A stretch of 64,000 nt of DNA from a virus. Numbering within the stretch: position 1 is the first letter of the stretch; each line of letters starts with the position of its first letter. The notes beneath the pieces are model-generated. The model did no database searches. It saw only the letters and a program-made list of their open reading frames with translations, and was not told where the DNA came from. A program made the translations under genes and the position numbers. The stretch spans positions 1 to 64,000 of IMG/VR virus record IMGVR_UViG_3300023170_000009, one strand, 5' to 3'. Shown here one piece after another: positions 1 to 64,000 of the stretch.

Positions 1-176
1 TGAGTGTTGATTGTGTTCTTCTCTGTGTCATTAACCGTGTCTAGGTTGTGGTGTTTATAACACATGTCTGAATATGATGTGTTTGATGTTTTCACCTGCG
101 AATTCCTGTTAGATGTCTGTTTGACATGGTTATTCTGGGAGAAGTTCGTTCGCGCAACTGCGTTAAAATTATTCAT
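1..176 (-). CDS. Partial hypothetical ORF running off the left edge
   Basis: A reading frame opens with ATG at 176 and stays open to base 1, giving at least 58 codons. The visible part is rich in Asn, Thr and Ser, with one Cys and two adjacent His near its middle. It starts ten bases after the preceding gene's stop, as expected for this packed genome, but I see no Shine-Dalgarno sequence. No family recognised. An open frame of this length in AT-rich DNA is suggestive, not proof. Confidence 0.4.
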   Translation of the reverse strand, partial: MNNFNAVARTNFSQNNHVKQTSNRNSQVKTSNTSYSDMCYKHHNLDTVNDTEKNTINT

Positions 177-185
177 ATTCAGTAT

Positions 186-722
186 TTATTGCCAACGATT
201 TAGAATATTGTTCCACCGTTCTACGCTTACCTTTTGTTTGCTACTAAGTATTTGGATATAGCTATTTACTTCTTCTTCTAAGCCAAATAATTGTATCCCT
301 TCTCGCCACGTAAAGTCTAAATCGCCTATATAATCTTTTAGTTCGTCAAATAGAATAAACTGTATGTTGGCAGGGAGTAAGAGATTCATATGAGGATATA
401 GGTGATATTTGTAGAAGTCTGAGATAGTGAGAACTCTATTAGGATCTTTACAATATTGCTTATATACTGCTGCACTGTGCATATGTCTTTTAACAGGATC
501 TGCTAGAATGGCTATATGATCGTGAATAGGAAACTTCTCGACTACCCTAGGATAAAAGGCAGGATTGACGTAGGCTTTGATGTTTTGAATACCTTTGCTA
601 TTGAGAAACTCGTGTATAGGGTCTACACCTAACGGACCCATAGAGAATACCGTGAAGTTAGGACCTTCTAGAACATTAGGATGTCTGCTATAGGTTTTTG
701 TTGAGCTCAATAGTTTCTCCAT
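186..722 (-). CDS. Sulfotransferase-like protein
   Basis: A protein of about 178 residues. Near its middle it has ADPVKRHMHSAAVY, which resembles the 3'-PAPS-binding segment of sulfotransferases (RDPxxRxxSxY). No clear N-terminal P-loop is visible, so this is a distant or incomplete member at best. The frame can be extended upstream to a TTG at 737, but ATG at 722 is preferred; it overlaps the end of the small membrane gene at 688-888. The next two genes upstream are SGNH hydrolases, so the group may decorate a glycan or lipid. Function is inferred. Confidence 0.5.
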   Translation of the reverse strand: MEKLLSSTKTYSRHPNVLEGPNFTVFSMGPLGVDPIHEFLNSKGIQNIKAYVNPAFYPRVVEKFPIHDHIAILADPVKRHMHSAAVYKQYCKDPNRVLTISDFYKYHLYPHMNLLLPANIQFILFDELKDYIGDLDFTWREGIQLFGLEEEVNSYIQILSSKQKVSVERWNNILNRWQ

Positions 723-888
723 CGGCGCCAAAATCAATAGTCAATCTTCCCTTGATTGCGTTATCTTCAAACATTTTTAATAGCACATTAGCACCATCTT
801 TTAAACCTTGTCTATACTGCATTATGCCTACACCTAGAATACAAAAAACGAATATACCGAAGAGTTCTAAATATGTGATAGTTATCAT
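688..888 (-). CDS. Small single-pass membrane protein
   Basis: A 66-residue protein with one hydrophobic helix at residues 3-24 and a soluble acidic tail. The ATG overlaps the stop of the upstream SGNH gene in an ATGA arrangement, indicating coupled translation. The 3' end overlaps the sulfotransferase-like gene. No family recognised. Confidence 0.7.
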   Translation of the reverse strand: MITITYLELFGIFVFCILGVGIMQYRQGLKDGANVLLKMFEDNAIKGRLTIDFGADGETIELNKNL

Positions 889-1553
889 TGCTTTGCTACT
901 CCTTTGATTGCTTGTTCTGTTACCCAGGTATGATATTCCTTACCATAGTGCATACCATCTGCTGCTGTAGTTGGCCACTCTTCTGTGTTCTCAATTACAA
1001 TAAGATGGGAGTTATGCTCTTTGGCAAGTGCTGTTATACCTGCGATGTTCTTATATCTCTGCATCGTATATTCATAATCATTAAGGTGTTGCTGTAATAA
1101 ATCAGGCATCGAATCAACGTTCCATCTGCCTAATATCTTGCACTCTGTTACTCTACTATAATCTATTTTGCTGGTACATATGACTTCTCGTCTTACGCCA
1201 GGTGTTACATTAAAAACCGTGTATCTAGCCTTGATTAAAGGTTGCCATTGGTGATATATTCTAAATGCTGAGTCCATACCACCTGCAGGAACACCTAGAT
1301 TAACCGCTTCTAATCCTAGTTGCTGGGATATTAAATGGACATAGGTATCTTCATACGCCATGCCAACACCCCAAGTATCTGATCCTCCTAAGAATACGAC
1401 ACTATCTGGATTATACTTAGGGTCTGAAGACATTCTCATTCTAAATGAGTTTGTCGTATAGTCTATGCCATGATCCCTTAAGCTAGGTTGCCATGCTTTG
1501 ATATCATTTACACAATATAATTCAAAGTCTTTATCGCCCCTACTTGGATACAT
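885..1553 (-). CDS. SGNH/GDSL-type hydrolase
   Basis: A 222-residue protein with SGNH hydrolase blocks. Block I is GGSDTWG at residues 56-62 with the nucleophile Ser58; a Gly-containing block II (NLGVPAGG) lies near residues 85-92; and a C-terminal DGMHYG supplies the Asp-x-x-His pair. Such enzymes remove or transfer acyl groups on glycans, peptidoglycan or lipids. It overlaps the next SGNH gene upstream by 14 bases. The tandem pair suggests two related substrates or a duplication that has diverged. The substrate is unknown. Confidence 0.8.
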   Translation of the reverse strand: MYPSRGDKDFELYCVNDIKAWQPSLRDHGIDYTTNSFRMRMSSDPKYNPDSVVFLGGSDTWGVGMAYEDTYVHLISQQLGLEAVNLGVPAGGMDSAFRIYHQWQPLIKARYTVFNVTPGVRREVICTSKIDYSRVTECKILGRWNVDSMPDLLQQHLNDYEYTMQRYKNIAGITALAKEHNSHLIVIENTEEWPTTAADGMHYGKEYHTWVTEQAIKGVAKQ

Positions 1554-2124
1554 CGTCTATCCACGCTAGTACCTTTTCCAGCACTTTTCTATTGCCTTCA
1601 TCATTCATATGGTTCATCAATCCAGGATGATCTTTCATAATATCTTCGAAATGGATCATTCCTGGGAACTCATATAAATCATGCCAAAAGATTCCTGTCA
1701 TGTGCAACACCTCGTCCCATTCTGTCAGATTATGTATTTCTTGACATATGGTAGTGTGCATATAGGTACAAAACTCTAAATCCATATGGTTTTCAAAATA
1801 GGAAGCAAGCCCTTCCAATCCAGGCCTGTCCTTTATATCCAAATAGATTAGATCGCTATCCTTGTGGAGAGGATCATATAAGTGAAGTGGGTGATTTACT
1901 ATAGGCAATCTATAAGGGCTGGTATGTGAGATAATGATATTATCAAAGTCCTCTGGAAAGATACTCGTTATTTGTTTCAGTACCTTATATTGACTACAGC
2001 CCGCTTGTGCTATATTAATTACATCGTGGTGTTCTGCTAGCATATTGGGCCAACCCTTTTGATCGGGATATTTTACGGTCCAATCTGCTGCAAAAGAATC
2101 TCCACATATTAAGATTTTTGACAT
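1540..2124 (-). CDS. SGNH hydrolase-like protein
   Basis: A 194-residue protein beginning with a hydrophobic strand followed by GDSFA (residues 8-12), the SGNH block I Ser. A second block (AQAGCSQ, mid-forties) supplies the Gly. HMNDEG near the C terminus resembles the His region of block V, with Asn where Asp is often found. It lies just upstream of another SGNH gene with a 14-base overlap, and its start overlaps the preceding small gene by 16 bases. Probably an esterase or acyltransferase; substrate unknown. Confidence 0.75.
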   Translation of the reverse strand: MSKILICGDSFAADWTVKYPDQKGWPNMLAEHHDVINIAQAGCSQYKVLKQITSIFPEDFDNIIISHTSPYRLPIVNHPLHLYDPLHKDSDLIYLDIKDRPGLEGLASYFENHMDLEFCTYMHTTICQEIHNLTEWDEVLHMTGIFWHDLYEFPGMIHFEDIMKDHPGLMNHMNDEGNRKVLEKVLAWIDDVSK

Positions 2125-2291
2125 GTTTCTACTCGGTTCAATCCTAGTAGAACTCTCGCCTCGTCTCTTACCTCAGCTGTTACTGCAAAGCCAAATCCCT
2201 CAGGGTCTAGCATTCTTTTAACAAATCTTTCTAAAACAAAGACACGAGCCTCGAGCTCTAACTTTTTCGTTTCTGATTCACTAATAATCAT
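2109..2291 (-). CDS. Small hypothetical protein
   Basis: A 60-residue charged protein rich in Glu, Arg and Lys, predicted helical, with ATG at 2291. It lies one base downstream of the preceding gene and overlaps the next. No family recognised; the tight spacing supports it as a gene. Confidence 0.6.
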   Translation of the reverse strand: MIISESETKKLELEARVFVLERFVKRMLDPEGFGFAVTAEVRDEARVLLGLNRVETCQKS

Positions 2292-2292
2292 A

Positions 2293-2556
2293 TTAGCTGC
2301 TCCTACGATATTTATTAATTAATTCTTCCCCCGAAATTCCTTCTTGCATAACAACTTTGCTGCCATCCTTTAGCTCACGGAGAATAGTTCCATCGTTATA
2401 TGTGATGTCTGTTACCTGCCCATCAGTTCTACGATTGTCGTACCACATATTAACCTTGAAGGTATTGAACACGTGAAGATTATCAATACTCTTTGCCCAA
2501 TCCATGGCTTCCAAATAGATTCTCCTCTTTTCTACAATTTCTTTATGCTGTGTCAT
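2293..2556 (-). CDS. Small hypothetical protein
   Basis: An 87-residue soluble protein. The N-terminal half is predicted helical; the C-terminal half has strand-like segments (VTDITYNDGTILREL, then a basic turn) suggesting a small beta barrel. The ATG at 2556 overlaps the stop of the HAD gene upstream. No family recognised. Confidence 0.65.
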   Translation of the reverse strand: MTQHKEIVEKRRIYLEAMDWAKSIDNLHVFNTFKVNMWYDNRRTDGQVTDITYNDGTILRELKDGSKVVMQEGISGEELINKYRRSS

Positions 2557-3152
2557 TACTTCTCTCCCATGGTTACAAAATTATATATAGACTCCCAGTC
2601 CTTTACAACTATGGCGTCACCTTTGTAATCCAGGTTGTGTCCGTGTTCTACTAGAATACCTTTTAGTCCGTACTTCATGCCCACGTCTACGTTCTCGGGC
2701 TTGTCCTCAATCCAAAGAGCACCTGGATATTGCTTGGATACTCTTTCAAGAACATCATCTTTATCTGCACCACAATCTAAAGTAATTACATCCTTAAATG
2801 TATTAGGTCCAAATAGTTTGGCTAGGTTACGCTCTCTGAGCTTTTTAGCGTAGGGATCGAGACTCAGGCTAGTAATTGCTACAAACCTGTACTGATGTTT
2901 TTCGTGAAGTAGCTTAATGTAGTATTGAGCATCACGTAGGGGAGGGAGGAAACCAATTGCTGCTGACTCATTAAAAGTTCTAACAAGCTGTTTAGCACTT
3001 GTCTGTTCCATCTCATATTGTTCTGCTACGCTGTAGACATTTTTGTCTACCATCTTGTGTCCATGTGCCATCATCCATGTTTGGAAGCCAAACTCCCAAT
3101 CTAGGCAGGCACCATCACAATCAGTTAAAATAATTTTAGACTTTCTTACCAT
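2556..3152 (-). CDS. HAD-superfamily hydrolase/phosphatase
   Basis: A 198-residue protein when started at the ATG at 3152; the frame extends further upstream but that would overlap the neighbour more. Motif I is DCDGACLDW (Asp11 and Asp13 as nucleophile and acid/base). Motif II is the Ser/Thr in VAITSLS. GALWIEDKPENVD near residue 165 supplies the motif IV acidic residues. This is the HAD pattern for small phosphatases such as nucleotidases or polynucleotide 3'-phosphatases. Substrate unknown. It sits among small early-type genes. Confidence 0.8.
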   Translation of the reverse strand: MVRKSKIILTDCDGACLDWEFGFQTWMMAHGHKMVDKNVYSVAEQYEMEQTSAKQLVRTFNESAAIGFLPPLRDAQYYIKLLHEKHQYRFVAITSLSLDPYAKKLRERNLAKLFGPNTFKDVITLDCGADKDDVLERVSKQYPGALWIEDKPENVDVGMKYGLKGILVEHGHNLDYKGDAIVVKDWESIYNFVTMGEK

Positions 3153-3321
3153 AATTCTCTTCTTCAAAACGATTAGCTGCCTGGGCTCCACTGAGTCCAA
3201 TACCAGCACCTACTATTGCCCACATCAAAGCCTCTGCTAATGACATGGTATCTAATTCTAATCCGCCGGCTGTGCCAAACAGGATTGACATACCAATTAC
3301 AATTCTAATACTACCTGGCAT
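3136..3321 (-). CDS. Small membrane protein
   Basis: Using ATG at 3321, one base after the stop of the preceding gene, the protein has 61 residues with two hydrophobic segments (about 4-20 and 29-47) and a charged tail ending in Lys-Lys-Val. Glycine pairs in the segments suggest close helix packing. The longer frame upstream overlaps the neighbour and is less likely. Function unknown. Confidence 0.6.
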   Translation of the reverse strand: MPGSIRIVIGMSILFGTAGGLELDTMSLAEALMWAIVGAGIGLSGAQAANRFEEENYGKKV

Positions 3322-3322
3322 C

Positions 3323-3514
3323 TTAATACCCCTGCGACATGTGTGAATAACAATCGGGGCCTGGCTTATCCAAAGGCAGACCACACAAACAATAATTATC
3401 CTCAATGGAAGGAGAACCTACCATATCTCGAATATCATCCTCGGTGTACCTTTGTTCACCGTCCCTAACTGAACACTCAGCTAGGATTTTTACTTGTTCA
3501 AATGTCAAACTCAT
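3323..3514 (-). CDS. Small hypothetical protein with Cys/His cluster
   Basis: A 63-residue acidic protein. The C-terminal third contains CLCG, then another Cys and a His within 20 residues, which could form a small metal site. ATG at 3514 overlaps the upstream stop by 4 bases (ATGA type). Third gene of the small set read from the promoter at 3759-3787. No family recognised. Confidence 0.6.
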   Translation of the reverse strand: MSLTFEQVKILAECSVRDGEQRYTEDDIRDMVGSPSIEDNYCLCGLPLDKPGPDCYSHMSQGY

Positions 3515-3723
3515 TGTGGTCCCTCCGGTAATTCTTCAAATCTTTTGTTAACCAATAGCTCTATGACTTTATCTCTATCAGTAAAAGCTACTCTCATATC
3601 GAATGACTCACACATTCCTGAGAACATTCCACCTTCTAGTTCTTGTAGAATTGAACTAGTGGTCATCTCACAAACATCATCGAAAATACTTTCGAGGATT
3701 CTTTCATTATGTAAACAACTCAT
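3511..3723 (-). CDS. Small early hypothetical protein
   Basis: A 70-residue acidic protein with paired Cys near its N terminus and no recognised family. It is the first gene after a near-consensus sigma70 promoter, with about 30 bases of leader, so early expression right after infection is likely. Small acidic early proteins of T4-like phages often target host enzymes, but nothing here identifies a target. Confidence 0.65.
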   Translation of the reverse strand: MSCLHNERILESIFDDVCEMTTSSILQELEGGMFSGMCESFDMRVAFTDRDKVIELLVNKRFEELPEGPQ

Positions 3724-3758
3724 ATTTTTACCTCACTTTTTTTGTTTTTCATATTATA

Positions 3759-3787
3759 ATTATAGCATCTAATGAGCTGTTTGTCAA
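3759..3787 (-). promoter_or_regulatory. Sigma70-type early promoter
   Basis: On the minus strand: -35 TTGACA (3787-3782), 17-base spacer, -10 TATAAT (3764-3759) preceded by TGC (extended -10). An A-rich stretch lies upstream of the -35. Drives 3511-3723 and the genes after it. Confidence 0.85.
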
Positions 3788-3793
3788 GCATTT

Positions 3794-3958
3794 TTAAAAA
3801 ATAATTACGCTAGGAATGAACAATACAAACCCGAATACCTTAAGTACCAAAACCAGTACAATAGCCCAAAAAAGGAACTTAACCAGAAACATTAGAATGT
3901 CTGGAAGGTATTTGATGCCTAAAAAGATTACTGCGGCTAAACCTATTAATTCGAGCAT
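3794..3958 (-). CDS. Small hydrophobic membrane protein
   Basis: A 54-residue ORF with ATG at 3958 and TAA at 3794. It begins inside the last codons of the upstream gene (12-base overlap), the spacing seen elsewhere in this genome. It is almost entirely hydrophobic (Leu, Val, Phe, Ile) with two predicted membrane helices joined by a short loop carrying Lys and Pro. It ends just before the -35 box of the promoter at 3759-3787. Too small to assign; a holin-like or membrane-inserting early protein is possible. Confidence 0.6.
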   Translation of the reverse strand: MLELIGLAAVIFLGIKYLPDILMFLVKFLFWAIVLVLVLKVFGFVLFIPSVIIF

Positions 3959-4215
3959 AGTCTTACATCCTTTGCTAAAGATTCAACTTCTTCCCATTCC
4001 ATCCAACCCATGACATCGTCATCGTGTTCTGGGAAAAAGTCTTTGGTTGCCCACTCGTCTCTAGAATCCCAAACAGCTATTTCCCAAAGACCTTGCTTAC
4101 CACCATATGAAAATGGTGTTTGAATTGCGCTAAGGGTGTACCCGTTGTCAAATTTAAATTTGCGCTGTACACCAGAACCACATGAATGTTTTTCTTCTAC
4201 AAAAATATCAATCAT
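3946..4215 (-). CDS. Hypothetical protein
   Basis: An 89-residue soluble protein with alternating strand-like segments in the first two thirds and an acidic C-terminal helix. A Cys near residue 12 and a Cys-Ser-Asn C terminus are the only notable residues. ATG at 4215 overlaps the upstream stop by 4 bases. No family recognised. Confidence 0.65.
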   Translation of the reverse strand: MIDIFVEEKHSCGSGVQRKFKFDNGYTLSAIQTPFSYGGKQGLWEIAVWDSRDEWATKDFFPEHDDDVMGWMEWEEVESLAKDVRLCSN

Positions 4216-4409
4216 TCTACTTCCTCGATGGTAATTTTATAGGACTTACCATTACGATCAACCAACTGAATTGTTTTCTTGGGAGAAACAAAATAACCCT
4301 CTGAACTCAAATCCATTTTGGTAGGCTCAACCTTACCTAATAGATTTTCGCTATCATCTCGCAAGCCTTCTTGGCAACGATAAGCGATATAATCACAATA
4401 TGCTATCAT
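4212..4409 (-). CDS. Hypothetical protein
   Basis: A 65-residue protein from ATG at 4409, which forms a TAATG overlap with the preceding stop; a GTG three codons upstream is an alternative start. A short N-terminal helix with two Cys is followed by strand-like segments (YFVSPKKTIQLVDRNG, SYKITIEEVE) typical of a small beta domain. No family recognised. Confidence 0.65.
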   Translation of the reverse strand: MIAYCDYIAYRCQEGLRDDSENLLGKVEPTKMDLSSEGYFVSPKKTIQLVDRNGKSYKITIEEVE

Positions 4410-4618
4410 TATTTCCACACCTTACGACTACTGAGACACATCTCGTTGTCTGCATAGCCTTTAGAATACTCTACAATTTCCTGAGGAGTCATATCTTGTA
4501 ACTCCACACGCTCAGAACTACCGGTGTCACCCTTATAATAATGAGGGTTATAACCTCGCTGATAATAACTATCGGCGCTACCACGATCATAAGGACCACC
4601 ATGTCTTGCATCTAACAT
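4409..4618 (-). CDS. Small hypothetical protein
   Basis: A 69-residue protein. The first half is rich in Gly, Tyr, Asp and Arg and looks disordered. The second half is a short acidic helix ending in a basic tail. Flanked by overlapping genes on both sides in the cluster read from the promoter at 4908-4936. Confidence 0.6.
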   Translation of the reverse strand: MLDARHGGPYDRGSADSYYQRGYNPHYYKGDTGSSERVELQDMTPQEIVEYSKGYADNEMCLSSRKVWK

Positions 4619-4863
4619 TATGCTGCCTCCATTAAATTGACTGCTTCTTGGATAAGTTCAATGGCTTGTTCTCTACTTTCAAAGCCTTCCTCTTCTGCAA
4701 AGTCAATGGTGCTAGAAAAGTAGATGTCGTCGCTACCATTGATTTGATTGTTTTGGAAGATTTGGGCTAAGCCAACTGGTGTGTTAGAAGAGCCTACAAA
4801 TTCTTGCTCTACGCTAACTTCGATTTTGCCTTCAGTGGCAGCTAAATATACAAACTTTGACAT
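4618..4863 (-). CDS. Hypothetical early protein
   Basis: An 81-residue protein when started at ATG 4863, which has a GAGGTG Shine-Dalgarno just upstream. The longer frame from 4896 would start almost at the transcription start of the promoter at 4908-4936. The sequence opens with two strands (KFVYLAATE, IEVSVEQEF) and ends with an acidic helix. First gene after the promoter, so likely expressed early. No family recognised. Confidence 0.65.
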   Translation of the reverse strand: MSKFVYLAATEGKIEVSVEQEFVGSSNTPVGLAQIFQNNQINGSDDIYFSSTIDFAEEEGFESREQAIELIQEAVNLMEAA

Positions 4864-4907
4864 ATACACCTCACTTGTTTTTGTCTGTTTCTTCATTTTA
4901 TGTAAAC

Positions 4908-4936
4908 ATTATAGCACCTATTGTGCCAAATGTCAA
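4908..4936 (-). promoter_or_regulatory. Sigma70-type early promoter
   Basis: Minus strand: TTGACA (4936-4931), 17-base spacer, TATAAT (4913-4908), with TGC directly before the -10 (extended -10). Shares the AATGCTTGACA and GTGCTATAAT blocks with the promoters at 3759, 30203 and 37013. Confidence 0.85.
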
Positions 4937-5001
4937 GCATTCAGACGAAAAGATTTCCCTTGTAGGTGCTTGATTTTATTGACTTTGTGAAAAAAGTTGA
5001 A

Positions 5002-5247
5002 TTAAATTTGCTCAGAACGTGTCATATAGCCCATTCTGTAGCAGTATTCTCGGTAGTCTGACATGAAATTGAACTCCAGTACCCGTATACCGTTCTTCAC
5101 TATACAGCAGTAGGTTTGCAGATTGCCTAAACTGCTGGCATAAGAAAGAGCGTCACCTATCTCGGAGACGCTCATCTTGTCTATTGGTGTTACAAAGACG
5201 TCCTGATTTTCAGAAGCATCTTTAATTTGTTCGTTTATCTTACTCAT
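5002..5247 (-). CDS. Hypothetical early protein
   Basis: An 81-residue protein with a C-terminal FNFMSDYREYCYRMGY segment and no recognised family. The ATG at 5247 is only about seven bases past the -10 of the promoter at 5254-5281, so its mRNA would have almost no leader. An internal ATG (codon 25) is the alternative if leaderless initiation does not occur. Confidence 0.6.
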   Translation of the reverse strand: MSKINEQIKDASENQDVFVTPIDKMSVSEIGDALSYASSLGNLQTYCCIVKNGIRVLEFNFMSDYREYCYRMGYMTRSEQI

Positions 5248-5253
5248 GTCTAT

Positions 5254-5281
5254 ATTATACTTCTTTTGAGAAATATATCAA
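5254..5281 (-). promoter_or_regulatory. Sigma70-type promoter, possibly leaderless
   Basis: Minus strand: TTGATA (5281-5276), 16-base spacer, TATAAT (5259-5254). The expected transcription start falls at the ATG of 5002-5247. Confidence 0.65.
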
Positions 5282-5299
5282 GAGTCTAGAGTACCAAAA

Positions 5300-5779
5300 T
5301 TAAAGTTCTTCCCTAGGAATAATTGACCAACGGCCAAATAACTTGACAGCCCAATAAGCAGAAAAGATCTTCCATTTTGCTACCTCAGGTTTAGATGACT
5401 CCATAGCAGCCTTAAAAATATCGTCTGCTACTTTTTTAGCTTTACCAACGACTACCATGTCAGGTTTATCACCATTCAAGGCAACGGTGTGTCTGTAATT
5501 TCTAATACAGAAATAGATGTAATCGTGAATAACACCTGCTCTTGCAATATCAAAAGGTGCAATAAACATCCAACATGCTCTAGGAACTGATGCTAAATCA
5601 GACTTAAAGCCTTTAGAAGCAGTTACTCTACCTTTGGTAGATACTTTAACTCCTACTTGCTTTAATGATGCAATGTCTTGTTCTGTGACTTTATCACAAT
5701 CAAAAGATAATGCTGAGTTCAATTCCCATGTTCTCGGAGCGCTAAACGTAGCGTCCATTAATCTATTAAAGGTTCCCAT
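5300..5779 (-). CDS. DUF1353-like phage protein
   Basis: A 159-residue protein. Its middle reads SDLASVPRACWMFIAPFDIARAGVIHDYIY. The SVPR...HDYxY arrangement, with His and Asp in the second block, is typical of the small phage DUF1353 family, whose function is not known. The C terminus has an AKLFGRW-type segment found in the same family. A late box lies just upstream (5815-5822), suggesting late expression and perhaps a role in assembly or lysis. Family by motif; role unknown. Confidence 0.6.
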   Translation of the reverse strand: MGTFNRLMDATFSAPRTWELNSALSFDCDKVTEQDIASLKQVGVKVSTKGRVTASKGFKSDLASVPRACWMFIAPFDIARAGVIHDYIYFCIRNYRHTVALNGDKPDMVVVGKAKKVADDIFKAAMESSKPEVAKWKIFSAYWAVKLFGRWSIIPREEL

Positions 5780-5791
5780 TTTTACTCCTAT

Positions 5792-5799
5792 TATAAATA
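5792..5799 (+). promoter_or_regulatory. T4-type late promoter for the plus-strand cassette
   Basis: TATAAATA on the plus strand, 34 bases before the ATG at 5833. The only plus-strand late box noticed that lies upstream of a gene. Confidence 0.75.
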
Positions 5800-5814
5800 G
5801 TACAAAACCAACAT

Positions 5815-5822
5815 TATTTATA
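5815..5822 (-). promoter_or_regulatory. T4-type late promoter facing the plus-strand one
   Basis: TATAAATA on the minus strand, 36 bases before the ATG at 5779. It lies downstream of the plus-strand late box, so the two promoters fire through each other. Confidence 0.75.
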
Positions 5823-5832
5823 AGGATTAGAA

Positions 5833-7155
5833 ATGGCAGACCTCTCTAAATCAAAACTATTAGACGTAAAATATGGCGATGCTCGTGTCATTACCTTTGT
5901 ATCTATCACAACAAAAGGAACAGGGCATACTGTTTTATCTAAGCATGGAGGTGGTAAGTATGTTCCTAAGAAGTTTATTATAGACGGCAAAGAATACATT
6001 GTAGGCAGAGTTCAAGAGTCAGCATTGGTTAGTGCAATAAAAGGACATAACAAGTTAATGATGGAAGATGCCTCAGGTAAACAAAGACCTTTAGGACACC
6101 TAGAAAAGACTATGGATTACAAGGAAGGCAAAGGTTATAATCAAGGTGATATTGCTGAAGGTATATTTGGTGCAGCTATTACAGCTCGTTTCATTAATAA
6201 AAATAGGGACATCAGTGCTTCAGATGTAGAGAATGTATTAATGAAACTTAATAGGAATCCGAAGCAACAAATCAATTACAAATCAGCAAACGCCAACCCT
6301 GCTATTTTAGACGATATAGAGTTTGTATTAGGACTAGCAAAAAACAATATGGAAGCACTTGCTGATAGAAATATTAGAGCATTACCAGAAACAAAAAAGT
6401 TGGTAGAAGCCTCTGTAAAATATGCCAACGCAACTTATGTTAAGAAGTGGGCAAACTTAGTTTATGAAAACAATATCTATAATAGAGTACAAGTATTGTC
6501 CGATGGCTTGTCTGATCAAACAGGCACGAAGGTTGATGTTAGAGTGAAACTATCTAATCACGATAAGGAACTAAAAGACATTGACATCAATGTATCATTA
6601 AAAGCAGGAGATGTAAAACAGTTTGGACAAATAAGTGGATCTGGTTTTGATGTACAAATAAAACTTTGGAAACAACTATTTGGAATGGATGTATCTAGAC
6701 AAAGATCAACATATGAAGCCTTCCTAAAGAAATCAGAAACTAAAAAGGCTGTTCAATTTATTTACAAACATGTTGCTACAGAAGTAGCTAAAAAATTTAG
6801 TGAAGACGACAAGGATACACTAAAAGCATTCGCAAGTGCCATACAATGGCATGCCACAAGAGATGAAAAACACGTTCAACTCGTACAATTAAAATCTGGT
6901 ATGGCTAAAGTCTATACCTTTGACAACCTTGAAAAGGCATTTGATAAGTTAGGTCCTTTCAAAGCAGAAATTAGAGTGGGATCTTCAGGACTACCACAAA
7001 TGGATCTTTTTGCTAGAGGTATTAATACAGGAATACTTCGCATTCGTGTAAAGATTGAAACAAAAACTAACGGTGAATTATATTTTAGAAACATACTTGA
7101 AAAGCTAAATGGCTTAGGTGAGCTTATAGCTGAGTATGCTGGTGAGAATGAATAA
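5833..7155 (+). CDS. Late protein with possible PD-(D/E)XK nuclease core
   Basis: A 440-residue protein and one of only two plus-strand genes. Around residue 240 it reads VDVRVKLS, then KDIDINVSLKAGDVKQFG. An Asp-rich strand followed by a (V/I)SLK strand is the form seen in some PD-(D/E)XK nuclease-fold proteins, where Ser replaces the usual Glu. The N-terminal 60 residues are strand-rich; the rest is mixed helix and strand, ending in an acidic tail. Expressed from its own late box; the next gene overlaps its 3' end by 20 bases. Nuclease assignment is inference from one motif. Confidence 0.5.
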   Translation: MADLSKSKLLDVKYGDARVITFVSITTKGTGHTVLSKHGGGKYVPKKFIIDGKEYIVGRVQESALVSAIKGHNKLMMEDASGKQRPLGHLEKTMDYKEGKGYNQGDIAEGIFGAAITARFINKNRDISASDVENVLMKLNRNPKQQINYKSANANPAILDDIEFVLGLAKNNMEALADRNIRALPETKKLVEASVKYANATYVKKWANLVYENNIYNRVQVLSDGLSDQTGTKVDVRVKLSNHDKELKDIDINVSLKAGDVKQFGQISGSGFDVQIKLWKQLFGMDVSRQRSTYEAFLKKSETKKAVQFIYKHVATEVAKKFSEDDKDTLKAFASAIQWHATRDEKHVQLVQLKSGMAKVYTFDNLEKAFDKLGPFKAEIRVGSSGLPQMDLFARGINTGILRIRVKIETKTNGELYFRNILEKLNGLGELIAEYAGENE

Positions 7156-7675
7156 CGCTACCTTATTTTTTATATTCCAACACAAGAACGAACTATACAT
7201 TGTAGACAACCTACATGTACAGGACGTACCTAAACCACGTGAATTATTAAGACGTGTTTCATCAATAGAACTCTGTAGAGATATAGCTGAGAAAACAGGA
7301 CTGCCTGTTGTATATGATACTGCTAGAAAGCGTACTCGTAAGCACACAGAAGAAGGCAGACAGAGAATACGTGAAGCCAAGTTAGGTGATAAACACCCAG
7401 CCAAAAAGGGTTTGGGTGAGACTCACAAAAAGAACATATCTAAAAAAATGAAAGGAACAAGACGTGGAGAGAATAATCCTATGTTTGGCAGGAGGCATAG
7501 TGTCTCAACTCGTGTAAAGATGCATGAAGCCTGGATTACAAGAGAAAGGCGTAAATGGGTTTGTGGCCCTGGCGGAGTTAGGACTACAATACCTAAGTCT
7601 GAACCTGTTCCAGAAGGTTGGCAGTTAGGTATGTATTATGATCCTTATCGTCCTGATACTGATGAGTTATTTTAA
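7136..7675 (+). CDS. NUMOD3-type DNA-binding protein (homing-endonuclease-like)
   Basis: A 179-residue protein. Residues about 65-140 are basic and contain NUMOD3-like repeats (TEEGRQRIREAKLGDKHP, then GENNPMFGRRHS), the DNA-contacting modules of GIY-YIG and HNH homing endonucleases. The N terminus lacks a convincing GIY-YIG signature and I see no HNH, so the catalytic part may be missing or diverged. The C-terminal part (KWVCGPGG) looks like a separate small domain. ATG at 7136 or 7148 could be used; both overlap the gene before. The 3' end overlaps the convergent gene's stop. Confidence 0.65.
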   Translation: MLVRMNNATLFFIFQHKNELYIVDNLHVQDVPKPRELLRRVSSIELCRDIAEKTGLPVVYDTARKRTRKHTEEGRQRIREAKLGDKHPAKKGLGETHKKNISKKMKGTRRGENNPMFGRRHSVSTRVKMHEAWITRERRKWVCGPGGVRTTIPKSEPVPEGWQLGMYYDPYRPDTDELF

Positions 7676-8163
7676 GCTGCCTTCTTCTTGCTTCTAGTTT
7701 TCTTTTTTACAGGAGTGTTATACTCTGTAATACCCAAAATTTCAAAAGATTTCTCTAAATCTGGATATTCGCTTAGAAGTTTGCCATCCTTGATAGCTGT
7801 CAATAGTTTGGCTTCCTTGTGATGCAACCCTTCAAGTATTTGAACCCAATTAATTTCCCTCTTCCAATCGGGTAGTTTGTTCATGTTACTTTGAGGATCA
7901 AAGAATTGTTTAATACGTCTCCATTCTAGATTGATAGTAGTTTCACCCATGCCACCGGGAATATCTTCTTCCAACTTGGTAGTAGATGGCATACCTTCTG
8001 GTAGATTCCATTCAAGTTTTTCTGCACCTACTCCTAGTCTAACAACTGTAACAGCTAACTGATTACTAGCTGCCCATTCCTTCAGTCTTTCGGCAATGCC
8101 TTCACCTGTTTTAGCCTCTACTACCCAATCTAGGGCTTCATCTAACTGTCTAAATTTTCTCAT
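7672..8163 (-). CDS. Conserved-type phage hypothetical protein
   Basis: A 163-residue protein with a Lys/Arg-rich tail (KKKTRSKKKAA). A central IPGGMGETTINLEWRRI segment resembles an uncharacterised family of T4-like marine phages (DUF6433, from memory). Helical N and C parts flank this segment. It converges tail-to-tail with the plus-strand cassette, the stops overlapping, with no terminator between. The basic tail suggests nucleic-acid contact; not demonstrated. Confidence 0.55.
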   Translation of the reverse strand: MRKFRQLDEALDWVVEAKTGEGIAERLKEWAASNQLAVTVVRLGVGAEKLEWNLPEGMPSTTKLEEDIPGGMGETTINLEWRRIKQFFDPQSNMNKLPDWKREINWVQILEGLHHKEAKLLTAIKDGKLLSEYPDLEKSFEILGITEYNTPVKKKTRSKKKAA

Positions 8164-8172
8164 AATTTACCT

Positions 8173-9072
8173 CTAAAAATCTGTAATGACTTCCATCATA
8201 TTACGCATTTTGTTTTTAATAAAATAATTTAACAACTGGCTTCTGTCTCCGCCCTGTTGTGCCTCATAACTATTTATAATAGCTTTCTTAATCTCATCCG
8301 GTGTTTTGGATAAATCCACTAACAACTGATTCCTTGTAAATCCAGAAGCCATCTCCGAATTTATAACAAACTCCTCGGGCTTTTGCTTTTTCCATTCTGC
8401 AAGCAAGGCCCTTTTAATAGGACGTTGACGTTTACCTTCTACAAAAGTATCATCTTCAGATAGCATATTAGGAATGCCGTCGCCTTTGTCTCCTGTAATG
8501 ATATGTTCCATTAACACTTGAGAAGCAGGCTCTTTAATCTTAACCCATTTCTTAAATGCAGGAGCATACTGTTTAACATTAGAATACTTCTGCAGTTGAT
8601 TAAAGTCGTGATCTCCACTAATAATTAAAAAGGGTTCAGGCTCTGGATCATCAAACAATCCACCTGTGCCTTTTCCAGATGTTTGACTATACTCAGCAAG
8701 CGTGCCAATAACATCATCTGCTTCTGCACCTTCTACATCAATACAGGGATAGGGGAAGAACTCATCTAGTTCATTTCTAATTTGATTTAGTGCCTCAAAT
8801 ATAGAGTTCCAATCTAGAGGACTTTCCTCCCTACCCTTTTTACGATGTGCCTTATAATAAGGAAAGTAATCACGTCTCCAGTATCTACGATTATCCATAG
8901 CCAGTACAAGATTGCCATACTCCTCGCTAAACTTTACATTATACGAGCGAATTGTATTAATAATCATATGTCGCAACAAAGGCAAGTCTACGTCTACAGA
9001 CACATCTTTACGCCCCCCTATTTCTGCCATGAAGTTAGCAATGGCAGTCTGATTAAAATCTACAACTATCAT
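8173..9072 (-). CDS. rnh: 5'-3' exonuclease / RNase H (T4 Rnh-like)
   Basis: A 299-residue protein matching the T4 RNase H family, a FEN-type 5' nuclease that removes RNA primers and adjacent DNA from lagging-strand fragments. Metal-binding acidic residues are visible: Asp5 in VVDFN, Asp in LAMDNRRYWRRDYFPYYKAHR, the cluster GAEADDVIG, and SGDHDFNQL followed by the GDKGDGIPN helix-hairpin turn. Length fits T4 Rnh (305). The start overlaps the stop of the basic-protein gene upstream (ATGA type). Confidence 0.9.
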   Translation of the reverse strand: MIVVDFNQTAIANFMAEIGGRKDVSVDVDLPLLRHMIINTIRSYNVKFSEEYGNLVLAMDNRRYWRRDYFPYYKAHRKKGREESPLDWNSIFEALNQIRNELDEFFPYPCIDVEGAEADDVIGTLAEYSQTSGKGTGGLFDDPEPEPFLIISGDHDFNQLQKYSNVKQYAPAFKKWVKIKEPASQVLMEHIITGDKGDGIPNMLSEDDTFVEGKRQRPIKRALLAEWKKQKPEEFVINSEMASGFTRNQLLVDLSKTPDEIKKAIINSYEAQQGGDRSQLLNYFIKNKMRNMMEVITDF

Positions 9073-10175
9073 TGCTTTACCTTTAACAATACAGAGTTAG
9101 GCTGTACCCTTGTTCTAACTGTCATTTTCTTACCACGTACAGACTCCATAAACTTATGTAGTCCATTAATCCTACATGCCATAAATTTAGGAATAACCTC
9201 CTCGGGTTTCCTAACTGTTTTCTCATAGGATGTCGTGCCATAGTTTTCAATAGCTGTACCCTTAACTCCTAAACCACCTGCAAAGTCAGAGGCATATACA
9301 CCTAAGCGTTTACGTTTAACATCATAGTACCATACTTCTGAGGAGCCTATAATGTCCACAGGATTGATACTTACAATATCTAGTTCTTTAAACTCCTTTA
9401 GAAACCTAAGACGTTTAACAACTTTGTTCTTATCTGTAGGACGCTTTTTCCTAATGCGTGTAATTTTCTTAGCCTGCTGAGACTGCATGACAGACGTTTC
9501 AACGTCTGTATACATCTGTATCAGTTTCTTTGTATTGGGCTTGCTAATGTGCGAGTAGCCTTCTACTAACTGTTCGTCCCAGTCTGATCTATTTGTCATC
9601 TGTCTAACAGTTTGTAGTTCTTCCAACTCGCCTTTCCAGCCGCCTAGTATATCAAACAATTCTTGTGTCTCAGCTCTGTTCAGTCCACATGTAGATACAA
9701 CATTCCAATTGACTGGGACCTTACCTGTCTCAATAAAATCATCAACACATTTCTCAATGTACTCTAATGCGTTAGGTAAGTTTTCTCGTATTCTAACAAC
9801 TTTAGGCTTTTCCTCAGATGCTTCAATTTTTTCTGCACCTTTACTCGCCCAAGGTTCTTTCTTTTTCTCAATAAACTCAACACAAGAAGTAGGCATGTAA
9901 CCTACTTTACTTTCTATAAAGGCATACTTACCTACGTGTGAAAATGTGGAGTCAGTCAATTTTAAAATGTTTGTAATGTCTTGCTTGTCCCAGCCAGACT
10001 TTTTACGCATCCATTCCTTAAAAGACTTAATGAGAGTTTTGTCTGCTATTTCATAATGTACAAAATAGCCTAGTTCTTGAAAAGCTTTTTCTCGTTGCTG
10101 TTCATCTGTTATAGATTGGTATTTACTCCAATCTGGTTCTGTAAGCACATAGGTACTACGTTTTCTTTTTGCCAT
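9069..10175 (-). CDS. Basic hypothetical protein
   Basis: A 368-residue strongly basic protein with no family I recognise. It has a helical N-terminal part, a Lys/Glu-rich linker near residues 105-125, a helical middle, a basic patch (KKITRIRKKRPTDKNKVVKR) near 240 and a strand-rich C-terminal third. The composition suggests nucleic-acid binding. It is the first gene after a good sigma70 promoter (10209-10237), with GGAG before the ATG, and is coupled to rnh by a 4-base overlap, which hints at a replication role. Confidence 0.65.
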   Translation of the reverse strand: MAKRKRSTYVLTEPDWSKYQSITDEQQREKAFQELGYFVHYEIADKTLIKSFKEWMRKKSGWDKQDITNILKLTDSTFSHVGKYAFIESKVGYMPTSCVEFIEKKKEPWASKGAEKIEASEEKPKVVRIRENLPNALEYIEKCVDDFIETGKVPVNWNVVSTCGLNRAETQELFDILGGWKGELEELQTVRQMTNRSDWDEQLVEGYSHISKPNTKKLIQMYTDVETSVMQSQQAKKITRIRKKRPTDKNKVVKRLRFLKEFKELDIVSINPVDIIGSSEVWYYDVKRKRLGVYASDFAGGLGVKGTAIENYGTTSYEKTVRKPEEVIPKFMACRINGLHKFMESVRGKKMTVRTRVQPNSVLLKVKQ

Positions 10176-10208
10176 GAAAGGACTCCTTTTTGTTTATTCA
10201 TACATATA

Positions 10209-10237
10209 ATTATAAGACAAACAGAAGTGCCTGTCAA
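10209..10237 (-). promoter_or_regulatory. Sigma70-type promoter
   Basis: Minus strand: TTGACA (10237-10232), 17-base spacer, TATAAT (10214-10209). Reads into the basic protein gene and rnh. Confidence 0.8.
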
Positions 10238-10256
10238 GACTTGATTGTACCAAAAA

Positions 10257-10529
10257 TTAAATAACTTTGAAAGATATGATACGATCGAAGACTATAGATC
10301 TCCAGCCATTCTTCTCTGTATCAAAGACAACTAGATTTTTGTGGGTAACGGGTTCTTTGTTTTCCACTTGAGGGATAACGTTAGACTTTAACGTGCAAAC
10401 CATTTCTCTGATTTCGCCGTTAGCTTTGTGAAATACAACTTTACAATTAAACTTGGACAATAACTTTTTAGCTTCGTCCTGCCAGTCTGTATCGTTTCTT
10501 TTTGGATGATAATTAGTTACGTTTGGCAT
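10257..10529 (-). CDS. SH3-like beta-barrel protein (WYL_2/DUF2693-like)
   Basis: A 90-residue protein. After an N-terminal helix comes a run of strands (CKVVFHKANGEIREMVCTL; then KNLVVFDTEKNGWRSI; then RIISFKVI) matching the small WYL_2/DUF2693 family of T4-like phages, an SH3-like barrel of unknown role. The ATG overlaps the end of the membrane protein gene by 17 bases. The intergenic space that follows holds a promoter for the next transcript. Confidence 0.7.
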   Translation of the reverse strand: MPNVTNYHPKRNDTDWQDEAKKLLSKFNCKVVFHKANGEIREMVCTLKSNVIPQVENKEPVTHKNLVVFDTEKNGWRSIVFDRIISFKVI

Positions 10530-11454
10530 TTTTTCTCTTCCTATCTATTAACCATTTAAGTTCTCTTTCTTTGGCTTTGTCCATTCTAGAAGAAGAACCA
10601 TATTTTAAGGATACCCAAGAGTCTTCACCTTCATCTTTCTTTTTTTTAGGTTCCTCAGTAGTGCTTATATTAAACTCTTCAGGCTCTTTTGTCAATGCCT
10701 CTTCTCCCAAAAAGGTAATCTGCTCTCCATTGCGCTGGGCCCAACTCATATTGGCAGCTACAACTAATAGAATGGCTAATGGATCAAATACAAATATTAA
10801 CAACATAATGATTATTCTAACTGCACTATCTACAGCGTTCTTAGTAGACTCAGAATAAAATAGTTCTGCGATGTATTTTATTGGACCTAACTCTGCATCC
10901 ATAACAGCTACTTCCTGCCTCATTGGCAGCAACTGTAAGTTCAAGGCGTCTATATTAGCAACTGCCTCGTCCATTTCTGCATTTAATTGTTCTCTTTCTT
11001 CTCTCTGTGTTCTGTTCACATAGTTTTTATCTTCACCACGTGATGTTCTCAGAGTATCATCAAGCCCTGCAATACGATCTCTTGCCTGTTGTAGTTTGCC
11101 TCTCTCTGCTTCTAGTCTAAACTCAATTACTTCCATATTTAAGGTGTAGTCTTGATTAACAGCCGTTTGATCTATATGTGCTCTAGACAAGTAACCAAAG
11201 ATACCTATAGAAGTAATAAAGGATAAAACAATTACAGCTAATGTAAAATAGGATTTTAATAGTTTAGTGGCGGTATGCCAATACCTATAAACCCATGACG
11301 CTGTAACAAGTTTGGCAATTTCCAATACAACACCCATTGCAATAATCTCCGCATAAGCTGCGGGGAATATCGTGGTTAATCCAATTATAGAAAAGTATGC
11401 TGCTACAGATGATACTGCAAGAGCGGATGTTAATAAAAGTAAAATAAAAGCCAT
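10513..11454 (-). CDS. Membrane protein with central coiled coil
   Basis: A 313-residue protein. It has three predicted N-terminal membrane helices (about 2-24, 33-56, 70-90), a coiled coil rich in Glu, Arg and Gln (about 110-190), another one or two helices (about 212-238) and a charged C-terminal tail. Similar proteins of unknown function are common in marine T4-like phages. The layout would place the coiled coil outside one face of the membrane. No enzymatic motif seen. Confidence 0.7.
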   Translation of the reverse strand: MAFILLLLTSALAVSSVAAYFSIIGLTTIFPAAYAEIIAMGVVLEIAKLVTASWVYRYWHTATKLLKSYFTLAVIVLSFITSIGIFGYLSRAHIDQTAVNQDYTLNMEVIEFRLEAERGKLQQARDRIAGLDDTLRTSRGEDKNYVNRTQREEREQLNAEMDEAVANIDALNLQLLPMRQEVAVMDAELGPIKYIAELFYSESTKNAVDSAVRIIIMLLIFVFDPLAILLVVAANMSWAQRNGEQITFLGEEALTKEPEEFNISTTEEPKKKKDEGEDSWVSLKYGSSSRMDKAKERELKWLIDRKRKNAKRN

Positions 11455-11458
11455 GTTA

Positions 11459-11800
11459 TTATTTATGTGAGTTAGGTGCCCACTCTAATGGTTGAAATTC
11501 TTTTAAAAATGTCATTCTAAGTCTTATATTAATCATATCATTTAGGCATAACTCATCGTGTCTTTGTTGCCATTGTAATAAAAACTCTTGCATTTTAGCG
11601 TGTGCTTTACTATCAAAGACAGCGATAGTTTCTTTTGTTAGTTCCCCATCATATTCTTTTACAATATTTGAACTGCCAAAGTATTTCTCATATTGTTTTT
11701 CAGGCTTACAGGAATATCCTATATAATACCTGCCATCTGGAAAATAAGTACAGTAAACTCTATGTACCTTCTTCTCCCTCGGTTTTCTTTTTCTCACCAT
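11459..11800 (-). CDS. GIY-YIG-like nuclease domain protein
   Basis: A 113-residue protein. After a basic start it has VYCTYFPDGRYYIGYS, which aligns with the GIY-x10-YIG core with VYC replacing GIY, followed by a KYFGSS turn. This suggests a divergent GIY-YIG fold. A conserved catalytic Arg and Glu cannot be assigned with certainty. A late-type box (11828-11835) lies inside the upstream gene 28 bases before the ATG. Could be a free-standing endonuclease or an inactive relative. Confidence 0.6.
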   Translation of the reverse strand: MVRKRKPREKKVHRVYCTYFPDGRYYIGYSCKPEKQYEKYFGSSNIVKEYDGELTKETIAVFDSKAHAKMQEFLLQWQQRHDELCLNDMINIRLRMTFLKEFQPLEWAPNSHK

Positions 11801-11975
11801 CTATTACATCTCCATTATCAGATGTAATATTTATACTTGGAACACAGGGTCTTTCTAGTGGGTTCTCAGACTCATAAAAGTCCAAGCTAACTTTTTTATT
11901 AAATATTGCGTCCCAATTATCAGAAAATGTCTTCTGATCTACACTAAAAGGTCTAGGTTTACTTCCCTTTCCCAT
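11760..11975 (-). CDS. Small conserved phage hypothetical protein
   Basis: A 71-residue protein starting MGKGSKPRPFSV and followed by a segment with NWDAIF; the last third is acidic and looks disordered (EKKKTEGEEG). This N terminus recurs in small unnamed proteins of marine phages. Overlaps genes on both sides by 17 and 41 bases. Function unknown. Confidence 0.65.
   Translation of the reverse strand: MGKGSKPRPFSVDQKTFSDNWDAIFNKKVSLDFYESENPLERPCVPSINITSDNGDVIDGEKKKTEGEEGT
11828..11835 (-). promoter_or_regulatory. Possible late promoter inside the upstream gene
   Basis: TATAAATA on the minus strand, correctly spaced (28 bases) for the ATG at 11800 but inside the coding sequence of 11760-11975, so chance is possible. 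Confidence 0.45.
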
Positions 11976-12363
11976 TATTTTTCCTCAACTTTTCTAAACT
12001 TAATTTTTCCTTTAGAGACATAACATAGGCAGCAACAGACAATATTAGTATTGTTCCGCCCTCTGCTAAAAGCTGTGTCCCTTGCATATCTTTACTATGT
12101 AGAATAATTAATCTACACAATGCCGTGATAGCAATAATAATAGGCAATGTAACAGGAATTCTCTCTGTGCTATAAAATGCACCTATCATTGCTATTACCT
12201 CAGCGTATATAAACAACATAAACAAATCTGATAGCATTACCTCCTGTAGTAGCCACATGGAATACAAGTATTTTCCCACTGCAACAAAAGTTAAAGCTCC
12301 TATAATTGCAGTTAATACTTTTTCACCGATTATTGTTGTCCAATGTAATTTATTTCTCATCAT
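11959..12363 (-). CDS. PsiE-like membrane protein
   Basis: A 134-residue protein with four predicted membrane helices (about 12-33, 40-62, 68-86, 95-112) and a basic tail. The run FIYAEVIAMIGAFYS, then PVTLPIIIAITALCRLIIL, fits the PsiE family, named after the E. coli phosphate-starvation-inducible protein of unknown biochemical role. Overlaps the radical SAM gene upstream by 14 bases. Phage copies may matter in phosphate-poor water, but no PhoB box was seen here. Confidence 0.75.
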   Translation of the reverse strand: MMRNKLHWTTIIGEKVLTAIIGALTFVAVGKYLYSMWLLQEVMLSDLFMLFIYAEVIAMIGAFYSTERIPVTLPIIIAITALCRLIILHSKDMQGTQLLAEGGTILILSVAAYVMSLKEKLSLEKLRKNNGKGK

Positions 12364-13291
12364 TAATATCCAAATTAATAGTAGTCCCTAGCATTTGTTT
12401 AACTTGAAATGTATGATCATTTGTCCAAGCTAGAACTTCTGGATCATCATATAAAAAATCACAGTTTTTGCAATATTCTATTTCATCAAATTGTTTAAAG
12501 GCATGTTTTAATCTTAGTTCGTTATACTTTTCTCCATGAAAGATATCAACGAGACTCTGTTCTTTAGTGTCACCTAGTACACTCTTCTCCTCATTGGGTG
12601 GGCCCATTGTTTGACAACACGGTGTAACTTTACCGTTCGCTCTAATAGTTATTTCCTCGGCAAATGGCCTGCCGCACGACTTTCTTACACTAGTATCTCT
12701 AACATATACGGGTTGCCAGTTTCCACTCCAATTATGTTGTTTCCAAATATAAGCTTTCGTACCACATTTGTCAATAAAATTTTTGCGATATTGATCAATC
12801 TCATATTTAATATTGTGGTTATCTAATATTAGATGATAGCTGCTAACTTCTGTATCTTTTACATATTCTTGTAACGCCCAAACGTTTTCTTTTATCTTAT
12901 CAAAATTATCAGCTGCCATCCACTCTATATATTTCTCTCTGTTGTATCCAATAACACTAACACGAATAAAATCTACACCAGCGTCCACAACATCTTTCAT
13001 GTACTGCCCTTCTAATCTAAAGGCATTGGTAAACATATAACTCTTGAATCCGTATTTTTTACAGAGCTCAATGTACTTAGGTAGATCTTTAGCAAGAGTA
13101 GGTTCTCCGCTACCTTCTAATTGTATTACTGTCTCTGGATTAGGCTCTAATTGCTTAAGATTTTTTTCAAATAGAGTGAGTGGCATTTTCTTAGTCCACT
13201 CTTTTCCTCTACCTGTAGTTTGAGGACACATTTGGCATTTATAGTTACACCCACCCGCTACCTCAATAACAGCCCTCTTTACACTTATCAT
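12350..13291 (-). CDS. Radical SAM / SPASM-type enzyme
   Basis: A 313-residue protein. CNYKCQMC (Cys15, Cys19, Cys22) is the CxxxCxxC site for the SAM-binding 4Fe-4S cluster. EGSGEPTL matches the GGEP motif. The C-terminal third has CGRPFAEEITIRANG, PCC and CKNC, a SPASM-like set of cysteines for extra clusters. SPASM enzymes often modify peptides or sugars. The gene downstream (13288-14178) overlaps by 4 bases in the transcript order, so that unknown protein may be partner or substrate. Substrate not evident. Confidence 0.85.
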   Translation of the reverse strand: MISVKRAVIEVAGGCNYKCQMCPQTTGRGKEWTKKMPLTLFEKNLKQLEPNPETVIQLEGSGEPTLAKDLPKYIELCKKYGFKSYMFTNAFRLEGQYMKDVVDAGVDFIRVSVIGYNREKYIEWMAADNFDKIKENVWALQEYVKDTEVSSYHLILDNHNIKYEIDQYRKNFIDKCGTKAYIWKQHNWSGNWQPVYVRDTSVRKSCGRPFAEEITIRANGKVTPCCQTMGPPNEEKSVLGDTKEQSLVDIFHGEKYNELRLKHAFKQFDEIEYCKNCDFLYDDPEVLAWTNDHTFQVKQMLGTTINLDINDEK

Positions 13292-14178
13292 TTTACAACT
13301 AACTTTATATCAGGCCATTGTTCTATTACGGTAGTTAGCGATTGTATTGGAAAACATAGCATTATGCAAGCTCTAATTTGTGCGTTTCTGTCTGAAGGAT
13401 GATCTAGCTCCATTACCAAGGTATGTTCTGAGTTCATTGTTCTGGATGTTAGACCCAATTCATCTGCCATAGGAAAGTTAGTTTCTACATTCCAGTCTTT
13501 AAATTGATTACAAATTCTACGATGTTCATTCAAGCCATTCTCCCATACGTCTTTACTGTCTGTCAAAATATGAGGTATGAATGTTCCTCTATCGGGTACA
13601 AGCTCCATAAAATAATTTTCGTGTCCATTATAAAACTCTTGTAATTCCCTTCTATGAGTGAAAACCTTTTTCCACTCTCTTGGAGGAGGCTTTCCATGTG
13701 TATTAAAACAGATGGTAGGAATTTTATATTCATCTGGAGCAAAATAATAATAAACAGTTTGTCTAGAACCACCAGGGTGTATTCTCCACAGTCCTTTATC
13801 TCTAACCTCAGGCCAATTATCTTCAGGTCCTTGATAGTCTAATCTAGGCTCCCAATGTACTCCCATTGGATTTTTAAATCCATTGTTCATTAAAAACTCT
13901 CTAGCCAACCATACTGTTTTAGGAAATCTTTCGTATTTTAAAAACTCTTGCATTGAGATGTCTGGTCCCTTGGCTAAGAGTTCGTGAAAATAAGGAAGCA
14001 TGTGCGTGCCATAAAAATCTTGTGTTGCTTCTTCGAAATAAAGTTCATTTTTTCTAAAGTCTACAAGTCCAAGATTTTCCTTTTCCATTTTACCTTTAGC
14101 AAACCAATAGTCGTAAACTGCCTGAAGGTTTTTAAAATCTTCGTTTACTAGACTCTGTGTTATTCCTCTCAGTATCAT
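13288..14178 (-). CDS. Hypothetical protein coupled to radical SAM gene
   Basis: A 296-residue soluble protein with no family I recognise. It is rich in aromatic residues and His, with WRIHPGGSRQ near residue 127 and a C-terminal strand region (SEHTLVMELDHPSD, then ACIMLCFP). Its stop overlaps the radical SAM ATG (ATGA), so the two are translated together. The upstream small zinc ribbon ends one base before its ATG. A role together with the radical SAM enzyme is inferred from position only. Confidence 0.65.
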   Translation of the reverse strand: MILRGITQSLVNEDFKNLQAVYDYWFAKGKMEKENLGLVDFRKNELYFEEATQDFYGTHMLPYFHELLAKGPDISMQEFLKYERFPKTVWLAREFLMNNGFKNPMGVHWEPRLDYQGPEDNWPEVRDKGLWRIHPGGSRQTVYYYFAPDEYKIPTICFNTHGKPPPREWKKVFTHRRELQEFYNGHENYFMELVPDRGTFIPHILTDSKDVWENGLNEHRRICNQFKDWNVETNFPMADELGLTSRTMNSEHTLVMELDHPSDRNAQIRACIMLCFPIQSLTTVIEQWPDIKLVVK

Positions 14179-14346
14179 CTAATAGTCCTCTTCATCTCCA
14201 TAATCTATTTCTAGTTCTTCTTCTAGCTCAAGTTTTGTTCCACAAAAAACACAAAACTCTGCTTCATAATAATTTTCATCCATATCGTGTACAACCTTAA
14301 AACAGCCTTCACACGACATACATTCTAATATATTAGGTTTCGGCAT
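14179..14346 (-). CDS. Small zinc-ribbon protein
   Basis: A 55-residue ORF with ATG at 14346 and TAG at 14179, filling the apparent gap. CMSCEGC near residues 9-15 and CVFCG near 34-38 form two CxxC knuckles of a zinc ribbon; the tail is highly acidic (ELEEELEIDYGDEEDY). It overlaps the dCMP deaminase by 14 bases and abuts the next gene. Acidic zinc-ribbon miniproteins are common in phages and usually contact nucleic acid or RNA polymerase; the exact role is unknown. Confidence 0.8.
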   Translation of the reverse strand: MPKPNILECMSCEGCFKVVHDMDENYYEAEFCVFCGTKLELEEELEIDYGDEEDY

Positions 14347-14758
14347 CTATTTCTCCTACTTGCGAAATCTTAACGCCCGCTTTGTGTAGAAATTCTAGTC
14401 CGGATTTATCCCTATAATCATTACCCCAATAAACCTCAGATATGCCTGCTTGATAAATCAACTTAGAACATTCTAAACAAGGTGCGTGTGTCGTATATAG
14501 TAAAGCACCTTGCCCACTCTCTGTACTCCTAGCTAACTTAGCAATAGCATTTGTTTCTGCATGTAATACTTCTGGCTTCGTTACATTGTTTTCATCTTCA
14601 CAGGCATTATCCCAGCCTGAAGGTGTGCCGTTGTAGCCTAGACTAATGGCTCTACCATCTTTCCATATGACACAACCCACTTGTAATCTTTTTGCTCTTG
14701 ACAGTTTAGATACAGACTGTGCCATCTCATAAACTACAGCACTTAGTCTTTTATTCAT
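14333..14758 (-). CDS. cd: dCMP deaminase
   Basis: A 141-residue enzyme that converts dCMP to dUMP, feeding thymidylate synthesis by ThyX. Zinc and catalytic residues are clear: HAETNAI (His66, Glu68) and PCLEC (Cys94, Cys97). The start at 14758 forms ATGA with the nrdB stop, supporting it over a longer frame. Shorter than T4 Cd (193). Belongs to the nrdA-nrdB-cd nucleotide cluster. Confidence 0.9.
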   Translation of the reverse strand: MNKRLSAVVYEMAQSVSKLSRAKRLQVGCVIWKDGRAISLGYNGTPSGWDNACEDENNVTKPEVLHAETNAIAKLARSTESGQGALLYTTHAPCLECSKLIYQAGISEVYWGNDYRDKSGLEFLHKAGVKISQVGEIDAET

Positions 14759-15738
14759 GAAACTCCCCAAACATCCGACCAATCTCCGGACAATGCACCC
14801 CGTGCATAGTCTGTTGCTCTGTTCTCAAAGAAGTTTGTATGGGTCGGGGCGTTGATCATTTCCTCTACCCAAGGCAAAGGATTCTTTTTAACTTTAAAAA
14901 TACCTCTCATACCTAAACTAATAAGACGTCTGTCTGCAATATAACGAATATACTTTTTAACTTCCTCGGGTGTCAATCCTTCCATAGGACCCATAGCAAA
15001 TGCTAAATCAATAAACTTATCTTCAAGCTCTACCATCTTTTCTGCAATAGTGTAAATCTGAGACTTCAGTTTGTCATTCCAAATATCTAGATTTTCTTGT
15101 ACATATTCTTTAAACAACTTAATCATGTTCTCAGCATGCTGTGTTTCATCAACGATAGACCATGTAATAATCTGTCCCATTCCTTTCATCTTGCCATGAC
15201 GTGGAAAGTTTAACAACATAATGAATGATGAAAAGAGTTGCATGCCTTCCGTGAAGGCAGAGAAAGCGGCAATGTTAGTTGCAACAGATTCTCTTGTGCC
15301 ATTGGCATTAGACAGATCAGTAAAGTAATCGTGCTTATCGCGCATAGCCTCATATTCAAGAAATTCATTGTAAGTAGACTCCGGCATTCCTAGTGTTTCA
15401 ATTAAATGGCTATAGGCAGCAACATGTAGTGCTTCCCTTGCCGCAAATCCAGCAAGCATCATTCTTATTTCTGGTTGTGGGAAATAAGGTAAATAATTTG
15501 TTACATAGCCACCTGCAACATCAATATCTCCCTGTGTGAAAAAGCGAAAGATGTTTGTGAGGAAAGCCTGTTCCTCTTTTGTTAAACGATTCTTCCAATC
15601 CTTTACGTCTTCTCCCATAGGAACTTCGGTGTGTAGCCAATGAGACTGCTCGTGTTTTAGCCAAGCATCATAGGCCCATGGGTAATTGAAGGGCTTAAAA
15701 TAAGTCCTTTCGTCTGTTAGTTTTAATTTTTTTGACAT
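14755..15738 (-). CDS. nrdB: Ribonucleotide reductase class I beta subunit
   Basis: A 327-residue NrdB. EALHVAAY (Glu102, His105, Tyr109) is the ExxHxxxY motif with the radical Tyr; TQGDID supplies the first Asp ligand, FTEGM the third carboxylate, and DETQHAENM the last Glu/His pair. The protein generates the radical that NrdA uses to reduce ribonucleotides. Two QueC-like genes lie between it and nrdA. It lacks some of the length of T4 NrdB (388) but all ligands are present. Confidence 0.95.
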   Translation of the reverse strand: MSKKLKLTDERTYFKPFNYPWAYDAWLKHEQSHWLHTEVPMGEDVKDWKNRLTKEEQAFLTNIFRFFTQGDIDVAGGYVTNYLPYFPQPEIRMMLAGFAAREALHVAAYSHLIETLGMPESTYNEFLEYEAMRDKHDYFTDLSNANGTRESVATNIAAFSAFTEGMQLFSSFIMLLNFPRHGKMKGMGQIITWSIVDETQHAENMIKLFKEYVQENLDIWNDKLKSQIYTIAEKMVELEDKFIDLAFAMGPMEGLTPEEVKKYIRYIADRRLISLGMRGIFKVKKNPLPWVEEMINAPTHTNFFENRATDYARGALSGDWSDVWGVS

Positions 15739-15748
15739 TATTCTTCTC

Positions 15749-16381
15749 TTAATTTTTAAATACCTTTTCTATTGCCCAATGACGTTCCACACACCAAAAA
15801 CATATATTACAAGGTTCTGTTACATTAGGAGTAACACAACTCCAAGTCTCATCTAGAATAAAATTTTTGAGCCAATAGTCCTTTTGATCTTTGACGATTT
15901 GTAAAATATCGTCTTTATATAAATTTCTGAAGGGACATATTCCTATTAATTTCCCTCCTGTTTTTTGTTCAAACCCATCATACAATTCAAAGGTCCTAGG
16001 TTTTGTAGGAAAAAACAAAGGATCTATGTTAAAAGCATTAAAGTCATATGGGTTTTCTCCTGTCATTACAATATCAACTAGATGCCCGTCAAACAAACTT
16101 TGTACACCTCTAGCAACACATAACACATCGCTTTCATCAGTCTCAAAATATTCACCTACAATGACATTTTCTGTAGGAGCAAATCCATATCTATCGTGCA
16201 TCCATTTAACCATTTTGTTAGCTCTGTCTGCAGAACCATCTGGTTTAGGTGCAGTAAGAGGTATTAATGTTTGTCCTCTTTCTTGACATTTTTTAGCTAC
16301 CAAGTAGTAAAGTATTGTGCTATCAATACCACCTGATACCATAACACCTATTCTTTTATCTTTAGGGAAATCTATTTCCAT
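15749..16381 (-). CDS. QueC-like PP-loop ATPase (copy 1)
   Basis: A 210-residue protein. SGGIDS (16-21) is the PP-loop that binds and activates ATP. The C terminus has Cys182-x8-Cys191-x2-Cys194-x2-Cys197, the zinc-site spacing of QueC (7-cyano-7-deazaguanine synthase). This suggests an enzyme that adenylates a carboxylate and aminates it, as QueC does in making preQ0. The ATG at 16381 shares one base with the stop of a paralogue upstream (16381-17025). No queD, queE or folE is in the window, so preQ0 as product is not established. Confidence 0.75.
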   Translation of the reverse strand: MEIDFPKDKRIGVMVSGGIDSTILYYLVAKKCQERGQTLIPLTAPKPDGSADRANKMVKWMHDRYGFAPTENVIVGEYFETDESDVLCVARGVQSLFDGHLVDIVMTGENPYDFNAFNIDPLFFPTKPRTFELYDGFEQKTGGKLIGICPFRNLYKDDILQIVKDQKDYWLKNFILDETWSCVTPNVTEPCNICFWCVERHWAIEKVFKN

Positions 16382-17025
16382 TAATTTGTTCCTGTGTCTA
16401 AGTACCCTGCCTTTTCAAATGCCCATTGTCTTTCTGTACACCAATAACATTTATTACATCTACCTTCTTGTAGTTCTGTGCAACTATGTGTAATTGGCAT
16501 AATAACGTCTGCAATGCCAATGTCAAATCCCAACTTAATAGTTTTATCTTTAGTGTGGTTTTCAAAAGGCCAAGCGACAAATTCTCTCATCCATTCTTCA
16601 GGTTCAAACCTGGGATGTGGATCCTCTTTTTCATGTCTTTGATGTACTTCATCATCAAAGGCCGTCATGCCGACAAACAAAAAGTCCACTAACCTGTCGT
16701 CCGCCGTCTCTCCAAATATATCCCAAGCACCATTAGTTACATAATCCCAAGGATTATTGGACAATTCTTTTCCTACAACTGTGGGCTCTTGATAACTTAC
16801 CCCTAGTTTTTTGCTAAGTGTTTTTATAACATTCTGACTTGCTACTAAAGCACCATCTAATTTAGGGACAACAAAAGGTTCACAACTCATTCCCCTTTCA
16901 GTACATATTTTTTTAACCATATACCATAAACAAGCGCTGTCCCATCCACCGGAAACCATTACGCCAACTCTTTTATTTTCTTCAGGTATATATTTTTTTA
17001 TATCATCCCAAACAATATCTTGCAT
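16381..17025 (-). CDS. QueC-like PP-loop ATPase (copy 2)
   Basis: A 214-residue paralogue of the neighbour. SGGWDS (25-30) is the PP-loop; Cys182, Cys190, Cys193 and Cys196 form a Cys-x7-Cys-x2-Cys-x2-Cys zinc site. The middle differs strongly from the neighbour, including a His- and Glu-rich loop (QRHEKEDPHPRFEPEEW), so the two probably act on different substrates or as a heteromer. Lies four bases downstream of nrdA and directly upstream of copy 1. Confidence 0.75.
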   Translation of the reverse strand: MQDIVWDDIKKYIPEENKRVGVMVSGGWDSACLWYMVKKICTERGMSCEPFVVPKLDGALVASQNVIKTLSKKLGVSYQEPTVVGKELSNNPWDYVTNGAWDIFGETADDRLVDFLFVGMTAFDDEVHQRHEKEDPHPRFEPEEWMREFVAWPFENHTKDKTIKLGFDIGIADVIMPITHSCTELQEGRCNKCYWCTERQWAFEKAGYLDTGTN

Positions 17026-17029
17026 ACTA

Positions 17030-18826
17030 TTAACCTTCGCACGCTAGGCATTCACCATCTGCTATTTGATTTAAATCAATCTCTTTAATAATTTCTCTTT
17101 CTATTCTTTTAGAAACTTTGTCTGCCTTACCAACTTTTTCTGAACGACAATAGTACAATGTTTTAAGTTCATTTTTCCAAGCAAGGAAGTGTACTGCGTG
17201 TAAATATTTTTTATGTACGTCAGGCCTAAAAAATAAATTTAAGGACTGTGCTTGATCTATATAAACTTGTCTATTGGAGGCATGCTCTACAACCCAGCGC
17301 TGATCAATTTCCATTGCTGTTTTGTATATAGCCTTCTCTTCATCTGTTAAACAATTTAAATGCTGTACAGATCCATCGTTAGCAATTATTGACGACCATA
17401 TTTCGTCATAATCAAGTTTTTTGTTATCTTCAACCTTGTTTTTAATAAGAGAATCCAAATACTTATTTTTGTTGAGATAAGATCCAGATAACGTGTCCTG
17501 TCTGTAAGCATTCGCTCTAAAAGGTTCAATAGACGGCGAAGTGTTTCCCATGATAATACTGCTACTAGCATTGGGAGCGATAGCCATAACGTGACTAAAT
17601 CTTCTTCCCGTGCCCTCCGCGTCAGGAGCCTCACCTCTTCCACTACCCAATTCAATGTTTGCTTCATCTAATTTACTCCTAATGTGCCTAAACATTCTAA
17701 TATTAGCACCTACTGCTGCTGAGCTTTCCCATGCCATATTATTTTTTTGTAAATAGGCGTGGAATCCTAAAGCACCTACTCCAATGCTACGTTCACGCAT
17801 TGCAGAGAACTTAGCCCTAGATACAACATCTGGTGCGTTGTTAATAAAAAATTCTAAAACATTGTCTAACATCTCAGCAACGTCAAGTAAAAACTGAGAG
17901 TTCTTACTCCAAGAGTCATAATGCTCTAGGTTAACTGAGGATAAACAACATACTGCTGTTCTGTCCTTGTCTGTAGGTAAAATAATTTCAGAACAAAGAT
18001 TAGACTGATGAATTTTAAGTTTTAAATCCTTTTGAAACTGTGGCAAATATTTGTTGCTAGTATCAATAAAATGTATGTAGGGTTCTCCTGTCTCCATTCG
18101 CAATTCCAAAATCTTTTGCCAAAGAGCTCTAGCAGATACGGTATCTCGAATTTGTCCACTGTGTGGATCAACTAAATTCCAACCATCATCGGCAGTAGGA
18201 TCTGTCATACATCTTTCAATGATCTCCATAAAACGATCAGATATATTAATACCGTGGTGTAAGTTTAGACATCGAACATTTTGATCGCCTGTGGGTTTCC
18301 TCATTTCGAGGAACATTATAACATCTGGATGACTAATATCAAGGTAAGTAGCATAACTGCCACGTCTAGTACGTCCTTGACGGTATGCGAGGCAGGATGC
18401 ATCATATGTTTTAAGATGAGACATAACGCCAGTAGACTTATCATCAGATGATCTGATACCAAACCCGATACCAACACCACCACCCAACATGCTAAGCCAA
18501 TTTGTTTCAGATAAGTTCTCAACTAATCCCTCCGCAGTATCATTGATATAATTTAAAAAACATGAGATAGGCATACCTTTCTTAGAGCGACCAAAGGATA
18601 GTATAGGAGTAGAATAAGAAAGCCAGTGTTTACTGGAGTACTCATATAGACGTTGTGCGTGTTCTTCATTGCTACCAAATGCCTTACTTACATAAGCAAA
18701 ACGCTGTTGTGGGGTTGTTTCATCCTCTAACATGTAGCTTTCCCGCAGACGGTTGAGCCCTAACTTATCAAATAACTCATCTCTCGATGTGTCTATTTGT
18801 ATTCCTAAATAATCCTCTTTTGCCAT
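17030..18826 (-). CDS. nrdA: Ribonucleotide reductase class I alpha subunit, no ATP cone
   Basis: A 598-residue NrdA. Active-site segments are visible: SNLCSEI with the catalytic Cys and Glu, CCLSSVNL with the paired reducible Cys, and ECLACEG at the C terminus with the shuttle cysteines. The protein begins almost directly with the catalytic barrel, lacking the roughly 100-residue N-terminal ATP cone of T4 and E. coli NrdA, so overall dATP inhibition by that domain is absent. Works with NrdB and with the glutaredoxin at 62934-63164. Confidence 0.95.
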   Translation of the reverse strand: MAKEDYLGIQIDTSRDELFDKLGLNRLRESYMLEDETTPQQRFAYVSKAFGSNEEHAQRLYEYSSKHWLSYSTPILSFGRSKKGMPISCFLNYINDTAEGLVENLSETNWLSMLGGGVGIGFGIRSSDDKSTGVMSHLKTYDASCLAYRQGRTRRGSYATYLDISHPDVIMFLEMRKPTGDQNVRCLNLHHGINISDRFMEIIERCMTDPTADDGWNLVDPHSGQIRDTVSARALWQKILELRMETGEPYIHFIDTSNKYLPQFQKDLKLKIHQSNLCSEIILPTDKDRTAVCCLSSVNLEHYDSWSKNSQFLLDVAEMLDNVLEFFINNAPDVVSRAKFSAMRERSIGVGALGFHAYLQKNNMAWESSAAVGANIRMFRHIRSKLDEANIELGSGRGEAPDAEGTGRRFSHVMAIAPNASSSIIMGNTSPSIEPFRANAYRQDTLSGSYLNKNKYLDSLIKNKVEDNKKLDYDEIWSSIIANDGSVQHLNCLTDEEKAIYKTAMEIDQRWVVEHASNRQVYIDQAQSLNLFFRPDVHKKYLHAVHFLAWKNELKTLYYCRSEKVGKADKVSKRIEREIIKEIDLNQIADGECLACEG

Positions 18827-19903
18827 TTATGTTTTCTCTCTGTAGTCTTGATCAAGAACGCCCTCACCTGTATAGGAACGTATCTCAAAATGCTTGTTCT
18901 TATAATCTATGCCACAAAAGTCTTTATAATCTTCTATAGATCTAACTTTTCCCACACCATAGATTCCCTTTAACTTGCCAGTATATAATTCTTTTTGTCT
19001 TTCATTAGACTGTTTGTCCATTGTTTCTCTATCTATTTCAGGCTCTCGTTGCGAGTCAACATCACTGTCCCAATAACAAAATCTGTAATCCCTTGGATAA
19101 TAATGCCTTGAGGGATTTCCTGACATGTGAAATATGTCGTAACCATTGGTCCAGGACCTCAATGCTAAACTTGGTTCCTCACCTATAAACAATAACTTCC
19201 CATCATAAGGAACTTCCTTACACCATTTACCTATAGTAAAAACTGTATTTGCACTAAACAAAAATCCTTTGATAAATGGAAATTTACTTTCGTACCATCT
19301 TCCCTGTGTTGAAAATTTATAATGGTCTGGTTTTTCTTCAAACTCTATCTGAGGTTTACCTATGTTACTTCCACCGTCCCAAATATCGCTCTCTCCACCT
19401 ACTGTAAGTGCATTCATTGAATACATACCTGTTCTTAAATTTCTAGGTTTAGATGATTCGTATTTAATAGGATTGTTCCATATATCATGGTCCTCTGCTA
19501 CCATACCAGGAGGATAGCAAGTTATCAAAGGCCTTTCGTGAAATAATAATAAATGACGAAGGTTATTAATATATATTAAATCCCAGTTATCTTCAAACCC
19601 TGTATGAGAATCAAACTGAGAATAAAACTCTTCGCCATTATACATTTCCTGTGTTTTTGCTCTAGCCCAACAACAACCCTGTGTTTCAAAGGGTGATATC
19701 AATTCATATTTTAATTGATTGTTGTCTAATAATTTTTTAAAAAACGGATGCTTTAAGTCTAAGGCTTCTCCTGGCATGGCTTGTTCAACCACACCAAAGA
19801 CAAGATTATCTGGCTCAGCAGCATTAGCGTATGCCGTTTTAATTGTAAACGTTAGAAGAGGATCCCTATAACTAGCTAGGGCAACAAAAATTTTAGAGTT
19901 CAT
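18827..19903 (-). CDS. GlcNAc-transferase-like glycosyltransferase
   Basis: A 358-residue protein opening IFVALASYRDPLL, followed by CCWARAKTQ and FYSQFDSHTGFEDNWD. This resembles the family of UDP-GlcNAc:polypeptide GlcNAc-transferases (Skp1-type, GlcNAc PF11397 as I recall it), with DSH in the DxD-like metal position. Phage members likely glycosylate virion or host-surface components; the acceptor is unknown. Abuts nrdA and overlaps thyX by 11 bases, an unusual place for a sugar transferase. Confidence 0.75.
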   Translation of the reverse strand: MNSKIFVALASYRDPLLTFTIKTAYANAAEPDNLVFGVVEQAMPGEALDLKHPFFKKLLDNNQLKYELISPFETQGCCWARAKTQEMYNGEEFYSQFDSHTGFEDNWDLIYINNLRHLLLFHERPLITCYPPGMVAEDHDIWNNPIKYESSKPRNLRTGMYSMNALTVGGESDIWDGGSNIGKPQIEFEEKPDHYKFSTQGRWYESKFPFIKGFLFSANTVFTIGKWCKEVPYDGKLLFIGEEPSLALRSWTNGYDIFHMSGNPSRHYYPRDYRFCYWDSDVDSQREPEIDRETMDKQSNERQKELYTGKLKGIYGVGKVRSIEDYKDFCGIDYKNKHFEIRSYTGEGVLDQDYREKT

Positions 19904-20585
19904 TAACTGCCTTTGCTACATCTGGAAAGTGTTGAGATAAAATGTCCCAGCATTTTTGAGCTACCAGACGATGCTCCTTTTGTGTTCCTTGTTCTGTTCT
20001 TAACATACAATAATGAATCCAGGAACGCAAATTTCCTGCCATATATAATGTGGTTTCCGTATTACCTTCAGGCAATACTGCACGAGCCTGTTCTTTAGCA
20101 ATGCCGTTATCCAATGCCCACTTATAAACTTCCTGTGATTTATTAATAACTTCCCTTTGCCTCATATTCCATTCTTCGTAAAGACGCTCATGTTGAGTTT
20201 TATTACCACCTTTTCCAAAGTCCTCAGGCAAGTCTAAATCAATACTGTTTTGCCTATTCTTTTTATCTTGTAGTCTAGCTTCGCGATTTATAAAATTAGT
20301 TGATTCAGCATATCTTTGACTAAACTCCTGAAAACTAAAGCTACGGTGCCTAATAATCTGTCTACTAATGTCTCGGGTAGTCTTAATCTCCATGGTGACA
20401 GAAACCATCTCAAAAGGGCTCCAATGAGCATTTTTGATTAGGTATTTTAGCAATTTAGGTGACGTTTCAGCATTGTTTTGATTGCCAGGGTTACTTACAC
20501 GGGCGGCGTAAGAAATAAGTTCATTAGCACTATGACAACCCGTTGCCGCTGAAGGTTGTGTGATCCCTACTAAATTCACATTCAT
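19893..20585 (-). CDS. thyX: Flavin-dependent thymidylate synthase
   Basis: ThyX makes dTMP from dUMP using FAD and methylene-tetrahydrofolate. The signature RHRSFSFQEFSQRY lies at residues 79-92. Start chosen at ATG 20585, which forms TAATG with the primase stop and has GGAG nine bases upstream; two in-frame ATGs lie just before. About 230 residues, the usual ThyX length. T4 uses the unrelated ThyA (td). A sigma70 promoter at 20649-20677 inside primase can express it separately. Confidence 0.95.
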   Translation of the reverse strand: MNVNLVGITQPSAATGCHSANELISYAARVSNPGNQNNAETSPKLLKYLIKNAHWSPFEMVSVTMEIKTTRDISRQIIRHRSFSFQEFSQRYAESTNFINREARLQDKKNRQNSIDLDLPEDFGKGGNKTQHERLYEEWNMRQREVINKSQEVYKWALDNGIAKEQARAVLPEGNTETTLYMAGNLRSWIHYCMLRTEQGTQKEHRLVAQKCWDILSQHFPDVAKAVNEL

Positions 20586-21604
20586 TAACATTTTCTCCAT
20601 TGTGTGAAATTTAATTTTGCTCTCAAACCTGAGAATGTATTTTTACTTATTATAGAGGTTATTTCTGCTATTGTCAAACCAGATAATACCATATCGTTTA
20701 TGTCCTTTTCCTCTATTGTATCAGGCCAAAGACAAACGTTTTCACCTGCATTAATTGATTTTTCTATTAACCTACAGATCTCTAGATTACGTGGCTGATT
20801 ATCAAATATAATCGTGTAATCCTTTAATCCCAAATCAGAAACTCTGTTAAATGCTGATCCACTAGCAGCGATAGAGTTATCCAAAAAGAGACTATCAATA
20901 GGTCCTTCAACTACCATGACAGTTTTACTATCATCAATATCTTCCATACCAAAGATAGTAGGAGCATCCTCATCTATCTTTAAATTTATATATCTTAAGT
21001 TTTCGCCCCTTATACCTCGCATTGCCATACCTGTTAATTTACCTTGACTATTAATAAAGGGCAATATAAGTCTCGGTTGAGCTACAGTTAGACTGCTAGT
21101 GTATTTAGTATTTAATTGTGCTGCTTTTCGTATGTCGTCTAAAAAATATAACCTATTATATGTATGTTCTGGAATAGCTCTCGATTTAACATATTGGATA
21201 ACTTCATGATCTTCTGGTAATGTATCTAGTCTATCCATTAATTCATCTAATAGGGTTTTTGGGCGAACTTTAGGCTCCTTAAAAGTGAGGTTAAAGTCAG
21301 GAGTTTTATTCGCCCGATTACCCGCAATACCTTCTGAATATCTTTCAAGTGTGTATTGTTTATGTAGCTCTCCGTCTAACAATTCTAGGAGACCTCCGAA
21401 AGTTTTACCCGCACCACAGTTATGACATTTATAGAACATGTCATTCTTAACCTTGTACAGGTATCCGCGTGCTTTGTTTTTCTTTGTGGAACTATCACCA
21501 CAGATAGGACATCTGAAGTTGAAAAGATACTGATCCTTTCGCTTGTAACGTTCTAAGCGAAAGGCAACCATATTAATATATTTTAAATCGACGTATAAAG
21601 ACAT
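20585..21604 (-). CDS. 61: DNA primase (T4 gp61-like)
   Basis: A 339-residue primase that synthesises RNA primers with helicase gp41. N-terminal zinc site Cys32/Cys35 (CPIC) and Cys60/Cys63 (CHNC); a Toprim core with VMVVEGPIDSLFLD at about residue 230 and a later IIFDNQPRN Asp strand. Length matches T4 gp61 (342). The ATG at 21604 follows a U-tract with no Shine-Dalgarno; a second ATG at codon 12 is an alternative start. Confidence 0.9.
   Translation of the reverse strand: MSLYVDLKYINMVAFRLERYKRKDQYLFNFRCPICGDSSTKKNKARGYLYKVKNDMFYKCHNCGAGKTFGGLLELLDGELHKQYTLERYSEGIAGNRANKTPDFNLTFKEPKVRPKTLLDELMDRLDTLPEDHEVIQYVKSRAIPEHTYNRLYFLDDIRKAAQLNTKYTSSLTVAQPRLILPFINSQGKLTGMAMRGIRGENLRYINLKIDEDAPTIFGMEDIDDSKTVMVVEGPIDSLFLDNSIAASGSAFNRVSDLGLKDYTIIFDNQPRNLEICRLIEKSINAGENVCLWPDTIEEKDINDMVLSGLTIAEITSIISKNTFSGLRAKLNFTQWRKC
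20649..20677 (-). promoter_or_regulatory. Sigma70-type promoter within primase, for thyX
   Basis: Minus strand: TTGACA (20677-20672), 17-base spacer, TATAAT (20654-20649), about 64 bases before the thyX ATG and inside the 3' end of the primase gene. Confidence 0.75.
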
Positions 21605-21635
21605 AAAAAAAGCACGTAGAAAATTTCTATGTGCT
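21605..21635 (-). terminator. Hairpin and U-tract terminator overlapping the primase promoter
   Basis: On the minus strand, AGCACATAGAAA pairs across a short loop with TTTCTACGTGCT (one G-T/A-C mismatch), then seven T bases follow directly before the primase ATG. This is the form of an intrinsic terminator for RNA arriving from 21662-22135. Transcripts from the promoter at 21637-21665 would start inside the first arm and so lack its base. Confidence 0.7.
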
Positions 21636-21636
21636 T

Positions 21637-21665
21637 ATTATAAGATAGTGTTCTTAGTTTGTCAA
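21637..21665 (-). promoter_or_regulatory. Sigma70-type promoter for primase
   Basis: Minus strand: TTGACA (21665-21660), 17-base spacer, TATAAT (21642-21637). The -35 overlaps the TGA stop of the upstream gene. Confidence 0.85.
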
Positions 21666-22135
21666 GTGCTATGAAATACCATTTCTAAAAGAAATGGTGC
21701 TAATCCGCCCATAAGGACAAGACCGCCAACAATAATCCAACGCCACTTTTCTAGACTAGCAATTCTTTGATCCTGCTCTTTGGATTTGTCCTTAATGTCC
21801 TGTCTTAGATTCTCGATACTTGATAATACCTTGTCGATATCTTTACCCATTTCTTCTCTGATTTCCCTTGATGAAGTAGTTAAACGAGAATGCAGTTCTC
21901 TGATATCGGTTTGGTGTTCTTTCCTATGTTCCTCTATCTGACTCTGCAAGTGCTCTGTTTCCTCTTCTGCTGTTGAAAGCCTAGAAGCATGTACAGCTAA
22001 AATTTGGCTTACGTTATTTGATACATCTGTAATCTTATCTAAAGTAATTTCTAATTTTGTAAACAACGCGCTCATTTGAGCAACATCGTTTTTAACCAGA
22101 GCTACTTCTGTTTCTAAAGATTTAACGGATGCCAT
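21662..22135 (-). CDS. Coiled-coil protein with C-terminal membrane anchor
   Basis: A 157-residue protein. Residues about 5-130 form a long heptad-rich coiled coil; residues about 133-153 form a single membrane helix, giving a tail-anchored topology. Similar proteins of unknown role are common in marine T4-like phages. The start overlaps the upstream gene by 14 bases and the terminator hairpin follows its stop, so it ends the late-type block. Confidence 0.7.
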   Translation of the reverse strand: MASVKSLETEVALVKNDVAQMSALFTKLEITLDKITDVSNNVSQILAVHASRLSTAEEETEHLQSQIEEHRKEHQTDIRELHSRLTTSSREIREEMGKDIDKVLSSIENLRQDIKDKSKEQDQRIASLEKWRWIIVGGLVLMGGLAPFLLEMVFHST

Positions 22136-22646
22136 TTTTCTTCTTCCGTCTTCGTATCATCGGTTGAAGTACAGGATCTCTTCCAGGTTCTCCTTTAGGA
22201 CCTATGCCTATTCCGTGGATTGCTCCTCCACCTACGGCATTAGCTGCAACTTCTTCCATATTAAAATTCTTAAATGATACTAAATTTTGTTCTAATAATT
22301 TGGCTTCCATCGCAACATTAGAATCTTGTTCATAAACTTCTAATAGTGTCTCAATATCAAAGTCATCATCTTCTTCTTTGTACTCTCTAAGTATAGCAAG
22401 AGCGGCAGCAAATGTCAATAGTCTTTTAGCATTTCTGTCAGGTGATTTTACCAAAGCTCTTTGCACTTTAAATACAAATCTATTTAAAAACGAATATGCA
22501 TCTAACTCCTGTGTTGTCTGAGGATTTTTTATCTTCTTGCCATCCTTGTCAATGATACCCATTCTGAAAGCATCAGACTGTTCAATAGGTGTTGCAAGCA
22601 TTTTTAAAATTCTATACGCAACTAATGTATCAACAAATCTAGACAT
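22122..22646 (-). CDS. Conserved-type phage hypothetical protein
   Basis: A 174-residue protein. The N-terminal segment (RFVDTLVAYRILKMLATP) and mid-region helices are typical of an unnamed family in T4-like marine phages. The C terminus contains a Gly-rich stretch with a collagen-like GPKGEPGRD turn and ends in a basic RRRKKK patch. Located among likely virion genes. Function unknown. Confidence 0.65.
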   Translation of the reverse strand: MSRFVDTLVAYRILKMLATPIEQSDAFRMGIIDKDGKKIKNPQTTQELDAYSFLNRFVFKVQRALVKSPDRNAKRLLTFAAALAILREYKEEDDDFDIETLLEVYEQDSNVAMEAKLLEQNLVSFKNFNMEEVAANAVGGGAIHGIGIGPKGEPGRDPVLQPMIRRRKKKNGIR

Positions 22647-23023
22647 TAAATTTTTCTCAGTACCTTAATTAAATCCTCATTTAGAGGAATATCCGTTTCT
22701 CTTATTCCCTTAGAAACTACAGTCTCCAAAGGCATTCGTTGTAAGAATACTAGATATGTTTTTAAATCAGACCAATATTCTTGCTCTAATTTATAAAATA
22801 ACATATCAGTAGCACCTCTACCAAACACATTATATAAAACAACCAAATGATTAATAACTAATCTTTCGTTTACTTCTCCTGTTTTCCTGTAGCGATTTAA
22901 AAGACGTTTTATATACTTAAATCTTTTTAAATCATCTTCAAGTTCTGAGATACCCATGCAGCCAGGATTGCTATAATGTTTTGCTGCATATAATAAAAAG
23001 TTATTTTCATTCAATTCGATCAT
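22646..23023 (-). CDS. Hypothetical protein
   Basis: A 125-residue mostly helical protein with a basic segment (RFKYIKRLLNRYRKTG) at about 29-44. The ATG lies 13 bases after the structural gene at 23037-23477, and the stop shares a base with the next ATG. Probably part of the same late transcript. No family recognised. Confidence 0.65.
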   Translation of the reverse strand: MIELNENNFLLYAAKHYSNPGCMGISELEDDLKRFKYIKRLLNRYRKTGEVNERLVINHLVVLYNVFGRGATDMLFYKLEQEYWSDLKTYLVFLQRMPLETVVSKGIRETDIPLNEDLIKVLRKI

Positions 23024-23036
23024 TTTATATTAAACC

Positions 23037-23477
23037 CTAAGAAACAGTAGCAGTACCTCCTATAACGTACCACTTGCTATTATTATATAGTAGGGTTACA
23101 GAGTGTCCTACAGATGAAAATGCTATATCGTTAGCCAGTGTAGCACCCTGAAGTGTAATTGTGTGTCCCCCTAAGTTAGAGACCATAACGATAATTTTAA
23201 TTTGTCCATCAACGCCAGTAGCCATTGTCATATTACCTGCACTATCAATATCACTAAGATATGTTATGTTGTACAAGCTACTAATTTCGCCTCTAGCTGT
23301 TTTGGTTTCACTATCTCCGATACGAATTTTATCATTAAATGTTACAGACGTAGAAACATCTGCAAACAAATTAGCAACAGTAAGTTTTTTACTTGTGCTA
23401 CCTTGTACAAGATAAAGCGTATCAGCACCGGCAGCTGATGTAGCTGCCGTTAATTCTGATAATTTAGAATCTGCCAT
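23037..23477 (-). CDS. Probable virion surface or fibre-associated protein
   Basis: A 146-residue protein with low charge, rich in Thr, Ser, Ala and Gly, and a beta-rich pattern. It opens DSKLSELTAAT followed by GADTLYLVQG, the entry typical of phage tail-fibre or head-decoration proteins, and ends with strands such as HSVTLLYNNSKWYVIGG. A late-like box (AATAAATA) lies at 23499-23506. Structural role is inferred from composition and N-terminal pattern. Confidence 0.65.
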   Translation of the reverse strand: MADSKLSELTAATSAAGADTLYLVQGSTSKKLTVANLFADVSTSVTFNDKIRIGDSETKTARGEISSLYNITYLSDIDSAGNMTMATGVDGQIKIIVMVSNLGGHTITLQGATLANDIAFSSVGHSVTLLYNNSKWYVIGGTATVS

Positions 23478-23498
23478 TAAATACTCCTAAGTTAAAAG

Positions 23499-23506
23499 TA
23501 TTTATT
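23499..23506 (-). promoter_or_regulatory. Weak late-promoter-like box
   Basis: AATAAATA on the minus strand, one mismatch from TATAAATA, 22 bases before the ATG at 23477. It overlaps the stop of 23505-23753. Confidence 0.35.
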
Positions 23507-23753
23507 AGGCGTCTGGGAAGTCAGCGTCGTCGTCTGCTCCACCGGCCGCTTCATATTCGGTATCGGTGAAAGGATCAGCCATAGCCACTAACGTCTCATA
23601 AATGAATCTACCATTGCCTAAGTCTTTTTTGTAGACCCAACCAGGCTGTGCAATACCAGGTGTGGCTGCAACTTCTGCTTCGTCTACCATAAAGATATCG
23701 GCGGCATCAATACCTGTAATAACAGGTTTTACGGTTTTACTCCATGCGGACAT
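23505..23753 (-). CDS. Small probable virion protein
   Basis: An 82-residue acidic protein with an Asp-rich C terminus (GGADDDADF). The central GIAQPGWVYKKDLGNGR segment is strand-rich and resembles small phage structural proteins. Lies two bases after the Lys/Glu-rich gene upstream, in the late block. Role inferred from context. Confidence 0.6.
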   Translation of the reverse strand: MSAWSKTVKPVITGIDAADIFMVDEAEVAATPGIAQPGWVYKKDLGNGRFIYETLVAMADPFTDTEYEAAGGADDDADFPDA

Positions 23754-23755
23754 TT

Positions 23756-25267
23756 TTATTCTCCTTTGCTTTTAATAATTTGATTGAGTAATTTGTATGC
23801 TTCTGAGCGAGTCATATTTTGGATTTTCTCTTTTGATAAATCAGAGTGTTTAATATACTCTCTTAGCGTATTAATATCCAAATATGTTTCTTCTTTTTTA
23901 ACAGGTGCCATACCTTTTTGTGCGCCTGGCCTGCTCATGTCTCTTTTAGCTGCCGCAGCTGCTCTTTTCTCCGCATCTGCATCTTTAGCTTTTAATTTCT
24001 GTGCAGCTAATCTAATAAGTTCTAAACGCTTAGCTTTTTGCTCAGGTGTCATTTCTTCATTCCTCTCTAAAGCCTTCTTAGCTTTATCTCTGTATCCTTG
24101 AGCATGACCATATGGTAATTTTTTAATATCATGACCATCCTTTTTAGCAAGCTCGCCTGCATGCTGTTGGATATTCCAACCATGACTGTTAGGTGTCATA
24201 GACTCATTTGCTTGTCTTAAAGCCTTCTTGGCAGCTGGATGATTGGAAAGTCCTTTCTTGATCTTTTCCATTTTCTTAGCGGCACCGGTGTAGTCTCCAC
24301 CTTTATGTCTAGGATCGTTAGCAATGCCTTTAGCCATTCTAATTTGCTTGGCTGTAATATATTCATCTAACTGATTTTCTTCTACTTCTTCTTTAGTAGG
24401 TTTAGGACCAGGAATTCTATCTCCTAGTTTCTTTTTCATATGTTGATATTCTTTATTAGCTGCAAAGTCTTTTGCTGTAGGCTTAGAAGTAGGCTTACCA
24501 TCTGCTCCCATGAAGCCAGGAATCATTTTAGCTTCTTCTACACTTTCTCCCTGTACACCAGGAAACTTTTCTTTGTTCTTATTTTTTAATCTATCTCTAG
24601 CTGCATTTGCATCTTTGTTAGGAATTCTAAAACCGCCTGTATCATGAGACTCTTTGTCTTTAGACATAGCGCCACCTGTAGACTCATCAACGCCCTTTTT
24701 CTCATCATCAGAAACGTGCATATTGTCTACAGTATTAAAAAATTTCTTTTTCTTATCTGCAGGCAAGTCTCTAATACTAGACACTCCAAACTTCTTAAGT
24801 GCTGCGTTAAATTTTTCTTTGTAGTCTTCATTCATCTTAATGATGCTTTCATCTACTTCCTGTTTTTCTTTTTCTTTTCTGAGGGACTTGGCAAAGCTTT
24901 TCATTTTCTCAGACTTACTTTTCCTTCCCAATTTTTGGGCTCTCTTTTCGTCTTTAATTCTCTGCTCTTCACCGTCAACGATTTCTACACCGTCAACCAC
25001 CCTCTCATCTAGTTGATTCACGATTTGCTCCTCTGTTTGATATCTAGCTCTCTGAGTATGTTGCTTTGCTCTATTAAAAACAGTATCGTCACCAAAGACT
25101 ATGAACATTAATTTGTCCATATAATCTTTGATAACTTCTCTTTCGTTGGGTAGTAATGCACCACCCATCTTTACTCTAGCAATTGCTTTTTTAAGAATAG
25201 GAAGTTTCTGAGCGGGCATTAAACCCTGCCTCACTAACATTTCCATTCTTTTACTCTGATCTGCCAT
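23756..25267 (-). CDS. Large charged, probable internal virion protein
   Basis: A 503-residue protein very rich in Lys, Glu, Asp and Ala and nearly lacking Cys and Trp. It opens with a helical domain (to about 75), then long low-complexity charged stretches with repeated basic blocks (KKKLGDRIPGPKPTKEE; KKMEKIKKGLSNHPAAKKALRQA) and an acidic-basic C-terminal coil. Such composition suits a prohead-core or internal head protein. The late box at 25294-25301, 27 bases before the ATG, supports late expression. No enzymatic motif seen. Confidence 0.6.
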   Translation of the reverse strand: MADQSKRMEMLVRQGLMPAQKLPILKKAIARVKMGGALLPNEREVIKDYMDKLMFIVFGDDTVFNRAKQHTQRARYQTEEQIVNQLDERVVDGVEIVDGEEQRIKDEKRAQKLGRKSKSEKMKSFAKSLRKEKEKQEVDESIIKMNEDYKEKFNAALKKFGVSSIRDLPADKKKKFFNTVDNMHVSDDEKKGVDESTGGAMSKDKESHDTGGFRIPNKDANAARDRLKNKNKEKFPGVQGESVEEAKMIPGFMGADGKPTSKPTAKDFAANKEYQHMKKKLGDRIPGPKPTKEEVEENQLDEYITAKQIRMAKGIANDPRHKGGDYTGAAKKMEKIKKGLSNHPAAKKALRQANESMTPNSHGWNIQQHAGELAKKDGHDIKKLPYGHAQGYRDKAKKALERNEEMTPEQKAKRLELIRLAAQKLKAKDADAEKRAAAAAKRDMSRPGAQKGMAPVKKEETYLDINTLREYIKHSDLSKEKIQNMTRSEAYKLLNQIIKSKGE

Positions 25268-25293
25268 TGTTAATTACCTTTGAATTACAATGG

Positions 25294-25301
25294 TATTTAT
25301 A
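25294..25301 (-). promoter_or_regulatory. T4-type late promoter
   Basis: TATAAATA on the minus strand, 27 bases before the ATG at 25267. The leader contains CCATTGT, which can pair with ACAATGG spanning the start codon. Confidence 0.8.
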
Positions 25302-25339
25302 AGAAATGAACATTGAATTAAAAAAAGATTAAATCTTTT

Positions 25340-26533
25340 TTAGCCGATGCCGACTTTACCGTAGCTCTTAACCTTTTTAGGTTTCTTTGGCTTAGGTATT
25401 TTTGCCTTTTTAGATTTTTGTGAACTGCTCTTTATAGGTTTTGCAGGTTTATATTTCTTAGACACTTGTGCCTTTTTAGATCCCCTGCTCTTCATTCTAG
25501 CTATTTCCATTTTACGCATGTTGGGTAACATTTTAACAGCTAATCTTGAAACAAGAGGTGCAAATCTTTTTACCATTGTTTCAAGTCTTGATCTTTCTGC
25601 AGGTGGTAAGTTGGCTCTGTTTCTACCTCGTAATAGTCTTTTGTAGACCATACCACGAGCTCCACGAACAGCTCTTTTCTTTAATCTTTCGGGTGAAGAA
25701 CCTCTACGTAGGGCAATTTGTCTTGCTACTTTTAATTTTTGTCTGTTACGTCTAGCAGAGAAACGTCTTTTTAATCTTCCTTGTACCGATAAAACTTCTG
25801 TTATATTAATATCGCTATGATAATCTGTTATATCCTCAAGCTCATCGTCATCATATAGATGTAATGATAAGGCATCTTCCCATGTAAAATTTTCTGCTTC
25901 TGCTTCTAATGACTTAATATCTTCGTCAGTTAAAGTGTCTGCTTCTGCCTCGTTTTGTTTTCTGTACTCGTGTTTAGAGTTATCCTTTTCAGTTTCAACT
26001 TCTATATCCTCACAACCACAATTTTCTTTAACTTGAATAGGAGTATTAATTGGCTTAATTAGTTCTGTCTTTTTAGCCTTTTCCTCTCCAGGTGTGAGCT
26101 TTTTAAAATACTCTGTACCCTTATCTGTACCCCACTCCATGCCTCCTGGTGTAGGATCGTACTCGGCGTCTTCTTTAAGTTTGTCTAAAATCTTTTGTCT
26201 AATATTAGGCTTTAAGTCTTTAAAATGAAATAAGTTTACGCTTTTCTCAGTGTGCTTCTCACCTGTCATTACTTGACCGTCGTGTGCGTGTTGTGGACCT
26301 TTCCACTCTTTACCGTCTTGTGTATAGTGTCCGTCTGTTTTCCAAGAATGCTCTTTGCCTTCGTTATGCGACTCTTTCTTTCTTTTAGATGCAAGATAAG
26401 CAGCAACTGCCATACTTCTACGTTTAGACTTGCCTTTGCCTTTAAATTGAGGGGCGTCAGACTTTTTAAAATCGTCGATGTAGTCGCCTATGCTGTTTTT
26501 ATCAGCATTTAATTTCTCAGTCAGATCCGTCAT
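25340..26533 (-). CDS. Basic, probable internal head or scaffold-type protein
   Basis: A 397-residue protein in three parts. The N-terminal 80 residues are basic (KGKGKSKRRSMAVAAYLASK) with His clusters. The middle is acidic, including a Cys-Gly-Cys near 165 and YDPTPGGMEWGTDKG near 130. The last 140 residues are strongly basic (RRFSARRNRQKLKVARQ, then many Lys-Pro repeats). This strongly bipolar charge suits DNA-facing head proteins. Overlaps the o-spanin gene by 17 bases. Function inferred from composition. Confidence 0.6.
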   Translation of the reverse strand: MTDLTEKLNADKNSIGDYIDDFKKSDAPQFKGKGKSKRRSMAVAAYLASKRKKESHNEGKEHSWKTDGHYTQDGKEWKGPQHAHDGQVMTGEKHTEKSVNLFHFKDLKPNIRQKILDKLKEDAEYDPTPGGMEWGTDKGTEYFKKLTPGEEKAKKTELIKPINTPIQVKENCGCEDIEVETEKDNSKHEYRKQNEAEADTLTDEDIKSLEAEAENFTWEDALSLHLYDDDELEDITDYHSDINITEVLSVQGRLKRRFSARRNRQKLKVARQIALRRGSSPERLKKRAVRGARGMVYKRLLRGRNRANLPPAERSRLETMVKRFAPLVSRLAVKMLPNMRKMEIARMKSRGSKKAQVSKKYKPAKPIKSSSQKSKKAKIPKPKKPKKVKSYGKVGIG

Positions 26534-26951
26534 CTTGGAGTCTCTCTCTTAATTCCTCTGTTCTAGATTGTTCACTTACAGGTACAGCCTGCTTCTCATA
26601 GTAAACAATCAGTGCTGTCTGTTGTTCTATAAAACGTCTAAGTTCTGCCATGTTTAAAGATAAATTCTCATACCCAGGAACACTTATAGCAAAGAATACA
26701 AAGTCTCCGTTATCCTTTACAAATTTTTCTTTAAACTCTTCAAAGTTCTCTTCTGTAACAGCATAGAAGTACAACTGGTTTAAGTTTAAACCTTTTGGAC
26801 GTGCCTGTATAGGTATTGTCCTTTCTACTGTTTGTATTTGTGTTATAACTTTAGGCTCTGGGCGCAATGTAGAACAGCCCTGTAAAACCAATCCTAAACT
26901 AAGGATTAGAAGTAATGCCTTGTAGCTCTTCTCGTAATTTTTCACTTGCAT
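26517..26951 (-). CDS. Candidate outer-membrane spanin lipoprotein
   Basis: A 144-residue protein with an N-terminal hydrophobic segment ending in LQGC (Cys26), a lipobox. The mature part has YFYAVTEENFEEF and a predicted C-terminal helix. It begins 52 bases inside a gene for a single-pass protein with a coiled coil (26899-27270), the usual nested arrangement of Rz/Rz1 spanin pairs, which fuse inner and outer membranes at lysis. It is longer than most o-spanins, so the pairing is inferred, and another lipoprotein role remains possible. Confidence 0.6.
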   Translation of the reverse strand: MQVKNYEKSYKALLLILSLGLVLQGCSTLRPEPKVITQIQTVERTIPIQARPKGLNLNQLYFYAVTEENFEEFKEKFVKDNGDFVFFAISVPGYENLSLNMAELRRFIEQQTALIVYYEKQAVPVSEQSRTEELRERLQDDGSD

Positions 26952-27270
26952 TGTTTACTCTGTTTTCAATTAAACCTGGTTTCTGTAATGTCAATACGGT
27001 TAAGTTATGACGTCTCAATTTACCAATCAACTCATCTTGGTACACTTCTGCCTGTTGTAATTCAGATTGAAGTTCTGCCATTTTTACTTGATTGGCTGCG
27101 TTTTCCTGTTGTAAGATTTCAAATGCTTCTCGGTTTGCTTCTGCTGCTACCTCAAGTTTAGCATTATTTTCTCTTAATTGTTCTATTCTTGCTTGGGTGT
27201 CTTTGTAGTACAGATAACCTGCACCAAAGAAGCCAACAAGCATTAATAATGGTAATAACCTAAATATCAT
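26899..27270 (-). CDS. Candidate inner-membrane spanin (Rz-like)
   Basis: A 123-residue protein from ATG 27270, one base after the preceding stop. Residues 3-25 form one membrane helix, followed by a Glu/Gln/Ala-rich coiled coil to about residue 95 and an ending with NRVNNASEKLREEL, as in i-spanins. The partner lipoprotein gene starts inside its 3' end. The longer upstream frame overlaps the neighbour and is unlikely. The lysozyme lies some 33 kb away, so lysis genes are split in this genome. Confidence 0.65.
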   Translation of the reverse strand: MIFRLLPLLMLVGFFGAGYLYYKDTQARIEQLRENNAKLEVAAEANREAFEILQQENAANQVKMAELQSELQQAEVYQDELIGKLRRHNLTVLTLQKPGLIENRVNNASEKLREELQGITSNP

Positions 27271-27271
27271 A

Positions 27272-27799
27272 TTAGCAATTCCATCTTCTTCTTGCTGCTT
27301 TACCTCTTTCCCCTGTCCAGCTACGTGATCTAGCACAGAAAGATTTACGTCTTTTTGCCGCTTTGCTACCAGGTTTGAGTTTGCTAGGAGGAGTAGTAAC
27401 AGCAGTTTGTAGTTTACTTCCTGGATTTTGACGTCTATATTTTTCAACGCCTTTTTGTGTCAGGCCGGCACCATCTTCAGTGGGACGTTTATGACCGCCT
27501 TTTTGGGTCATGCCTTCCATACCCTTATCTTCTTTCACGTAATGGTGAGAGGTTTTGCCTGTTTTTGTATTGCGCAATTCAACATGACGACCCACTTTGA
27601 CATCTGTTAATGCTTCATGCGTCCCGTCTTTAAATTTTTGTTGTAGCTGTTTAACCGTCATGTCCTTGCCGGCTTCTTCCTTGACGCAATTATTTACACG
27701 AACACCGCCTTTCATCTTGGTGCCCTTCTTCTTATACCCGTCCCAACACTTAGGATCAAGTCTCTGTTTTTCTTCAAAAAACTCTATAAAACTTAACAT
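27272..27799 (-). CDS. DUF6321-type basic protein with capsid-targeting-like N terminus
   Basis: A 175-residue protein. It starts MLSFIEFFEEKQ, similar in pattern to the T4 capsid-targeting sequence (MKTYQEFIAE). DPKCWDGYKKKGTKMKGG follows. The C-terminal 65 residues (GLTQKGVEKYRRQNPGSKL, then CARSRSWTG and RRRWNC) match an uncharacterised basic phage domain I recall as DUF6321. Late box at 27823-27830. A head-packaged DNA-binding role fits composition and context but is inferred. Confidence 0.65.
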   Translation of the reverse strand: MLSFIEFFEEKQRLDPKCWDGYKKKGTKMKGGVRVNNCVKEEAGKDMTVKQLQQKFKDGTHEALTDVKVGRHVELRNTKTGKTSHHYVKEDKGMEGMTQKGGHKRPTEDGAGLTQKGVEKYRRQNPGSKLQTAVTTPPSKLKPGSKAAKRRKSFCARSRSWTGERGKAARRRWNC

Positions 27800-27802
27800 A
27801 GG

Positions 27803-28120
27803 TTATTTCCCTTGTTTCATTGTATTTATAATATTTCTAAGTTCTTCTATCTCATCTTTTAGTTCTGTAGCACCGCCAGGAGCTACAGGTGGGTGAGACC
27901 ACTCTTCCAATTTATCTATACGTTTTGCTAATAGGGGATATTGACGACGCCATTTCTCTTCTTGTTTGAGAATAGCTAAGTCATATTTTTCAGACAGATA
28001 GTCTAGGTACTTGTTGATTTTATCTTGGGACCAAATACCTACTTTTGTTCCCAAAAACCATTGACCTGCTGATGAACTTATAATGCCAGAGACGACTGCT
28101 CTAACTAGAAACCACCACAT
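27803..28120 (-). CDS. Small membrane protein with coiled coil
   Basis: A 105-residue protein with an N-terminal hydrophobic helix (about 2-22), then a basic helical stretch and a Pro/Gly hinge (SHPPVAPGGA), and a C-terminal coiled coil rich in Glu, Lys and Ile. It overlaps the nucleotidyltransferase gene by 20 bases. Possibly a holin-type or scaffold-anchoring protein; neither is shown. Confidence 0.6.
   Translation of the reverse strand: MWWFLVRAVVSGIISSSAGQWFLGTKVGIWSQDKINKYLDYLSEKYDLAILKQEEKWRRQYPLLAKRIDKLEEWSHPPVAPGGATELKDEIEELRNIINTMKQGK
27823..27830 (-). promoter_or_regulatory. T4-type late promoter
   Basis: TATAAATA on the minus strand inside the 3' end of 27803-28120, 24 bases before the ATG at 27799. 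Confidence 0.7.
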
Positions 28121-28742
28121 TGTTTTCCTCCACTAAGAATTTACTGAAGGACATTTTTAAATCGGAATCTTCATGCAATCCCATTCCATGCCTTGTTGCT
28201 TGGAATAGTTTTTTAGCGTGCATATCAGATGCCCTGGGGTGCAACCCAGACTTGAAACTTTTATAATCATTATTTCCGGCATGTGTTCTCATTTTAGTCC
28301 CACTAATGCCTGCTACTCCATCTGCATCTGGATCTCTCTGTCCTGCAGATACTACTTTCAAATGTTTGAAGTGATACTCACCATTAGGTCCGTTGTACTT
28401 ATCAGCTAGTCTTTGAAACTCTGATACTCTATCCGAACCCGCTACCATAGTTACATGCGTATGTCCTTCTTGATGCATTTTTTTAAGATGTGCTAAGAAA
28501 TGAGGATGTTCTCTACTACTTGCCTCAAACTTAACACCCGTATGAATGTGCTTTAAGTAATTAATTTTTTGATGTGCCTGTAAAGGATTTTTATTTTTAT
28601 CAAAAGAATGGCTAACAATAACTCTGTGATCTGCGCCATGTTGCTTTGCTAACTGATGTACTTTATCAATTAGTTTGCTGTGCCCCGCAGTAGGAGGATT
28701 TAACCTACCAAATGCGAACACAATATGTTTATCTTTTTGCAT
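28101..28742 (-). CDS. HIGH-motif nucleotidyltransferase
   Basis: A 213-residue protein of the cytidylyltransferase/NMN-adenylyltransferase superfamily. Its N terminus reads FAFGRLNPPTAGHSKL, where TAGH is the (H/T)xGH motif, and it has a matching ISGTKMR late motif near residue 150 (the ISSTxxR class). It is rich in His. C-terminal MSFSKFLVEE resembles the capsid-targeting-like start of neighbouring proteins. It sits among likely virion genes, directly after the ligase-like gene's small neighbour. Substrate unknown. Confidence 0.75.
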   Translation of the reverse strand: MQKDKHIVFAFGRLNPPTAGHSKLIDKVHQLAKQHGADHRVIVSHSFDKNKNPLQAHQKINYLKHIHTGVKFEASSREHPHFLAHLKKMHQEGHTHVTMVAGSDRVSEFQRLADKYNGPNGEYHFKHLKVVSAGQRDPDADGVAGISGTKMRTHAGNNDYKSFKSGLHPRASDMHAKKLFQATRHGMGLHEDSDLKMSFSKFLVEENNVVVSS

Positions 28743-28991
28743 CTAAAATACCTTTACTAAATTGTAACCCACAGGAGCGACTGTTTTAATTTCATGTTTT
28801 TGTCCCTGTGTGTCTGTAAACTTAAAATGTGTAGGGGTAATTTTTGTTAGCTTTTTGACACGATATGTCTTTGGCGAACTTGTCTCTAACCTACTACCAT
28901 CAGGCAATACTTTTGTATCACCTATATGAAAAATGGTTAACTCCCATTCTTCTTTAATTAATTTTAACCACCAGTGCTTTAACTTCGTCAT
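28743..28991 (-). CDS. Small hypothetical protein
   Basis: An 82-residue strand-rich protein (ELTIFHIG, YRVKKLTKI, HFKFTDTQ, HEIKTVAPVG, LVKVF) consistent with a small beta barrel after a basic N-terminal helix. Sits base-to-base between the ligase-like and nucleotidyltransferase genes. Possibly an accessory nucleic-acid-binding domain; family not recognised. Confidence 0.6.
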   Translation of the reverse strand: MTKLKHWWLKLIKEEWELTIFHIGDTKVLPDGSRLETSSPKTYRVKKLTKITPTHFKFTDTQGQKHEIKTVAPVGYNLVKVF

Positions 28992-30170
28992 TTACTTACC
29001 TTTTTTTAATTCGTCTCCTCTAGCAAAGTTGGCAGCACTAAACTCATGTCGTGCTACAAACTTAGAAGGGCGTCCATTTCTGTGTACAACATAACCTTCT
29101 GGTTTTGTGGGCAACCCACCAATTTCATGTCCAACCTCTGAATGGGATGCTAAGGCATTTGTTAATACGTTTTTGGCATTTTGTAAATGCTTGTGCATTT
29201 GTAGAACGCTAGTAATATGTTCTTTGCTTTTACTAGCATGTGCAATGGCATTATCTCGGGTTGCTGTGTGTCTTGCCTTAGCAGCAGGCGATTTAACTCC
29301 TGCTATCTTTTTATCATGATGTGCTGTATAATGTTTTATGAAATCATCATGATTGGGTTCACTACCATCGCGAACAGTTTGATTGATATACGTCTTAATG
29401 TGTTCTGCATGCTTGCCAACGTGTGCGTGTGCTTCTTTTTTGGTTTTCTTAAACACTTCTGTGGCTGCTGCCATATGTTTTTTGTACTCTGACTGCTGTT
29501 CCTGTGTATAAGCAACTTTGCTTAAATCGTGTTGAACACTTAGATTGTGTACATCAGGGTGATCATTAAGTTCAATGTCTGCACCATGAACAGCTTTCAT
29601 ATCTGCAAAGTTTTTGCCTTCGTATTTTGTATGTACTGCAATACCTATTTGAGAGTTCATAGCCTTTTGTGCATGTTCCGAGCTAGAATCGTGGTGGTAG
29701 GTAATTGTGTTCGGTGTGTAATGTACACGAGTGCCATCGTGTCGAACATCACCTTTTGTGTGCATAATGTCTGCTTGATAAACACCCTCACCTGAGTGAA
29801 CTTTAGGTAAGTGTGCTAGTGCAGCCTTTAATTTTTGTGTTAACCCTGGGGAATGGCCGTGGTTCTTATCGATGTCCTCAGGTGTATAATTAATTTTAGG
29901 TTTCTTGTTGAACACAGATTTAGATCCTACAAAAAATTTACCTGTGTCGGGATGCTTACCAAAAACGACTGATGGACTACCATCATACTTCACAGTAATT
30001 TTGGTGTCATTTTGTCCGCCTAGCAACTTGTTATGTACATCGTTCAAATTGTGGAAGGCGTGGGCAAACCCTTGTTCGCCTCCGTGTATGACGTGATCCT
30101 CTACATGCTCCAAGTGCTTGAGCTTGTCTTCTTCTGTCTGTTCTGTAATGTGTTTCTTGAATGAGAGCAT
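28992..30170 (-). CDS. Ligase-like nucleotidyltransferase (DUF6267-like)
   Basis: About 392 residues when started at ATG 30170; an ATG at 30191 would leave a leader of only a few bases from the promoter at 30203. Motif I of covalent nucleotidyltransferases is KYDGSPSVVFG with Lys61. A Lys-containing strand (FVGSKSVFNK) follows. The C terminus has EGYVV (Glu358) and then SKFV, the order of motifs IV and V. This fits an ATP-dependent DNA/RNA-ligase-type fold, although His is unusually abundant throughout. N-terminal MLSFKKHITE resembles a capsid-targeting tag. Confidence 0.65.
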   Translation of the reverse strand: MLSFKKHITEQTEEDKLKHLEHVEDHVIHGGEQGFAHAFHNLNDVHNKLLGGQNDTKITVKYDGSPSVVFGKHPDTGKFFVGSKSVFNKKPKINYTPEDIDKNHGHSPGLTQKLKAALAHLPKVHSGEGVYQADIMHTKGDVRHDGTRVHYTPNTITYHHDSSSEHAQKAMNSQIGIAVHTKYEGKNFADMKAVHGADIELNDHPDVHNLSVQHDLSKVAYTQEQQSEYKKHMAAATEVFKKTKKEAHAHVGKHAEHIKTYINQTVRDGSEPNHDDFIKHYTAHHDKKIAGVKSPAAKARHTATRDNAIAHASKSKEHITSVLQMHKHLQNAKNVLTNALASHSEVGHEIGGLPTKPEGYVVHRNGRPSKFVARHEFSAANFARGDELKKGK

Positions 30171-30202
30171 TTCTTTAGTCCGTTTCTTCATTTTATACCA
30201 TT

Positions 30203-30231
30203 ATTATAGCACAAAATGAGCCTTTTGTCAA
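30203..30231 (-). promoter_or_regulatory. Sigma70-type promoter for the ligase-like gene
   Basis: Minus strand: TTGACA (30231-30226), 17-base spacer, TATAAT (30208-30203) with an extended TGC. An A-rich tract lies upstream. Confidence 0.8.
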
Positions 30232-30267
30232 GCATTATTTTGACTTATTTCCCCTATGGGAATCAAG

Positions 30268-30275
30268 TATTTATA
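30268..30275 (-). promoter_or_regulatory. T4-type late promoter in tandem with sigma70 promoter
   Basis: TATAAATA on the minus strand, about 98 bases before the ATG at 30170 and upstream of the sigma70 promoter, so the gene could be expressed early and late. Confidence 0.65.
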
Positions 30276-30292
30276 AGATCTAAAGAAAGATA

Positions 30293-30310
30293 AGGGCTCT
30301 TTCGAGCCCT
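30293..30310 (-). terminator. Hairpin terminator after the repeat lipoprotein gene
   Basis: AGGGCTC/GAGCCCT stem with a four-base loop, then a T-rich run (TTATCTTTCTTT) on the minus strand, 14 bases after the stop at 30324. Confidence 0.75.
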
Positions 30311-30323
30311 AGTTGGTTAGGAA

Positions 30324-31289
30324 TTAGTTACAAACAATAGTGCCTGTGCCATCATCCTGACAAGTAATTGGAGTTGCTAGATCTGCGCTAATTTGATTAA
30401 TCGTTGCCTGTAAGCTGGCAATGATTGTAGCGTAGTTAGACTGTCCCGACAAGTTAGTTGCATTAGCGTCACCCAACGTGGTAGTTAGAGTAGCAGCATT
30501 GGTAGTTTGAATGCTATCCAACAAAGTATTGTACCCTGTTGAAATATCAACCATGCCAGTCATGCCGGCTGTACCAAGTGCCTCCATTCCATCCATACCC
30601 CATTTACTAACATCTACAATTCCAGTCATACCTGCAGTTGAAATGTTTTGTGAAGTTTGGAATCCGGTTGTTGCAACACTGTCAACAGTGGCAAAACCTA
30701 AGCCTGCAACGTTGGTGGTGGCGTCAAAGCCAGCACCTGCAATACTATCAGCAGTGCCAAGTCCCGCAATACCTAAGTCAACTGTTTGTTGTCCTGCGGT
30801 ATTAAGAGCAGTAAATCCTGCAATCGCAAGATCAGCACTAGCTGTAGAAGCAGTAGACCATTGTGATCCTAGACCAACAACCATGTCCTGCTGTCCCAAT
30901 TGAATAGCTTGATTCGAAGCAAAACTTGCCATTTGAATTTCCTTGCTATTATTAGATTGAGCTTTAGCTAAGTCCGTTTGCAACCAGATGCTACCTAATG
31001 TAGTGGCTCCAGGTACTAAGACGCTGGCCCACTTTAAGGCATCTGACTCAACATATTGGGGAACTACAGACCTGTCTTGAGTAAGCGCAATAGCCATAAC
31101 CGCGGCTGATGCTGCCCCTTGATCTCCACTACTTGCTATTTTTGATAACGCCTCATATTTAGCGGCGCTTGCTAAAGCATTAGCTTCTGCTGTTTTCCTG
31201 ATAGCCTCGTAATACTCGGTACCCGTGGAAGCACAGCCCACCATGCCTAACAAGCCAGTCGCCATTAAGGCAATAGCTAGTTTTTTCAT
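30324..31289 (-). CDS. Lipoprotein with 11-residue tandem repeats
   Basis: A 321-residue protein started at ATG 31289 (AGGGAGAG ahead of it), beginning MKKLAIALMATGLLGMVGC, a lipoprotein signal with the lipid Cys at 19. The N-terminal 120 residues are Ala-rich and helical. Residues about 175-262 are eight imperfect 11-residue units (AGLGTADSIAG, AGFDATTNVAG, LGFATVDSVAT and so on), low in charge. Late promoter at 31340 and 5' hairpin. Likely exported to the cell envelope or virion-associated; no known homologue comes to mind. Confidence 0.7.
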   Translation of the reverse strand: MKKLAIALMATGLLGMVGCASTGTEYYEAIRKTAEANALASAAKYEALSKIASSGDQGAASAAVMAIALTQDRSVVPQYVESDALKWASVLVPGATTLGSIWLQTDLAKAQSNNSKEIQMASFASNQAIQLGQQDMVVGLGSQWSTASTASADLAIAGFTALNTAGQQTVDLGIAGLGTADSIAGAGFDATTNVAGLGFATVDSVATTGFQTSQNISTAGMTGIVDVSKWGMDGMEALGTAGMTGMVDISTGYNTLLDSIQTTNAATLTTTLGDANATNLSGQSNYATIIASLQATINQISADLATPITCQDDGTGTIVCN

Positions 31290-31313
31290 AAGTCTCTCCC
31301 TGATATATATATC

Positions 31314-31336
31314 AAGCACACTATACATGTGTGCTT
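31314..31336 (-). promoter_or_regulatory. 5'-terminal stem-loop in the lipoprotein leader
   Basis: AAGCACAC and GTGTGCTT pair across a seven-base loop; the expected late start (about 31334) puts the stem almost at the RNA 5' end. Possible RNA-stabilising element. Confidence 0.55.
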
Positions 31337-31339
31337 TAT

Positions 31340-31347
31340 TATTTATA
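31340..31347 (-). promoter_or_regulatory. T4-type late promoter
   Basis: TATAAATA on the minus strand, about 51 bases before the ATG at 31289, overlapping the stop of the glycosyltransferase gene. Confidence 0.75.
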
Positions 31348-32119
31348 ACAATCTAACAAAAGGAAAGTTTATTTTGTTAGAAACTGTACCCCTTAACTGT
31401 TCCAAATTTGGAACAGGTTTAGAGTATTTAATTAGCATATTTTCGTTATCATACTCTAATATGCCCTCTACACCCACATCAACAACAGCTTTTCTACCAC
31501 CTCGGTGTAGTCCTAAGGTAATACCAACATTGTTTCTTGTAGAAACCTGTTCTAAACGTTGATGAAATTCTCTATCTCCTGTATGATATCCCGTAAAGGA
31601 CTCATCATAACCACCGGCTTCCCAATAGGTATCTCGATGTACAATAAATGTATTCAAATGTCCTGGGAATTGAAAAAATTGTTTCTTAGCATAACTATAC
31701 ATATTGAAGAAGTATGCTCTGCCTTTAGAATAAGTTATTCTTCTTAACTGCCCAACATCACCTGGATTTAATGTCATGTCCATATCTAAAAAAGCAATAA
31801 CATCTGTTGGTGCGTACTTGGCTGCTAAATTTCTACAACCATGAGAATTAAATCCTAGATCTCTTGTTACTCTCCAAAGCTGTATATCAACACCGTATGG
31901 AAAATAAACATCTTTAAGTATATCATGTGCTGGATATTTTACAGAATAATCATCTGTAATAAAAATTTCTACTCCAGGAGGATAATCCTCCCAGAGACTT
32001 ATTTGTTTTTCTAGTAACTCAGGTTCTTCAAAGTAAGAATAGGCTATAGTTAGCCTAGGTGGCATCTTATCTTTGTTCTCAAATTTCCCCTGAGATTCCA
32101 GCCATGTCTTCTCGAACAT
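31343..32119 (-). CDS. Family-2-type glycosyltransferase
   Basis: A 258-residue GT-A-fold protein. It begins with a Rossmann-like strand (RLTIAYSYFEEPELL), has EIFITDD around residue 50 for the nucleotide sugar, and FLDMDMTL with the DxD metal motif near 107. GGYDESFTGYHTGDREF near 168 is the acceptor/catalytic region typical of GT2 enzymes. Overlaps the gene upstream by 41 bases. Probably transfers a sugar to a host-surface or virion component; acceptor unknown. Confidence 0.8.
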   Translation of the reverse strand: MFEKTWLESQGKFENKDKMPPRLTIAYSYFEEPELLEKQISLWEDYPPGVEIFITDDYSVKYPAHDILKDVYFPYGVDIQLWRVTRDLGFNSHGCRNLAAKYAPTDVIAFLDMDMTLNPGDVGQLRRITYSKGRAYFFNMYSYAKKQFFQFPGHLNTFIVHRDTYWEAGGYDESFTGYHTGDREFHQRLEQVSTRNNVGITLGLHRGGRKAVVDVGVEGILEYDNENMLIKYSKPVPNLEQLRGTVSNKINFPFVRLL

Positions 32120-32426
32120 CTAACTTTGTTAAGTCCTCTGTGGGGAAATCAATAGTTCCGCCATTTTGTAATTGAAAGTTTTCGCCATGTGTTAGATTGT
32201 TATTGTCAAACAAATCAAATCCAACATAGGTTTCAACAATCCCCATTTGAATCTTACCTTCAAGGATGTGCATGAACTTAGTTACTGCCTCGCCCACGTC
32301 TGCCCAAGTGGGCTCCTCTTCAAACCTAGCAATAATATATTCGTTACCACCAACAACACGCCACATCGGAATATCCGACGTGCCAATGTTATTCCATAAC
32401 TTAGTGCATGCTACTAGCTTTAGCAT
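32079..32426 (-). CDS. Hypothetical protein
   Basis: A 115-residue strand-rich protein with no recognised family, starting MLKLVACTKLWNNIG and ending with an acidic stretch. It overlaps the glycosyltransferase gene by 41 bases and the preceding small gene by 26. Possibly a small cupin-like fold, but no metal motif is clear. Confidence 0.55.
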   Translation of the reverse strand: MLKLVACTKLWNNIGTSDIPMWRVVGGNEYIIARFEEEPTWADVGEAVTKFMHILEGKIQMGIVETYVGFDLFDNNNLTHGENFQLQNGGTIDFPTEDLTKLDVREDMAGISGEI

Positions 32427-32589
32427 TATAAAACTCCGGATGTTTTTTAATTTCTTCTAAGTTCACATTGTACTGAGTTGCTAGTTTTGATGCCGTATCT
32501 TTCCAATAGGCTCTAAAACTAGGATCTAAAGCCCTCTTACTAGCCATAATACAATTAGCTATTTTTCTTTGTACTGTTTCTTTGCTCAT
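32401..32589 (-). CDS. Small hypothetical protein
   Basis: A 62-residue basic helical protein from ATG 32589, which has AAGGTGA five bases upstream; a longer frame begins at 32613. It overlaps the TTG-started gene 32555-32734. No family recognised. Confidence 0.5.
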   Translation of the reverse strand: MSKETVQRKIANCIMASKRALDPSFRAYWKDTASKLATQYNVNLEEIKKHPEFYNAKASSMH

Positions 32590-32734
32590 TTTTTTCACCT
32601 TTTCCAATTTCATTTAATCGATCGGCACATTTCCTCAATGTTTGAGATATTGTGCCATTTACATTACCAAATTCAATTTCAACTTTGCGAGCTATATTAT
32701 GTAGTTCCGTTACATGCTCGGTAAACCTATGCAA
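32555..32734 (-). CDS. Small ORF with TTG start
   Basis: A 59-residue ORF filling an apparent gap. It starts at TTG 32734 with GAGGG seven bases upstream and overlaps the previous stop by 8 bases, ending with TAA at 32555. The sequence is helical and charged with a basic tail (KGEKNEQRNSTKKNS). Supported by the ribosome site, open frame and packing; function unknown. Confidence 0.5.
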   Translation of the reverse strand: MHRFTEHVTELHNIARKVEIEFGNVNGTISQTLRKCADRLNEIGKGEKNEQRNSTKKNS

Positions 32735-32897
32735 AGTTTACCCTCTTCTTCAAAGTCTCAATTTGAGCTTGCCTATTTTCTTCCCAAGTCTTTTCGGAAC
32801 GCTCTTGTCCCTTTTTGTTTTTCTTTGGGAAAAACTTTGCGCTCTCTAATCTTTCAAGAGCTCCTAACCTTCTTTCTCTAACCTTATACTGCTTCAT
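32727..32897 (-). CDS. Small basic protein
   Basis: A 56-residue ORF with ATG at 32897 and TAG at 32727. Strongly basic and helical (VRERRLGALERLES, FFPKKNKKGQERSEKTWEE), without recognised family. Overlaps the cytidylyltransferase gene by 14 bases and leads into the TTG-started gene. Confidence 0.6.
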   Translation of the reverse strand: MKQYKVRERRLGALERLESAKFFPKKNKKGQERSEKTWEENRQAQIETLKKRVNFA

Positions 32898-33321
32898 CTG
32901 CTACCCTCTTTCTTAAACTTGTGCTACTAAAGGAATGCTTTCTAGAATTATAAACCATTTCTATAGGAAGTTCTTTTCCTGTAAACTCTTTGTCTCTATA
33001 CTCCTCACCTATAATTCTAACATCAATAGGTAAAGTCAAAAGCAAATCAATTAAATCTCGTTCTGTATTATATATGACAATTTCGTCGATATATTTTACA
33101 GCTGCCAATTGAATTTGCCTTTCTACAATAGATTGTACTGGACGATTTTTCTCTGGACGATCTAACGTGGGATCGTTTTGTAGTCCAACAATCAAGTAAT
33201 CACAATTTCGTTTAGCTTCTTCAAGCATTGTGATGTGTCCTGCATGCAACAAATCAAATGTGCTACAGGTAAACCCTATACGTTGGCTTTTTTTAAAAGC
33301 CTCAGAGTAATTTAATTTCAT
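32884..33321 (-). CDS. Glycerol-3-phosphate cytidylyltransferase-like
   Basis: A 145-residue enzyme of the TagD/cytidylyltransferase family. FTCSTFDLLHAGHITML carries HAGH (the HxGH motif), RPVQSIVERQ matches the RTxGIST-like region loosely, and SFSSTSLRKRV is the C-terminal ISSTxLR motif. It would activate a phosphorylated alcohol with CTP to give a CDP-linked precursor. It lies in a region of glycosyltransferases and a desaturase, so a surface glycolipid or teichoic-acid-like role is possible. Confidence 0.8.
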   Translation of the reverse strand: MKLNYSEAFKKSQRIGFTCSTFDLLHAGHITMLEEAKRNCDYLIVGLQNDPTLDRPEKNRPVQSIVERQIQLAAVKYIDEIVIYNTERDLIDLLLTLPIDVRIIGEEYRDKEFTGKELPIEMVYNSRKHSFSSTSLRKRVADEAV

Positions 33322-33859
33322 CTTTGTCTCTCAACATTTCATCTGCCCAGCTGAAGATTGTTTCATCAATAAAATCATACCACCCATCATCTTCAAAAGA
33401 GTCATATTCTTTTAGCGGGGTGCCTACTTCTTCTGCTCTTTTTCTAAAGAACCAATCACCATCGGCTTCTTCATAATCTTCTTCACCGTTAGCAAATACC
33501 CATGTACCTATAAAGTTATAAAACTCGTCGGTGTAATTCATACGAAGTTTAACGTCTGCATCTAACATGCTTAGTTCTTTAGCTAATTGTCTCATGAAAG
33601 CTACCGGCGGGCCCCATGCTGAAACAACATAAGCATAGTCATCACCTTGATAATCATCTAGGTTTGCCCACTTTGGACCAACGTACTCTTCCATGTATTC
33701 CCGCGAAGCCCATTCACCATCCCATTCAGGAAGGATAGAAGAAAATTCTAATCCGCACTCATTCAAATCCGTTACCGATTGAAAGGCTTCAATAAATTTT
33801 TTCCTTGCACTTTTGTTGCTAGAGACTAGCGAAATATCATTGTAGACGTTGTTTGCCAT
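33302..33859 (-). CDS. Api92/DUF1281-like ferredoxin-fold protein
   Basis: A 185-residue acidic protein. The run VGPKWANLDDYQGDDYAYV, then SAWGPPVAFMRQL, resembles the DUF1281/Api92-like family, a ferredoxin-like fold of unknown role found on phages and plasmids. The C-terminal 60 residues are highly acidic with several Trp. First gene after the promoter at 33886, so early expression is likely. Family by pattern. Confidence 0.6.
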   Translation of the reverse strand: MANNVYNDISLVSSNKSARKKFIEAFQSVTDLNECGLEFSSILPEWDGEWASREYMEEYVGPKWANLDDYQGDDYAYVVSAWGPPVAFMRQLAKELSMLDADVKLRMNYTDEFYNFIGTWVFANGEEDYEEADGDWFFRKRAEEVGTPLKEYDSFEDDGWYDFIDETIFSWADEMLRDKDEIKLL

Positions 33860-33885
33860 AGGTACACTCCATTAGATTAAAAAAC

Positions 33886-33914
33886 ATTATAACACCATAA
33901 AAAAATAAAATCAA
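33886..33914 (-). promoter_or_regulatory. Sigma70-type promoter
   Basis: Minus strand: TTGATT (33914-33909), 17-base spacer, TATAAT (33891-33886). Drives the Api92-like gene. Confidence 0.65.
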
Positions 33915-33929
33915 CTACAAGATGACCAT

Positions 33930-34673
33930 TTATGTTTTAATAAAATTGATAACGGGACGAATAAAGATATCCTTCTCGTAATCTTTTGGGTCATCGTGGT
34001 GCTTAGCATGATTGCCGTCGCCCATTGTCATTATATTGACAAAAGTTGAATCTATAGGTTTGCCGTTGTCATGTGCATTGATCAAAGACATCTGTCCTAG
34101 TATAGTGTAAGAAGTTGGAAAAAGCCAACCATATACTAAACCATTAAAACCAAATAACATATAACAAGATAGTGCATAAAATAAAATAATAAAATAAATG
34201 TACTTGTGAATGGCTGTATGCCAACTGTCTTTAGCTAGTCTACCTGCAGGCAATGAAAGAGCTGGCTGTGCTTTATAATTGTGAAATAGAAAGAACATAG
34301 ATTTCCAACCTAAATAGCTAGGGCTATGAATATCATATTCTGTATCAGAGTGTTTGTGGTGATGGTAATGGCTTGCAGCCCATCTCAATGGACTAATCCA
34401 CGTACCAAGTATAGCTAGTATAGATAGGATCTTTTCATTTGTTCGTGTCGTTTTAAATGCTCTGTGTGCAAAGTACCTATGATTGCCTATTGTAAAACCA
34501 ACACTACAAAAAAGATATGTTATGAGAACAGAAGTTGCTACTCCTGCAATGTTATGATCGTGCGTGAATAAAAGATAAAAGGAATACGGAACAATGACAA
34601 ACTGTGCAAAGGTAAGTGCAGCATTATGCCATCCTACCATATGCTTCCAATTTAATTTAGACTTTGTTTGCAT
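33930..34673 (-). CDS. Fatty-acid (acyl-lipid/acyl-CoA) desaturase
   Basis: A 247-residue membrane enzyme. Three His boxes of the di-iron desaturases are present: HRYFAH (65-70), HYHHH (102-106) and NHAKHH (221-226). About four hydrophobic segments (20-36, 47-62, 82-98, 150-200) give the expected topology. Such enzymes introduce a cis double bond into membrane fatty acids. Overlaps the gene upstream by 17 bases. Unusual phage cargo; it would change host membrane fluidity or provide a modified lipid. Confidence 0.85.
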   Translation of the reverse strand: MQTKSKLNWKHMVGWHNAALTFAQFVIVPYSFYLLFTHDHNIAGVATSVLITYLFCSVGFTIGNHRYFAHRAFKTTRTNEKILSILAILGTWISPLRWAASHYHHHKHSDTEYDIHSPSYLGWKSMFFLFHNYKAQPALSLPAGRLAKDSWHTAIHKYIYFIILFYALSCYMLFGFNGLVYGWLFPTSYTILGQMSLINAHDNGKPIDSTFVNIMTMGDGNHAKHHDDPKDYEKDIFIRPVINFIKT

Positions 34674-35286
34674 TCAAATATTCCAAAAGTTCTGCTTCAT
34701 GTTTACCGCCATATAAAACGTGCTGTGGCGTATAATTAATATTTATTAGATCTGGATGAGGACGCATAGGCACTACTTTCCTACCCCTGTGCCATACATA
34801 TTGATCAAAATAATCGGGGGTTACATTATTTAATCTCATATACTTGAGAAATATTTTGTAATTGTACTTATTAAAGGCCATAATATAACCTTTGTACTCT
34901 TTTATGTATAACTCCCAAAATTTTGAGGTACAATATTGTAGGAAATCATAGTTATGCCTATTCCTATATTTGGGCATTGTGTAACCACGTGTTCCAAAAA
35001 TCATATACTCTGTATCATGTAATCTGCAAGAGCCTTGTCCTGCTACTATTCGATCACCATCTTTACAGACAATATATACCCCACCCTTGTCCTGATCAAA
35101 TGTCTTATCAACTATAACTTTGTATAGAAAAGACGCCTGGTTGTTGTGCCAACCTTTTGTTTCAAATGCTAGACTACCTTCCAGCCCATCTGACCTAGCA
35201 TCATCGCAAAATTGTTTTATGATATCAATATCAGTCTTACTGTCTATTGTATCAAATAACCTGGAGCTCTTGTCTTTCAAAATCAA
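34657..35286 (-). CDS. Hypothetical protein, possibly GNAT-like
   Basis: A 209-residue protein. A central strand pair (YIVCKDGDRIVAGQGSCRL) and following helix (FLQYCTSKFWELYIKEYKG) are reminiscent of GNAT acetyltransferases, but the acetyl-CoA pyrophosphate loop is not clear. No ATG is available near the 5' end; TTG at 35286 or 35280 is the likely start, within the overlap with the upstream glycosyltransferase. Between a glycosyltransferase and a desaturase, so surface modification is plausible. Confidence 0.55.
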   Translation of the reverse strand: MILKDKSSRLFDTIDSKTDIDIIKQFCDDARSDGLEGSLAFETKGWHNNQASFLYKVIVDKTFDQDKGGVYIVCKDGDRIVAGQGSCRLHDTEYMIFGTRGYTMPKYRNRHNYDFLQYCTSKFWELYIKEYKGYIMAFNKYNYKIFLKYMRLNNVTPDYFDQYVWHRGRKVVPMRPHPDLININYTPQHVLYGGKHEAELLEYLNANKV

Positions 35287-36028
35287 ATTTGCTCTTAACC
35301 TTACTGATAGTTGCTATAATTGCTCTAGTATCTTGAAAGAACTTCATCAAAGAACCTCTAGCACAATCATACATATAGATTTCCTTTTCTGTAAGGCAGT
35401 ATTTAATGTTGCCATTACAATGCTCTCTATACAAATCGACATTAGCTATGATGTCCTCAGAACCAAATAATTGATCTGTATATTCAAAACAACCTGCACC
35501 TTTTTTAGACAATGCAAGTATTCTGTTAAAAGGAATAATTTGTTTCAAGGTTTGTTGAAGCTCATAAAAAGCGACTAAGTTTCTTCGACTACCTTCTACA
35601 TACCCTGCATCAAAAAACTCTCCGTTGTCTAAAGCATTCTCCAATGTTGTTGGTTTACCATCTAAGAACATTGGATTGTGTTTTAGTCCAATTACATCTG
35701 GTTGATGTTTGTGCAATAGGAGCATCAATTTCTGAATACCCCCTTCGAAGAAATAATCATCTGCATCTATAGGTATAAGCCAGTCATGAGGTGAGTCTGT
35801 AGAGAACCAATCTAAAACTGTCTGTTTACCTCTGCCAGGTGTGCCATTAGATACAGTAGTAAAATAATGTGCGTTATGCTTTCTAGCCACAAGTCTTGCC
35901 TGTGTAGGATAACCTTCGTCTTGTGTATTACAAATAACGACTTTATCAATGTCCTCAGGAACAGAGGCAAGGCATCTATCTAGTTTCTCAGCGTCCCACG
36001 ATGTAAGGGCTGCTACTACTGCTCGCAT
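35252..36028 (-). CDS. Family-2-type glycosyltransferase
   Basis: A 258-residue GT-A protein. The N-terminal strand VVAALTSWDAEKLDRCL and KVVICNTQ bind the nucleotide sugar. WLIPIDADDYF supplies the DxD motif (around residue 90). GYVEGSRRNLV and LFGSEDI in the second half fit acceptor-side loops. Overlaps the small gene upstream by 13 bases. One of several glycosyltransferases in this 31-45 kb region. Confidence 0.75.
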   Translation of the reverse strand: MRAVVAALTSWDAEKLDRCLASVPEDIDKVVICNTQDEGYPTQARLVARKHNAHYFTTVSNGTPGRGKQTVLDWFSTDSPHDWLIPIDADDYFFEGGIQKLMLLLHKHQPDVIGLKHNPMFLDGKPTTLENALDNGEFFDAGYVEGSRRNLVAFYELQQTLKQIIPFNRILALSKKGAGCFEYTDQLFGSEDIIANVDLYREHCNGNIKYCLTEKEIYMYDCARGSLMKFFQDTRAIIATISKVKSKFDFERQELQVI

Positions 36029-36213
36029 AAACGTAATGCCTCAAGCATATCGTTCCAATGTGCCACCTGCTCTAGTTCTTTTTCTACAGCTTCGGCAAAG
36101 TCCGTATGCTCTGGAATTGCTCTAGGATTTTCTAAAAGAATTTGCACATTGAGTTTATGTTTATCAATTTGTGCAGTGAAATGTTTTTGTAAAACTTCGG
36201 TTGGTGTTACCAT
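36016..36213 (-). CDS. Small hypothetical protein
   Basis: A 65-residue acidic helical protein. ATG 36213 is preferred because GGAG lies seven bases upstream; the frame also contains an earlier ATG at 36225. It follows the tRNA gene and would be co-transcribed with it from the late box at 36319. No family recognised. Confidence 0.55.
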   Translation of the reverse strand: MVTPTEVLQKHFTAQIDKHKLNVQILLENPRAIPEHTDFAEAVEKELEQVAHWNDMLEALRLCEQ

Positions 36214-36233
36214 AATATTCTCCATTAAATAAG

Positions 36234-36309
36234 TGGTGCCGGATGCAAGAATCGAACTCGCGACCTTCTCATTACAAGTGAGCTGCTCTACCTGCTGAGC
36301 TAATCCGGC
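36234..36309 (-). tRNA. tRNA-Thr (anticodon TGT), CCA encoded
   Basis: A 76-base cloverleaf on the minus strand: acceptor GCCGGAT/ATCCGGC, D arm GCTC/GAGC, anticodon loop CTTGTAA with anticodon TGT (reads ACA), T loop TTCGATT, then encoded CCA at 36236-36234. The first anticodon-stem pair is a G-A mismatch. ACA suits the AT-rich codon use of the phage. A late box lies 10 bases before it. Confidence 0.92.
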
Positions 36310-36318
36310 GGCTCTCGA

Positions 36319-36326
36319 TATTTATA
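36319..36326 (-). promoter_or_regulatory. T4-type late promoter before the tRNA
   Basis: TATAAATA on the minus strand, 10 bases upstream of the tRNA 5' end. Confidence 0.75.
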
Positions 36327-36332
36327 CACTCA

Positions 36333-36351
36333 ACAAAAGTGGGCCTTTTGT
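36333..36351 (-). terminator. Hairpin between 36389 gene and tRNA promoter
   Basis: ACAAAAG/CTTTTGT stem with a five-base loop, upstream of the late box. No U-tract follows, so a weak terminator or processing hairpin. Confidence 0.4.
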
Positions 36352-36388
36352 AAGTCTTGCCCAGGACTTTCTCATTACAAAGAAATGC

Positions 36389-36649
36389 TTACTTAAATAA
36401 AGTAGCACCTGCTACAGAATAAGCTGCAGCGATCATTGCTCGGCTTGGGGTACCGAGGCGATAGACAGTTTTACCTGTCTTGCTCACGTTGGTGTAAACA
36501 GGAAAACCTGCTTCTCGAAGTTCTGCAATTCGAGCACCTACTGAACGAACTCCAAACATTCTTTCAGCCTGAGCCTCAGAAAGACTCTGCCCTGAAGACA
36601 AGAAGTTAAGGATCTTCTTGGTTTGGTTTGTAGATACAGTCTTAGTCAT
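36389..36649 (-). CDS. Winged-helix/HTH protein
   Basis: An 86-residue protein. Helices at 9-17 and 23-33 (LSEAQAERMFGV) followed by RSVGARIAELREAGFPV form a helix-turn-helix, and GKTVYRLGTPSR gives the wing, as in HTH_39-like phage proteins. The C-terminal hydrophobic stretch (MIAAAYSVAGATLF) is unusual for this fold. Probably a DNA-binding regulator or adaptor. Second gene after the promoter at 37013. Confidence 0.75.
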   Translation of the reverse strand: MTKTVSTNQTKKILNFLSSGQSLSEAQAERMFGVRSVGARIAELREAGFPVYTNVSKTGKTVYRLGTPSRAMIAAAYSVAGATLFK

Positions 36650-36661
36650 AATATACTCCTA

Positions 36662-36982
36662 TTAGTTAGACGTTTCATTTACTACAGTTGTCGAACCAGA
36701 AACTGCTGGGGCAGTATTAACTACCTTTACAGTTTTAGGAACGTTACGATGAATGACTTTCAAAAGAGCATCCTTAGTTTGAGCACTGCCAATATCGGCA
36801 TTGTCCAAAAGATACTTAGCTGCATCTTTTTTAGTCATTGCTGAAGGTAACTCGAGAAAAAAGTGTTCCGAGTTATCTTTCAGTTTCTTAATACGGGAAA
36901 CCATGTCGTTGCCAAAACGTGCCTTAGTAACACCGTTTGACGTAACAGAATAACCCGCAAATTTAAAAGTTTGATTAGACAT
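36662..36982 (-). CDS. Hypothetical early protein
   Basis: A 106-residue protein with a strand-rich first part (FKFAGYSVTSNGVTKARFG) and a helical middle, and a Ser/Thr/Val-rich tail that looks disordered. First gene after the promoter at 37013; its HTH neighbour is 12 bases further. No family recognised. Confidence 0.65.
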   Translation of the reverse strand: MSNQTFKFAGYSVTSNGVTKARFGNDMVSRIKKLKDNSEHFFLELPSAMTKKDAAKYLLDNADIGSAQTKDALLKVIHRNVPKTVKVVNTAPAVSGSTTVVNETSN

Positions 36983-37012
36983 AATGTATTTCTCCTAACA
37001 ATTTACCCTACT

Positions 37013-37041
37013 ATTATAGCACCACTAATTGAGAAAGTCAA
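37013..37041 (-). promoter_or_regulatory. Sigma70-type early promoter
   Basis: Minus strand: TTGACT (37041-37036), 17-base spacer, TATAAT (37018-37013) with extended TGC. Reads into 36662-36982 and the HTH gene. Confidence 0.8.
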
Positions 37042-37067
37042 GCAAAAGATGACCAAAATGATCAATT

Positions 37068-37553
37068 CTATGCTGCCTCCAGTTCTTTTTGTAGTTGCTC
37101 GCCAGTGAACCACCCTTTGGCAGTTTTGAATTCACACTTATAATCTGAGCGTTCGCTCTGTGAGAGAGGAATCCATGACTCACTCTTAGCGAGAATTTCA
37201 CGGCGCATGTAACCATGCTCGTCATTGTTGGTAAAACGCTGGCAAATCCAACGATCCATTTTCCAGACAAACTCGGTTACAGTATCCCAATCCTCGCATT
37301 CACGAGCATCGTCCTCAACGATCTCCCAACCTAGGATATACTCCTCGGAAGCCTCGTTACGGTACTCAATGAGATCCGTCAGAGTAGGAATGCCCTCCTG
37401 AGCAATCTTGTTGATCTGAGCAGTGCTCAAATTACGAACAACATAGGTGTCGCCACCCTTGAACTTCCAATACTGAGGGCACTCGCCCTTACCGTCCCAA
37501 TCATGGGCACCGTAATTTTCTTTGTATTGGGTCCAAATAACTAACTTCGACAT
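37068..37553 (-). CDS. Hypothetical early protein
   Basis: A 161-residue acidic protein started at ATG 37553 (GAGG upstream); the longer frame would cross its own promoter. It opens SKLVIWTQYKENYGAHDW, with several Trp and paired acidic residues through the middle (EIVEDDARECEDWDTV). No family recognised with confidence. It is the only gene read from the promoter at 37581-37609 and has no neighbour overlap, typical of a separately controlled early gene. Confidence 0.65.
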   Translation of the reverse strand: MSKLVIWTQYKENYGAHDWDGKGECPQYWKFKGGDTYVVRNLSTAQINKIAQEGIPTLTDLIEYRNEASEEYILGWEIVEDDARECEDWDTVTEFVWKMDRWICQRFTNNDEHGYMRREILAKSESWIPLSQSERSDYKCEFKTAKGWFTGEQLQKELEAA

Positions 37554-37580
37554 AACCACTTCCTCACTTTGTATACCACT

Positions 37581-37609
37581 ATTATAGAGCCTTTTATACC
37601 ATTTGTCAA
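37581..37609 (-). promoter_or_regulatory. Sigma70-type early promoter with A-tracts
   Basis: Minus strand: TTGACA (37609-37604), 17-base spacer, TATAAT (37586-37581). Phased A-tracts directly upstream of the -35 look like an UP element. Confidence 0.85.
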
Positions 37610-37700
37610 GCATTTTTTCACATTTTTTTGAATTTTTTTTCGTTATATAAATCAATGACTTACATTTCGCTCTGAGATCCCCTGTAAACGCCTCTCTTGA

Positions 37701-37734
37701 GGGGGTATATCTGGGTATTAGTGGGGTATTAGGG
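37701..37734 (+). other. Putative G-quadruplex motif in an intergenic gap
   Basis: Four G-runs of 5, 3, 4 and 3 bases separated by loops of 7, 7 and 5 bases on the plus strand, in otherwise AT-rich DNA. It lies in the 193-base gap between 37068-37553 and 37747-38346, beyond the promoter at 37581. The following AGGGTACCCT is palindromic. The rest of the gap holds only A/T tracts and the promoter. Confidence 0.7.
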
Positions 37735-37746
37735 TACCCTCAGGCC

Positions 37747-38346
37747 CTAAGACAGACGGTCAATCTTTTGGGATATGCCGAATCCGTTAGCTACGGATTG
37801 GATAGTTTCGTCAAATATGTTGAAATCCTTATTAGTTTTCAATAGGTTATACTCCGTGTTCACGTCATATAGATCCTCATACCATGTGATCTCTTTATCG
37901 TTGAAATAGCAGTAATCTAGTATAGATGCATAGCTATTGGCTAGGACTTTAGATGAGTTCATAACGAACTGCTTAAAATCGATAAACTCTGCGAACTGAC
38001 TTCTCAGTATATAGTCATAGGATGAATAGAAAACGTTCTTCCAATTACGCCTAACCAAATAGTAATCTGCAAAGGGCAAAAGTTGAGTAGATGTTTCTGC
38101 ATTGGCTAGGACTATTCTGTTCTTATGATCTGCCCAACCCTTCATAAATTGCTCTGTTGTCCACTCTGGCTGTACAGGTGCCTCATGCGTTTCTTTTTTA
38201 ATCTGAGTAATAGATACAAAGAATACATCTGGATACTCTTGTATGTGCGTAGAATGAAGCTCACCAAAAAAAGGTAAGCCTGTCTCCTCAGATTTATCTA
38301 AACAAAATTTTGTGCCTCCTGATCGAGGCATTGCTAAAACTATCAC
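37747..38346 (-). CDS. Sulfotransferase-like P-loop protein
   Basis: A 199-residue protein. MPRSGGTKF near residues 6-14 matches the 5'-phosphosulfate-binding loop of sulfotransferases. YYLVRRNWKNVFYSSYDY near 94-110 matches the 3'-phosphate-binding segment (Arg and Ser spaced as in the family). Starts at GTG 38346, overlapping the preceding stop (GTGA). PAPS-dependent sulfation of a sugar or lipid is the likely activity if the site is functional. The neighbouring glycosyltransferase-like gene supports a surface-glycan role. Confidence 0.6.
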   Translation of the reverse strand: MIVLAMPRSGGTKFCLDKSEETGLPFFGELHSTHIQEYPDVFFVSITQIKKETHEAPVQPEWTTEQFMKGWADHKNRIVLANAETSTQLLPFADYYLVRRNWKNVFYSSYDYILRSQFAEFIDFKQFVMNSSKVLANSYASILDYCYFNDKEITWYEDLYDVNTEYNLLKTNKDFNIFDETIQSVANGFGISQKIDRLS

Positions 38347-39680
38347 TGTTTAGGCTCGTTACTGTAATTTGCCTCTCGTAATTGTAGAACTTGATCTTTA
38401 ACAAAGTCCTCGGGATCGTGTGAAATCCAATAAGGTCTCCAATCAATTAATGTATCCTTTAACCAAGGAACATCCTGAAAATCTTGCTGTTGATCTAAGT
38501 TTTGTTGTATTAATACGTTTCTATTGAATAGAGCAATCTTATTACAATTTGACATAACTTCAGCATATTGTTCAGGGTTTGTTTTTTTCATTGCCTTCAA
38601 TCTTCCCATTTCCATACAAATTGCATGTCGGCGGAGATTGTCGTCTTCTATACTATCATATGTTTCGTCTATGTATGGATGAAATGTTTTAAAGCCCATG
38701 TCAAGCCATTCTTTCATAAAGTATGGTGTTGAATATGCTATAACAGGTTTGGCACAAAGTATTGCTTTATAGGTCTTTTCTGTTAAGAATGCTGGGCTAA
38801 AATCTTGTATTGATAAATCGCCGTTCTGATATTGTAAGTAATCTCCATAAAAGTTTTTAAAGGGAAGATAGTGAGACTCTATTAAAATATGTATGTCAGT
38901 TTTTAAAATTGCATTTACAATTACATCATTCCACTTATCCAATTTTTGTCTTGGATCGGAGGTTGGATCAACTTCGTAAGGGGTGTTCCTTATCCAATTT
39001 GCTATTCCAGGTCTTACTTCACCCTTAAGAATTTCTGTTGCATCCTTTATCATCTCTTCTGTAGTATAGATTTTAACACGTTCTAAATACTCAGCCTGTG
39101 GCCCTTTATCCGCATCAGTCATAAAGTATGGATTCATTCTGTGAAATGAAAAAATCATATCACTTAAAAAATCTTTTCTGTAAAAATCTAGGTATAGTGC
39201 CAATCTTTCTGGGTGATAGTTTCTACTGAAACAAGAAAATTGTGCTTTGCTAGGCTGTATTAACTTTTCTTCAGGCACCCAAGGAACTCTTAATTGAAGA
39301 GCACCATAAAGATAGATATGAGGTTCGCCGTAATCCTTCCAGCATTTCAAAACAAATTTTCTAAAGAGTTCGTCCTTAACAATCCAGTGAACTTTTTCTA
39401 CAGGTATTTTTTGTCTCTTTAGCTGGTTTCTAATAGCAACCAAATCTCTTTTATTAAAATAATCATCTGGAAAGTATATTAATATCTTTGTACCGAATGT
39501 ATCTCTTAAATGATCCCAATGCTCTTGAGACATCAAGTCTTCAAATCTAACACCACGAACTGCGGCATCTAGTCTATCGTAAAAATAGATTGCATTTGGA
39601 TCACTTAGAGCAGTATCCATTTTATAGATATGTTGATTGAGGAATCCATCACCTCGTTTGGCCGCACTGTAAAATCTCAT
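38343..39680 (-). CDS. Glycosyltransferase-like protein
   Basis: A 445-residue protein. The C-terminal half contains TEKTYKAILCAKPVIAYST, followed by a FLDMGFKTF-like segment and DETYDSIED. This pattern is found in viral and bacterial proteins linked to glycosyltransferases of the GT-B type (fucosyl/exostosin-like), where Glu and Lys contact the nucleotide sugar. The N-terminal half has alternating strands and helices of a first Rossmann domain. Overlaps the sulfotransferase-like gene by 4 bases. Family assignment tentative. Confidence 0.55.
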   Translation of the reverse strand: MRFYSAAKRGDGFLNQHIYKMDTALSDPNAIYFYDRLDAAVRGVRFEDLMSQEHWDHLRDTFGTKILIYFPDDYFNKRDLVAIRNQLKRQKIPVEKVHWIVKDELFRKFVLKCWKDYGEPHIYLYGALQLRVPWVPEEKLIQPSKAQFSCFSRNYHPERLALYLDFYRKDFLSDMIFSFHRMNPYFMTDADKGPQAEYLERVKIYTTEEMIKDATEILKGEVRPGIANWIRNTPYEVDPTSDPRQKLDKWNDVIVNAILKTDIHILIESHYLPFKNFYGDYLQYQNGDLSIQDFSPAFLTEKTYKAILCAKPVIAYSTPYFMKEWLDMGFKTFHPYIDETYDSIEDDNLRRHAICMEMGRLKAMKKTNPEQYAEVMSNCNKIALFNRNVLIQQNLDQQQDFQDVPWLKDTLIDWRPYWISHDPEDFVKDQVLQLREANYSNEPKQ

Positions 39681-39682
39681 TA

Positions 39683-40414
39683 TTATTTCCTTGTTGGTAA
39701 ATCAAAGGGCTCATCTGTTTCTTTATCATACCAATACAAACTTCTATGAGGCCTATCCCCATCTTTATAGTCTGCATCACTATAATAGAAAAATAATCTA
39801 AAAGTTGTCCGGTGTACATCTTCAGGACATTTTAGTGGTTTAGGATAACCATGAAATCCTCTCTTATGGTAATCCCATATTACTACACTGTTAAATTCAC
39901 ACGGAAAGTCCTTTATCATATTTTCTTTTTTATGATCCCAGAACTCTAGGGCACCCTTCCATTCAGGGTCCCAGTCGGGTGTTAAGTATACGATTAAGGA
40001 AAGTGCTCTGTGTAATTTTAATCTGTCGTTCCAGTTAAAATCTGTATGAACTTTTAAACTGTCGCCATTCCAAGATTTAGAATATCCTGCTCCTACTAGA
40101 TAAGGATCAGAAATTAAATCATCTCTTCCTACTAATTTGCACAACCATTCCATGCCCAAAGCGCCATGTAATCCTTCAATAAATTCTCTAGCGACTGGCA
40201 TGTGTTCTGTTTTTATACACTCCTGCATCCGACTACCATTTCTCTCAAAGGTAGACCAGTGATGATCAGGTATTGTGTTCGACTCCTCAAACATTCTGCG
40301 TGCTAGATTTTCTGGCAGAAAGTTTTTTAGTCTTACATGTGGTACCGGAGTCTGTGTACTATACTCATCATGTAGTTCAAAGGCATTGTGCGTTGCCGTA
40401 ATGTAATCTATCAA
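39683..40414 (-). CDS. 2OG-Fe(II) dioxygenase
   Basis: A 243-residue protein of the prolyl-4-hydroxylase type. VHTDFN carries His123 and Asp125 as iron ligands; the distal His lies in GFHGYPKP and the 2-oxoglutarate Arg in HRTTFRLFFYY. The protein would hydroxylate a protein, sugar or nucleic-acid substrate. A TTG at 40414 is the only plausible start, three bases after the preceding gene. Common in marine T4-like phages, substrate unknown. Confidence 0.85.
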   Translation of the reverse strand: MIDYITATHNAFELHDEYSTQTPVPHVRLKNFLPENLARRMFEESNTIPDHHWSTFERNGSRMQECIKTEHMPVAREFIEGLHGALGMEWLCKLVGRDDLISDPYLVGAGYSKSWNGDSLKVHTDFNWNDRLKLHRALSLIVYLTPDWDPEWKGALEFWDHKKENMIKDFPCEFNSVVIWDYHKRGFHGYPKPLKCPEDVHRTTFRLFFYYSDADYKDGDRPHRSLYWYDKETDEPFDLPTRK

Positions 40415-40417
40415 TTC

Positions 40418-40744
40418 TTATTTACCTTTAAATGCTTGAGCTCCAAAAAATGCTGCAACAATACCTGCTACTGCTACAAAATATGTTGGTGCCATATCTC
40501 CTAATGTAGCTTGAGCTTGTTCTAGTCCTGCTAAACTAGCAACGACCACAGCAAAAGGATAGAGTAACATACCCCAAAGTGCAAACCAAGCCATACTACG
40601 TTGACTGTCTCGCATTGCATCCTGGTCTTCAAGTTCTTTTCTCTTAAATTCCATGTACATTGCTTTTTCTTCATCATCTACTTTACCGTCACCATTGGTG
40701 TCTGCAGGGTGGAACTCTTTAGCCTTTACTTCTTCTTCTGCCAT
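40418..40744 (-). CDS. EF-hand membrane protein (holin candidate)
   Basis: A 108-residue protein from ATG 40744 (GGAG upstream). DTNGDGKVDDEE (15-26) is a complete 12-residue EF-hand loop for calcium. Two membrane helices follow at about 50-73 and 83-104. Similar small proteins occur in many marine phages. The late box at 40776 and two-helix layout make a calcium-responsive holin or envelope protein possible; this is inference. Confidence 0.75.
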   Translation of the reverse strand: MAEEEVKAKEFHPADTNGDGKVDDEEKAMYMEFKRKELEDQDAMRDSQRSMAWFALWGMLLYPFAVVVASLAGLEQAQATLGDMAPTYFVAVAGIVAAFFGAQAFKGK

Positions 40745-40775
40745 AATAGTTCTCCTTACTAAAGTAATCAAGAAC

Positions 40776-40783
40776 TATTTATA
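40776..40783 (-). promoter_or_regulatory. T4-type late promoter
   Basis: TATAAATA on the minus strand, 32 bases before the ATG at 40744, overlapping the stop of 40779-41525. Confidence 0.8.
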
Positions 40784-41525
40784 ACTTTTTTTCCCTTATG
40801 TTTTTAAATACTTTTAACAGCTCTTCTTTGTCTATTTCTGTTTTTAGTGTAGCAATTTTTATTTCACCTAACGCCATCCTAGGGTCGTGAAAATTATAAG
40901 GCAATTTGTCTGGCATCTTTTGATAGAAAGCCTTATAGTGTTCCTTTAAATGTTCCGCGTCCTCTTCCGTAATAGGATCGTCTAAATGTACTTCAAAGTC
41001 TGTGCTTGTCCAATATTGAGGAACAAGAAGAGATTGGTCTATATTAAAATTACCTGTTGCCACTATTTGTTCAAATGATCTTCCTTCAAGGTGAGGATAG
41101 GATAAAAACATATCTCCAAAGTTTCTTTGTAAAGTAAATTTAAAGTAATCCTCGTCTCGCAATCTAAATCTTTTTGAACCACCTTTAAAACCCCAATGCA
41201 ATGGTTGCTCAAAGTCTGCCTTCTCATACAATATTAAATAGTCTCTTAAATCTAGATAAGATTGTCTCTGTGCTGTTGTGGATTCTCCTATCCATGTTTC
41301 CAAATACTGAAACATCAATGTAGGATTTGAGAAATTAAAGTGTGCTGTTTCTGGGATTAAAAGTTCTTCACATAAGGATCGAATTTTTTCTAAATAAAAC
41401 TCTCGATCCTTGTCAAGGAAAAAGTATTCCTTCATATACTGAAGATTGTCTCTGATTGCTACAGCATGTTTTGTAGTCCAGGGATCAACTGTTTCCCATT
41501 CTATTCCGTAAAAATTTAAAATCAA
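40779..41525 (-). CDS. Hypothetical protein coupled to gp41
   Basis: A 248-residue acidic protein, rich in aromatic residues, predicted mostly helical with a short beta part. No family recognised. It starts at TTG 41525, which overlaps the helicase stop as TTGA, so its translation is linked to the replicative helicase. That suggests, but does not show, a replication-related role. Confidence 0.6.
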   Translation of the reverse strand: MILNFYGIEWETVDPWTTKHAVAIRDNLQYMKEYFFLDKDREFYLEKIRSLCEELLIPETAHFNFSNPTLMFQYLETWIGESTTAQRQSYLDLRDYLILYEKADFEQPLHWGFKGGSKRFRLRDEDYFKFTLQRNFGDMFLSYPHLEGRSFEQIVATGNFNIDQSLLVPQYWTSTDFEVHLDDPITEEDAEHLKEHYKAFYQKMPDKLPYNFHDPRMALGEIKIATLKTEIDKEELLKVFKNIREKKL

Positions 41526-42895
41526 AACTTAATGCCCTCAAACCTGCTACCAAATTTAGAATTATCAAATACAGGGCCATCATCTTTACCTGTGTCCTGA
41601 AGATCTGCTGTAGGATTTTCTAAATCAAACAATTTCATTCTTGCCCTATCAACGCCTATCATAAATCTTTTGTTTCTAGTAGGATCAGAATATCTATTCT
41701 TTAATTGTTTAACCATCATCTGTCCTAACTTTTCTATCTCCTCTGTACTTATAAGAGCAAACATTAAATCTGCTGTAGCAGGCAAGCCAAAGGACTCAGA
41801 AGTATCTGTTAGTTCTACATCACTGCTGTTGTAACCGCCCCTTGTAGTTTGTGTAGCGCTAACAATAGGAACATCATATTCTACAGCAAGTCCTCTTAGC
41901 TCTTCTGCTATAGACTTAATAATAGTATATGAGTTAGCAGACGATCCTGCTCTGAACCTACTAGAAGAACAGATATTAAGATAGTCAATAAAAATAATGT
42001 CCGGAGAAAAGTTTCTTTTAAGTTTAAGTTCATTCAATAACGCTTTAAAGTGTCCTGCATGTGCCGATGCTGTTGGATATTCTTTAATAATTAGCCTACC
42101 CTGTATTTTGCTATTTATTTTAGATATCCTATCGTCAAACATAGACTTGCTTAAGTCTTTCAAATCATGTATAGGCAAATTAAACAAGTTTGCATCTATA
42201 CGTTCTGCAATCCTTTCCTCTGCCATCTCAAGAGTAATGTATAAAACATTTTTACCTTGAGATATACAAGCAGCCGCCATATGACACATAAACAAAGACT
42301 TACCTACACCCGTGCCTGCCAATGCAATATTTAATGTTTTGTTAGCAAGGCCTCCCTCTGTTATCTTGTTAAACATTTCCAAGTCAAAGGGTAGCTTTTC
42401 TTCTAGTCTATGATAAAATTCAAAACGTTGATCAGCATTTTCGATATAATCATGTCCTACGTTGTTATCAAAACCAACCTGTAATGCTTCTGATAACATT
42501 CCTGGAAGAGCATCAGGACCTCTTTGTTTATCCTTACCATCTATAACTTGAATGCTTTCCATAATAGCATTATAGATTGCTTTGTCTTTACAATACCTTT
42601 CAGTTTCATCGAGAAGCCACGCCTCGTCTGTCTCTATCTGGGCAATTTCATCTACCCATTCTTGTACAGCGGGCAAGTCAGATTCAGATATACTTCTATC
42701 TTCATCTACAGAAATTCTTAATGCTTGTTTTGTGGGTGGGTCGTTGTACTTCTCAGAATACTCTACAATTTTTCTTAGAATTATTTTATGTTCACCCGAA
42801 AAATACTCTGCCTTTAAGAAAGGAATTACTTTTCGAAAGTAATTATCATTCGTTAGCAGGTTATTTAAAATTGCATCTTCAATTCTTGTCTTCAA
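41522..42895 (-). CDS. 41: Replicative DNA helicase (T4 gp41, DnaB-like)
   Basis: A 457-residue DnaB-family helicase that unwinds DNA ahead of the polymerase and recruits primase. An N-terminal helical domain is followed by the RecA-like core: Walker A GTGVGKS at about residues 195-201, Walker B IIFIDYLNI near 290, ATQTTRGG sensor strand near 335. It begins at TTG 42895 with GGAG nine bases upstream; no ATG is available. Length close to T4 gp41 (475). Confidence 0.92.
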   Translation of the reverse strand: MKTRIEDAILNNLLTNDNYFRKVIPFLKAEYFSGEHKIILRKIVEYSEKYNDPPTKQALRISVDEDRSISESDLPAVQEWVDEIAQIETDEAWLLDETERYCKDKAIYNAIMESIQVIDGKDKQRGPDALPGMLSEALQVGFDNNVGHDYIENADQRFEFYHRLEEKLPFDLEMFNKITEGGLANKTLNIALAGTGVGKSLFMCHMAAACISQGKNVLYITLEMAEERIAERIDANLFNLPIHDLKDLSKSMFDDRISKINSKIQGRLIIKEYPTASAHAGHFKALLNELKLKRNFSPDIIFIDYLNICSSSRFRAGSSANSYTIIKSIAEELRGLAVEYDVPIVSATQTTRGGYNSSDVELTDTSESFGLPATADLMFALISTEEIEKLGQMMVKQLKNRYSDPTRNKRFMIGVDRARMKLFDLENPTADLQDTGKDDGPVFDNSKFGSRFEGIKF

Positions 42896-42901
42896 TTAAT
42901 T

Positions 42902-43282
42902 TTACTCCATAGGGTGGGTGTCTGCAATTTGTTGCAGTCCTTTACGGATATTAGTAGCAGAGATTTCCTCTATCTTGTCTTCTAATTTTTCCTGTTCAAT
43001 TTTATAACCAACGTCCCTACCATAGGTAATATGTGTTATGTTAGGAACATTCATTATAACATAATGTTCTGAAGAATAAAAGCCTTCTTTTGCCAAAGCT
43101 GTTGTAATCTGTACTGAGCGTTCGTTAAAGTCATAGGGATTACCTTCTGTTCCATCAGAAGCCCTGAGTAAAATTACTACTTGACCAGTCTTGGAAATTG
43201 CTCTTTTAAATAGCTCTGTATGCCCTTTGTGCCAGGGCTGAAACCTTCCAAGGAGTTGAGTAGTTGGTTTTGTCCAATCCAT
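42902..43282 (-). CDS. NadM-like nucleotidyltransferase
   Basis: A 126-residue protein. LLGRFQPWHKGHTELF is the classic (H/W)xGH nucleotidyltransferase motif of the NadM class, with ISATNIRKGL the C-terminal ISxTxxR motif. ATG 43282 has AAGGA seven bases upstream. Its first 106 bases overlap the APS-kinase-like gene in another frame; in relatives as I recall them the two are fused. Likely adenylyl or cytidylyl transfer; substrate not known. Confidence 0.75.
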   Translation of the reverse strand: MDWTKPTTQLLGRFQPWHKGHTELFKRAISKTGQVVILLRASDGTEGNPYDFNERSVQITTALAKEGFYSSEHYVIMNVPNITHITYGRDVGYKIEQEKLEDKIEEISATNIRKGLQQIADTHPME

Positions 43283-43617
43283 GTTTTAATCCTTAAATTG
43301 TATTTTTGTGGAGACTCAAAAATCTTATTAGTGTCTGCAAATCTTCCTGCTTTAATTGTGTCCATCCATATTATATAGTCTGCATCTACAATATCTCTCA
43401 TTTTTTTGAGTGGACAAACAAAATCAAATATACCAAAGTCGTAAAAAGACATACGATAAGCCTGCCTTAGTCTCCCCTCTTCCGTAAAATCCCAATCATC
43501 GTGCTTCTCTCTTAGTGTATCTGCATTGTAATATGGAACAAGAAAATGATATGCTAGTTCTTTTGCTAATGTAGTTTTGCCACTACCAGGAAGTCCCATG
43601 ATTAAAATTTTATTCAA
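43177..43617 (-). CDS. APS-kinase-like P-loop kinase
   Basis: A 146-residue protein from TTG 43617 (GAGGT seven bases upstream). GLPGSGKTTLA is the Walker A loop. YYNADTLREKHDDWDFTEEGRLRQ aligns in pattern with the DGDxxR...F(S/T)EEDR region of CysC adenylylsulfate kinases. From about residue 112 the frame departs from the expected continuation, which is instead encoded by the overlapping downstream ORF, so the C terminus looks frameshifted. Could make PAPS or phosphorylate another small substrate. Confidence 0.65.
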   Translation of the reverse strand: MNKILIMGLPGSGKTTLAKELAYHFLVPYYNADTLREKHDDWDFTEEGRLRQAYRMSFYDFGIFDFVCPLKKMRDIVDADYIIWMDTIKAGRFADTNKIFESPQKYNLRIKTWIGQNQLLNSLEGFSPGTKGIQSYLKEQFPRLVK

Positions 43618-44256
43618 TTAGTTTACCTCAATATCATATACGAAAATCGTTTTATCAAAATACATTTCCATTATGAAATTAATTACATTATACATTGAAT
43701 CGTATGGCATTGCTATATCCTTGGTGACCGGATTTGTAGCTGATACACCAGAATGAATAGCACCAAGCCTTACGTTTGAAATCCTTTTATCCTTAACGTA
43801 CTCATAATGAGATTTTTTGGATTTTATATATTCTGCCATGACATCAAAATTTAAAATTTCACTATAGAAGTCTGCATCAGGTGGGCGATACATTTTTGCT
43901 TCTTCACCATACTCCTCCCACCAAACAACATGGCTTCCTATAGTTATCAATAAAGGTTTAACATTATCACGCTGAGGAACTGCATTAGATAAATTATGTG
44001 TAGGATAATGCCTCTCATAAACTTCTTTAATCATTAGTTCCTGTGAGTTATCTAAGGAAGAATGATTGTATGCCAAGTTTATAAAAACATCACATGAATT
44101 TGTAGCATCGGTAATAAAAAGACGATCCTCTGGTTTTGAAATATCATAACCGTTTGACCTGCTATATCTTTCTACTTCGTGTCCTGCTTGTTTTAGTTGC
44201 TCAAAAAGTTTAACACCGAAACCCTTATTACCACCTGTCATTACAATTTTATACAT
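43618..44256 (-). CDS. NAD(P)-binding short-chain dehydrogenase/epimerase-like
   Basis: A 212-residue Rossmann protein. VMTGGNKGFG is the N-terminal TGxxxGxG dinucleotide motif. ITDATNSCDVFINLAYN and VKPLLITIGS match later Rossmann strands. The usual YxxxK is not clear (a Tyr-x-Lys-x-Lys region near 140 may serve). Probably a sugar epimerase or dehydrogenase in the surface-modification region. Confidence 0.7.
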   Translation of the reverse strand: MYKIVMTGGNKGFGVKLFEQLKQAGHEVERYSRSNGYDISKPEDRLFITDATNSCDVFINLAYNHSSLDNSQELMIKEVYERHYPTHNLSNAVPQRDNVKPLLITIGSHVVWWEEYGEEAKMYRPPDADFYSEILNFDVMAEYIKSKKSHYEYVKDKRISNVRLGAIHSGVSATNPVTKDIAMPYDSMYNVINFIMEMYFDKTIFVYDIEVN

Positions 44257-45121
44257 GTAATATATCTCTCACGTCTATTCTATTTAATTGTTCATGAGGA
44301 TAATCCTCACCGTCATTAAAGGCATAGCATGTTTTACATGCTTGTAAATGACTTATAGGACCATATAAAAACTTTTCTAATTTTTCTTTGCTGTCTTTTT
44401 CGTGTAGGTTAACTCTATCTAAGCCATAGTCATATGGATTGTCTAAGCCTTCCTGTATGTAAAGTTTTTCTTTTACAAAAGATAACGGACATCTATAAAA
44501 ATTTCCTTGGTGAAATCCCCAGGTACTATCCTTCATCCAACATCTTCTGAATGCTATTTCAGTTAGCATATCATTTCTTTGAGGAGTGTTTCTATACAGC
44601 TCTTTAAAGTTTCCAGATAGAATATTCACAGTTGAATTTTTACTATGTATGTCTTTTTGAACAGCCTTGAGATTGTCTACAACATTAGGATTGGTAATTT
44701 CATGGCACATCAAATGAGGATACTGAGCTAGTTTATTTTCTATTAGCCTGTAAATTTTATCATAGTTAATGTTTACATTTTTATAAACACTAATGTTTAA
44801 AATATCAAGTGCTTCCCAGAACTCATCTGTCATCTTTACAAGGTTTATGCCGTTACTAATTATATTAGTCTTATAACAAAAGCCCTGCTCCTTAGGGTAC
44901 TTTAAAAAGTCTACAATTCTAGGATGTAGTGTTGGCTCTCCTCCACCTATTCGTATAAGATCAATGTGGAACCATTGTTTTAGTACATCAATATCTTTTT
45001 TATAGTCCTTAAAATTTAAAAACGTATTCTTTTTAAAGTAGGGACTTGCCATGCTACAGCGAGCACATTTAAGATTACAGTCTAATACAGGCCAAACTTC
45101 AAAGTATGTTTTCGTCCACAT
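44249..45121 (-). CDS. Radical SAM enzyme
   Basis: A 290-residue protein with CNLKCARC (Cys15, Cys19, Cys22) for the SAM-binding cluster and IGGGEPTLHP as the GGEP motif. The C-terminal part has CW, YRCP and CKTCY, possible auxiliary-cluster cysteines. This is the second radical SAM enzyme in the window, with the same spacing from the N terminus as the first. Overlaps a zinc-ribbon gene upstream and the dehydrogenase downstream. Substrate unknown. Confidence 0.85.
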   Translation of the reverse strand: MWTKTYFEVWPVLDCNLKCARCSMASPYFKKNTFLNFKDYKKDIDVLKQWFHIDLIRIGGGEPTLHPRIVDFLKYPKEQGFCYKTNIISNGINLVKMTDEFWEALDILNISVYKNVNINYDKIYRLIENKLAQYPHLMCHEITNPNVVDNLKAVQKDIHSKNSTVNILSGNFKELYRNTPQRNDMLTEIAFRRCWMKDSTWGFHQGNFYRCPLSFVKEKLYIQEGLDNPYDYGLDRVNLHEKDSKEKLEKFLYGPISHLQACKTCYAFNDGEDYPHEQLNRIDVRDILHV

Positions 45122-45287
45122 ATTCTCGTCTTACTTCTTCTACACAATTCTCACATATATAAAGCTCTCCGCCTTCTCCATGAAAGCAAAGAGCCCTATC
45201 GCCTTCCCAGATAGTTATTTGACATCTATCACAAGATCCCTCAGGCTTCTTCGTAGGCTTTTTCAATGTCTTCTTCAGAAACTTCAT
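45099..45287 (-). CDS. Small zinc-ribbon protein
   Basis: A 62-residue protein from ATG 45287, inside the end of uvsX. A basic N-terminal helix (KFLKKTLKKPTKKP) precedes CDRC, a Cys-Phe-His-Gly loop and CENC, giving a four-Cys zinc ribbon, and an acidic tail. May bind DNA or the recombination machinery next to UvsX; not shown. Confidence 0.65.
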   Translation of the reverse strand: MKFLKKTLKKPTKKPEGSCDRCQITIWEGDRALCFHGEGGELYICENCVEEVRREYVDENIL

Positions 45288-46314
45288 CTTTAATAATGCC
45301 GTCGCTTGAGGATATAAGATATCTATTCTCAATCCATTTTACAAATGTTTCGTCTTTTAATACAGGCAACCAAAACTCTTTAGTGTATGTATCCTTGGCA
45401 CGAACTTTAGGATCAATTGCTTCACCTGTTTCCATGTCTACTCTTTGATACCAACCATTACTAGGTTTAATAACATGTCCAGAAGACATTGCCATATCCA
45501 AAAGTCCGGACCATTTGCTAATACCACCTTCAAAAGTTACTTCAATTGGAATTTTAGACTTCTCTCTAACAAAGCGAGACTTTTCAACATTAATAATAAA
45601 ATTATAGCCTACTAGATCAGCACCTTGTTTTTCCTGCTGTCTACCAATGATGTAGATATTGTCTGCAGAATAATAAATGCCTGTTCCACCAGAAACAATG
45701 TCTTTAGGAAACAATCCAATCTCTTTGTATGTGTGATTAACAACCACTGCAGGAATATCCTTTAGTGTTAGGTGAGGTGTAATCATTCTAAACAACGACT
45801 TCATTTGTTTAGCCCTTGTCATATCAGCTACACTCTTACCATCTAAGGCATCTTCTACTTCTTTTTTACTAGCTAAGTTTCCTACGGAGTCAACAAGAAT
45901 GATAACATGATCACCTCGTTCTAATCCATTTAACTGAGACATGATATCGTGTTTAAGCTGTTCAATATCTGTAATAGGTGTATGAACAACACGATCAGTA
46001 TCAATACCAAAGGTGTGAAAGTATGACTGAGGTGAACCAAACTCTGAATCGTAAAACAGAACAATGGCATCCTCATACTTATCTAGATAGGATTTAGCCA
46101 ACAACAAACTAAATGCTGTCTTAAAGTGTTTAGAAGGACCTGCAAAAACTGTCAAGCCAGGTGTAAGTCCTCCATTTAGTTTTCCACTCAACGCAACGTT
46201 AAGTGCTGGAACAGACGTTTGTATTAAATCCTTTGTATTAAAAAATTTAGAATTAGATAATATTTCTGATTCTTTAATCGTGCTGTTCTTTTTTAATTTA
46301 TCAAGTAAACTCAT
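45241..46314 (-). CDS. uvsX: RecA-like recombinase UvsX
   Basis: A 357-residue strand-exchange protein. Walker A GPSKHFKT lies at about 59-66, as in T4 UvsX (GPSKSFKS); Walker B HVIILVDSVG follows near 140. VVNHTYKEIG and GGTGIYYSAD match DNA-binding loops. The acidic C-terminal tail (DEVSEEDIEKAYEE) is typical. It catalyses pairing for recombination-dependent replication. Between the truncated sugar-nucleotide dehydrogenase and the radical SAM gene. Confidence 0.95.
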   Translation of the reverse strand: MSLLDKLKKNSTIKESEILSNSKFFNTKDLIQTSVPALNVALSGKLNGGLTPGLTVFAGPSKHFKTAFSLLLAKSYLDKYEDAIVLFYDSEFGSPQSYFHTFGIDTDRVVHTPITDIEQLKHDIMSQLNGLERGDHVIILVDSVGNLASKKEVEDALDGKSVADMTRAKQMKSLFRMITPHLTLKDIPAVVVNHTYKEIGLFPKDIVSGGTGIYYSADNIYIIGRQQEKQGADLVGYNFIINVEKSRFVREKSKIPIEVTFEGGISKWSGLLDMAMSSGHVIKPSNGWYQRVDMETGEAIDPKVRAKDTYTKEFWLPVLKDETFVKWIENRYLISSSDGIIKDEVSEEDIEKAYEEA

Positions 46315-46323
46315 AATATCTCC

Positions 46324-47094
46324 TTACCATTCCATACCAGACAAGAGTTTATCTAATTGCCTGACACGTCTAATTGTATTTTGTTTTAAAGCCTCTAACA
46401 TATGATTGTGATATGTTGTATTATTACATAGGTTAGCCATGTGTGTCAAGTCTTTTGGTAAACATTTTCCCCCAAAACCTAAACCACCGTCGGGCCCTGG
46501 GCATTTCCAATGTGATCCTCCAATTGATACATCTCGGGATAACATCTTTTCTATACTCTCATAGTCCATACCTTGTTCTTCACAAATGTCATAAAAGTCA
46601 TTTGCTAATGCTACTCGCATAGCTAGGGCTGTGTTCCTAGCCAACTTAAACATCATAGCTTCTTTACCACTAACAATATGTATGTCCTTCAACATAAAAA
46701 AGTCTTGTAGGTATTCACCCAAAACTTTATTAGAAGTAACTATGGGAAGTTCTTTGCTAACTACATCTTCTCTCCAATGTTTCTCCCTGAGAAACTCTGG
46801 CATAAAATCCGCATCTGGGAATAAACTAACTTGATCGGGACCTATTGTACTTCTAATAATAATTTGTCCTTTACCTTTCCATTCCTCATACACTTTTTCT
46901 AAAAGAGTAGTGTCTAAATGCTTACCATTATCTGGAGTAGGTACACAAAGAAAAACAAAATCGTATTTCTTTTCTTTACCTTCCTCATAACCCAACAAAG
47001 GATCATGTTTAGATACCTGAGCATCTGTAAACTCTAACATGTACTCTGTTGCTTTTCCAACAAAGCCATAACCCACAATTAATGTTTTTATCAT
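46324..47094 (-). CDS. Truncated UDP-glucose/GDP-mannose dehydrogenase-like
   Basis: A 256-residue protein. GYGFVGKATE is the N-terminal NAD-binding motif, FLCVPTP and STIGP are family strands, and GFGGKCLPKD holds the catalytic Cys211. It ends about 45 residues later, so the C-terminal UDP-binding domain of ordinary UGDH (about 390-440 residues) is missing. Either a specialised short enzyme or part of a two-chain form. Overlaps gp43 by an ATGA junction. Confidence 0.8.
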   Translation of the reverse strand: MIKTLIVGYGFVGKATEYMLEFTDAQVSKHDPLLGYEEGKEKKYDFVFLCVPTPDNGKHLDTTLLEKVYEEWKGKGQIIIRSTIGPDQVSLFPDADFMPEFLREKHWREDVVSKELPIVTSNKVLGEYLQDFFMLKDIHIVSGKEAMMFKLARNTALAMRVALANDFYDICEEQGMDYESIEKMLSRDVSIGGSHWKCPGPDGGLGFGGKCLPKDLTHMANLCNNTTYHNHMLEALKQNTIRRVRQLDKLLSGMEW

Positions 47095-49592
47095 GAAAAT
47101 AAATCCTCCAATGTAGCAACAGGTTCAGTTGTCCAACCCATGCTTTTAACAATAGTATCCATAGGTTCTAAAAATGCCTTTTGGAACATTGTATCATAGT
47201 CAACGTACTTGTGCAAGTCAAACTCCTCGGGGAGCTTTGTAACAAATGCAACCGTATTTTCTTTTATAAGGTTAGGCTCATACAAATATAAAAATTTAAT
47301 CTTATCGCCTTCCTGAATTTGTTCATACTTATGAGAAAGATTATTTTTTTCTAGATAAAAGTTGTAGAGCAAACTACCCCTAACGTGCATAGGAGTTCCT
47401 TTGTTATAGATGTGTGAGGAACTTCTATACTTTGCCATGTTATTACACCCACGTGGAAAAGCTATTTCCTCAGGGCTCATACTTTTAAACTTAGACTTTG
47501 TGCTTTCAATAAACTTATGTAGTGTGTCCTGATCTGAGGTTAAGCAGAGTCTAACGGCTTCTCGTAAACTATCTCGAACAGGAGCAGGTGTAGAAGAACG
47601 AACAATTTCCAAACCCATAACTTTTAAGTCTGGAGTAGAATAACGAACACCTTCATTATCCCACACGTTCATAGCATAACGTTTCTTTGCTATCCAAATG
47701 GCCTTATCTGCGATTGCCTCACGTTTAAAGAATATTTTTTGTTCAAAGGCGTTTGTGTATTTAGCAAGTTTACTCATTGCCTTATCAATACAGGGCTCAA
47801 TCTGCTCTGTACCTATTTGATCTAGGATGTCAACAATCTTATCCTTAGGCTTGTCTTTGTAAAAAGTCTCAACAAGGTTCTTGAGAGTAATGTAGCATGA
47901 GTCTGTGTCGGAGTAAAAGCTATATACTACCTCATTATTAGTCCCACAAACCCTGTTGAGAAAAAGGTTTAGTGCTTGTGCTGTGTCCTGAATAATATAT
48001 TGTCCGGACAATGTAATACCTTCTGCAATCCTATCATCATAGTATCTAAAGTATTCATTAGCCATCGCACCATAAAGAGAGTTAAGTTGAATCTTACGAG
48101 CCATCTGAAAATTGTTGTACTTAGCAATCTCGTTTTTGTATACGTCTGCTTTTGTTTCCTCATACTTACGCTTGGATTCCAACATCAACTTCTTATATTT
48201 CTGACGATCATCAAAAAACTTTTGTACAATCTCTGGGAAATATCCTTGCTTTTCCCGAGTAAAACAATAACCATTAGCTGCCATTGCGTAGTTCTTATCC
48301 CGAAGTTGGGATAAGTCATAACCTTTTGTAAGTAAGTCTTTAATTTGCACATCAAATGTATAACCAGGAACCAGTGTTTCTGGAGACATGTTATACTGCA
48401 TAATGATTGAGGGATACAGTGAAGTCGCATCGAAAGAAGCAACCCATTCATATTCACCGGGTACAGGCTCTTGTACATAAGCACCTGCAATATTTCTTGA
48501 GGGACGATCGGGCTTCAAGTGTATCACAACATCTTGATCGATCAAATGATTGTACAACAAACAGTCCCAAGTCCTAACAGATGAAAATACATCTGCATAA
48601 TTGCACTTGCCGTCGTATGCCATTGTTAGACAAAGTTCAATTAACTTCATCTTGTCCTCAAGTTTATCTACAAGGACAGTATCAATGATGTTATACTCTA
48701 CAAACCTGTTCCAGTCATTCTCATAAAACTCTCTGAAAGTATCAAACCCACTTTCAAGTTTCTTTTGTCCTAGTTCTACATCTGCAATGTAATCTAGTTT
48801 GTAGGATTCTCGGGTAATGTATGTAAACTTCTTATACAAGTCTAGGTAATCTAACTGAGCAACGCCTGTCATCTCATACTTAACTTGCTCCCTACCACCT
48901 ATCGTTAGATTTTTTCTAGCAACTAAGCCAAAGGGACTGAAACGTTTTTTATCCTCGTCACCTAAGATACGTTCTACCCTAGCAATAAGATAAGGCAAGT
49001 CAAACAGTTCTGTATTCCAACCTGTTATAACGTCAGGTGTATTAGCATTCCACCAATCTAAGAAGTTTTGTAATAGAATTCGTTCGTCAGAACAGGGGCG
49101 ATAGTCTATGTTGTAGTCCTTAGTAGCCTCGCCCGGAGTAAAGTTACCTAGTCCAAATGTTGTTATCTTTTTTGTGTTGTTGTTTTGTAAGGTTATGAGA
49201 AGAACTTTCTCAATAGGATTGTTTACATCTGGGAACCCATTCTCTGCTGTTGTTTCTATATCAATAGAATAGATGTCGATGTGTTTAGGATCCCAGGCAA
49301 TCTCGCCGGGATATTTTTCTGTGATATATTGGTAACCCCATTGTGTTTGTCCGAAGATAGGAAAGTTAGAAACTTCCTTGTATCTATCTACAAACTCTGA
49401 TGCTTCTTTGTTTGTCTCGAACTTTACAGGAGCAAGTGTTTCACCGAACATGCTCTTGTATTTAGAGTGCTTATCTGTTTTTACATAAAGGGTGGGCTTA
49501 AAGTCGTGTCGAGAAGTAAAACGTTTACCATCTCGAACACCTCGAACTAGTATCTTGTTGCCATAGTGCTTGGCAAACGTATAAAAATTCAT
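47091..49592 (-). CDS. 43: DNA polymerase, family B (T4 gp43)
   Basis: An 833-residue replicative polymerase. Proofreading exonuclease motif SIDIETT has Asp111 and Glu113. Polymerase motif A is DATSLYPS (near 390), the following region KIQLNSLYGAMAN is motif B, and YSDTDS (near 560) is motif C. It copies the phage genome with clamp gp45 and loader gp44/62. Shorter than T4 gp43 (898). The preceding promoter (49619) would start expression at this gene, and regA may repress it. Confidence 0.97.
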   Translation of the reverse strand: MNFYTFAKHYGNKILVRGVRDGKRFTSRHDFKPTLYVKTDKHSKYKSMFGETLAPVKFETNKEASEFVDRYKEVSNFPIFGQTQWGYQYITEKYPGEIAWDPKHIDIYSIDIETTAENGFPDVNNPIEKVLLITLQNNNTKKITTFGLGNFTPGEATKDYNIDYRPCSDERILLQNFLDWWNANTPDVITGWNTELFDLPYLIARVERILGDEDKKRFSPFGLVARKNLTIGGREQVKYEMTGVAQLDYLDLYKKFTYITRESYKLDYIADVELGQKKLESGFDTFREFYENDWNRFVEYNIIDTVLVDKLEDKMKLIELCLTMAYDGKCNYADVFSSVRTWDCLLYNHLIDQDVVIHLKPDRPSRNIAGAYVQEPVPGEYEWVASFDATSLYPSIIMQYNMSPETLVPGYTFDVQIKDLLTKGYDLSQLRDKNYAMAANGYCFTREKQGYFPEIVQKFFDDRQKYKKLMLESKRKYEETKADVYKNEIAKYNNFQMARKIQLNSLYGAMANEYFRYYDDRIAEGITLSGQYIIQDTAQALNLFLNRVCGTNNEVVYSFYSDTDSCYITLKNLVETFYKDKPKDKIVDILDQIGTEQIEPCIDKAMSKLAKYTNAFEQKIFFKREAIADKAIWIAKKRYAMNVWDNEGVRYSTPDLKVMGLEIVRSSTPAPVRDSLREAVRLCLTSDQDTLHKFIESTKSKFKSMSPEEIAFPRGCNNMAKYRSSSHIYNKGTPMHVRGSLLYNFYLEKNNLSHKYEQIQEGDKIKFLYLYEPNLIKENTVAFVTKLPEEFDLHKYVDYDTMFQKAFLEPMDTIVKSMGWTTEPVATLEDLFS

Positions 49593-49618
49593 AATAACTC
49601 CAACACAAATAAGTCATA

Positions 49619-49647
49619 ATTATAGTATCGTTGGAGGATAATGTCAA
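49619..49647 (-). promoter_or_regulatory. Sigma70-type promoter for DNA polymerase
   Basis: Minus strand: TTGACA (49647-49642), 17-base spacer, TATAAT (49624-49619). Leader of about 22 bases to the gp43 ATG. Confidence 0.85.
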
Positions 49648-49650
49648 GTA

Positions 49651-50061
49651 TTAGATGACCACTTTCTTTCTATTGAGTAAGTGGGCTTCTTCTATATCCT
49701 CTTTGGATTGACCAAAATAAGCAACACCCAAGTGTTCTCGAATCATTATATCTTTTACGCTTTGGTCTCTATCTTCCTTGGCATCGTACACGATAAACTC
49801 TCCAAGGATACGACCAAATTTCCCTGTGGCGTCTTTGTGAGTCCGTAAAGTTGATTCTTTCCCAAGGGCCGTTTTAAGAAATGCCTTCGCCATAAGTCCG
49901 TATTGCTTTTCAACCTTATCTCTTGTCCGGCTTTCAGGAGTGTCAATTCCATATAATCGCACTCGTTGGTTACGATACCATATTCCGAAACCGAGATCAA
50001 TGTCGACATCCACGGTGTCACCATCTACTACCCTTACGATTTTACATTTATACTCGTACAT
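49651..50061 (-). CDS. Staphylococcal-nuclease-like (SNase) protein
   Basis: A 136-residue SNase-fold protein. VVDGDTVDVDID carries the calcium-binding Asp residues, RVRLYGIDTPES supplies the Arg and Asp of the active site, and KFGRILGEFIV the second Arg region. Such calcium-dependent nucleases cut DNA and RNA. No signal peptide is present, so it acts inside the cell, possibly in host nucleic-acid breakdown. Placed between the polymerase promoter and a small Sm-like gene. Confidence 0.85.
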   Translation of the reverse strand: MYEYKCKIVRVVDGDTVDVDIDLGFGIWYRNQRVRLYGIDTPESRTRDKVEKQYGLMAKAFLKTALGKESTLRTHKDATGKFGRILGEFIVYDAKEDRDQSVKDIMIREHLGVAYFGQSKEDIEEAHLLNRKKVVI

Positions 50062-50062
50062 A

Positions 50063-50395
50063 TCAACCTTTTAAAGTTTGCTTAGTAACAATATTATTGT
50101 CCGGAACAAGAAGTCCTGAACCAAATCGTCTATTGTATTCATTTAGCAAAGATGTCTCAGGTTGATAAATTGAAACGATGTGTGCTGGCATAATAGGTAC
50201 TTTATGCTCTTTAGCAAAAGGAGCATAGGGAGCAAGGCCAATGCCAAACTCATTGGGATTATCCTGTTTAGGAACCATCATTATTAAACAAGGTTTATTG
50301 GCTAGAACAAATTCCCTGCCTTCAACTTGTATCTCTTCGATATCTCCAATGATGTCCTCACCAGATGATAATTTTATAATTTGGACATTGGCCAT
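50063..50395 (-). CDS. Small Sm/SH3-like protein
   Basis: A 110-residue protein. KLSSGEDIIGDIEE and FVLANKPCLIMMV form the opening strands typical of LSm or SH3-like barrels seen in several T4-like phages. A Pro-rich loop and a flexible C-terminal part follow. May bind RNA or protein; unproven. One base from the SNase gene. Confidence 0.55.
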   Translation of the reverse strand: MANVQIIKLSSGEDIIGDIEEIQVEGREFVLANKPCLIMMVPKQDNPNEFGIGLAPYAPFAKEHKVPIMPAHIVSIYQPETSLLNEYNRRFGSGLLVPDNNIVTKQTLKG

Positions 50396-50405
50396 GCTTT
50401 ATTCC

Positions 50406-50846
50406 TTATTTAACTTTGATTGTTGTTGCTTTCTTTTCTTCTGGAACTTCTCTAATCAGAGTGATTAAAAGCATTCCATCTACAAACTCTGCATCTTCTA
50501 CTTTAACATGTTCTGCTAATGCAAATGTTCTTGTGAAGTTACGAGCTCCAATACCCTTGTGATAAAATTCTCTTTTATCTTCGCCTCGGTCTTGTACACC
50601 TTGAACAACGAGTTTATTACCTTCGGGTACTAGGTTGATGTTAAATTCATCTTTTGTGAAACCTGCTGCTGCAATTTCAATAATGAATTTTTCATCTTCA
50701 ACCTTTACAATATTGTAGGGTGGATAATTGTTTGCAATCTCTGAAACATTCACAAGATTGTCTAACATTCTATCAAAACCTACAGTGAAAGGTTTTACAT
50801 CATTTAAAAAATCAGCCATGTTGGCTGTAGTATATCTTCTTACCAT
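50406..50846 (-). CDS. hsp20: Small heat-shock protein (Hsp20)
   Basis: A 146-residue alpha-crystallin-domain chaperone. An N-terminal region ends near 42, then YNIVKVEDEKFIIEIAAAGF, strands through LVVQG, and the C-terminal HVKVEDAEFVDGMLLITL strand pair form the domain; EVPEEKKATTIKVK is the tail. Holds unfolded proteins during infection. Common in marine T4-like phages. Preceded by a 5' hairpin and late box. Confidence 0.9.
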   Translation of the reverse strand: MVRRYTTANMADFLNDVKPFTVGFDRMLDNLVNVSEIANNYPPYNIVKVEDEKFIIEIAAAGFTKDEFNINLVPEGNKLVVQGVQDRGEDKREFYHKGIGARNFTRTFALAEHVKVEDAEFVDGMLLITLIREVPEEKKATTIKVK

Positions 50847-50883
50847 TTTAGTTTCCTCCTATATTTAGCAAGGTTAGTTATAC

Positions 50884-50901
50884 GAGACCCTTTCGGCGTC
50901 T
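50884..50901 (-). promoter_or_regulatory. 5' stem-loop in the Hsp20 leader
   Basis: GAGACGCC/GGGTCTC pairs around GAAA at the likely RNA start (about 50902). Could stabilise the mRNA or end upstream transcripts. Confidence 0.55.
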
Positions 50902-50907
50902 CAATTT

Positions 50908-50915
50908 TATTTATA
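50908..50915 (-). promoter_or_regulatory. T4-type late promoter for hsp20
   Basis: TATAAATA on the minus strand, about 62 bases before the Hsp20 ATG. Confidence 0.8.
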
Positions 50916-50920
50916 AAAGT

Positions 50921-51505
50921 TTAAGGGTTTTGATTAAATTCACCTTCCCTAAACCACAAATTAACAGCCCACTTTTCTCCTAGTCCTACAGGCTCTCCGC
51001 CATGTAAAGCAAATGGGTGTTCAATGTTTGTTCCGGGATAACATGTATGAAAAATTATTAAGCGACCCTGAACTGCATCTACTCTTCTAGACAGTTTAGG
51101 AAAAATTGTTCCTCCCCCAGAAGTAGGAGTATTCAAATACATTAATGCAGTTAGAACTCTTTGTCCTCCCGACTTAATAAGTTCTGGATTTTTTACAAGA
51201 TCAAAAGTATCATGATGTGGTTTGTATTCTTGTGTTTTATCATATCGAATAACTTGAGGCGGCTCACTCTGAGCAGGATGTATTCCTACTTTGGATGCTA
51301 CCTTTTCCATAAACGTTTTGACAAAGGAATCAGTATGAGATAGCCAATGTTGATAGCTAGTCCTTGCATCTGTTATTGGATTGTCTTTGTCAAAAACTTT
51401 TGAACGTTCTAAATGATCTCGACTCATTTCTATTATAGTTTCGCATTCGTAACTCGTTAGAAAATTGTCCTCATAATATATAAGCGGCGTCAAATTTAGG
51501 ATCAT
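50921..51505 (-). CDS. Prolyl-4-hydroxylase-like 2OG-Fe(II) dioxygenase
   Basis: A 194-residue enzyme. KPHHDTF has His97 and Asp99; FALHGGEPVG gives the distal His168 and GEKWAVNLW the 2-oxoglutarate-binding Lys178. TPTSGGGTIFP is the P4H beta-turn between them. All iron and cosubstrate residues are present, unlike the related protein at 55781. Next to regA and hsp20. Hydroxylates an unknown substrate. Confidence 0.88.
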   Translation of the reverse strand: MILNLTPLIYYEDNFLTSYECETIIEMSRDHLERSKVFDKDNPITDARTSYQHWLSHTDSFVKTFMEKVASKVGIHPAQSEPPQVIRYDKTQEYKPHHDTFDLVKNPELIKSGGQRVLTALMYLNTPTSGGGTIFPKLSRRVDAVQGRLIIFHTCYPGTNIEHPFALHGGEPVGLGEKWAVNLWFREGEFNQNP

Positions 51506-51511
51506 ATTATG

Positions 51512-51934
51512 TTATCGTTTTTTACCTATGTTGTACTTTGGAATTAAATCCCATTGATCTTTTTCTTTAAAAGCAATTATTTTAATCTGACTTAGAGGGG
51601 CTAAATTTTCTTCCTCTAATTCAATTAAAAGTTTTACAAGTCCCCAATCTTGTAGAAGTTTACCTATTGTGTTCCTTCTTTGCAAATCGTTCTCTGTAAA
51701 ATCTGCCGCTTTGCCGTCTAAAGCAAACAGTTCTTTAAAATGCGTAATAAAGTATCTTCCCTTCTTGTGTAAAATATGACAAGACTGAAAAAGAACATTA
51801 TCCTTTTTAGAAGCAATGCCTATTCTAGACAATGTTTCCCTGACTTTTAAGAAGTCATCAGGACTGTTGAGTTCTATCTCTAAAGGAAAATAACCTGGAA
51901 AATTAATATCAAAGAAATCTTCTTTGTTGTTCAT
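51512..51934 (-). CDS. regA: RegA translational repressor
   Basis: A 140-residue homologue of T4 RegA (122), which binds AU-rich start regions of phage mRNAs and represses their translation. Diagnostic segment: LFQSCHILHKKGRYFITHFKE, split by a basic turn, then ELFALDG. Placed after gp62 as in T4. A late-type box lies at 51983. Longer C terminus (KYNIGKKR) than T4. Confidence 0.92.
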   Translation of the reverse strand: MNNKEDFFDINFPGYFPLEIELNSPDDFLKVRETLSRIGIASKKDNVLFQSCHILHKKGRYFITHFKELFALDGKAADFTENDLQRRNTIGKLLQDWGLVKLLIELEEENLAPLSQIKIIAFKEKDQWDLIPKYNIGKKR

Positions 51935-51982
51935 CTCATTTACCTTATAACTAATCCATAATTACTCTATGGAATTCTTAGT

Positions 51983-51990
51983 TATTTATA
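51983..51990 (-). promoter_or_regulatory. T4-type late promoter before regA
   Basis: TATAAATA on the minus strand, 49 bases before the regA ATG and overlapping the gp62 stop region. Confidence 0.7.
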
Positions 51991-52444
51991 ATTTTCCACC
52001 TTTAGATGATTTTAGGTATTCCTTGATCTCCTCAATGTTCTCTGGAGTTAAAATTCTTAAGGCTTCTTTTGCCTTATTGAAACTGTAACCAAAATACTTT
52101 TGTACTGCTTCAAGATTTTCTTCTTCACTTTTCAACCATTTGTTGTAGCGTTTCTTTTTGCGAACAACAGCACAAAGAAAATCATACTGCATCTTTTTAT
52201 CTAAATGAGATCTAGAATTCATTTCATTGCCAGCAATAACTGTATCAGCACCATACCCCATAGCACGATTAACTATAAAAGGATTGTATTGATTCTCTGT
52301 CCAATCATCTACAATCAAATTTTCTTTGGTGTAGTTTATGCTATTGGCAAAATCAAAAGGGGAGATCTTCGCAAGTTTTTCTACGAAATCTTCTTCATTG
52401 ATTTCACTTACTGCTGGACCAAAGCCTTCTAAAATACTTTCCAT
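51986..52444 (-). CDS. 62: Clamp-loader small subunit (T4 gp62)
   Basis: A 152-residue protein from ATG 52444, which forms TGATG with the preceding small gene; a TTG lies just upstream. SPFDFANSINYTKENL is the signature of gp62, which joins gp44 in the clamp loader. Shorter than T4 gp62 (187). Followed by regA as in T4. Confidence 0.85.
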   Translation of the reverse strand: MESILEGFGPAVSEINEEDFVEKLAKISPFDFANSINYTKENLIVDDWTENQYNPFIVNRAMGYGADTVIAGNEMNSRSHLDKKMQYDFLCAVVRKKKRYNKWLKSEEENLEAVQKYFGYSFNKAKEALRILTPENIEEIKEYLKSSKGGKL

Positions 52445-52587
52445 CAACGACCTCTGATCTGATAGGAAGATGCTAAAAGTTCTGCATTCTTCATCATAAA
52501 GTCTGCCTCATAATAAGAACCAAACCCTACTAATAATAATAAAACAATAAATGCAAATACTAATACTGCTCTTTTCATTCTGTTCAT
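52444..52587 (-). CDS. Small single-pass membrane protein between gp44 and gp62
   Basis: A 47-residue ORF from ATG 52587 to TGA 52444, overlapping the gp62 ATG by one base and the preceding 36-residue ORF by four. One membrane helix (about 6-22) then a polar tail. Its place between clamp-loader genes suggests translational linking; function unknown. Confidence 0.65.
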   Translation of the reverse strand: MNRMKRAVLVFAFIVLLLLVGFGSYYEADFMMKNAELLASSYQIRGR

Positions 52588-52694
52588 TCTGATAAAGTCT
52601 TGTTTACTACTTTGGCAAGTCTACCACGTTTCATGAACTTGTGAAAAGCCTTTAGTTTCTTTTTTAATTGTTTTTTTATTTTCGTTTTTTTCAT
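52584..52694 (-). CDS. Very small basic protein
   Basis: A 36-residue ORF from ATG 52694, overlapping the gp44 stop as ATGA. Almost half the residues are Lys or Arg (KTKIKKQLKKKLKAFHKF). Ends four bases inside the next small gene. Possibly a nucleic-acid-binding peptide or a coupling ORF; not recognised. Confidence 0.55.
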   Translation of the reverse strand: MKKTKIKKQLKKKLKAFHKFMKRGRLAKVVNKTLSE

Positions 52695-53635
52695 TTAAAC
52701 TCCACGTTTGCCATAATTTCAGTTAAGCAGGCAGTAAGATTAATTTCTTGATCTGCTACAAACGCTGCTTTATACTGATAGTCTGCAATAAGTAAAACAA
52801 GCTGAGGTATAGATTTAATCTCAGGCAGTAGAGTATCATAGATGTATCTAAAGATGCCTTGTGGATCTGTATCAACATTGTTGGCAACCCATTGTCGCAT
52901 CTTACGCCAATCCTTTTCTTTCAAGGAAGCAATCAACTCCTTTGTGTTGATTTCTGCAAAGTTGCTGAGAATGCCTTCATCAATAACACCTGCCGCAGAA
53001 TACCTTTGTAGTTCATTAATAACACGTCGATAGTCTGGGAAGTATTTAATCAATAAATCTGCCAATACTTTTTCATGATACTTAATGCCTTCAGAATTAA
53101 GAATGTCCTGCATTCTTTTCATAAAGGCACTTGCTAACTTAGGCTTATTACCGTTACCTGTTTTAAATTCAATAACCGTAGTCCTGGAATGTAGTGGACT
53201 AATGATACGATTTTTATAGTTACATGTAAAAATAAACCTACAGTTTTCAGAGAATGTTTCTATAAACGCACGTAGAGCAGGCTGAACACTATCCTTGTTT
53301 AGATAGTCTGCCTCATCTATGATTACAACTTTTGTTTTTCCTTCAAAACTAATTGAACTAGCAAAGTCCTTAATTTTAGTTCTTAAGGTATCAATTTGCC
53401 TGCCTTCATCTGAACCGTTAATAATGATGTAATCACATCCTAACTGTTCACACAAGGCTCTTGCTACTGTAGTCTTACCTGTACCTGCGGTGCCACACAA
53501 AAGCAAATTAGGAACTTCTCCTTTATTGAGAAACTCCTTAAATGTTTTTTTAGTGTCCTCAGGTAGAATACAGTCATCAATATTCTGTGGGCGATACTTT
53601 TCTACCCATAGAAACTGCTCTGCTCTACTTTCCAT
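52691..53635 (-). CDS. 44: Clamp-loader large subunit (T4 gp44)
   Basis: A 314-residue AAA+ ATPase. Walker A GTAGTGKT at about residues 48-55, Walker B VVIIDEADYL near 105, sensor 1 FIFTCNYKNR near 137 and the SRTTVIEF region follow. It loads clamp gp45 with gp62. Start at ATG 53635; a GTG directly upstream is possible. Length matches T4 gp44 (319). Confidence 0.95.
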   Translation of the reverse strand: MESRAEQFLWVEKYRPQNIDDCILPEDTKKTFKEFLNKGEVPNLLLCGTAGTGKTTVARALCEQLGCDYIIINGSDEGRQIDTLRTKIKDFASSISFEGKTKVVIIDEADYLNKDSVQPALRAFIETFSENCRFIFTCNYKNRIISPLHSRTTVIEFKTGNGNKPKLASAFMKRMQDILNSEGIKYHEKVLADLLIKYFPDYRRVINELQRYSAAGVIDEGILSNFAEINTKELIASLKEKDWRKMRQWVANNVDTDPQGIFRYIYDTLLPEIKSIPQLVLLIADYQYKAAFVADQEINLTACLTEIMANVEFK

Positions 53636-53663
53636 CACTTACTCCATAATATAATAAAAAAAC

Positions 53664-54218
53664 TTACTTACCAATTCGCTCTTTAATGTCAGCGGTATCA
53701 TTTAGTGTAAGTTCAATGTGCCGTCCACCTTTCAAATAAGTTAGCACAGTTTGAGGATCAGATACTTCATATGGATCCTCAGGGTGGTTTGCAGATTTAC
53801 CTGGCTCTTCAAACAGCTTTTCTACTTCGCCGTTATTAACAACCATTGCATATCTCCAAGACCTAATACCAAAGCCTAAATTGTCTTTGGCGACAAGCAT
53901 ATTCATAGAATGTGTAAACTTAGCAGAACCATCTGGGATAAGTTTAACATTTTTAATTCCCAAGTCCTTTGCCCACGCATTCATTACAAAAGTGTCGTTG
54001 ACACTTAGGCAATATACTTCGTCAATGCCATGCGCTTTAAACTCATCATAGAGTTCGTCATAGCCAGGTAATTGATAGTTAGAACATGTAGGAGTAAATG
54101 CACCTGGCAGTGCAAACAATACTACACGCTTACCTTCAAATACTTCTTTAGATGTTAGTTCAGCCCATTCGCTATCTACACGAACAGGCCAACTAAGATC
54201 AGATACTAAATTAAGCAT
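53664..54218 (-). CDS. Peroxiredoxin (Prx5-type)
   Basis: A 184-residue thioredoxin-fold peroxidase. PGAFTPTCS holds the peroxidatic Cys45, with the conserved Pro and Thr. YCLSVNDTFVMNAW is the second family block. A distal Arg in IRSWRYAMVV completes the active site. It reduces peroxides using thiol donors. Sits between the sliding clamp and clamp loader, a place where T4 has none. Likely protects replication in an oxidative host. Confidence 0.92.
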   Translation of the reverse strand: MLNLVSDLSWPVRVDSEWAELTSKEVFEGKRVVLFALPGAFTPTCSNYQLPGYDELYDEFKAHGIDEVYCLSVNDTFVMNAWAKDLGIKNVKLIPDGSAKFTHSMNMLVAKDNLGFGIRSWRYAMVVNNGEVEKLFEEPGKSANHPEDPYEVSDPQTVLTYLKGGRHIELTLNDTADIKERIGK

Positions 54219-54221
54219 CTT

Positions 54222-54395
54222 TTATTCTCCATCACTGAAAGGATCAAAAGTTTCATTAAGAATTTTTTTAATCATAGTCAAAGCTTGATTAGGTCTAGTG
54301 AAGATAAATTCTGCACCATCATCTGAATTAGAAACTTCAAGTACCCAACCATTGGATACTTCCCTTAGGTTAAAATTTAATTTTCCTTCTTCCAT
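54222..54395 (-). CDS. Small hypothetical protein
   Basis: A 57-residue acidic protein from ATG 54395 (GGAG upstream), just after the sliding clamp. It has two strands (KLNFNLREVSNGWVLEV) and a helix (NQALTMIKKIL). No family recognised. The longer frame would overlap gp45. Confidence 0.6.
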   Translation of the reverse strand: MEEGKLNFNLREVSNGWVLEVSNSDDGAEFIFTRPNQALTMIKKILNETFDPFSDGE

Positions 54396-54396
54396 A

Positions 54397-55059
54397 TTAT
54401 TCTCCAATTTCTGAAGAGCGTTCAAGTGCCAACCAATACTTAAGATCAGATTTGCTGTTCTGTAAGAACATAAACTTCTTCTTAGAGATTGTAACCTTGT
54501 ATGATCCAGGAACTACTTTTAAATTTTCAATCTGCAGTCTTGCATCAAACTCTACAGTAGCATCACCAATAACTTGCTTAAAGCTGTTACTCTTAGGCGT
54601 GCTAGGATCACCTACAGTAAGTGTTACCTTACCACCACTTGCCACGATACTTAGCATAGGTGCACCTGTAATCGCGGCTGCTTTCATAATCATACCCAAG
54701 TTTTCTGAGGACAAGTCGAATGAGTAGAAATCATCTACATCAATAGTCTTGTCGGGAGCAGAAACAATAATGTTAGGGTCTGCATAAAAGTATTCAAACT
54801 CACTACTACCTTTAATCACTTTAAGAGATTCATCACCAAACTCTACGTCGGTGTCCTCCATAAGTGTAAGTAAAGCAAGTAAGCTATTAAGATCATAGAT
54901 AGCGAACTCTTTATCAAAAGTTTCATCTACGACTGCTCGTGCGAAAATGTTCTTTCCTGTACTAATTGTAGAAAGAACATTTCCTTGTCGAACGAGAATG
55001 TTGGAATTTACCGTTGCGAAATTCTTAAGAACTTCGAGGGTAGTTTTACTGATTTTCAT
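54397..55059 (-). CDS. 45: Sliding clamp (T4 gp45)
   Basis: A 220-residue clamp subunit that tethers the polymerase and, in T4, activates late transcription. It shows the clamp pattern: KISKTTLEVLKNFA helix start, DLNSLLALLTLM interdomain segment, and ITGAPMLSIVASGG in the second half. Length near T4 gp45 (228). First gene after the promoter at 55091, upstream of Prx, gp44 and gp62. In T4 it works with gp33 and gp55 at TATAAATA boxes, which are frequent here. Confidence 0.95.
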   Translation of the reverse strand: MKISKTTLEVLKNFATVNSNILVRQGNVLSTISTGKNIFARAVVDETFDKEFAIYDLNSLLALLTLMEDTDVEFGDESLKVIKGSSEFEYFYADPNIIVSAPDKTIDVDDFYSFDLSSENLGMIMKAAAITGAPMLSIVASGGKVTLTVGDPSTPKSNSFKQVIGDATVEFDARLQIENLKVVPGSYKVTISKKKFMFLQNSKSDLKYWLALERSSEIGE

Positions 55060-55090
55060 AATATAGTTTACTCCATTATTAAGTCCGTAT

Positions 55091-55119
55091 ATTATACGAA
55101 CAAATTCAAATTAAGTCAA
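55091..55119 (-). promoter_or_regulatory. Sigma70-type promoter for the clamp operon
   Basis: Minus strand: TTGACT (55119-55114), 17-base spacer, TATAAT (55096-55091), about 32 bases before the gp45 ATG. Confidence 0.8.
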
Positions 55120-55136
55120 GTGTTTGGTGTACCGTT

Positions 55137-55490
55137 TTATAGATTAGATACTGCTGCTAGCATATCTGAATGTGTAACAGGCTGACCATTAACAGTAACT
55201 TCAATAGTAATACCGTCTGCTTCAGCTCTTTCTCGCATATCAGTCATTACAGCCTGTCCATCATTTTGCAATAAAACTCTTAAATGATTTTGCCAAGATT
55301 CCAAGTCTGGCGCTGTATGAGTGGCAATAAGCTGTAATCCTGTCTCACCAAACTGATAAGATAACTCAATATTGTTATCCACAATGGATGCCATTCTCGC
55401 ATTATCCCAATCCATTTGTTCTACAGAAGGAGACGTAAAGTCTATGTCTGTATTGGGACGGGTATATGTGTATACAACGACGTGTGCCAT
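55137..55490 (-). CDS. Hypothetical late protein
   Basis: A 117-residue acidic protein. The first half has strand-rich segments and the second half reads RVLLQNDGQAVMTDM, then VTVNGQPVTHSDM, typical of a small beta domain. The late box at 55526 lies upstream. May be a virion component; no family recognised. Confidence 0.6.
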   Translation of the reverse strand: MAHVVVYTYTRPNTDIDFTSPSVEQMDWDNARMASIVDNNIELSYQFGETGLQLIATHTAPDLESWQNHLRVLLQNDGQAVMTDMRERAEADGITIEVTVNGQPVTHSDMLAAVSNL

Positions 55491-55524
55491 TTTTTATTCT
55501 CCTAGTTTAGGGTTAAGTGCCTAC

Positions 55525-55800
55525 TTATTTATAATTCCTATCATGTTCATTTAATGCTAAAAGGGCATAATGTAGGATTTTAAATAAATCCTTTCTATTA
55601 AATCCATCCTTTTTGCCATATCGTTGTGCATACTTTAGAACATTTCCTAAAAAGAATCCCATACCGTGTCCGCAGTCCATAATGAACTCAGAGGATTGGA
55701 ATTGAGATTTGCTATAATGTTGATTGTATGTAACATCCACATACTCTTTTAACTCTTGAATGAGTTGATCTTCGTTAAATTTATAATTGGGCTTTGGCAT
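55525..55800 (-). CDS. DUF3310-like small protein
   Basis: A 91-residue helical protein. The segment ending GNVLKYAQRYGKKDG, followed by DLFKILHYALLALN, is the pattern of the DUF3310/SaV-like phage family, sometimes annotated as nucleotide-kinase-related without proof. Overlaps the gene upstream by 20 bases. Confidence 0.6.
   Translation of the reverse strand: MPKPNYKFNEDQLIQELKEYVDVTYNQHYSKSQFQSSEFIMDCGHGMGFFLGNVLKYAQRYGKKDGFNRKDLFKILHYALLALNEHDRNYK
55526..55533 (-). promoter_or_regulatory. T4-type late promoter
   Basis: TATAAATA on the minus strand, 36 bases before the ATG at 55490, inside the end of 55525-55800. Confidence 0.7.
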
Positions 55801-56317
55801 CTGTTAATCTCAAATAAGTAAATAAGATATATCTATCTTTTGTATCCTCTGGAATGCACAGCTTATGTAAAAATGTGCATGGGAAAATAGATATATCACC
55901 TCGAACGTGCGGTAAGTCTGCACCTGCTATTGGGAGCTTAATAAATCCGTCGGTACTATTTAGTGTACACAATAGCATCCAACGTCTTTTATGTGTACCA
56001 TAGTTATCAAAGAAGGATTGTACTTCTACACCTTTAGGTATTTTACAAAGGTAAGGTGCTTCCCATTCTAAACTTTCATGTTCTAAATCATCATGAAGCG
56101 GTGCCTCTTCCATTAGTCCTTTGTATGAACCTAGTACAGAATTAAAATTATTATACATACCTGCCATAGGTTTTAATGCCCCTACGTCAGTATGTATTTT
56201 TATTCCTCCGGCATCTACTGCCGTTTTTAGACCTTTTTTGGATATAGATACGAGCTCCCGACAAACATCTGCCGGGAGTGCTTTTCCGAACCTACGAATA
56301 AAGTTAGAAAGTTTCAT
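55781..56317 (-). CDS. Degenerate 2OG-oxygenase-like protein
   Basis: A 178-residue protein with the outline of a 2OG-Fe(II) oxygenase. GDISIFPCTFLHKL holds a His in the distal position and RYILFTYLRL the cosubstrate side. At the usual HxD site it reads SFFDNYG, where the expected His is replaced, so iron binding is probably lost. May have become a binding or scaffolding protein. Overlaps the MoxR gene by 14 bases. Confidence 0.5.
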   Translation of the reverse strand: MKLSNFIRRFGKALPADVCRELVSISKKGLKTAVDAGGIKIHTDVGALKPMAGMYNNFNSVLGSYKGLMEEAPLHDDLEHESLEWEAPYLCKIPKGVEVQSFFDNYGTHKRRWMLLCTLNSTDGFIKLPIAGADLPHVRGDISIFPCTFLHKLCIPEDTKDRYILFTYLRLTDAKAQL

Positions 56318-57473
56318 CGAACTCGTCTTGCTCCTGTGCTTCTATAGGCTGAGGATTAGTTGGATCAACCTTTGTATACAAATCTACAAACGCTGCCTTT
56401 GTATCCTCATCAAACCTATTTACACAAAGTTGAACAGCCTTTAGCTTGTCTTTAAACATGGCGTATGCGTTTACAATGTGCTCAAGTCGACGGGTACTAA
56501 CTAGCTCGTCTATGGCACCCTCGAAGTAAGTCTTACGAATTACCTCGGACCATGTTACAAGGTGTGTAGCAAATTCTTCATCTATACACTCTGCCTTAGC
56601 CATCTTGTTGAGAACAATCTTTTTCTCAACGGCTGCTGTAGGATACTCCTGCTCCACGGTGATAGCAAACCTCTCCAGGAACGCCTCGTCTAATAGTTGG
56701 GCGCTGATAAATTTGCCGTCATCTGAACCACGGCCTTTTGTATTAGCGGTTGCTACTACTGTAAACCCTGGAGCAGGAGCGACGGTCTCGCCAGTCTTCT
56801 TGTTGAAATACGCTTTACCTTCAAGGATGGCCTGGAGACACATCAACTTGTTGGATCCGCGGTCTACTTCATCAAGGATAAGAACCGCGCCACGTTTCAT
56901 GGCGGTGAGGACCGGTCCTTCTCGATAGACGACGTTACCATCAACTAGGGTATTGCCACCGATCAAATCATCTTCGTCGGTTTCAATACTAATGTTTACA
57001 CGAATCGCCTCACGTTTTAGATTCGCACATACTTGTTCTACCATCGTAGTCTTACCGTTACCGGAGAGACCTGAGATAAAAATTGGATAAAACATTGCTG
57101 ACTCTAATACACGCTTAAGGTCTCGGTAGAAACCAAATGGGACAAATGTCGTGTCCTTCTGCGGTACCAAGTTCTGAATGTCTACGGTTAGTTTTGCCTG
57201 TGTAACAACCTTAGCCTCAGGAGTAACAACCTCAAGGATTGGCTTGGCTACAGGCTTAGGTGCGCTAACAATTGGAGACATGTTACCTTGGAACATGCCT
57301 GCTAGGTTATAAACACCTCGGCTAATTTTATAGTCGTCCTTGTTGACAATCCAACCTGGAAAAGCTAGTCCAAGTTCTTCGGCTGTCCTAAGGATGTCAA
57401 TACGCTTAAAGATGCCGTCGGCATTGTCTTTTTCTTTAAGAGCATTAATAAGTATTTTACGATCATTTTGCAT
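56304..57473 (-). CDS. cobS: MoxR/CobS-like AAA+ ATPase
   Basis: A 389-residue AAA+ ATPase from ATG 57473. Walker A GLSGNGKTT at 135-143, Walker B AVLILDEVDRG near 185, and ATANTKGRG as sensor 1. Marine phage annotations often call this CobS, but the N terminus differs and no cobalamin gene accompanies it here. MoxR ATPases typically act with a VWA protein, and one follows at 57598. The upstream promoter is a copy of that gene's promoter. Likely a remodelling machine. Confidence 0.85.
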   Translation of the reverse strand: MQNDRKILINALKEKDNADGIFKRIDILRTAEELGLAFPGWIVNKDDYKISRGVYNLAGMFQGNMSPIVSAPKPVAKPILEVVTPEAKVVTQAKLTVDIQNLVPQKDTTFVPFGFYRDLKRVLESAMFYPIFISGLSGNGKTTMVEQVCANLKREAIRVNISIETDEDDLIGGNTLVDGNVVYREGPVLTAMKRGAVLILDEVDRGSNKLMCLQAILEGKAYFNKKTGETVAPAPGFTVVATANTKGRGSDDGKFISAQLLDEAFLERFAITVEQEYPTAAVEKKIVLNKMAKAECIDEEFATHLVTWSEVIRKTYFEGAIDELVSTRRLEHIVNAYAMFKDKLKAVQLCVNRFDEDTKAAFVDLYTKVDPTNPQPIEAQEQDEFDETF

Positions 57474-57516
57474 AATATAAGTCCTCACAAATATATCAAT
57501 TTCTTCAGTTTATGTG

Positions 57517-57567
57517 TATATGATAGCACCTTTTACGCTAAAAGTCAAGCATTTTTTTGACTTTTTT
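57517..57567 (-). repeat. 51-bp perfect direct repeat, copy 1 (promoter duplication)
   Basis: Identical to 59842-59892 over 51 bases. It covers the -35 and -10 and the A-rich region upstream, so the two genes have the same promoter. Confidence 0.9.
57520..57548 (-). promoter_or_regulatory. Sigma70-type promoter for the MoxR-like ATPase
   Basis: Minus strand: TTGACT (57548-57543), 17-base spacer, TATCAT (57525-57520), extended TGC before the -10 and an A-tract upstream. Confidence 0.75.
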
Positions 57568-57597
57568 GCATCTTTTTTGCCCAAGTATATCAACATG

Positions 57598-59808
57598 TTA
57601 GGCTACCATATCCATAAAGGTATTCAAAAACACCTTGTTCTGTACTTTATTCTTGTTGAAATTGCGGAAGCCTCGGAGAAGATCGCCCTTACTGTTGGAT
57701 TTCACTTCTAGTTCTGTTTCCTCAATATTGAGCGCTGATCCACCCTTGAGGAGTATCCTGGCATCAAAGCCTATAACATCGTTTACAACAAGCATTCCTT
57801 TGCTACGACTATCTTTCCAGAGATCCTCAAAATCTGTCCAGGTAGCTTTAGGGTTGTTCATGCGATAGTAAATATTAAACTCGTTTTCAACGCAATTCTT
57901 ATTCCAATGAGTTAGGTAGAAGTTCACAACTCTAGAACCTGTGTATTGCTTGTAAATTTCTAACAAGCAAGCTGTCTGTTGAGCCCAAGTTCTAGCATAA
58001 TAGTTATACTTGGAAGTAATGTGAATGCCTTTGTAGCGTGCTGTGACGTTACCTGTGTTCATATAATCTGGATATGAACCATCTTCGATTCTATATTTCA
58101 AGCTGTCTGTAGCACTGCCGTCTGTAATGAATATGCTATTCAATACCTGTACCTTATGCTTCTGCCTAAACTCTTTGGCAATTTGCATTCCTAAGATAAT
58201 TGTAGAATTAAGAGGAGTGCCTGAAAAATCTAGATGTTTGGTAGCAACTTCTGACCAAATTTTCTGATCTCGGTATGCTTTGCGATTGAGAAAACATTGC
58301 TTAAGCAACAGCATGTGTTTCATAGCCATTTTTGTTTGAGAAGCAGACCAAGTAGAATTAAATAACTCTCTTAGTTTACAGTCTGAAGTCTGTAGACATG
58401 CCTCACCAATTTCGGGGGAGTTGGCATATACGTTTTCGCCTTCAGCACCCCAAAGATCTGCTGTAGTAAATCCATATACTTCATATGGAATGTTTACTTT
58501 ACGACAGAACATAATTTGAATGAGTAGCTGATCAACGGTGCCTGCAAAGTGATTGTGCATACTACCCGACATATCTACATACATAAGCATGCCGTGATTC
58601 TTACCTTCAGGAACCATAGTGGATTGCTTAAACAAATCCTCAGATATTTTGTATGCCCACAGCTTGTTTTCGTTAAGGTCTCCTGTCTTGCTCATACGAA
58701 TTTTAGACAGTACCTTTGCTTTGCGCTTCATTTCAAACTGTTGAACCATATGATTAACATGGCTGGTATTAGTTCTAAGGAACTCTTTGTACAAGTCGTT
58801 GCCATAGTCATCGTTATTCATCTTGGTGCCCTGGCGCCATCCATCTGCATAGAAATTGAATGCCTTGTGTATATCACCGTAAATTTCTTTACCTGTAATT
58901 AGATGATCTTTCCAGTTTGACATTGTAGGAACATCAAAGTAACTATGCTTTTCGCTTTCTTTCTTAACCAACTTGTCTTCGTTCTGACGAAATGCCTCAT
59001 CTGTAAGTGAAGTTGGCTCGTCGGATCTGATTGCATCTCGAACATTATTAGATGCCATATTGTCCTGTGGCTCTTCCTCTTCTTCAGACGAGGATTCAGC
59101 GTCACCTGAAGTTGAACCTTCTTCCTCGGTCTCTTCTTCTTCGGACTCTTCGTCTTGTTCGCCAAAGTTTGAAGTCATTTCACCGAAATCTTCTTCGTCT
59201 ATTTCTTCAAGTTCTTCGTCGCTAAAGTTTGAAGACAAGCTTTCTTTGTCTTTTTCTAGATCTTCTGTAGCCTGTCCGTATATATCTTGAGCAAGAGCTT
59301 CTACGTCTTCCCAAGTTTCGGTTTTCAAACAACGATCTACAAGCAATTGTTCTGCATCTGTAAATTGAATGTTTAAAAAAGAGCCAACTTTAAAGTGTAG
59401 GTTAATCCGATCAATGAGGGGAAGTGTATTGGGGTCTAAATCTTTGACACCAAAAAAGTCTCGATTGAAAAGTTCTCGATATCCTTCGTAAAAAGACTTA
59501 ACAAGGCCTGGATACATTGCCTTAATCTTACGTTCAATCCTAGCATCTTCAACAACATTAAGAAAAGGCTTAAGGCGCTGATCGTCTACAATAGCGTCAT
59601 GCCAACCTTGTTGAGGAGTGTTGAGTGCGTGGGATACTTCGTGTCCTACAAGCAGATCGTACAAGGAAGCGTTGATGTCGCCCCAATTAGGTAATACGAT
59701 TTTACGAGTTTTGAGATCAAAAGCTGCGGTAGGGACATTACGATGTTCAATCTTAAGGTCCTCGGTCGCTAACAGCTTTGCTAATATTGATTTTGTTTCT
59801 ATTAACAT
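57598..59808 (-). CDS. VWA-domain protein with HExxH motif (CobT-like partner)
   Basis: A 736-residue protein. HEVSH (56-60) is a zinc-metalloprotease motif. A long acidic low-complexity stretch (about 205-265) follows. The VWA part has YVDMSGSM near 393, a MIDAS site (DxSxS), and later IFITDGSA. Known in marine T4-like phages as a peptidase or CobT-like protein. With the MoxR ATPase it resembles bacterial MoxR-VWA pairs that insert metals or remodel proteins. Target unknown. Confidence 0.85.
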   Translation of the reverse strand: MLIETKSILAKLLATEDLKIEHRNVPTAAFDLKTRKIVLPNWGDINASLYDLLVGHEVSHALNTPQQGWHDAIVDDQRLKPFLNVVEDARIERKIKAMYPGLVKSFYEGYRELFNRDFFGVKDLDPNTLPLIDRINLHFKVGSFLNIQFTDAEQLLVDRCLKTETWEDVEALAQDIYGQATEDLEKDKESLSSNFSDEELEEIDEEDFGEMTSNFGEQDEESEEEETEEEGSTSGDAESSSEEEEEPQDNMASNNVRDAIRSDEPTSLTDEAFRQNEDKLVKKESEKHSYFDVPTMSNWKDHLITGKEIYGDIHKAFNFYADGWRQGTKMNNDDYGNDLYKEFLRTNTSHVNHMVQQFEMKRKAKVLSKIRMSKTGDLNENKLWAYKISEDLFKQSTMVPEGKNHGMLMYVDMSGSMHNHFAGTVDQLLIQIMFCRKVNIPYEVYGFTTADLWGAEGENVYANSPEIGEACLQTSDCKLRELFNSTWSASQTKMAMKHMLLLKQCFLNRKAYRDQKIWSEVATKHLDFSGTPLNSTIILGMQIAKEFRQKHKVQVLNSIFITDGSATDSLKYRIEDGSYPDYMNTGNVTARYKGIHITSKYNYYARTWAQQTACLLEIYKQYTGSRVVNFYLTHWNKNCVENEFNIYYRMNNPKATWTDFEDLWKDSRSKGMLVVNDVIGFDARILLKGGSALNIEETELEVKSNSKGDLLRGFRNFNKNKVQNKVFLNTFMDMVA

Positions 59809-59841
59809 ATTAAGAATGTCCTCACATTTCTATATTATGTC

Positions 59842-59892
59842 TATATGATAGCACCTTTTACGCTAAAAGTCAAGCATTTTTTTGACTTTTTT
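59842..59892 (-). repeat. 51-bp perfect direct repeat, copy 2 (promoter duplication)
   Basis: Identical to 57517-57567 over 51 bases; the flanks differ. Confidence 0.9.
59845..59873 (-). promoter_or_regulatory. Sigma70-type promoter for the VWA gene
   Basis: Minus strand: TTGACT (59873-59868), 17-base spacer, TATCAT (59850-59845), with the same A-tract as the MoxR promoter. Confidence 0.75.
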
Positions 59893-59912
59893 TGCCTAAT
59901 AAAATCAAGCAC

Positions 59913-60272
59913 TTAGTGCTGATGATCGCAGTCTTTATGCTTTAGGGCTTCAATTGCTACCTTTCCGCACCCTTGATATCCTGCCCACTGTGAGCTACAA
60001 GGGAACGCATTGGAGTATGCCTCATAATGGCTATGGGCACGTCTTCGGTAAGTGTAATGTGTATGATGCGGATTAGGTACCACTACAGTATGTCCATCTA
60101 CAATAACTACCGTGCTAGAGTTACCATGGTGATGATGGTCTTCTCGACGTTCCAAAGCTTTTCCAATAAAAACTCCGCCGATAACACCGGCAATGACATC
60201 TTTAGTGTCTGCCGCTTCTGCCGGCAATGTTATTAAAGATGCTGCTAGACCTGCAATAACTAATTTTTTCAT
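59913..60272 (-). CDS. Secreted His-rich protein
   Basis: A 119-residue protein with a signal peptide (MKKLVIAGLAASLITLPAEA, cleavage after about 20). The mature part has a Gly-zipper-like segment (GVIGGVFIGKA), DHHHH, several HH and HTH sites, Cys pairs (FPCSSQW, QGCGK) and a His-rich end. Likely binds metal in the periplasm. The sigma70-type promoter (60297) lies directly upstream. Function unknown, but export and metal binding are visible in sequence. Confidence 0.7.
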   Translation of the reverse strand: MKKLVIAGLAASLITLPAEAADTKDVIAGVIGGVFIGKALERREDHHHHGNSSTVVIVDGHTVVVPNPHHTHYTYRRRAHSHYEAYSNAFPCSSQWAGYQGCGKVAIEALKHKDCDHQH

Positions 60273-60296
60273 AAAAATCTCCTAATTAGTTTGTAT

Positions 60297-60325
60297 ATAA
60301 TAAATGTTTTAATACCATTTGTCAA
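60297..60325 (-). promoter_or_regulatory. Sigma70-type promoter for the His-rich protein
   Basis: Minus strand: TTGACA (60325-60320), 17-base spacer, TATTAT (60302-60297). Confidence 0.65.
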
Positions 60326-60343
60326 TACACAAGGAGACCAAAA

Positions 60344-60790
60344 TTAAACGTTTTCCAATCTAACCATTAAGCGTTCTGCTCTATTACTTACCTGCTTATG
60401 CCAGCGACTGTCTCTACCTTCTACTGCGGCGGTCTTCCAATCCCCTTTGACTAACGCTTCATTCATTTTTTTAAACTTGCTTAATCTTGTTCTACCCATG
60501 TTGAACATCATATTAACTAGAATTTGTTGGACTTCGTCTGGAAAATCTCCAAAACACCCTTCGCCGTATAAAGCGTTACACTCTCCGATGGCAAGGTCCA
60601 AATCTCTATCAAATACTTCCCGGACTCTTTCCTCGTCCACTGGAGTTCCAACCTCTTTTCCGAATTCCGGGTCACCCTCAATGATGAGGTGTCCGACTCC
60701 GAAAGTAGGATATCCGAGGTGGTCTTTGTATACTTCATATACTACTCCCTCGTCTATCTTTAACTGTTCAAATACTGCTTCTCGGTTCAT
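60344..60790 (-). CDS. e: T4-type lysozyme (endolysin)
   Basis: A 148-residue GH24 muramidase. DEGVVYEVYKDHLGYPTFGVGH places Glu14, Asp23 and Thr29 in the T4 lysozyme catalytic spacing (Glu11, Asp20, Thr26). It cleaves peptidoglycan at lysis. No signal peptide, so release needs a holin. The spanin candidates are far away (26.5-27.3 kb). Overlaps the methyltransferase stop by 4 bases. Confidence 0.93.
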   Translation of the reverse strand: MNREAVFEQLKIDEGVVYEVYKDHLGYPTFGVGHLIIEGDPEFGKEVGTPVDEERVREVFDRDLDLAIGECNALYGEGCFGDFPDEVQQILVNMMFNMGRTRLSKFKKMNEALVKGDWKTAAVEGRDSRWHKQVSNRAERLMVRLENV

Positions 60791-61485
60791 GTACTGCTCC
60801 TTTTAAACCTGTATACTGTTAAACCACCATTCCGGTAATTTAATATATTTTTTAAATTTACAAAATTGTTCTTCTTACTAGGATGTATTTCTATAACATC
60901 AAAGTCAGAGAAATAACCTATAAATTCTTTATTGGAAAAACTTGTTTCAAACGGTGCCTCTTCTTGATCTTTTCTTAAAAGTTCTGATCTGTATTTTACG
61001 TTAATAATTTTTTTGACAATCTTTCCAAATTTATTATAAACACCTAACACCAAAGTTCCTTCCTGTGATAACATGCTTTTTATTTTTATAATAGCATCGT
61101 AATACATTGGCATATGATGTATTACTCCATTACTTATAATACAATCATATTTTTTACGTTTATCAAAATCAAAAAAGTTTTTCTTTTCATAAACTACATT
61201 TTTTAATTTGTGTTTTTTACTAAACTCTTTTGCATAATCAATTGAATCACTGAAGTCTACGCCAAGAAACTTTTTACTAGGATATTTATATGCCAAGTAG
61301 TTTGTTATAAACCCTGTACCACAACCTATATCTAAAATATTTTCTTTATCCTGTATAGCACGTTCGTACATGGATAAAAATTTATTGGTGTATCCATTGT
61401 TATAGTAATCAAAGTTATCTATTGTATATGGTCCAGGAAACTTTATTTTACTATAAAAGTCCTTGACCTCATTTTCAAGGTTCAT
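60787..61485 (-). CDS. SAM-dependent methyltransferase
   Basis: A 232-residue class I methyltransferase. LDIGCGTGF (about 51-59) is motif I for SAM; FLGVDFS is the next acidic strand; DCIISNGVIHHM is the post-motif. The His-His-Met resembles small-molecule or lipid methyltransferases rather than DNA ones. AT-rich and Lys-rich compared with neighbours, which may indicate recent transfer. Coupled by a 4-base overlap to the ClpP-like gene upstream. Confidence 0.85.
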   Translation of the reverse strand: MNLENEVKDFYSKIKFPGPYTIDNFDYYNNGYTNKFLSMYERAIQDKENILDIGCGTGFITNYLAYKYPSKKFLGVDFSDSIDYAKEFSKKHKLKNVVYEKKNFFDFDKRKKYDCIISNGVIHHMPMYYDAIIKIKSMLSQEGTLVLGVYNKFGKIVKKIINVKYRSELLRKDQEEAPFETSFSNKEFIGYFSDFDVIEIHPSKKNNFVNLKNILNYRNGGLTVYRFKRSST

Positions 61486-62042
61486 TTTTTCTTTGTGCCA
61501 CTTTTATTTCTTTTTTCCAAACGTTTAATCACTTCATTGGCATCCATCCAAAAGTCTTTTCCTTCCACAACTTGATCTATCTCAGTTTTAGTCATAAACC
61601 CTGAGTAAACGCTATGTAATAAATTATTAGCCCAAGCGTGTTCAGCAAGTGCTCTTGAAATTAATTCGTTTCCTTTACCCCAATTACCTGCTGAATAATT
61701 ATGAATTAGAAACTGAGAATGTTCTGAAACCTCGCAAACATCTGCCGTTAAAAATAAGAATGTTGCTGCTGACATGCAGGCTCCTTCTACAGAAGCAACC
61801 ACGGTTCCTTTACATTCGCCTATTGCTCGCATCAACTGTATGGTTGTCATTATATCACCACCATAACAATTAATATGAAAAATTATGTAATCGTTTTCGC
61901 CTGCTGATCTAATAGACTGATTCCATAACACATAATCTTTAGGGCTTTCTATTGTATCGTTTAGATAAAAATCTAAAACTCTACCACCTGTTCTTTCAAA
62001 AATTCCTGCTTCTACATTTACATTGACATTAGATTCGTTCAT
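61482..62042 (-). CDS. clpP: ClpP-like serine protease
   Basis: A 186-residue ClpP-fold protease. EGACMSAATFLFL holds the nucleophile Ser91, SQFLIHNYSAG the His114, and the acidic residue lies further along. INCYGGDI gives the oxyanion-side Gly loop. Basic tail (KRNKSGTKKK). May degrade host proteins with host ClpX or act in head maturation; phage ClpP copies have been linked to both. Overlaps the neighbours by 4 and 14 bases. Confidence 0.88.
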   Translation of the reverse strand: MNESNVNVNVEAGIFERTGGRVLDFYLNDTIESPKDYVLWNQSIRSAGENDYIIFHINCYGGDIMTTIQLMRAIGECKGTVVASVEGACMSAATFLFLTADVCEVSEHSQFLIHNYSAGNWGKGNELISRALAEHAWANNLLHSVYSGFMTKTEIDQVVEGKDFWMDANEVIKRLEKRNKSGTKKK

Positions 62043-62400
62043 AGTATCTAGTTACCGCCTTAATTTTTTCAATTTGTTTATCTATAACAGCCGTTCTATT
62101 GGGCCAGTGGATATATTCCTTTTCAGGATTCTTTTGTAGATTATATAGTAACGGTAATATCAAATCCTCAACCTGCTTTAATTTAGAAGACACATCTCCT
62201 TCTAATAAAGTTCTGTGCTCGTTAATCATATCAGAATTGTCTGAGGATAAAACAAGACCTTCTAGTCTTTCTAATTTATCTAAAATAATTTGTAATTGGC
62301 TGTCATCAATATTAGCTGTAACAGGTCCTGTAGGTTCCGTTATTGTTGTTGGAATATCATCTACAGCTGTAAAGCCAAAGTCAAACATATCATCTGCCAT
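62029..62400 (-). CDS. Conserved-type phage hypothetical protein
   Basis: A 123-residue acidic protein with an unstructured N terminus (first 30), a coiled-coil-like middle and YIHWPNRTAVIDKQIEKIK near the end, a motif I have seen in small T4-like proteins without a name. The late-like box CATAAATA lies 19 bases upstream. Function unknown. Confidence 0.65.
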   Translation of the reverse strand: MADDMFDFGFTAVDDIPTTITEPTGPVTANIDDSQLQIILDKLERLEGLVLSSDNSDMINEHRTLLEGDVSSKLKQVEDLILPLLYNLQKNPEKEYIHWPNRTAVIDKQIEKIKAVTRYYERI

Positions 62401-62401
62401 C

Positions 62402-62941
62402 TTAGACTCCTTTTATATTATTTATGTTCCTTTTGAAACGCTTAATTTTTTTGTCTAAGGCTTTTAATGCTCTGTCAAGTTTAAATTTAGATACTCGCAT
62501 TGTAAAATTTTTACCTAACATGTGATCGTATTCGTGTAAGGCAATTCTTCCTGCAAGTGATTTGAATGTTTCAAAGACTTCTTTACCTTCAGTGTCTGTA
62601 TATCTAAAGGTTGCTTCAGTTGGCCTGTTTACATGTAACCACAATCCAGGAAAGGACAAACACCCCTCTTTTTCTATAGATGTTTCATCACTTACAGATA
62701 CTAGCAAAGGATTAAATAGAATACGATTAAAGCCTTCCGCTTGAGGAATATTAATAGTAAAGACTGCCATATCTAATCCTACTTGGTTAGCTGAGAGTCC
62801 TGCACCATTGAGCTCTTGTGTTCTCTCTAAAAGAACCTTTGCTACTTCTTTAGCATCGTGTTCCTCATAATTGAAAGGACTAGGAGTCTTTCTTAATAGC
62901 TCATGTCCAAAAGGCAGTAATTGTAATTCTTCTTTATTCAT
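62402..62941 (-). CDS. def: Peptide deformylase
   Basis: A 179-residue metalloenzyme that removes formyl from new proteins. Motif 1 is GAGLSANQVG (47-56), motif 2 EGCLS (92-96, metal Cys94), motif 3 HEYDH (136-140, His ligands and catalytic Glu). All active-site residues are present. Common in marine phages, where it may favour phage protein processing. Basic C terminus. Overlaps the glutaredoxin gene by 8 bases. Confidence 0.93.
   Translation of the reverse strand: MNKEELQLLPFGHELLRKTPSPFNYEEHDAKEVAKVLLERTQELNGAGLSANQVGLDMAVFTINIPQAEGFNRILFNPLLVSVSDETSIEKEGCLSFPGLWLHVNRPTEATFRYTDTEGKEVFETFKSLAGRIALHEYDHMLGKNFTMRVSKFKLDRALKALDKKIKRFKRNINNIKGV
62419..62426 (-). promoter_or_regulatory. Late-promoter-like box
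   Basis: CATAAATA on the minus strand, one mismatch from TATAAATA, 19 bases before the ATG at 62400. Confidence 0.45.
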
Positions 62942-63164
62942 CTAAAAATTCTCTAAACTCTTTATAGCCTCCGATATGCTTTTCATCTTCTCCAACACAG
63001 ATTTGCGGAAAGGTTCTAGCATCTGGAAACTTTTCAGAGAACTCTTCCATTGTATAGTCAGCATCTAATAAAAGATACTCTGTGTCAAACCCTTTCATGT
63101 TGCTTGTCATCTTTGCCTGATCACAAAATGTGCAACGCAATTTACCATAAATTTTAACTTTCAT
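62934..63164 (-). CDS. nrdC: Glutaredoxin
   Basis: A 76-residue thioredoxin-fold protein. CTFC (11-14) is the redox site, TFPQI supplies the cis-Pro, and HIGGYKEF the GG turn for glutathione. Likely the electron donor for the ribonucleotide reductase at 14755-18826. Matches the small glutaredoxin class of T4 NrdC (87 residues). Eight bases before gp46. Confidence 0.9.
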   Translation of the reverse strand: MKVKIYGKLRCTFCDQAKMTSNMKGFDTEYLLLDADYTMEEFSEKFPDARTFPQICVGEDEKHIGGYKEFREFLDE

Positions 63165-63172
63165 ATAATACC

Positions 63173-64000
63173 TTATACCATAACAGAATAATTTTGTTTT
63201 TTCTCAAATCTAATTACACTTCTAAACTTGTCAAACAACTGATCACCTTTATGACTTATGACAAAGACATGTGTGTCTTCGCCTATTGTATTTAATAACT
63301 GCATGACATAATCTGTTCCATTTATATCTAGAGAGCTATCAAAAACCTCATCCAATAAAAGTAGATTCGTACTAGCACTATTTTTCATCTTTGCTATTGT
63401 TCGCCAAGTAAATACAAGTGCTAAGTCAATACGTTGTTTTTCACCTTCACTAAATGAAGCGTAACTAAATTTATCTCGATGTCTGGACTTAATAGTTTCT
63501 TTAAATGTTTCATCTAAATCAAACTGTACGAAAAAGTCCATTGCTGCTAAGTATTTATTAACTAATTTATTAATAACAGGTAAATATTGTCTAATAATCT
63601 TAGTTTTAATACCAGAATCCTTTAACAAAGAACTTGCTATATCGTGATAATGTTTATCTTCATTCAAAGAACTTTTTTCATTTGACTTTCCTACAACATT
63701 TTTAGCAAGTTCTTTTAACTTCTTTTTCTCGTCATCAATGTCTGCAACCTGAGTGGTTACTTCATTCTTTTCAATAGTCAGACGCTGTATTGTTCTTTGG
63801 TCTGCAATAATAGAGTTTTGTGTATCTTGTATCTTACTTTCAATATCACACCACTCCTCATACAATTTATCAAGTTCCTCTAACTTAACATCTAAATCTG
63901 TTAGAGCATTTTCAAATTCTTCTACAGACTTTATTTTTTCATCTGTAATTTTTTGCCTGTGTTCATGTGGAATACCTTGTTTACAAGTAGGACACTCCTC
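63173..64000 (-). CDS. 46: Recombination endonuclease subunit gp46 (SbcC/Rad50-like), 5' end cut off
   Basis: The frame is open to the right window edge, so only the C-terminal 275 residues are seen. CPTC at the edge is the zinc-hook motif of Rad50/SbcC. A coiled coil follows. FSEGEKQRIDLALV is the ABC signature and LLLLDEVFDSSLD the Walker B/D-loop. gp46 with gp47 resects DNA ends for recombination. Start lies outside the window. Confidence 0.93.
   Translation of the reverse strand, partial: EECPTCKQGIPHEHRQKITDEKIKSVEEFENALTDLDVKLEELDKLYEEWCDIESKIQDTQNSIIADQRTIQRLTIEKNEVTTQVADIDDEKKKLKELAKNVVGKSNEKSSLNEDKHYHDIASSLLKDSGIKTKIIRQYLPVINKLVNKYLAAMDFFVQFDLDETFKETIKSRHRDKFSYASFSEGEKQRIDLALVFTWRTIAKMKNSASTNLLLLDEVFDSSLDINGTDYVMQLLNTIGEDTHVFVISHKGDQLFDKFRSVIRFEKKQNYSVMV

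Follow-up and report, generated by a model that had tools for sequence, protein, structure and literature searches.

The stretch of DNA analysed here (the window, 64,000 bases) is the first part of a 162,417-base record from a virus of bacteria, and it contains two neighbouring genes on the minus strand, here called T and S. T (57598..59808) is translated into 736 amino acids and belongs to phrog_459, while S (56304..57473) encodes a MoxR/CobS-like AAA+ ATPase (AAA_5, phrog_249). The start of S is probably the ATG at 57473, which lies behind GTGAGGAC, rather than the GTG at 57488 given in the list of open reading frames. T is composed of an N-terminal zincin-like HExxH region, an acidic low-complexity middle and a C-terminal VWA/MIDAS domain.

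The gene pair and its surroundings

The arrangement is conserved, with S coming after T in the same orientation, and S is present in 79 of the 80 loci where at least 1200 nt were available downstream of T. Locus L091 carries T without S across 3997 nt downstream. The pairing of an AAA+ ATPase gene with an HExxH/VWA gene, which a first-pass annotation of this DNA had proposed, is thus real. It is also less obscure than that annotation implied, because it is the phage “cobS-peptidase” (cobST) pair, which an excerpt of PMC8651126 places within the cyanophage core genome. A megablast search of the locus against phages gave no match.

S scores above the Pfam cut-off for AAA_5 (62.1 bits) and matches phrog_249 with an E-value of 7.8e-110. 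Its Walker A and B residues (G140, G143-T147, D206 and E207) are invariant (29/29), and the best structural matches of its predicted model are CbbQ and NorQ, with a TM-score against AfCbbQ2 (6l1q_A) of 0.84 by target length and 0.58 by query length; CobS chains were absent among the best 50 structural matches listed. The domain match, the invariant residues and the fold match together identify S as a MoxR-type AAA+ protein with Walker A and B motifs.

T was assigned to the “peptidase” family phrog_459 with an E-value of 2.4e-173. Its N-terminal region reads HExxH...NxxEDxRIE, with HEVSH at residues 56-60 (59629..59643, minus strand, as located by translation and motif conservation). H56, E57 and H60 are invariant in a set of 44 sequences (44/44) and in a set of 31 (31/31), and HExxH occurs in all 87 T loci of relatives that cover this region. 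N84, E87, D88, R90, I91 and E92 are also invariant (44/44), and H56, E57, H60, E87 and D88 are kept in 31 of 31, including the phages S-PM2, HTVC008M and DLP_6. Both motif stretches are helical in the predicted model (residues 47-63 and 77-98), and the sequence of T carries the gluzincin-type combination of HExxH with a downstream helix bearing acidic residues, E87 or E92 being the candidate third zinc ligand. A Pfam search with 44 T members returned no family that was matched by more than one of them, and nothing significant came from searching PDB sequences with either T or a profile of its N-terminal region, for which the best chain was a ribosomal protein (E 0.28). The zincin region was barely covered by structure comparison, because the VWA part of T filled the list of matches.

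The MIDAS motif of T, DMSGS at residues 412-416 (58561..58575, minus strand), is completed by T531 and D563, in agreement with the definition DxSxS-T-D (as worded in an excerpt of PMC13036017), and D412, S414, S416, T531 and D563 are invariant (44/44). A simple regular expression, D.SGS, failed in seven loci (L064-L068, L073 and L087); in the four of them that were part of the alignment (L064, L067, L068 and L087), D, S and S are present at the aligned positions. None of the Pfam VWA models matches T. Its VWA assignment comes from the predicted structure (pLDDT 78.0, pTM 0.69), in which this domain is most similar to NorD (Z 16.5, rmsd 4.7, 262 aligned residues, about 10% identity) and, tied with it, to the MIDAS domain of MDN1 (Z 16.2, rmsd 3.0, 215 aligned residues), while matches outside NorD, MDN1 and Rea1 begin at Z 12.8. 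Judged by the invariant residues and this predicted fold, S is adjoined by a VWA partner with a complete MIDAS.

A T4 replication or recombination gene is found in the available flank of 79 of 93 relatives' loci, many flanks being short, and is missing from the available flank in 14. In 55 of the 93 loci the pair is preceded by gp46/gp47 genes of the same orientation, and in 39 gp45/gp44 genes lie downstream; both occur in just 17, partly because flanks are short. The same type of neighbourhood is seen in HTVC008M, S-PM2 and P-RSM4, and two loci (L015 and L099) have another gene arrangement. Such a position beside T4-type genes for replication and recombination suggests a target in replication or early takeover and leads away from cobalamin; the neighbourhood by itself is no proof of a replication role.

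A promoter repeat before T and S

Both genes are preceded by a direct repeat of 58 nt with one mismatch (57/58), located at 57510-57567 and 59835-59892 and thus separated by 2,325 bp from start to start. The longest identical run is 51 nt, so that the perfect 51-bp copies reported in the first-pass annotation are correct as far as they go and form part of a longer, slightly imperfect repeat; the same sequence is present in L005. In the cassette before T (59835..59892, minus strand), a -35 box TTGACT (59873-59868) and a -10 box TATCAT (59850-59845) are separated by a 17-nt spacer, and the cassette before S (57510..57567, minus strand) has the same boxes at 57548-57543 and 57525-57520 with a spacer of equal length. 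A 9-bp stem-loop, AAAAGTCAA/TTGACTTTT, overlaps the -35 box of the T promoter (59865..59890, minus strand; RNA fold -7.9 kcal/mol, z -3.95), and the same stem-loop overlaps that of the S promoter (57540..57565, minus strand; -9.3 kcal/mol, z -2.51). Both are A/T-rich, and neither is among the listed terminator-like sites.

A 31-nt core of the repeat, allowing up to 3 mismatches, occurs twice in the window and in none of 100 shuffled versions of it, and these are the only two copies in the 162,417-base record. We reject a random origin or an assembly artefact, as this phage species is represented by two additional contigs (L022; L018 together with L023) in which both copies recur, each flanked as it is here by its own distinct sequence. 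All 7 exact core matches, on 6 stretches, precede one or other of the two genes, and a version that has lost T, as would result from recombination between the direct repeats, was not found among them.

The repeated element is not restricted to T and S but is part of a promoter class with 7 exact members and one with a single mismatch, all on the minus strand, so that the virus record holds at least eight such promoters. Further members lie at 37013..37044 (an exact match), 37581..37612 (the one with a mismatch), 30203..30234 (closely preceding a DUF6267 gene, 28992-30191), 4908..4939 and 3759..3790. When up to 3 mismatches were permitted, the class pattern was found 4 and 16 times, compared with 0 and 1 for a reversed-pattern control. 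The identities of the two genes and the promoter repeat, as first annotated, are upheld. The idea of an element restricted to this pair has to be given up, as other members of the class exist.

Matched promoters before T and S also recur in some other lineages, with other sequences, and the earlier reading is therefore not refuted by an absence of the repeat from all close relatives. Upstream regions were compared in 27 loci where T and S lie 75 nt or more apart; a further 19 have a shorter gap, each set having been made non-redundant separately. Loci lacking S, lacking a T start or too similar to an earlier locus were left out. Likeness of the T and S promoters was strictly highest within the locus in 8 of the 27, and the observed likeness was reached in 0 of 20000 random re-pairings of T and S upstream regions, also when the three strongest loci were removed. 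In 11 of the 27, T/S likeness was not above that with the rest of the locus, and L118 and L120 have better matches for S elsewhere. For one cassette of 23 nt, a scan of the whole viral_contigs set gave exact copies at two places only, ahead of T and ahead of S in a single 69-kb contig. The cassette of the L008 type is also found before an unrelated 134-aa ORF, and the corresponding piece of the L008 lineage folds no better than shuffled sequence (z 0.64).

The first-pass annotation took the shared promoter as a sign that equal dosage of the two proteins matters, such that identical promoters hold S and T at the same dose. The recurrence of matched promoters, with the 8 loci of strictly highest similarity, and the exclusive placement of the 23-nt cassette speak for this explanation, which we nevertheless regard as very improbable and have set aside. 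It is at odds with the 19 additional short-gap loci, where S may be transcribed from the T promoter, with the 11 loci that failed the comparison, with the L008-type cassette upstream of an unrelated ORF, and with the best-matched solved system, NorQ-NorD, for which an excerpt of PMC9976466 describes data consistent with six NorQ per NorD (about 6:1). To us, the shared promoters look less like a dosage device than like mobile modules of the kind known from T4-type phages as PeSL cassettes (Arbiol 2010; Comeau 2014, as cited in PMC4503421).

The relationship to cobaltochelatase

Phage cobS has been counted among the metabolic genes of cyanophages (PMC9146016 and PMC2984593, in the parts consulted), and a role of viral cobST in cobalamin synthesis has been proposed (PMC8651126, likewise in part), with ribonucleotide reductase (RNR) as the suggested link (in an excerpt of PMC2984593). 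Under this proposal S and T would substitute for, or strengthen, the CobST motor with which the host drives its cobaltochelatase; they would use the host CobN and raise cobalamin, so aiding DNA synthesis. Several observations agree with it. Over the AAA+ domain, S is a homologue of bacterial CobS (76.9 bits against TIGR01650; by hhalign, probability 99.5% and E 1.1e-22), and by sequence it is nearer to the solved CobS 9ujv (79.4 bits, E 2e-21) than to NorQ (48.1) or CbbQ (40.3), and several viral proteins matched by a model of T are annotated as cobalamin biosynthesis or CobT-like proteins (E 5e-15 and weaker).

We nonetheless consider this proposal unlikely. The score of S against the CobS model is far from the equivalog cut-off of 558.55, and T reaches just 8.6 bits against the CobT model TIGR01651, where the cut-off is 759.05. 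Comparison of T with bacterial CobT by hhalign gave probabilities of 8.7% and 15.7%, values so weak that it is a suggestive register that has to carry the relation, and many sampled CobT keep the glutamate that faces E87 of T; both points also weigh against our own reading given below. All 87 T loci that cover the region carry HExxH, which is found in 0 of 26 bacterial CobT, all of which represent one bacterial family, and S precedes T in the single bacterial locus read, whereas T precedes S in the phages. In addition, the RNR of the phage is class I, with NrdB at 14878-15705, as it scores 746.6 bits against PRK09102 (cut-off 620) and 211.0 against the B12-type NrdJ_Z, which is under the cut-off of 399.95 for that model. 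In line with the earlier remark that cobalamin genes are absent here, CobN (PF02514) had no match in the virus's own record, which may be incomplete and is compatible with the use of a host CobN, and none in the records of 6 relatives (one of the same species; these also possibly incomplete). By its sequence, T is not an orthodox CobT. The zincin motif, the class I RNR, the lack of a CobN match and the neighbourhood of T4 genes argue instead for a protein-remodelling or protease role.

A putative remodelling machine and known systems

The reading that we favour, tentatively and at close to an even chance, is a MoxR/VWA remodelling machine that is equipped with a metallopeptidase domain, acts on a protein linked to replication or takeover, and is expressed from promoters of a shared family. 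It draws on the predicted fold classes, the invariance of the motifs, the gene order and neighbourhood, the promoter family and the sharing of cassettes. The suggestion of a protein-remodelling machine in the first-pass annotation gains support here, as the predicted structures of S and T resemble MoxR/VWA remodellers. S would assemble as an AAA+ hexamer, T would dock on this ring with its VWA domain, and the MIDAS of T would hold the target protein, which ATP hydrolysis would twist or open as proposed for NorQ-NorD. Given the intact gluzincin motif of T, the target would probably be clipped as well, or at least gripped via the zinc site, a putative site that the sampled CobT chelatase partners appear to lack. 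The target itself would be a replication or early-takeover protein rather than one related to cobalamin. T and S may be switched on together, because each has a sigma-70-type promoter from the promoter family of the phage, and the promoter type suggests expression early in infection; a literature search found nothing on an early-gene transcriptome of cyanophage cobS. The promoter-leader cassettes would move between genes by recombination in the manner of PeSL.

Two other readings differ in the part they assign to the zincin region. In one, the pair would be a MoxR/VWA chaperone without proteolytic action, serving to insert a metal or to activate an enzyme, with the HExxH region binding the target or a structural zinc only. 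We think this doubtful, since E57 of HExxH is invariant (44/44), which is not expected of a purely structural zinc site. The other, slightly less doubtful and still a minority view, is an AAA+-driven, MIDAS-aimed metalloprotease whose substrate, one specific protein from the stage of replication or takeover, would be unfolded and cut; CobT would then be a derived relative that lost the protease site. If true, a core-gene pair of marine T4-like phages would serve regulated proteolysis and not vitamin B12. The key residues for these readings are E57 and D412 of T and the Walker motifs of S. The promoter result is a simple case of a promoter-leader cassette at several genes, beyond the enteric T4 phages.

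In anatomy, a PeSL cassette is a promoter with an adjoining stem-loop, placed before several genes. The present phage has, judged by sequence, a sigma-70-type promoter repeated at several genes together with such a stem-loop, but here the -35 box lies partly within the stem, which is A/T-rich and does not figure in the terminator list. For S as well as for T, NorQ-NorD ranks with the best structural matches; T is set apart from it by the zincin motif in its N-terminal region and by the low identity of the VWA domain already mentioned, and no nitric oxide reductase gene was noticed among the annotated neighbours. With CobS-CobT(-CobN) the pair shares a homologue of CobS in S and, in T, the sequence of N-terminal region, acidic middle and DxSGS motif (CobT as read here), but differs in the unmet curated cut-offs, the HExxH of T, the unfound CobN and the reversed gene order (from one bacterial locus). 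Among the closest known systems is the cobS-peptidase pair (phrog_249 plus phrog_459) that cyanophages share with further tailed viruses, which has the same genes in the same T-then-S order and a similar neighbourhood. Compared with the pair of named phages, the present T is distant (less than 60% identity in all 463 matching records), and the locus differs from known cobST pairs in carrying a 51-nt perfect promoter duplication.

The duplicated promoter and its family

The gene for a 736-residue protein with an HExxH motif and a VWA domain (T, 57598-59808) and, downstream of it, the gene for a MoxR-type AAA+ ATPase (S, 56304-57473, or up to 57488 if a GTG start is used) lie on the minus strand, each preceded by one copy of a 58-nt repeat on the same strand (59835-59892 and 57510-57567). 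The copies differ by one mismatch and share a perfect run of 51 nt, so that the first-pass observation of a gene pair with a duplicated promoter is borne out. No third copy with up to three mismatches to a 31-nt core was found in the 162,417-base virus record, and shuffled windows gave no match to this core. Read on the minus strand, the repeat contains TTGACT, 17 nt and TATCAT, with TG ahead of the -10 box; the -35 box is overlapped by a 9-bp stem (AAAAGTCAA/TTGACTTTT). As RNA, this stem was matched in folding by 1 of 200 shuffles, both in the T and in the S context. It is not among the sites listed by the terminator scan, and the corresponding piece from the next lineage of relatives (L008) has no folding advantage over its shuffles (z 0.64).

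A promoter private to the pair can be ruled out, as promoters of the same class occur elsewhere in the record. The class pattern (TGCTTGAC-N16-GCTATMAT) has seven exact matches there, all on the minus strand and including the T and S copies, and one additional match with a single mismatch; allowing up to three mismatches gives 4 forward and 16 reverse matches, compared to 0 and 1 for the reversed-pattern control. Both direct-repeat families of at least 28 nt in the 64-kb window (seed 14) are made of class promoters. In a comparison of 12 promoters, T against S gives a score of 55 and the runner-up (37609/139260) 36, while neither the T nor the S promoter exceeds 26 with any other, which puts the T/S pair at the far end of a family. 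The second unusually alike pair (37581-37612 in the window and 139232-139263 in the same record, local score 36) means that T and S are not alone in having close copies. Another family member precedes a DUF6267 gene (28992-30191, minus strand; PF19782 333.8 bits, phrog_455).

Promoter likeness and cassettes in relatives

Two strain-level relatives (L005 and L007) have kept both promoter copies. In the next lineage (L008, L011, L012) the T and S promoters are alike again, with a sequence different from that in the window, and their common 27-nt block extends into the -35 box. An additional 227-aa ORF lies between T and S in two of these loci (L008:8217-8900 and L012:7328-8011), with S retaining its own cassette promoter behind it.

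In a non-redundant set of 27 loci whose T-S gap is 75 nt or more (19 further loci, made non-redundant as a separate set, have gaps of 31-71 nt), the mean within-locus T/S score was 17.7 versus a null mean of 8.7, a value reached in none of 20000 random pairings and still unreached without L005, or without L005, L008 and L117. The T/S score was strictly top both ways in eight loci (L005, L008, L051, L058, L078, L085, L117, L121), and in 16 of the 27 (with 11 failing) it was also higher than anything that either promoter region matched elsewhere in its own locus. Base composition within genomes and the common promoter consensus inflate such scores, which therefore show likeness and not its cause. 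As matched promoters recur in relatives, the sharing is more than a single-strain accident.

Eleven exact copies of the L008-lineage 27-nt block are present across 8 viral stretches: three before T, three before S and five before an unrelated 134-aa ORF, the copies at S and at this ORF having leader sequence in common, including a short stretch after an ATG. The stretches that carry the 134-aa ORF yielded neither T nor S, and may or may not come from the same phages as the others. For a 23-nt block of L085, the whole scan gave just two exact copies, one ahead of T and the other ahead of S on a single 69-kb contig. The L117-type promoter stands before both genes in L189 and, in L190 and L191, before an ORF upstream of T. 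This distribution fits promoter-leader cassettes spreading by recombination. The shared promoter had been read as a sign that equal dosage of T and S matters; we favour a mobile promoter cassette as what would be the simplest cause, rather than a need for equal dose.

The two proteins and their setting

T matches phrog_459, and the HExxH set, the NxxEDxRIE set and all five MIDAS residues (DxSxS-T-D as defined in PMC13036017) are invariant in an alignment of 44 sequences. Its model (pLDDT 78.0, pTM 0.69) places HExxH within helix 47-63 and E87-E92 within helix 77-98. Among the matches listed, NorD (Z 16.5, rmsd 4.7, 262 aligned) and the midasin MIDAS domain (Z 16.2, rmsd 3.0, 215 aligned) lie closest to the VWA domain, and listed matches other than NorD, MDN1 and Rea1 run from Z 12.8 down. 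Predicted viral structures matched include proteins named cobalamin biosynthesis, CobT-like or VWFA (E 5e-15 and weaker). S (AAA_5 62.1 bits; phrog_249) has invariant Walker residues in 29 sequences, and its AlphaFold model (pLDDT 80.2, pTM 0.65) is closest to CbbQ and NorQ among the matches listed. By sequence, the nearest solved chain is midasin (E 9.9e-42, four stretches), compared to 2e-21 for CobS, 6.6e-12 for NorQ and 1.5e-9 for CbbQ.

Downstream of the pair are genes for the gp45 clamp, the gp44 and gp62 clamp loader, regA, DNA polymerase, UvsX and a helicase. A T4 replication or recombination gene occurs in the available flank of 79 of 93 loci from relatives, a set that includes near-duplicates and short flanks (gp46 in 55, gp45 in 40, gp47 in 37, gp44 in 32); in 55 loci gp46/gp47 precede the pair on its own strand, in 39 gp45/gp44 follow it, and 17 show both. 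HTVC008M, S-PM2 and P-RSM4 have the same gene order around the pair, and in Stenotrophomonas phage DLP_6 it adjoins UvsX and a primase/helicase. T matches 463 of 50,697 phage records (E <=1e-5) and S 464 (E <=1e-20), organism counts being nearly equal as a comparison of counts, not of individual records. Of the 128 pattern stretches from the genome collection, 25 encode a relative; the record title says MAG for 22 of these 25, which we infer to be phage contigs. T and S make up a MoxR/VWA pair of a type already known from phages, with the zincin motif intact, whose function is most likely to remodel or to cleave a target early in infection; the novelty is modest.

Slightly upstream of the pair, on the minus strand, are a ClpP-like protease (61482-62042; PF00574 35.8 bits) and a peptide deformylase (62402-62941; phrog_2890). 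The sole tRNA found in the window is a tRNA-Thr (tgt; 36234-36309, minus strand). A permuted tmRNA of alphaproteobacterial type elsewhere in the record (L030:82-477, minus strand, at about 137.8-138.2 kb; RF04321 110 bits, RF01849 70.2 bits; tag ANDEVFSLAA) hints at an alphaproteobacterial host.

Comparison with CobST, NorQD and PeSLs

S is a CobS homologue, yet far below the CobS equivalog cut-off, and the CobT model did not recognise T. CobT was found in one of four genomes first scanned, and 37 of the 41 genomes in the family of that genome have a CobT that scores over the TIGR01651 cut-off; with 25 further loci from these 37, the sample comprises 26 loci (L150-L175), all over this cut-off and all from this one bacterial family. 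HExxH occurs nowhere in any of the 26, whereas phage T has it in all 87 loci covering the motif region (six others end before it). A weak hhalign register with the CobT of L150 sets GHEVSHAL opposite GTADAYAL and EDARIE opposite ATARCE (ETARCE in many other CobT loci), so in this register the histidines are absent from CobT and the later glutamate is frequently kept. PMC8651126 describes phage cobT as "mistakenly annotated as a peptidase"; because the motif is invariant in T, "peptidase" may be the better name.

CobN was not found in the virus record, nor in those of six relatives, for which completeness is not stated. The RNR subunits encoded by the phage (an NrdA-type protein, above its cut-off, and NrdB) are of class I, and its own RNR therefore does not require B12. 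Adjoining these genes are two neighbouring ORFs (15749-17025, minus strand) with a weak C-terminal QueC match (PF06508, 33.0 and 28.8 bits, cut-off 22), possibly representing 7-deazaguanine chemistry or a split PP-loop enzyme. Judged from sequence, the pair does not appear to be an orthodox CobST, and it sharpens the question of the role of "cobS" in marine phages, on which PMC2984593 and PMC9146016 are further literature.

The models suggest a likeness to NorQD, with NorD among the closest VWA folds of T and NorQ among those of S. For that system, PMC13036017 gives a twisting model of action, and PMC9976466 estimates one NorD to six NorQ and describes a role of the N-terminal domains. The promoters are reminiscent of the PeSLs (promoter/stem-loop cassettes) of T4-type phages, for which spreading of promoter-leader cassettes by recombination is reported according to PMC4503421.
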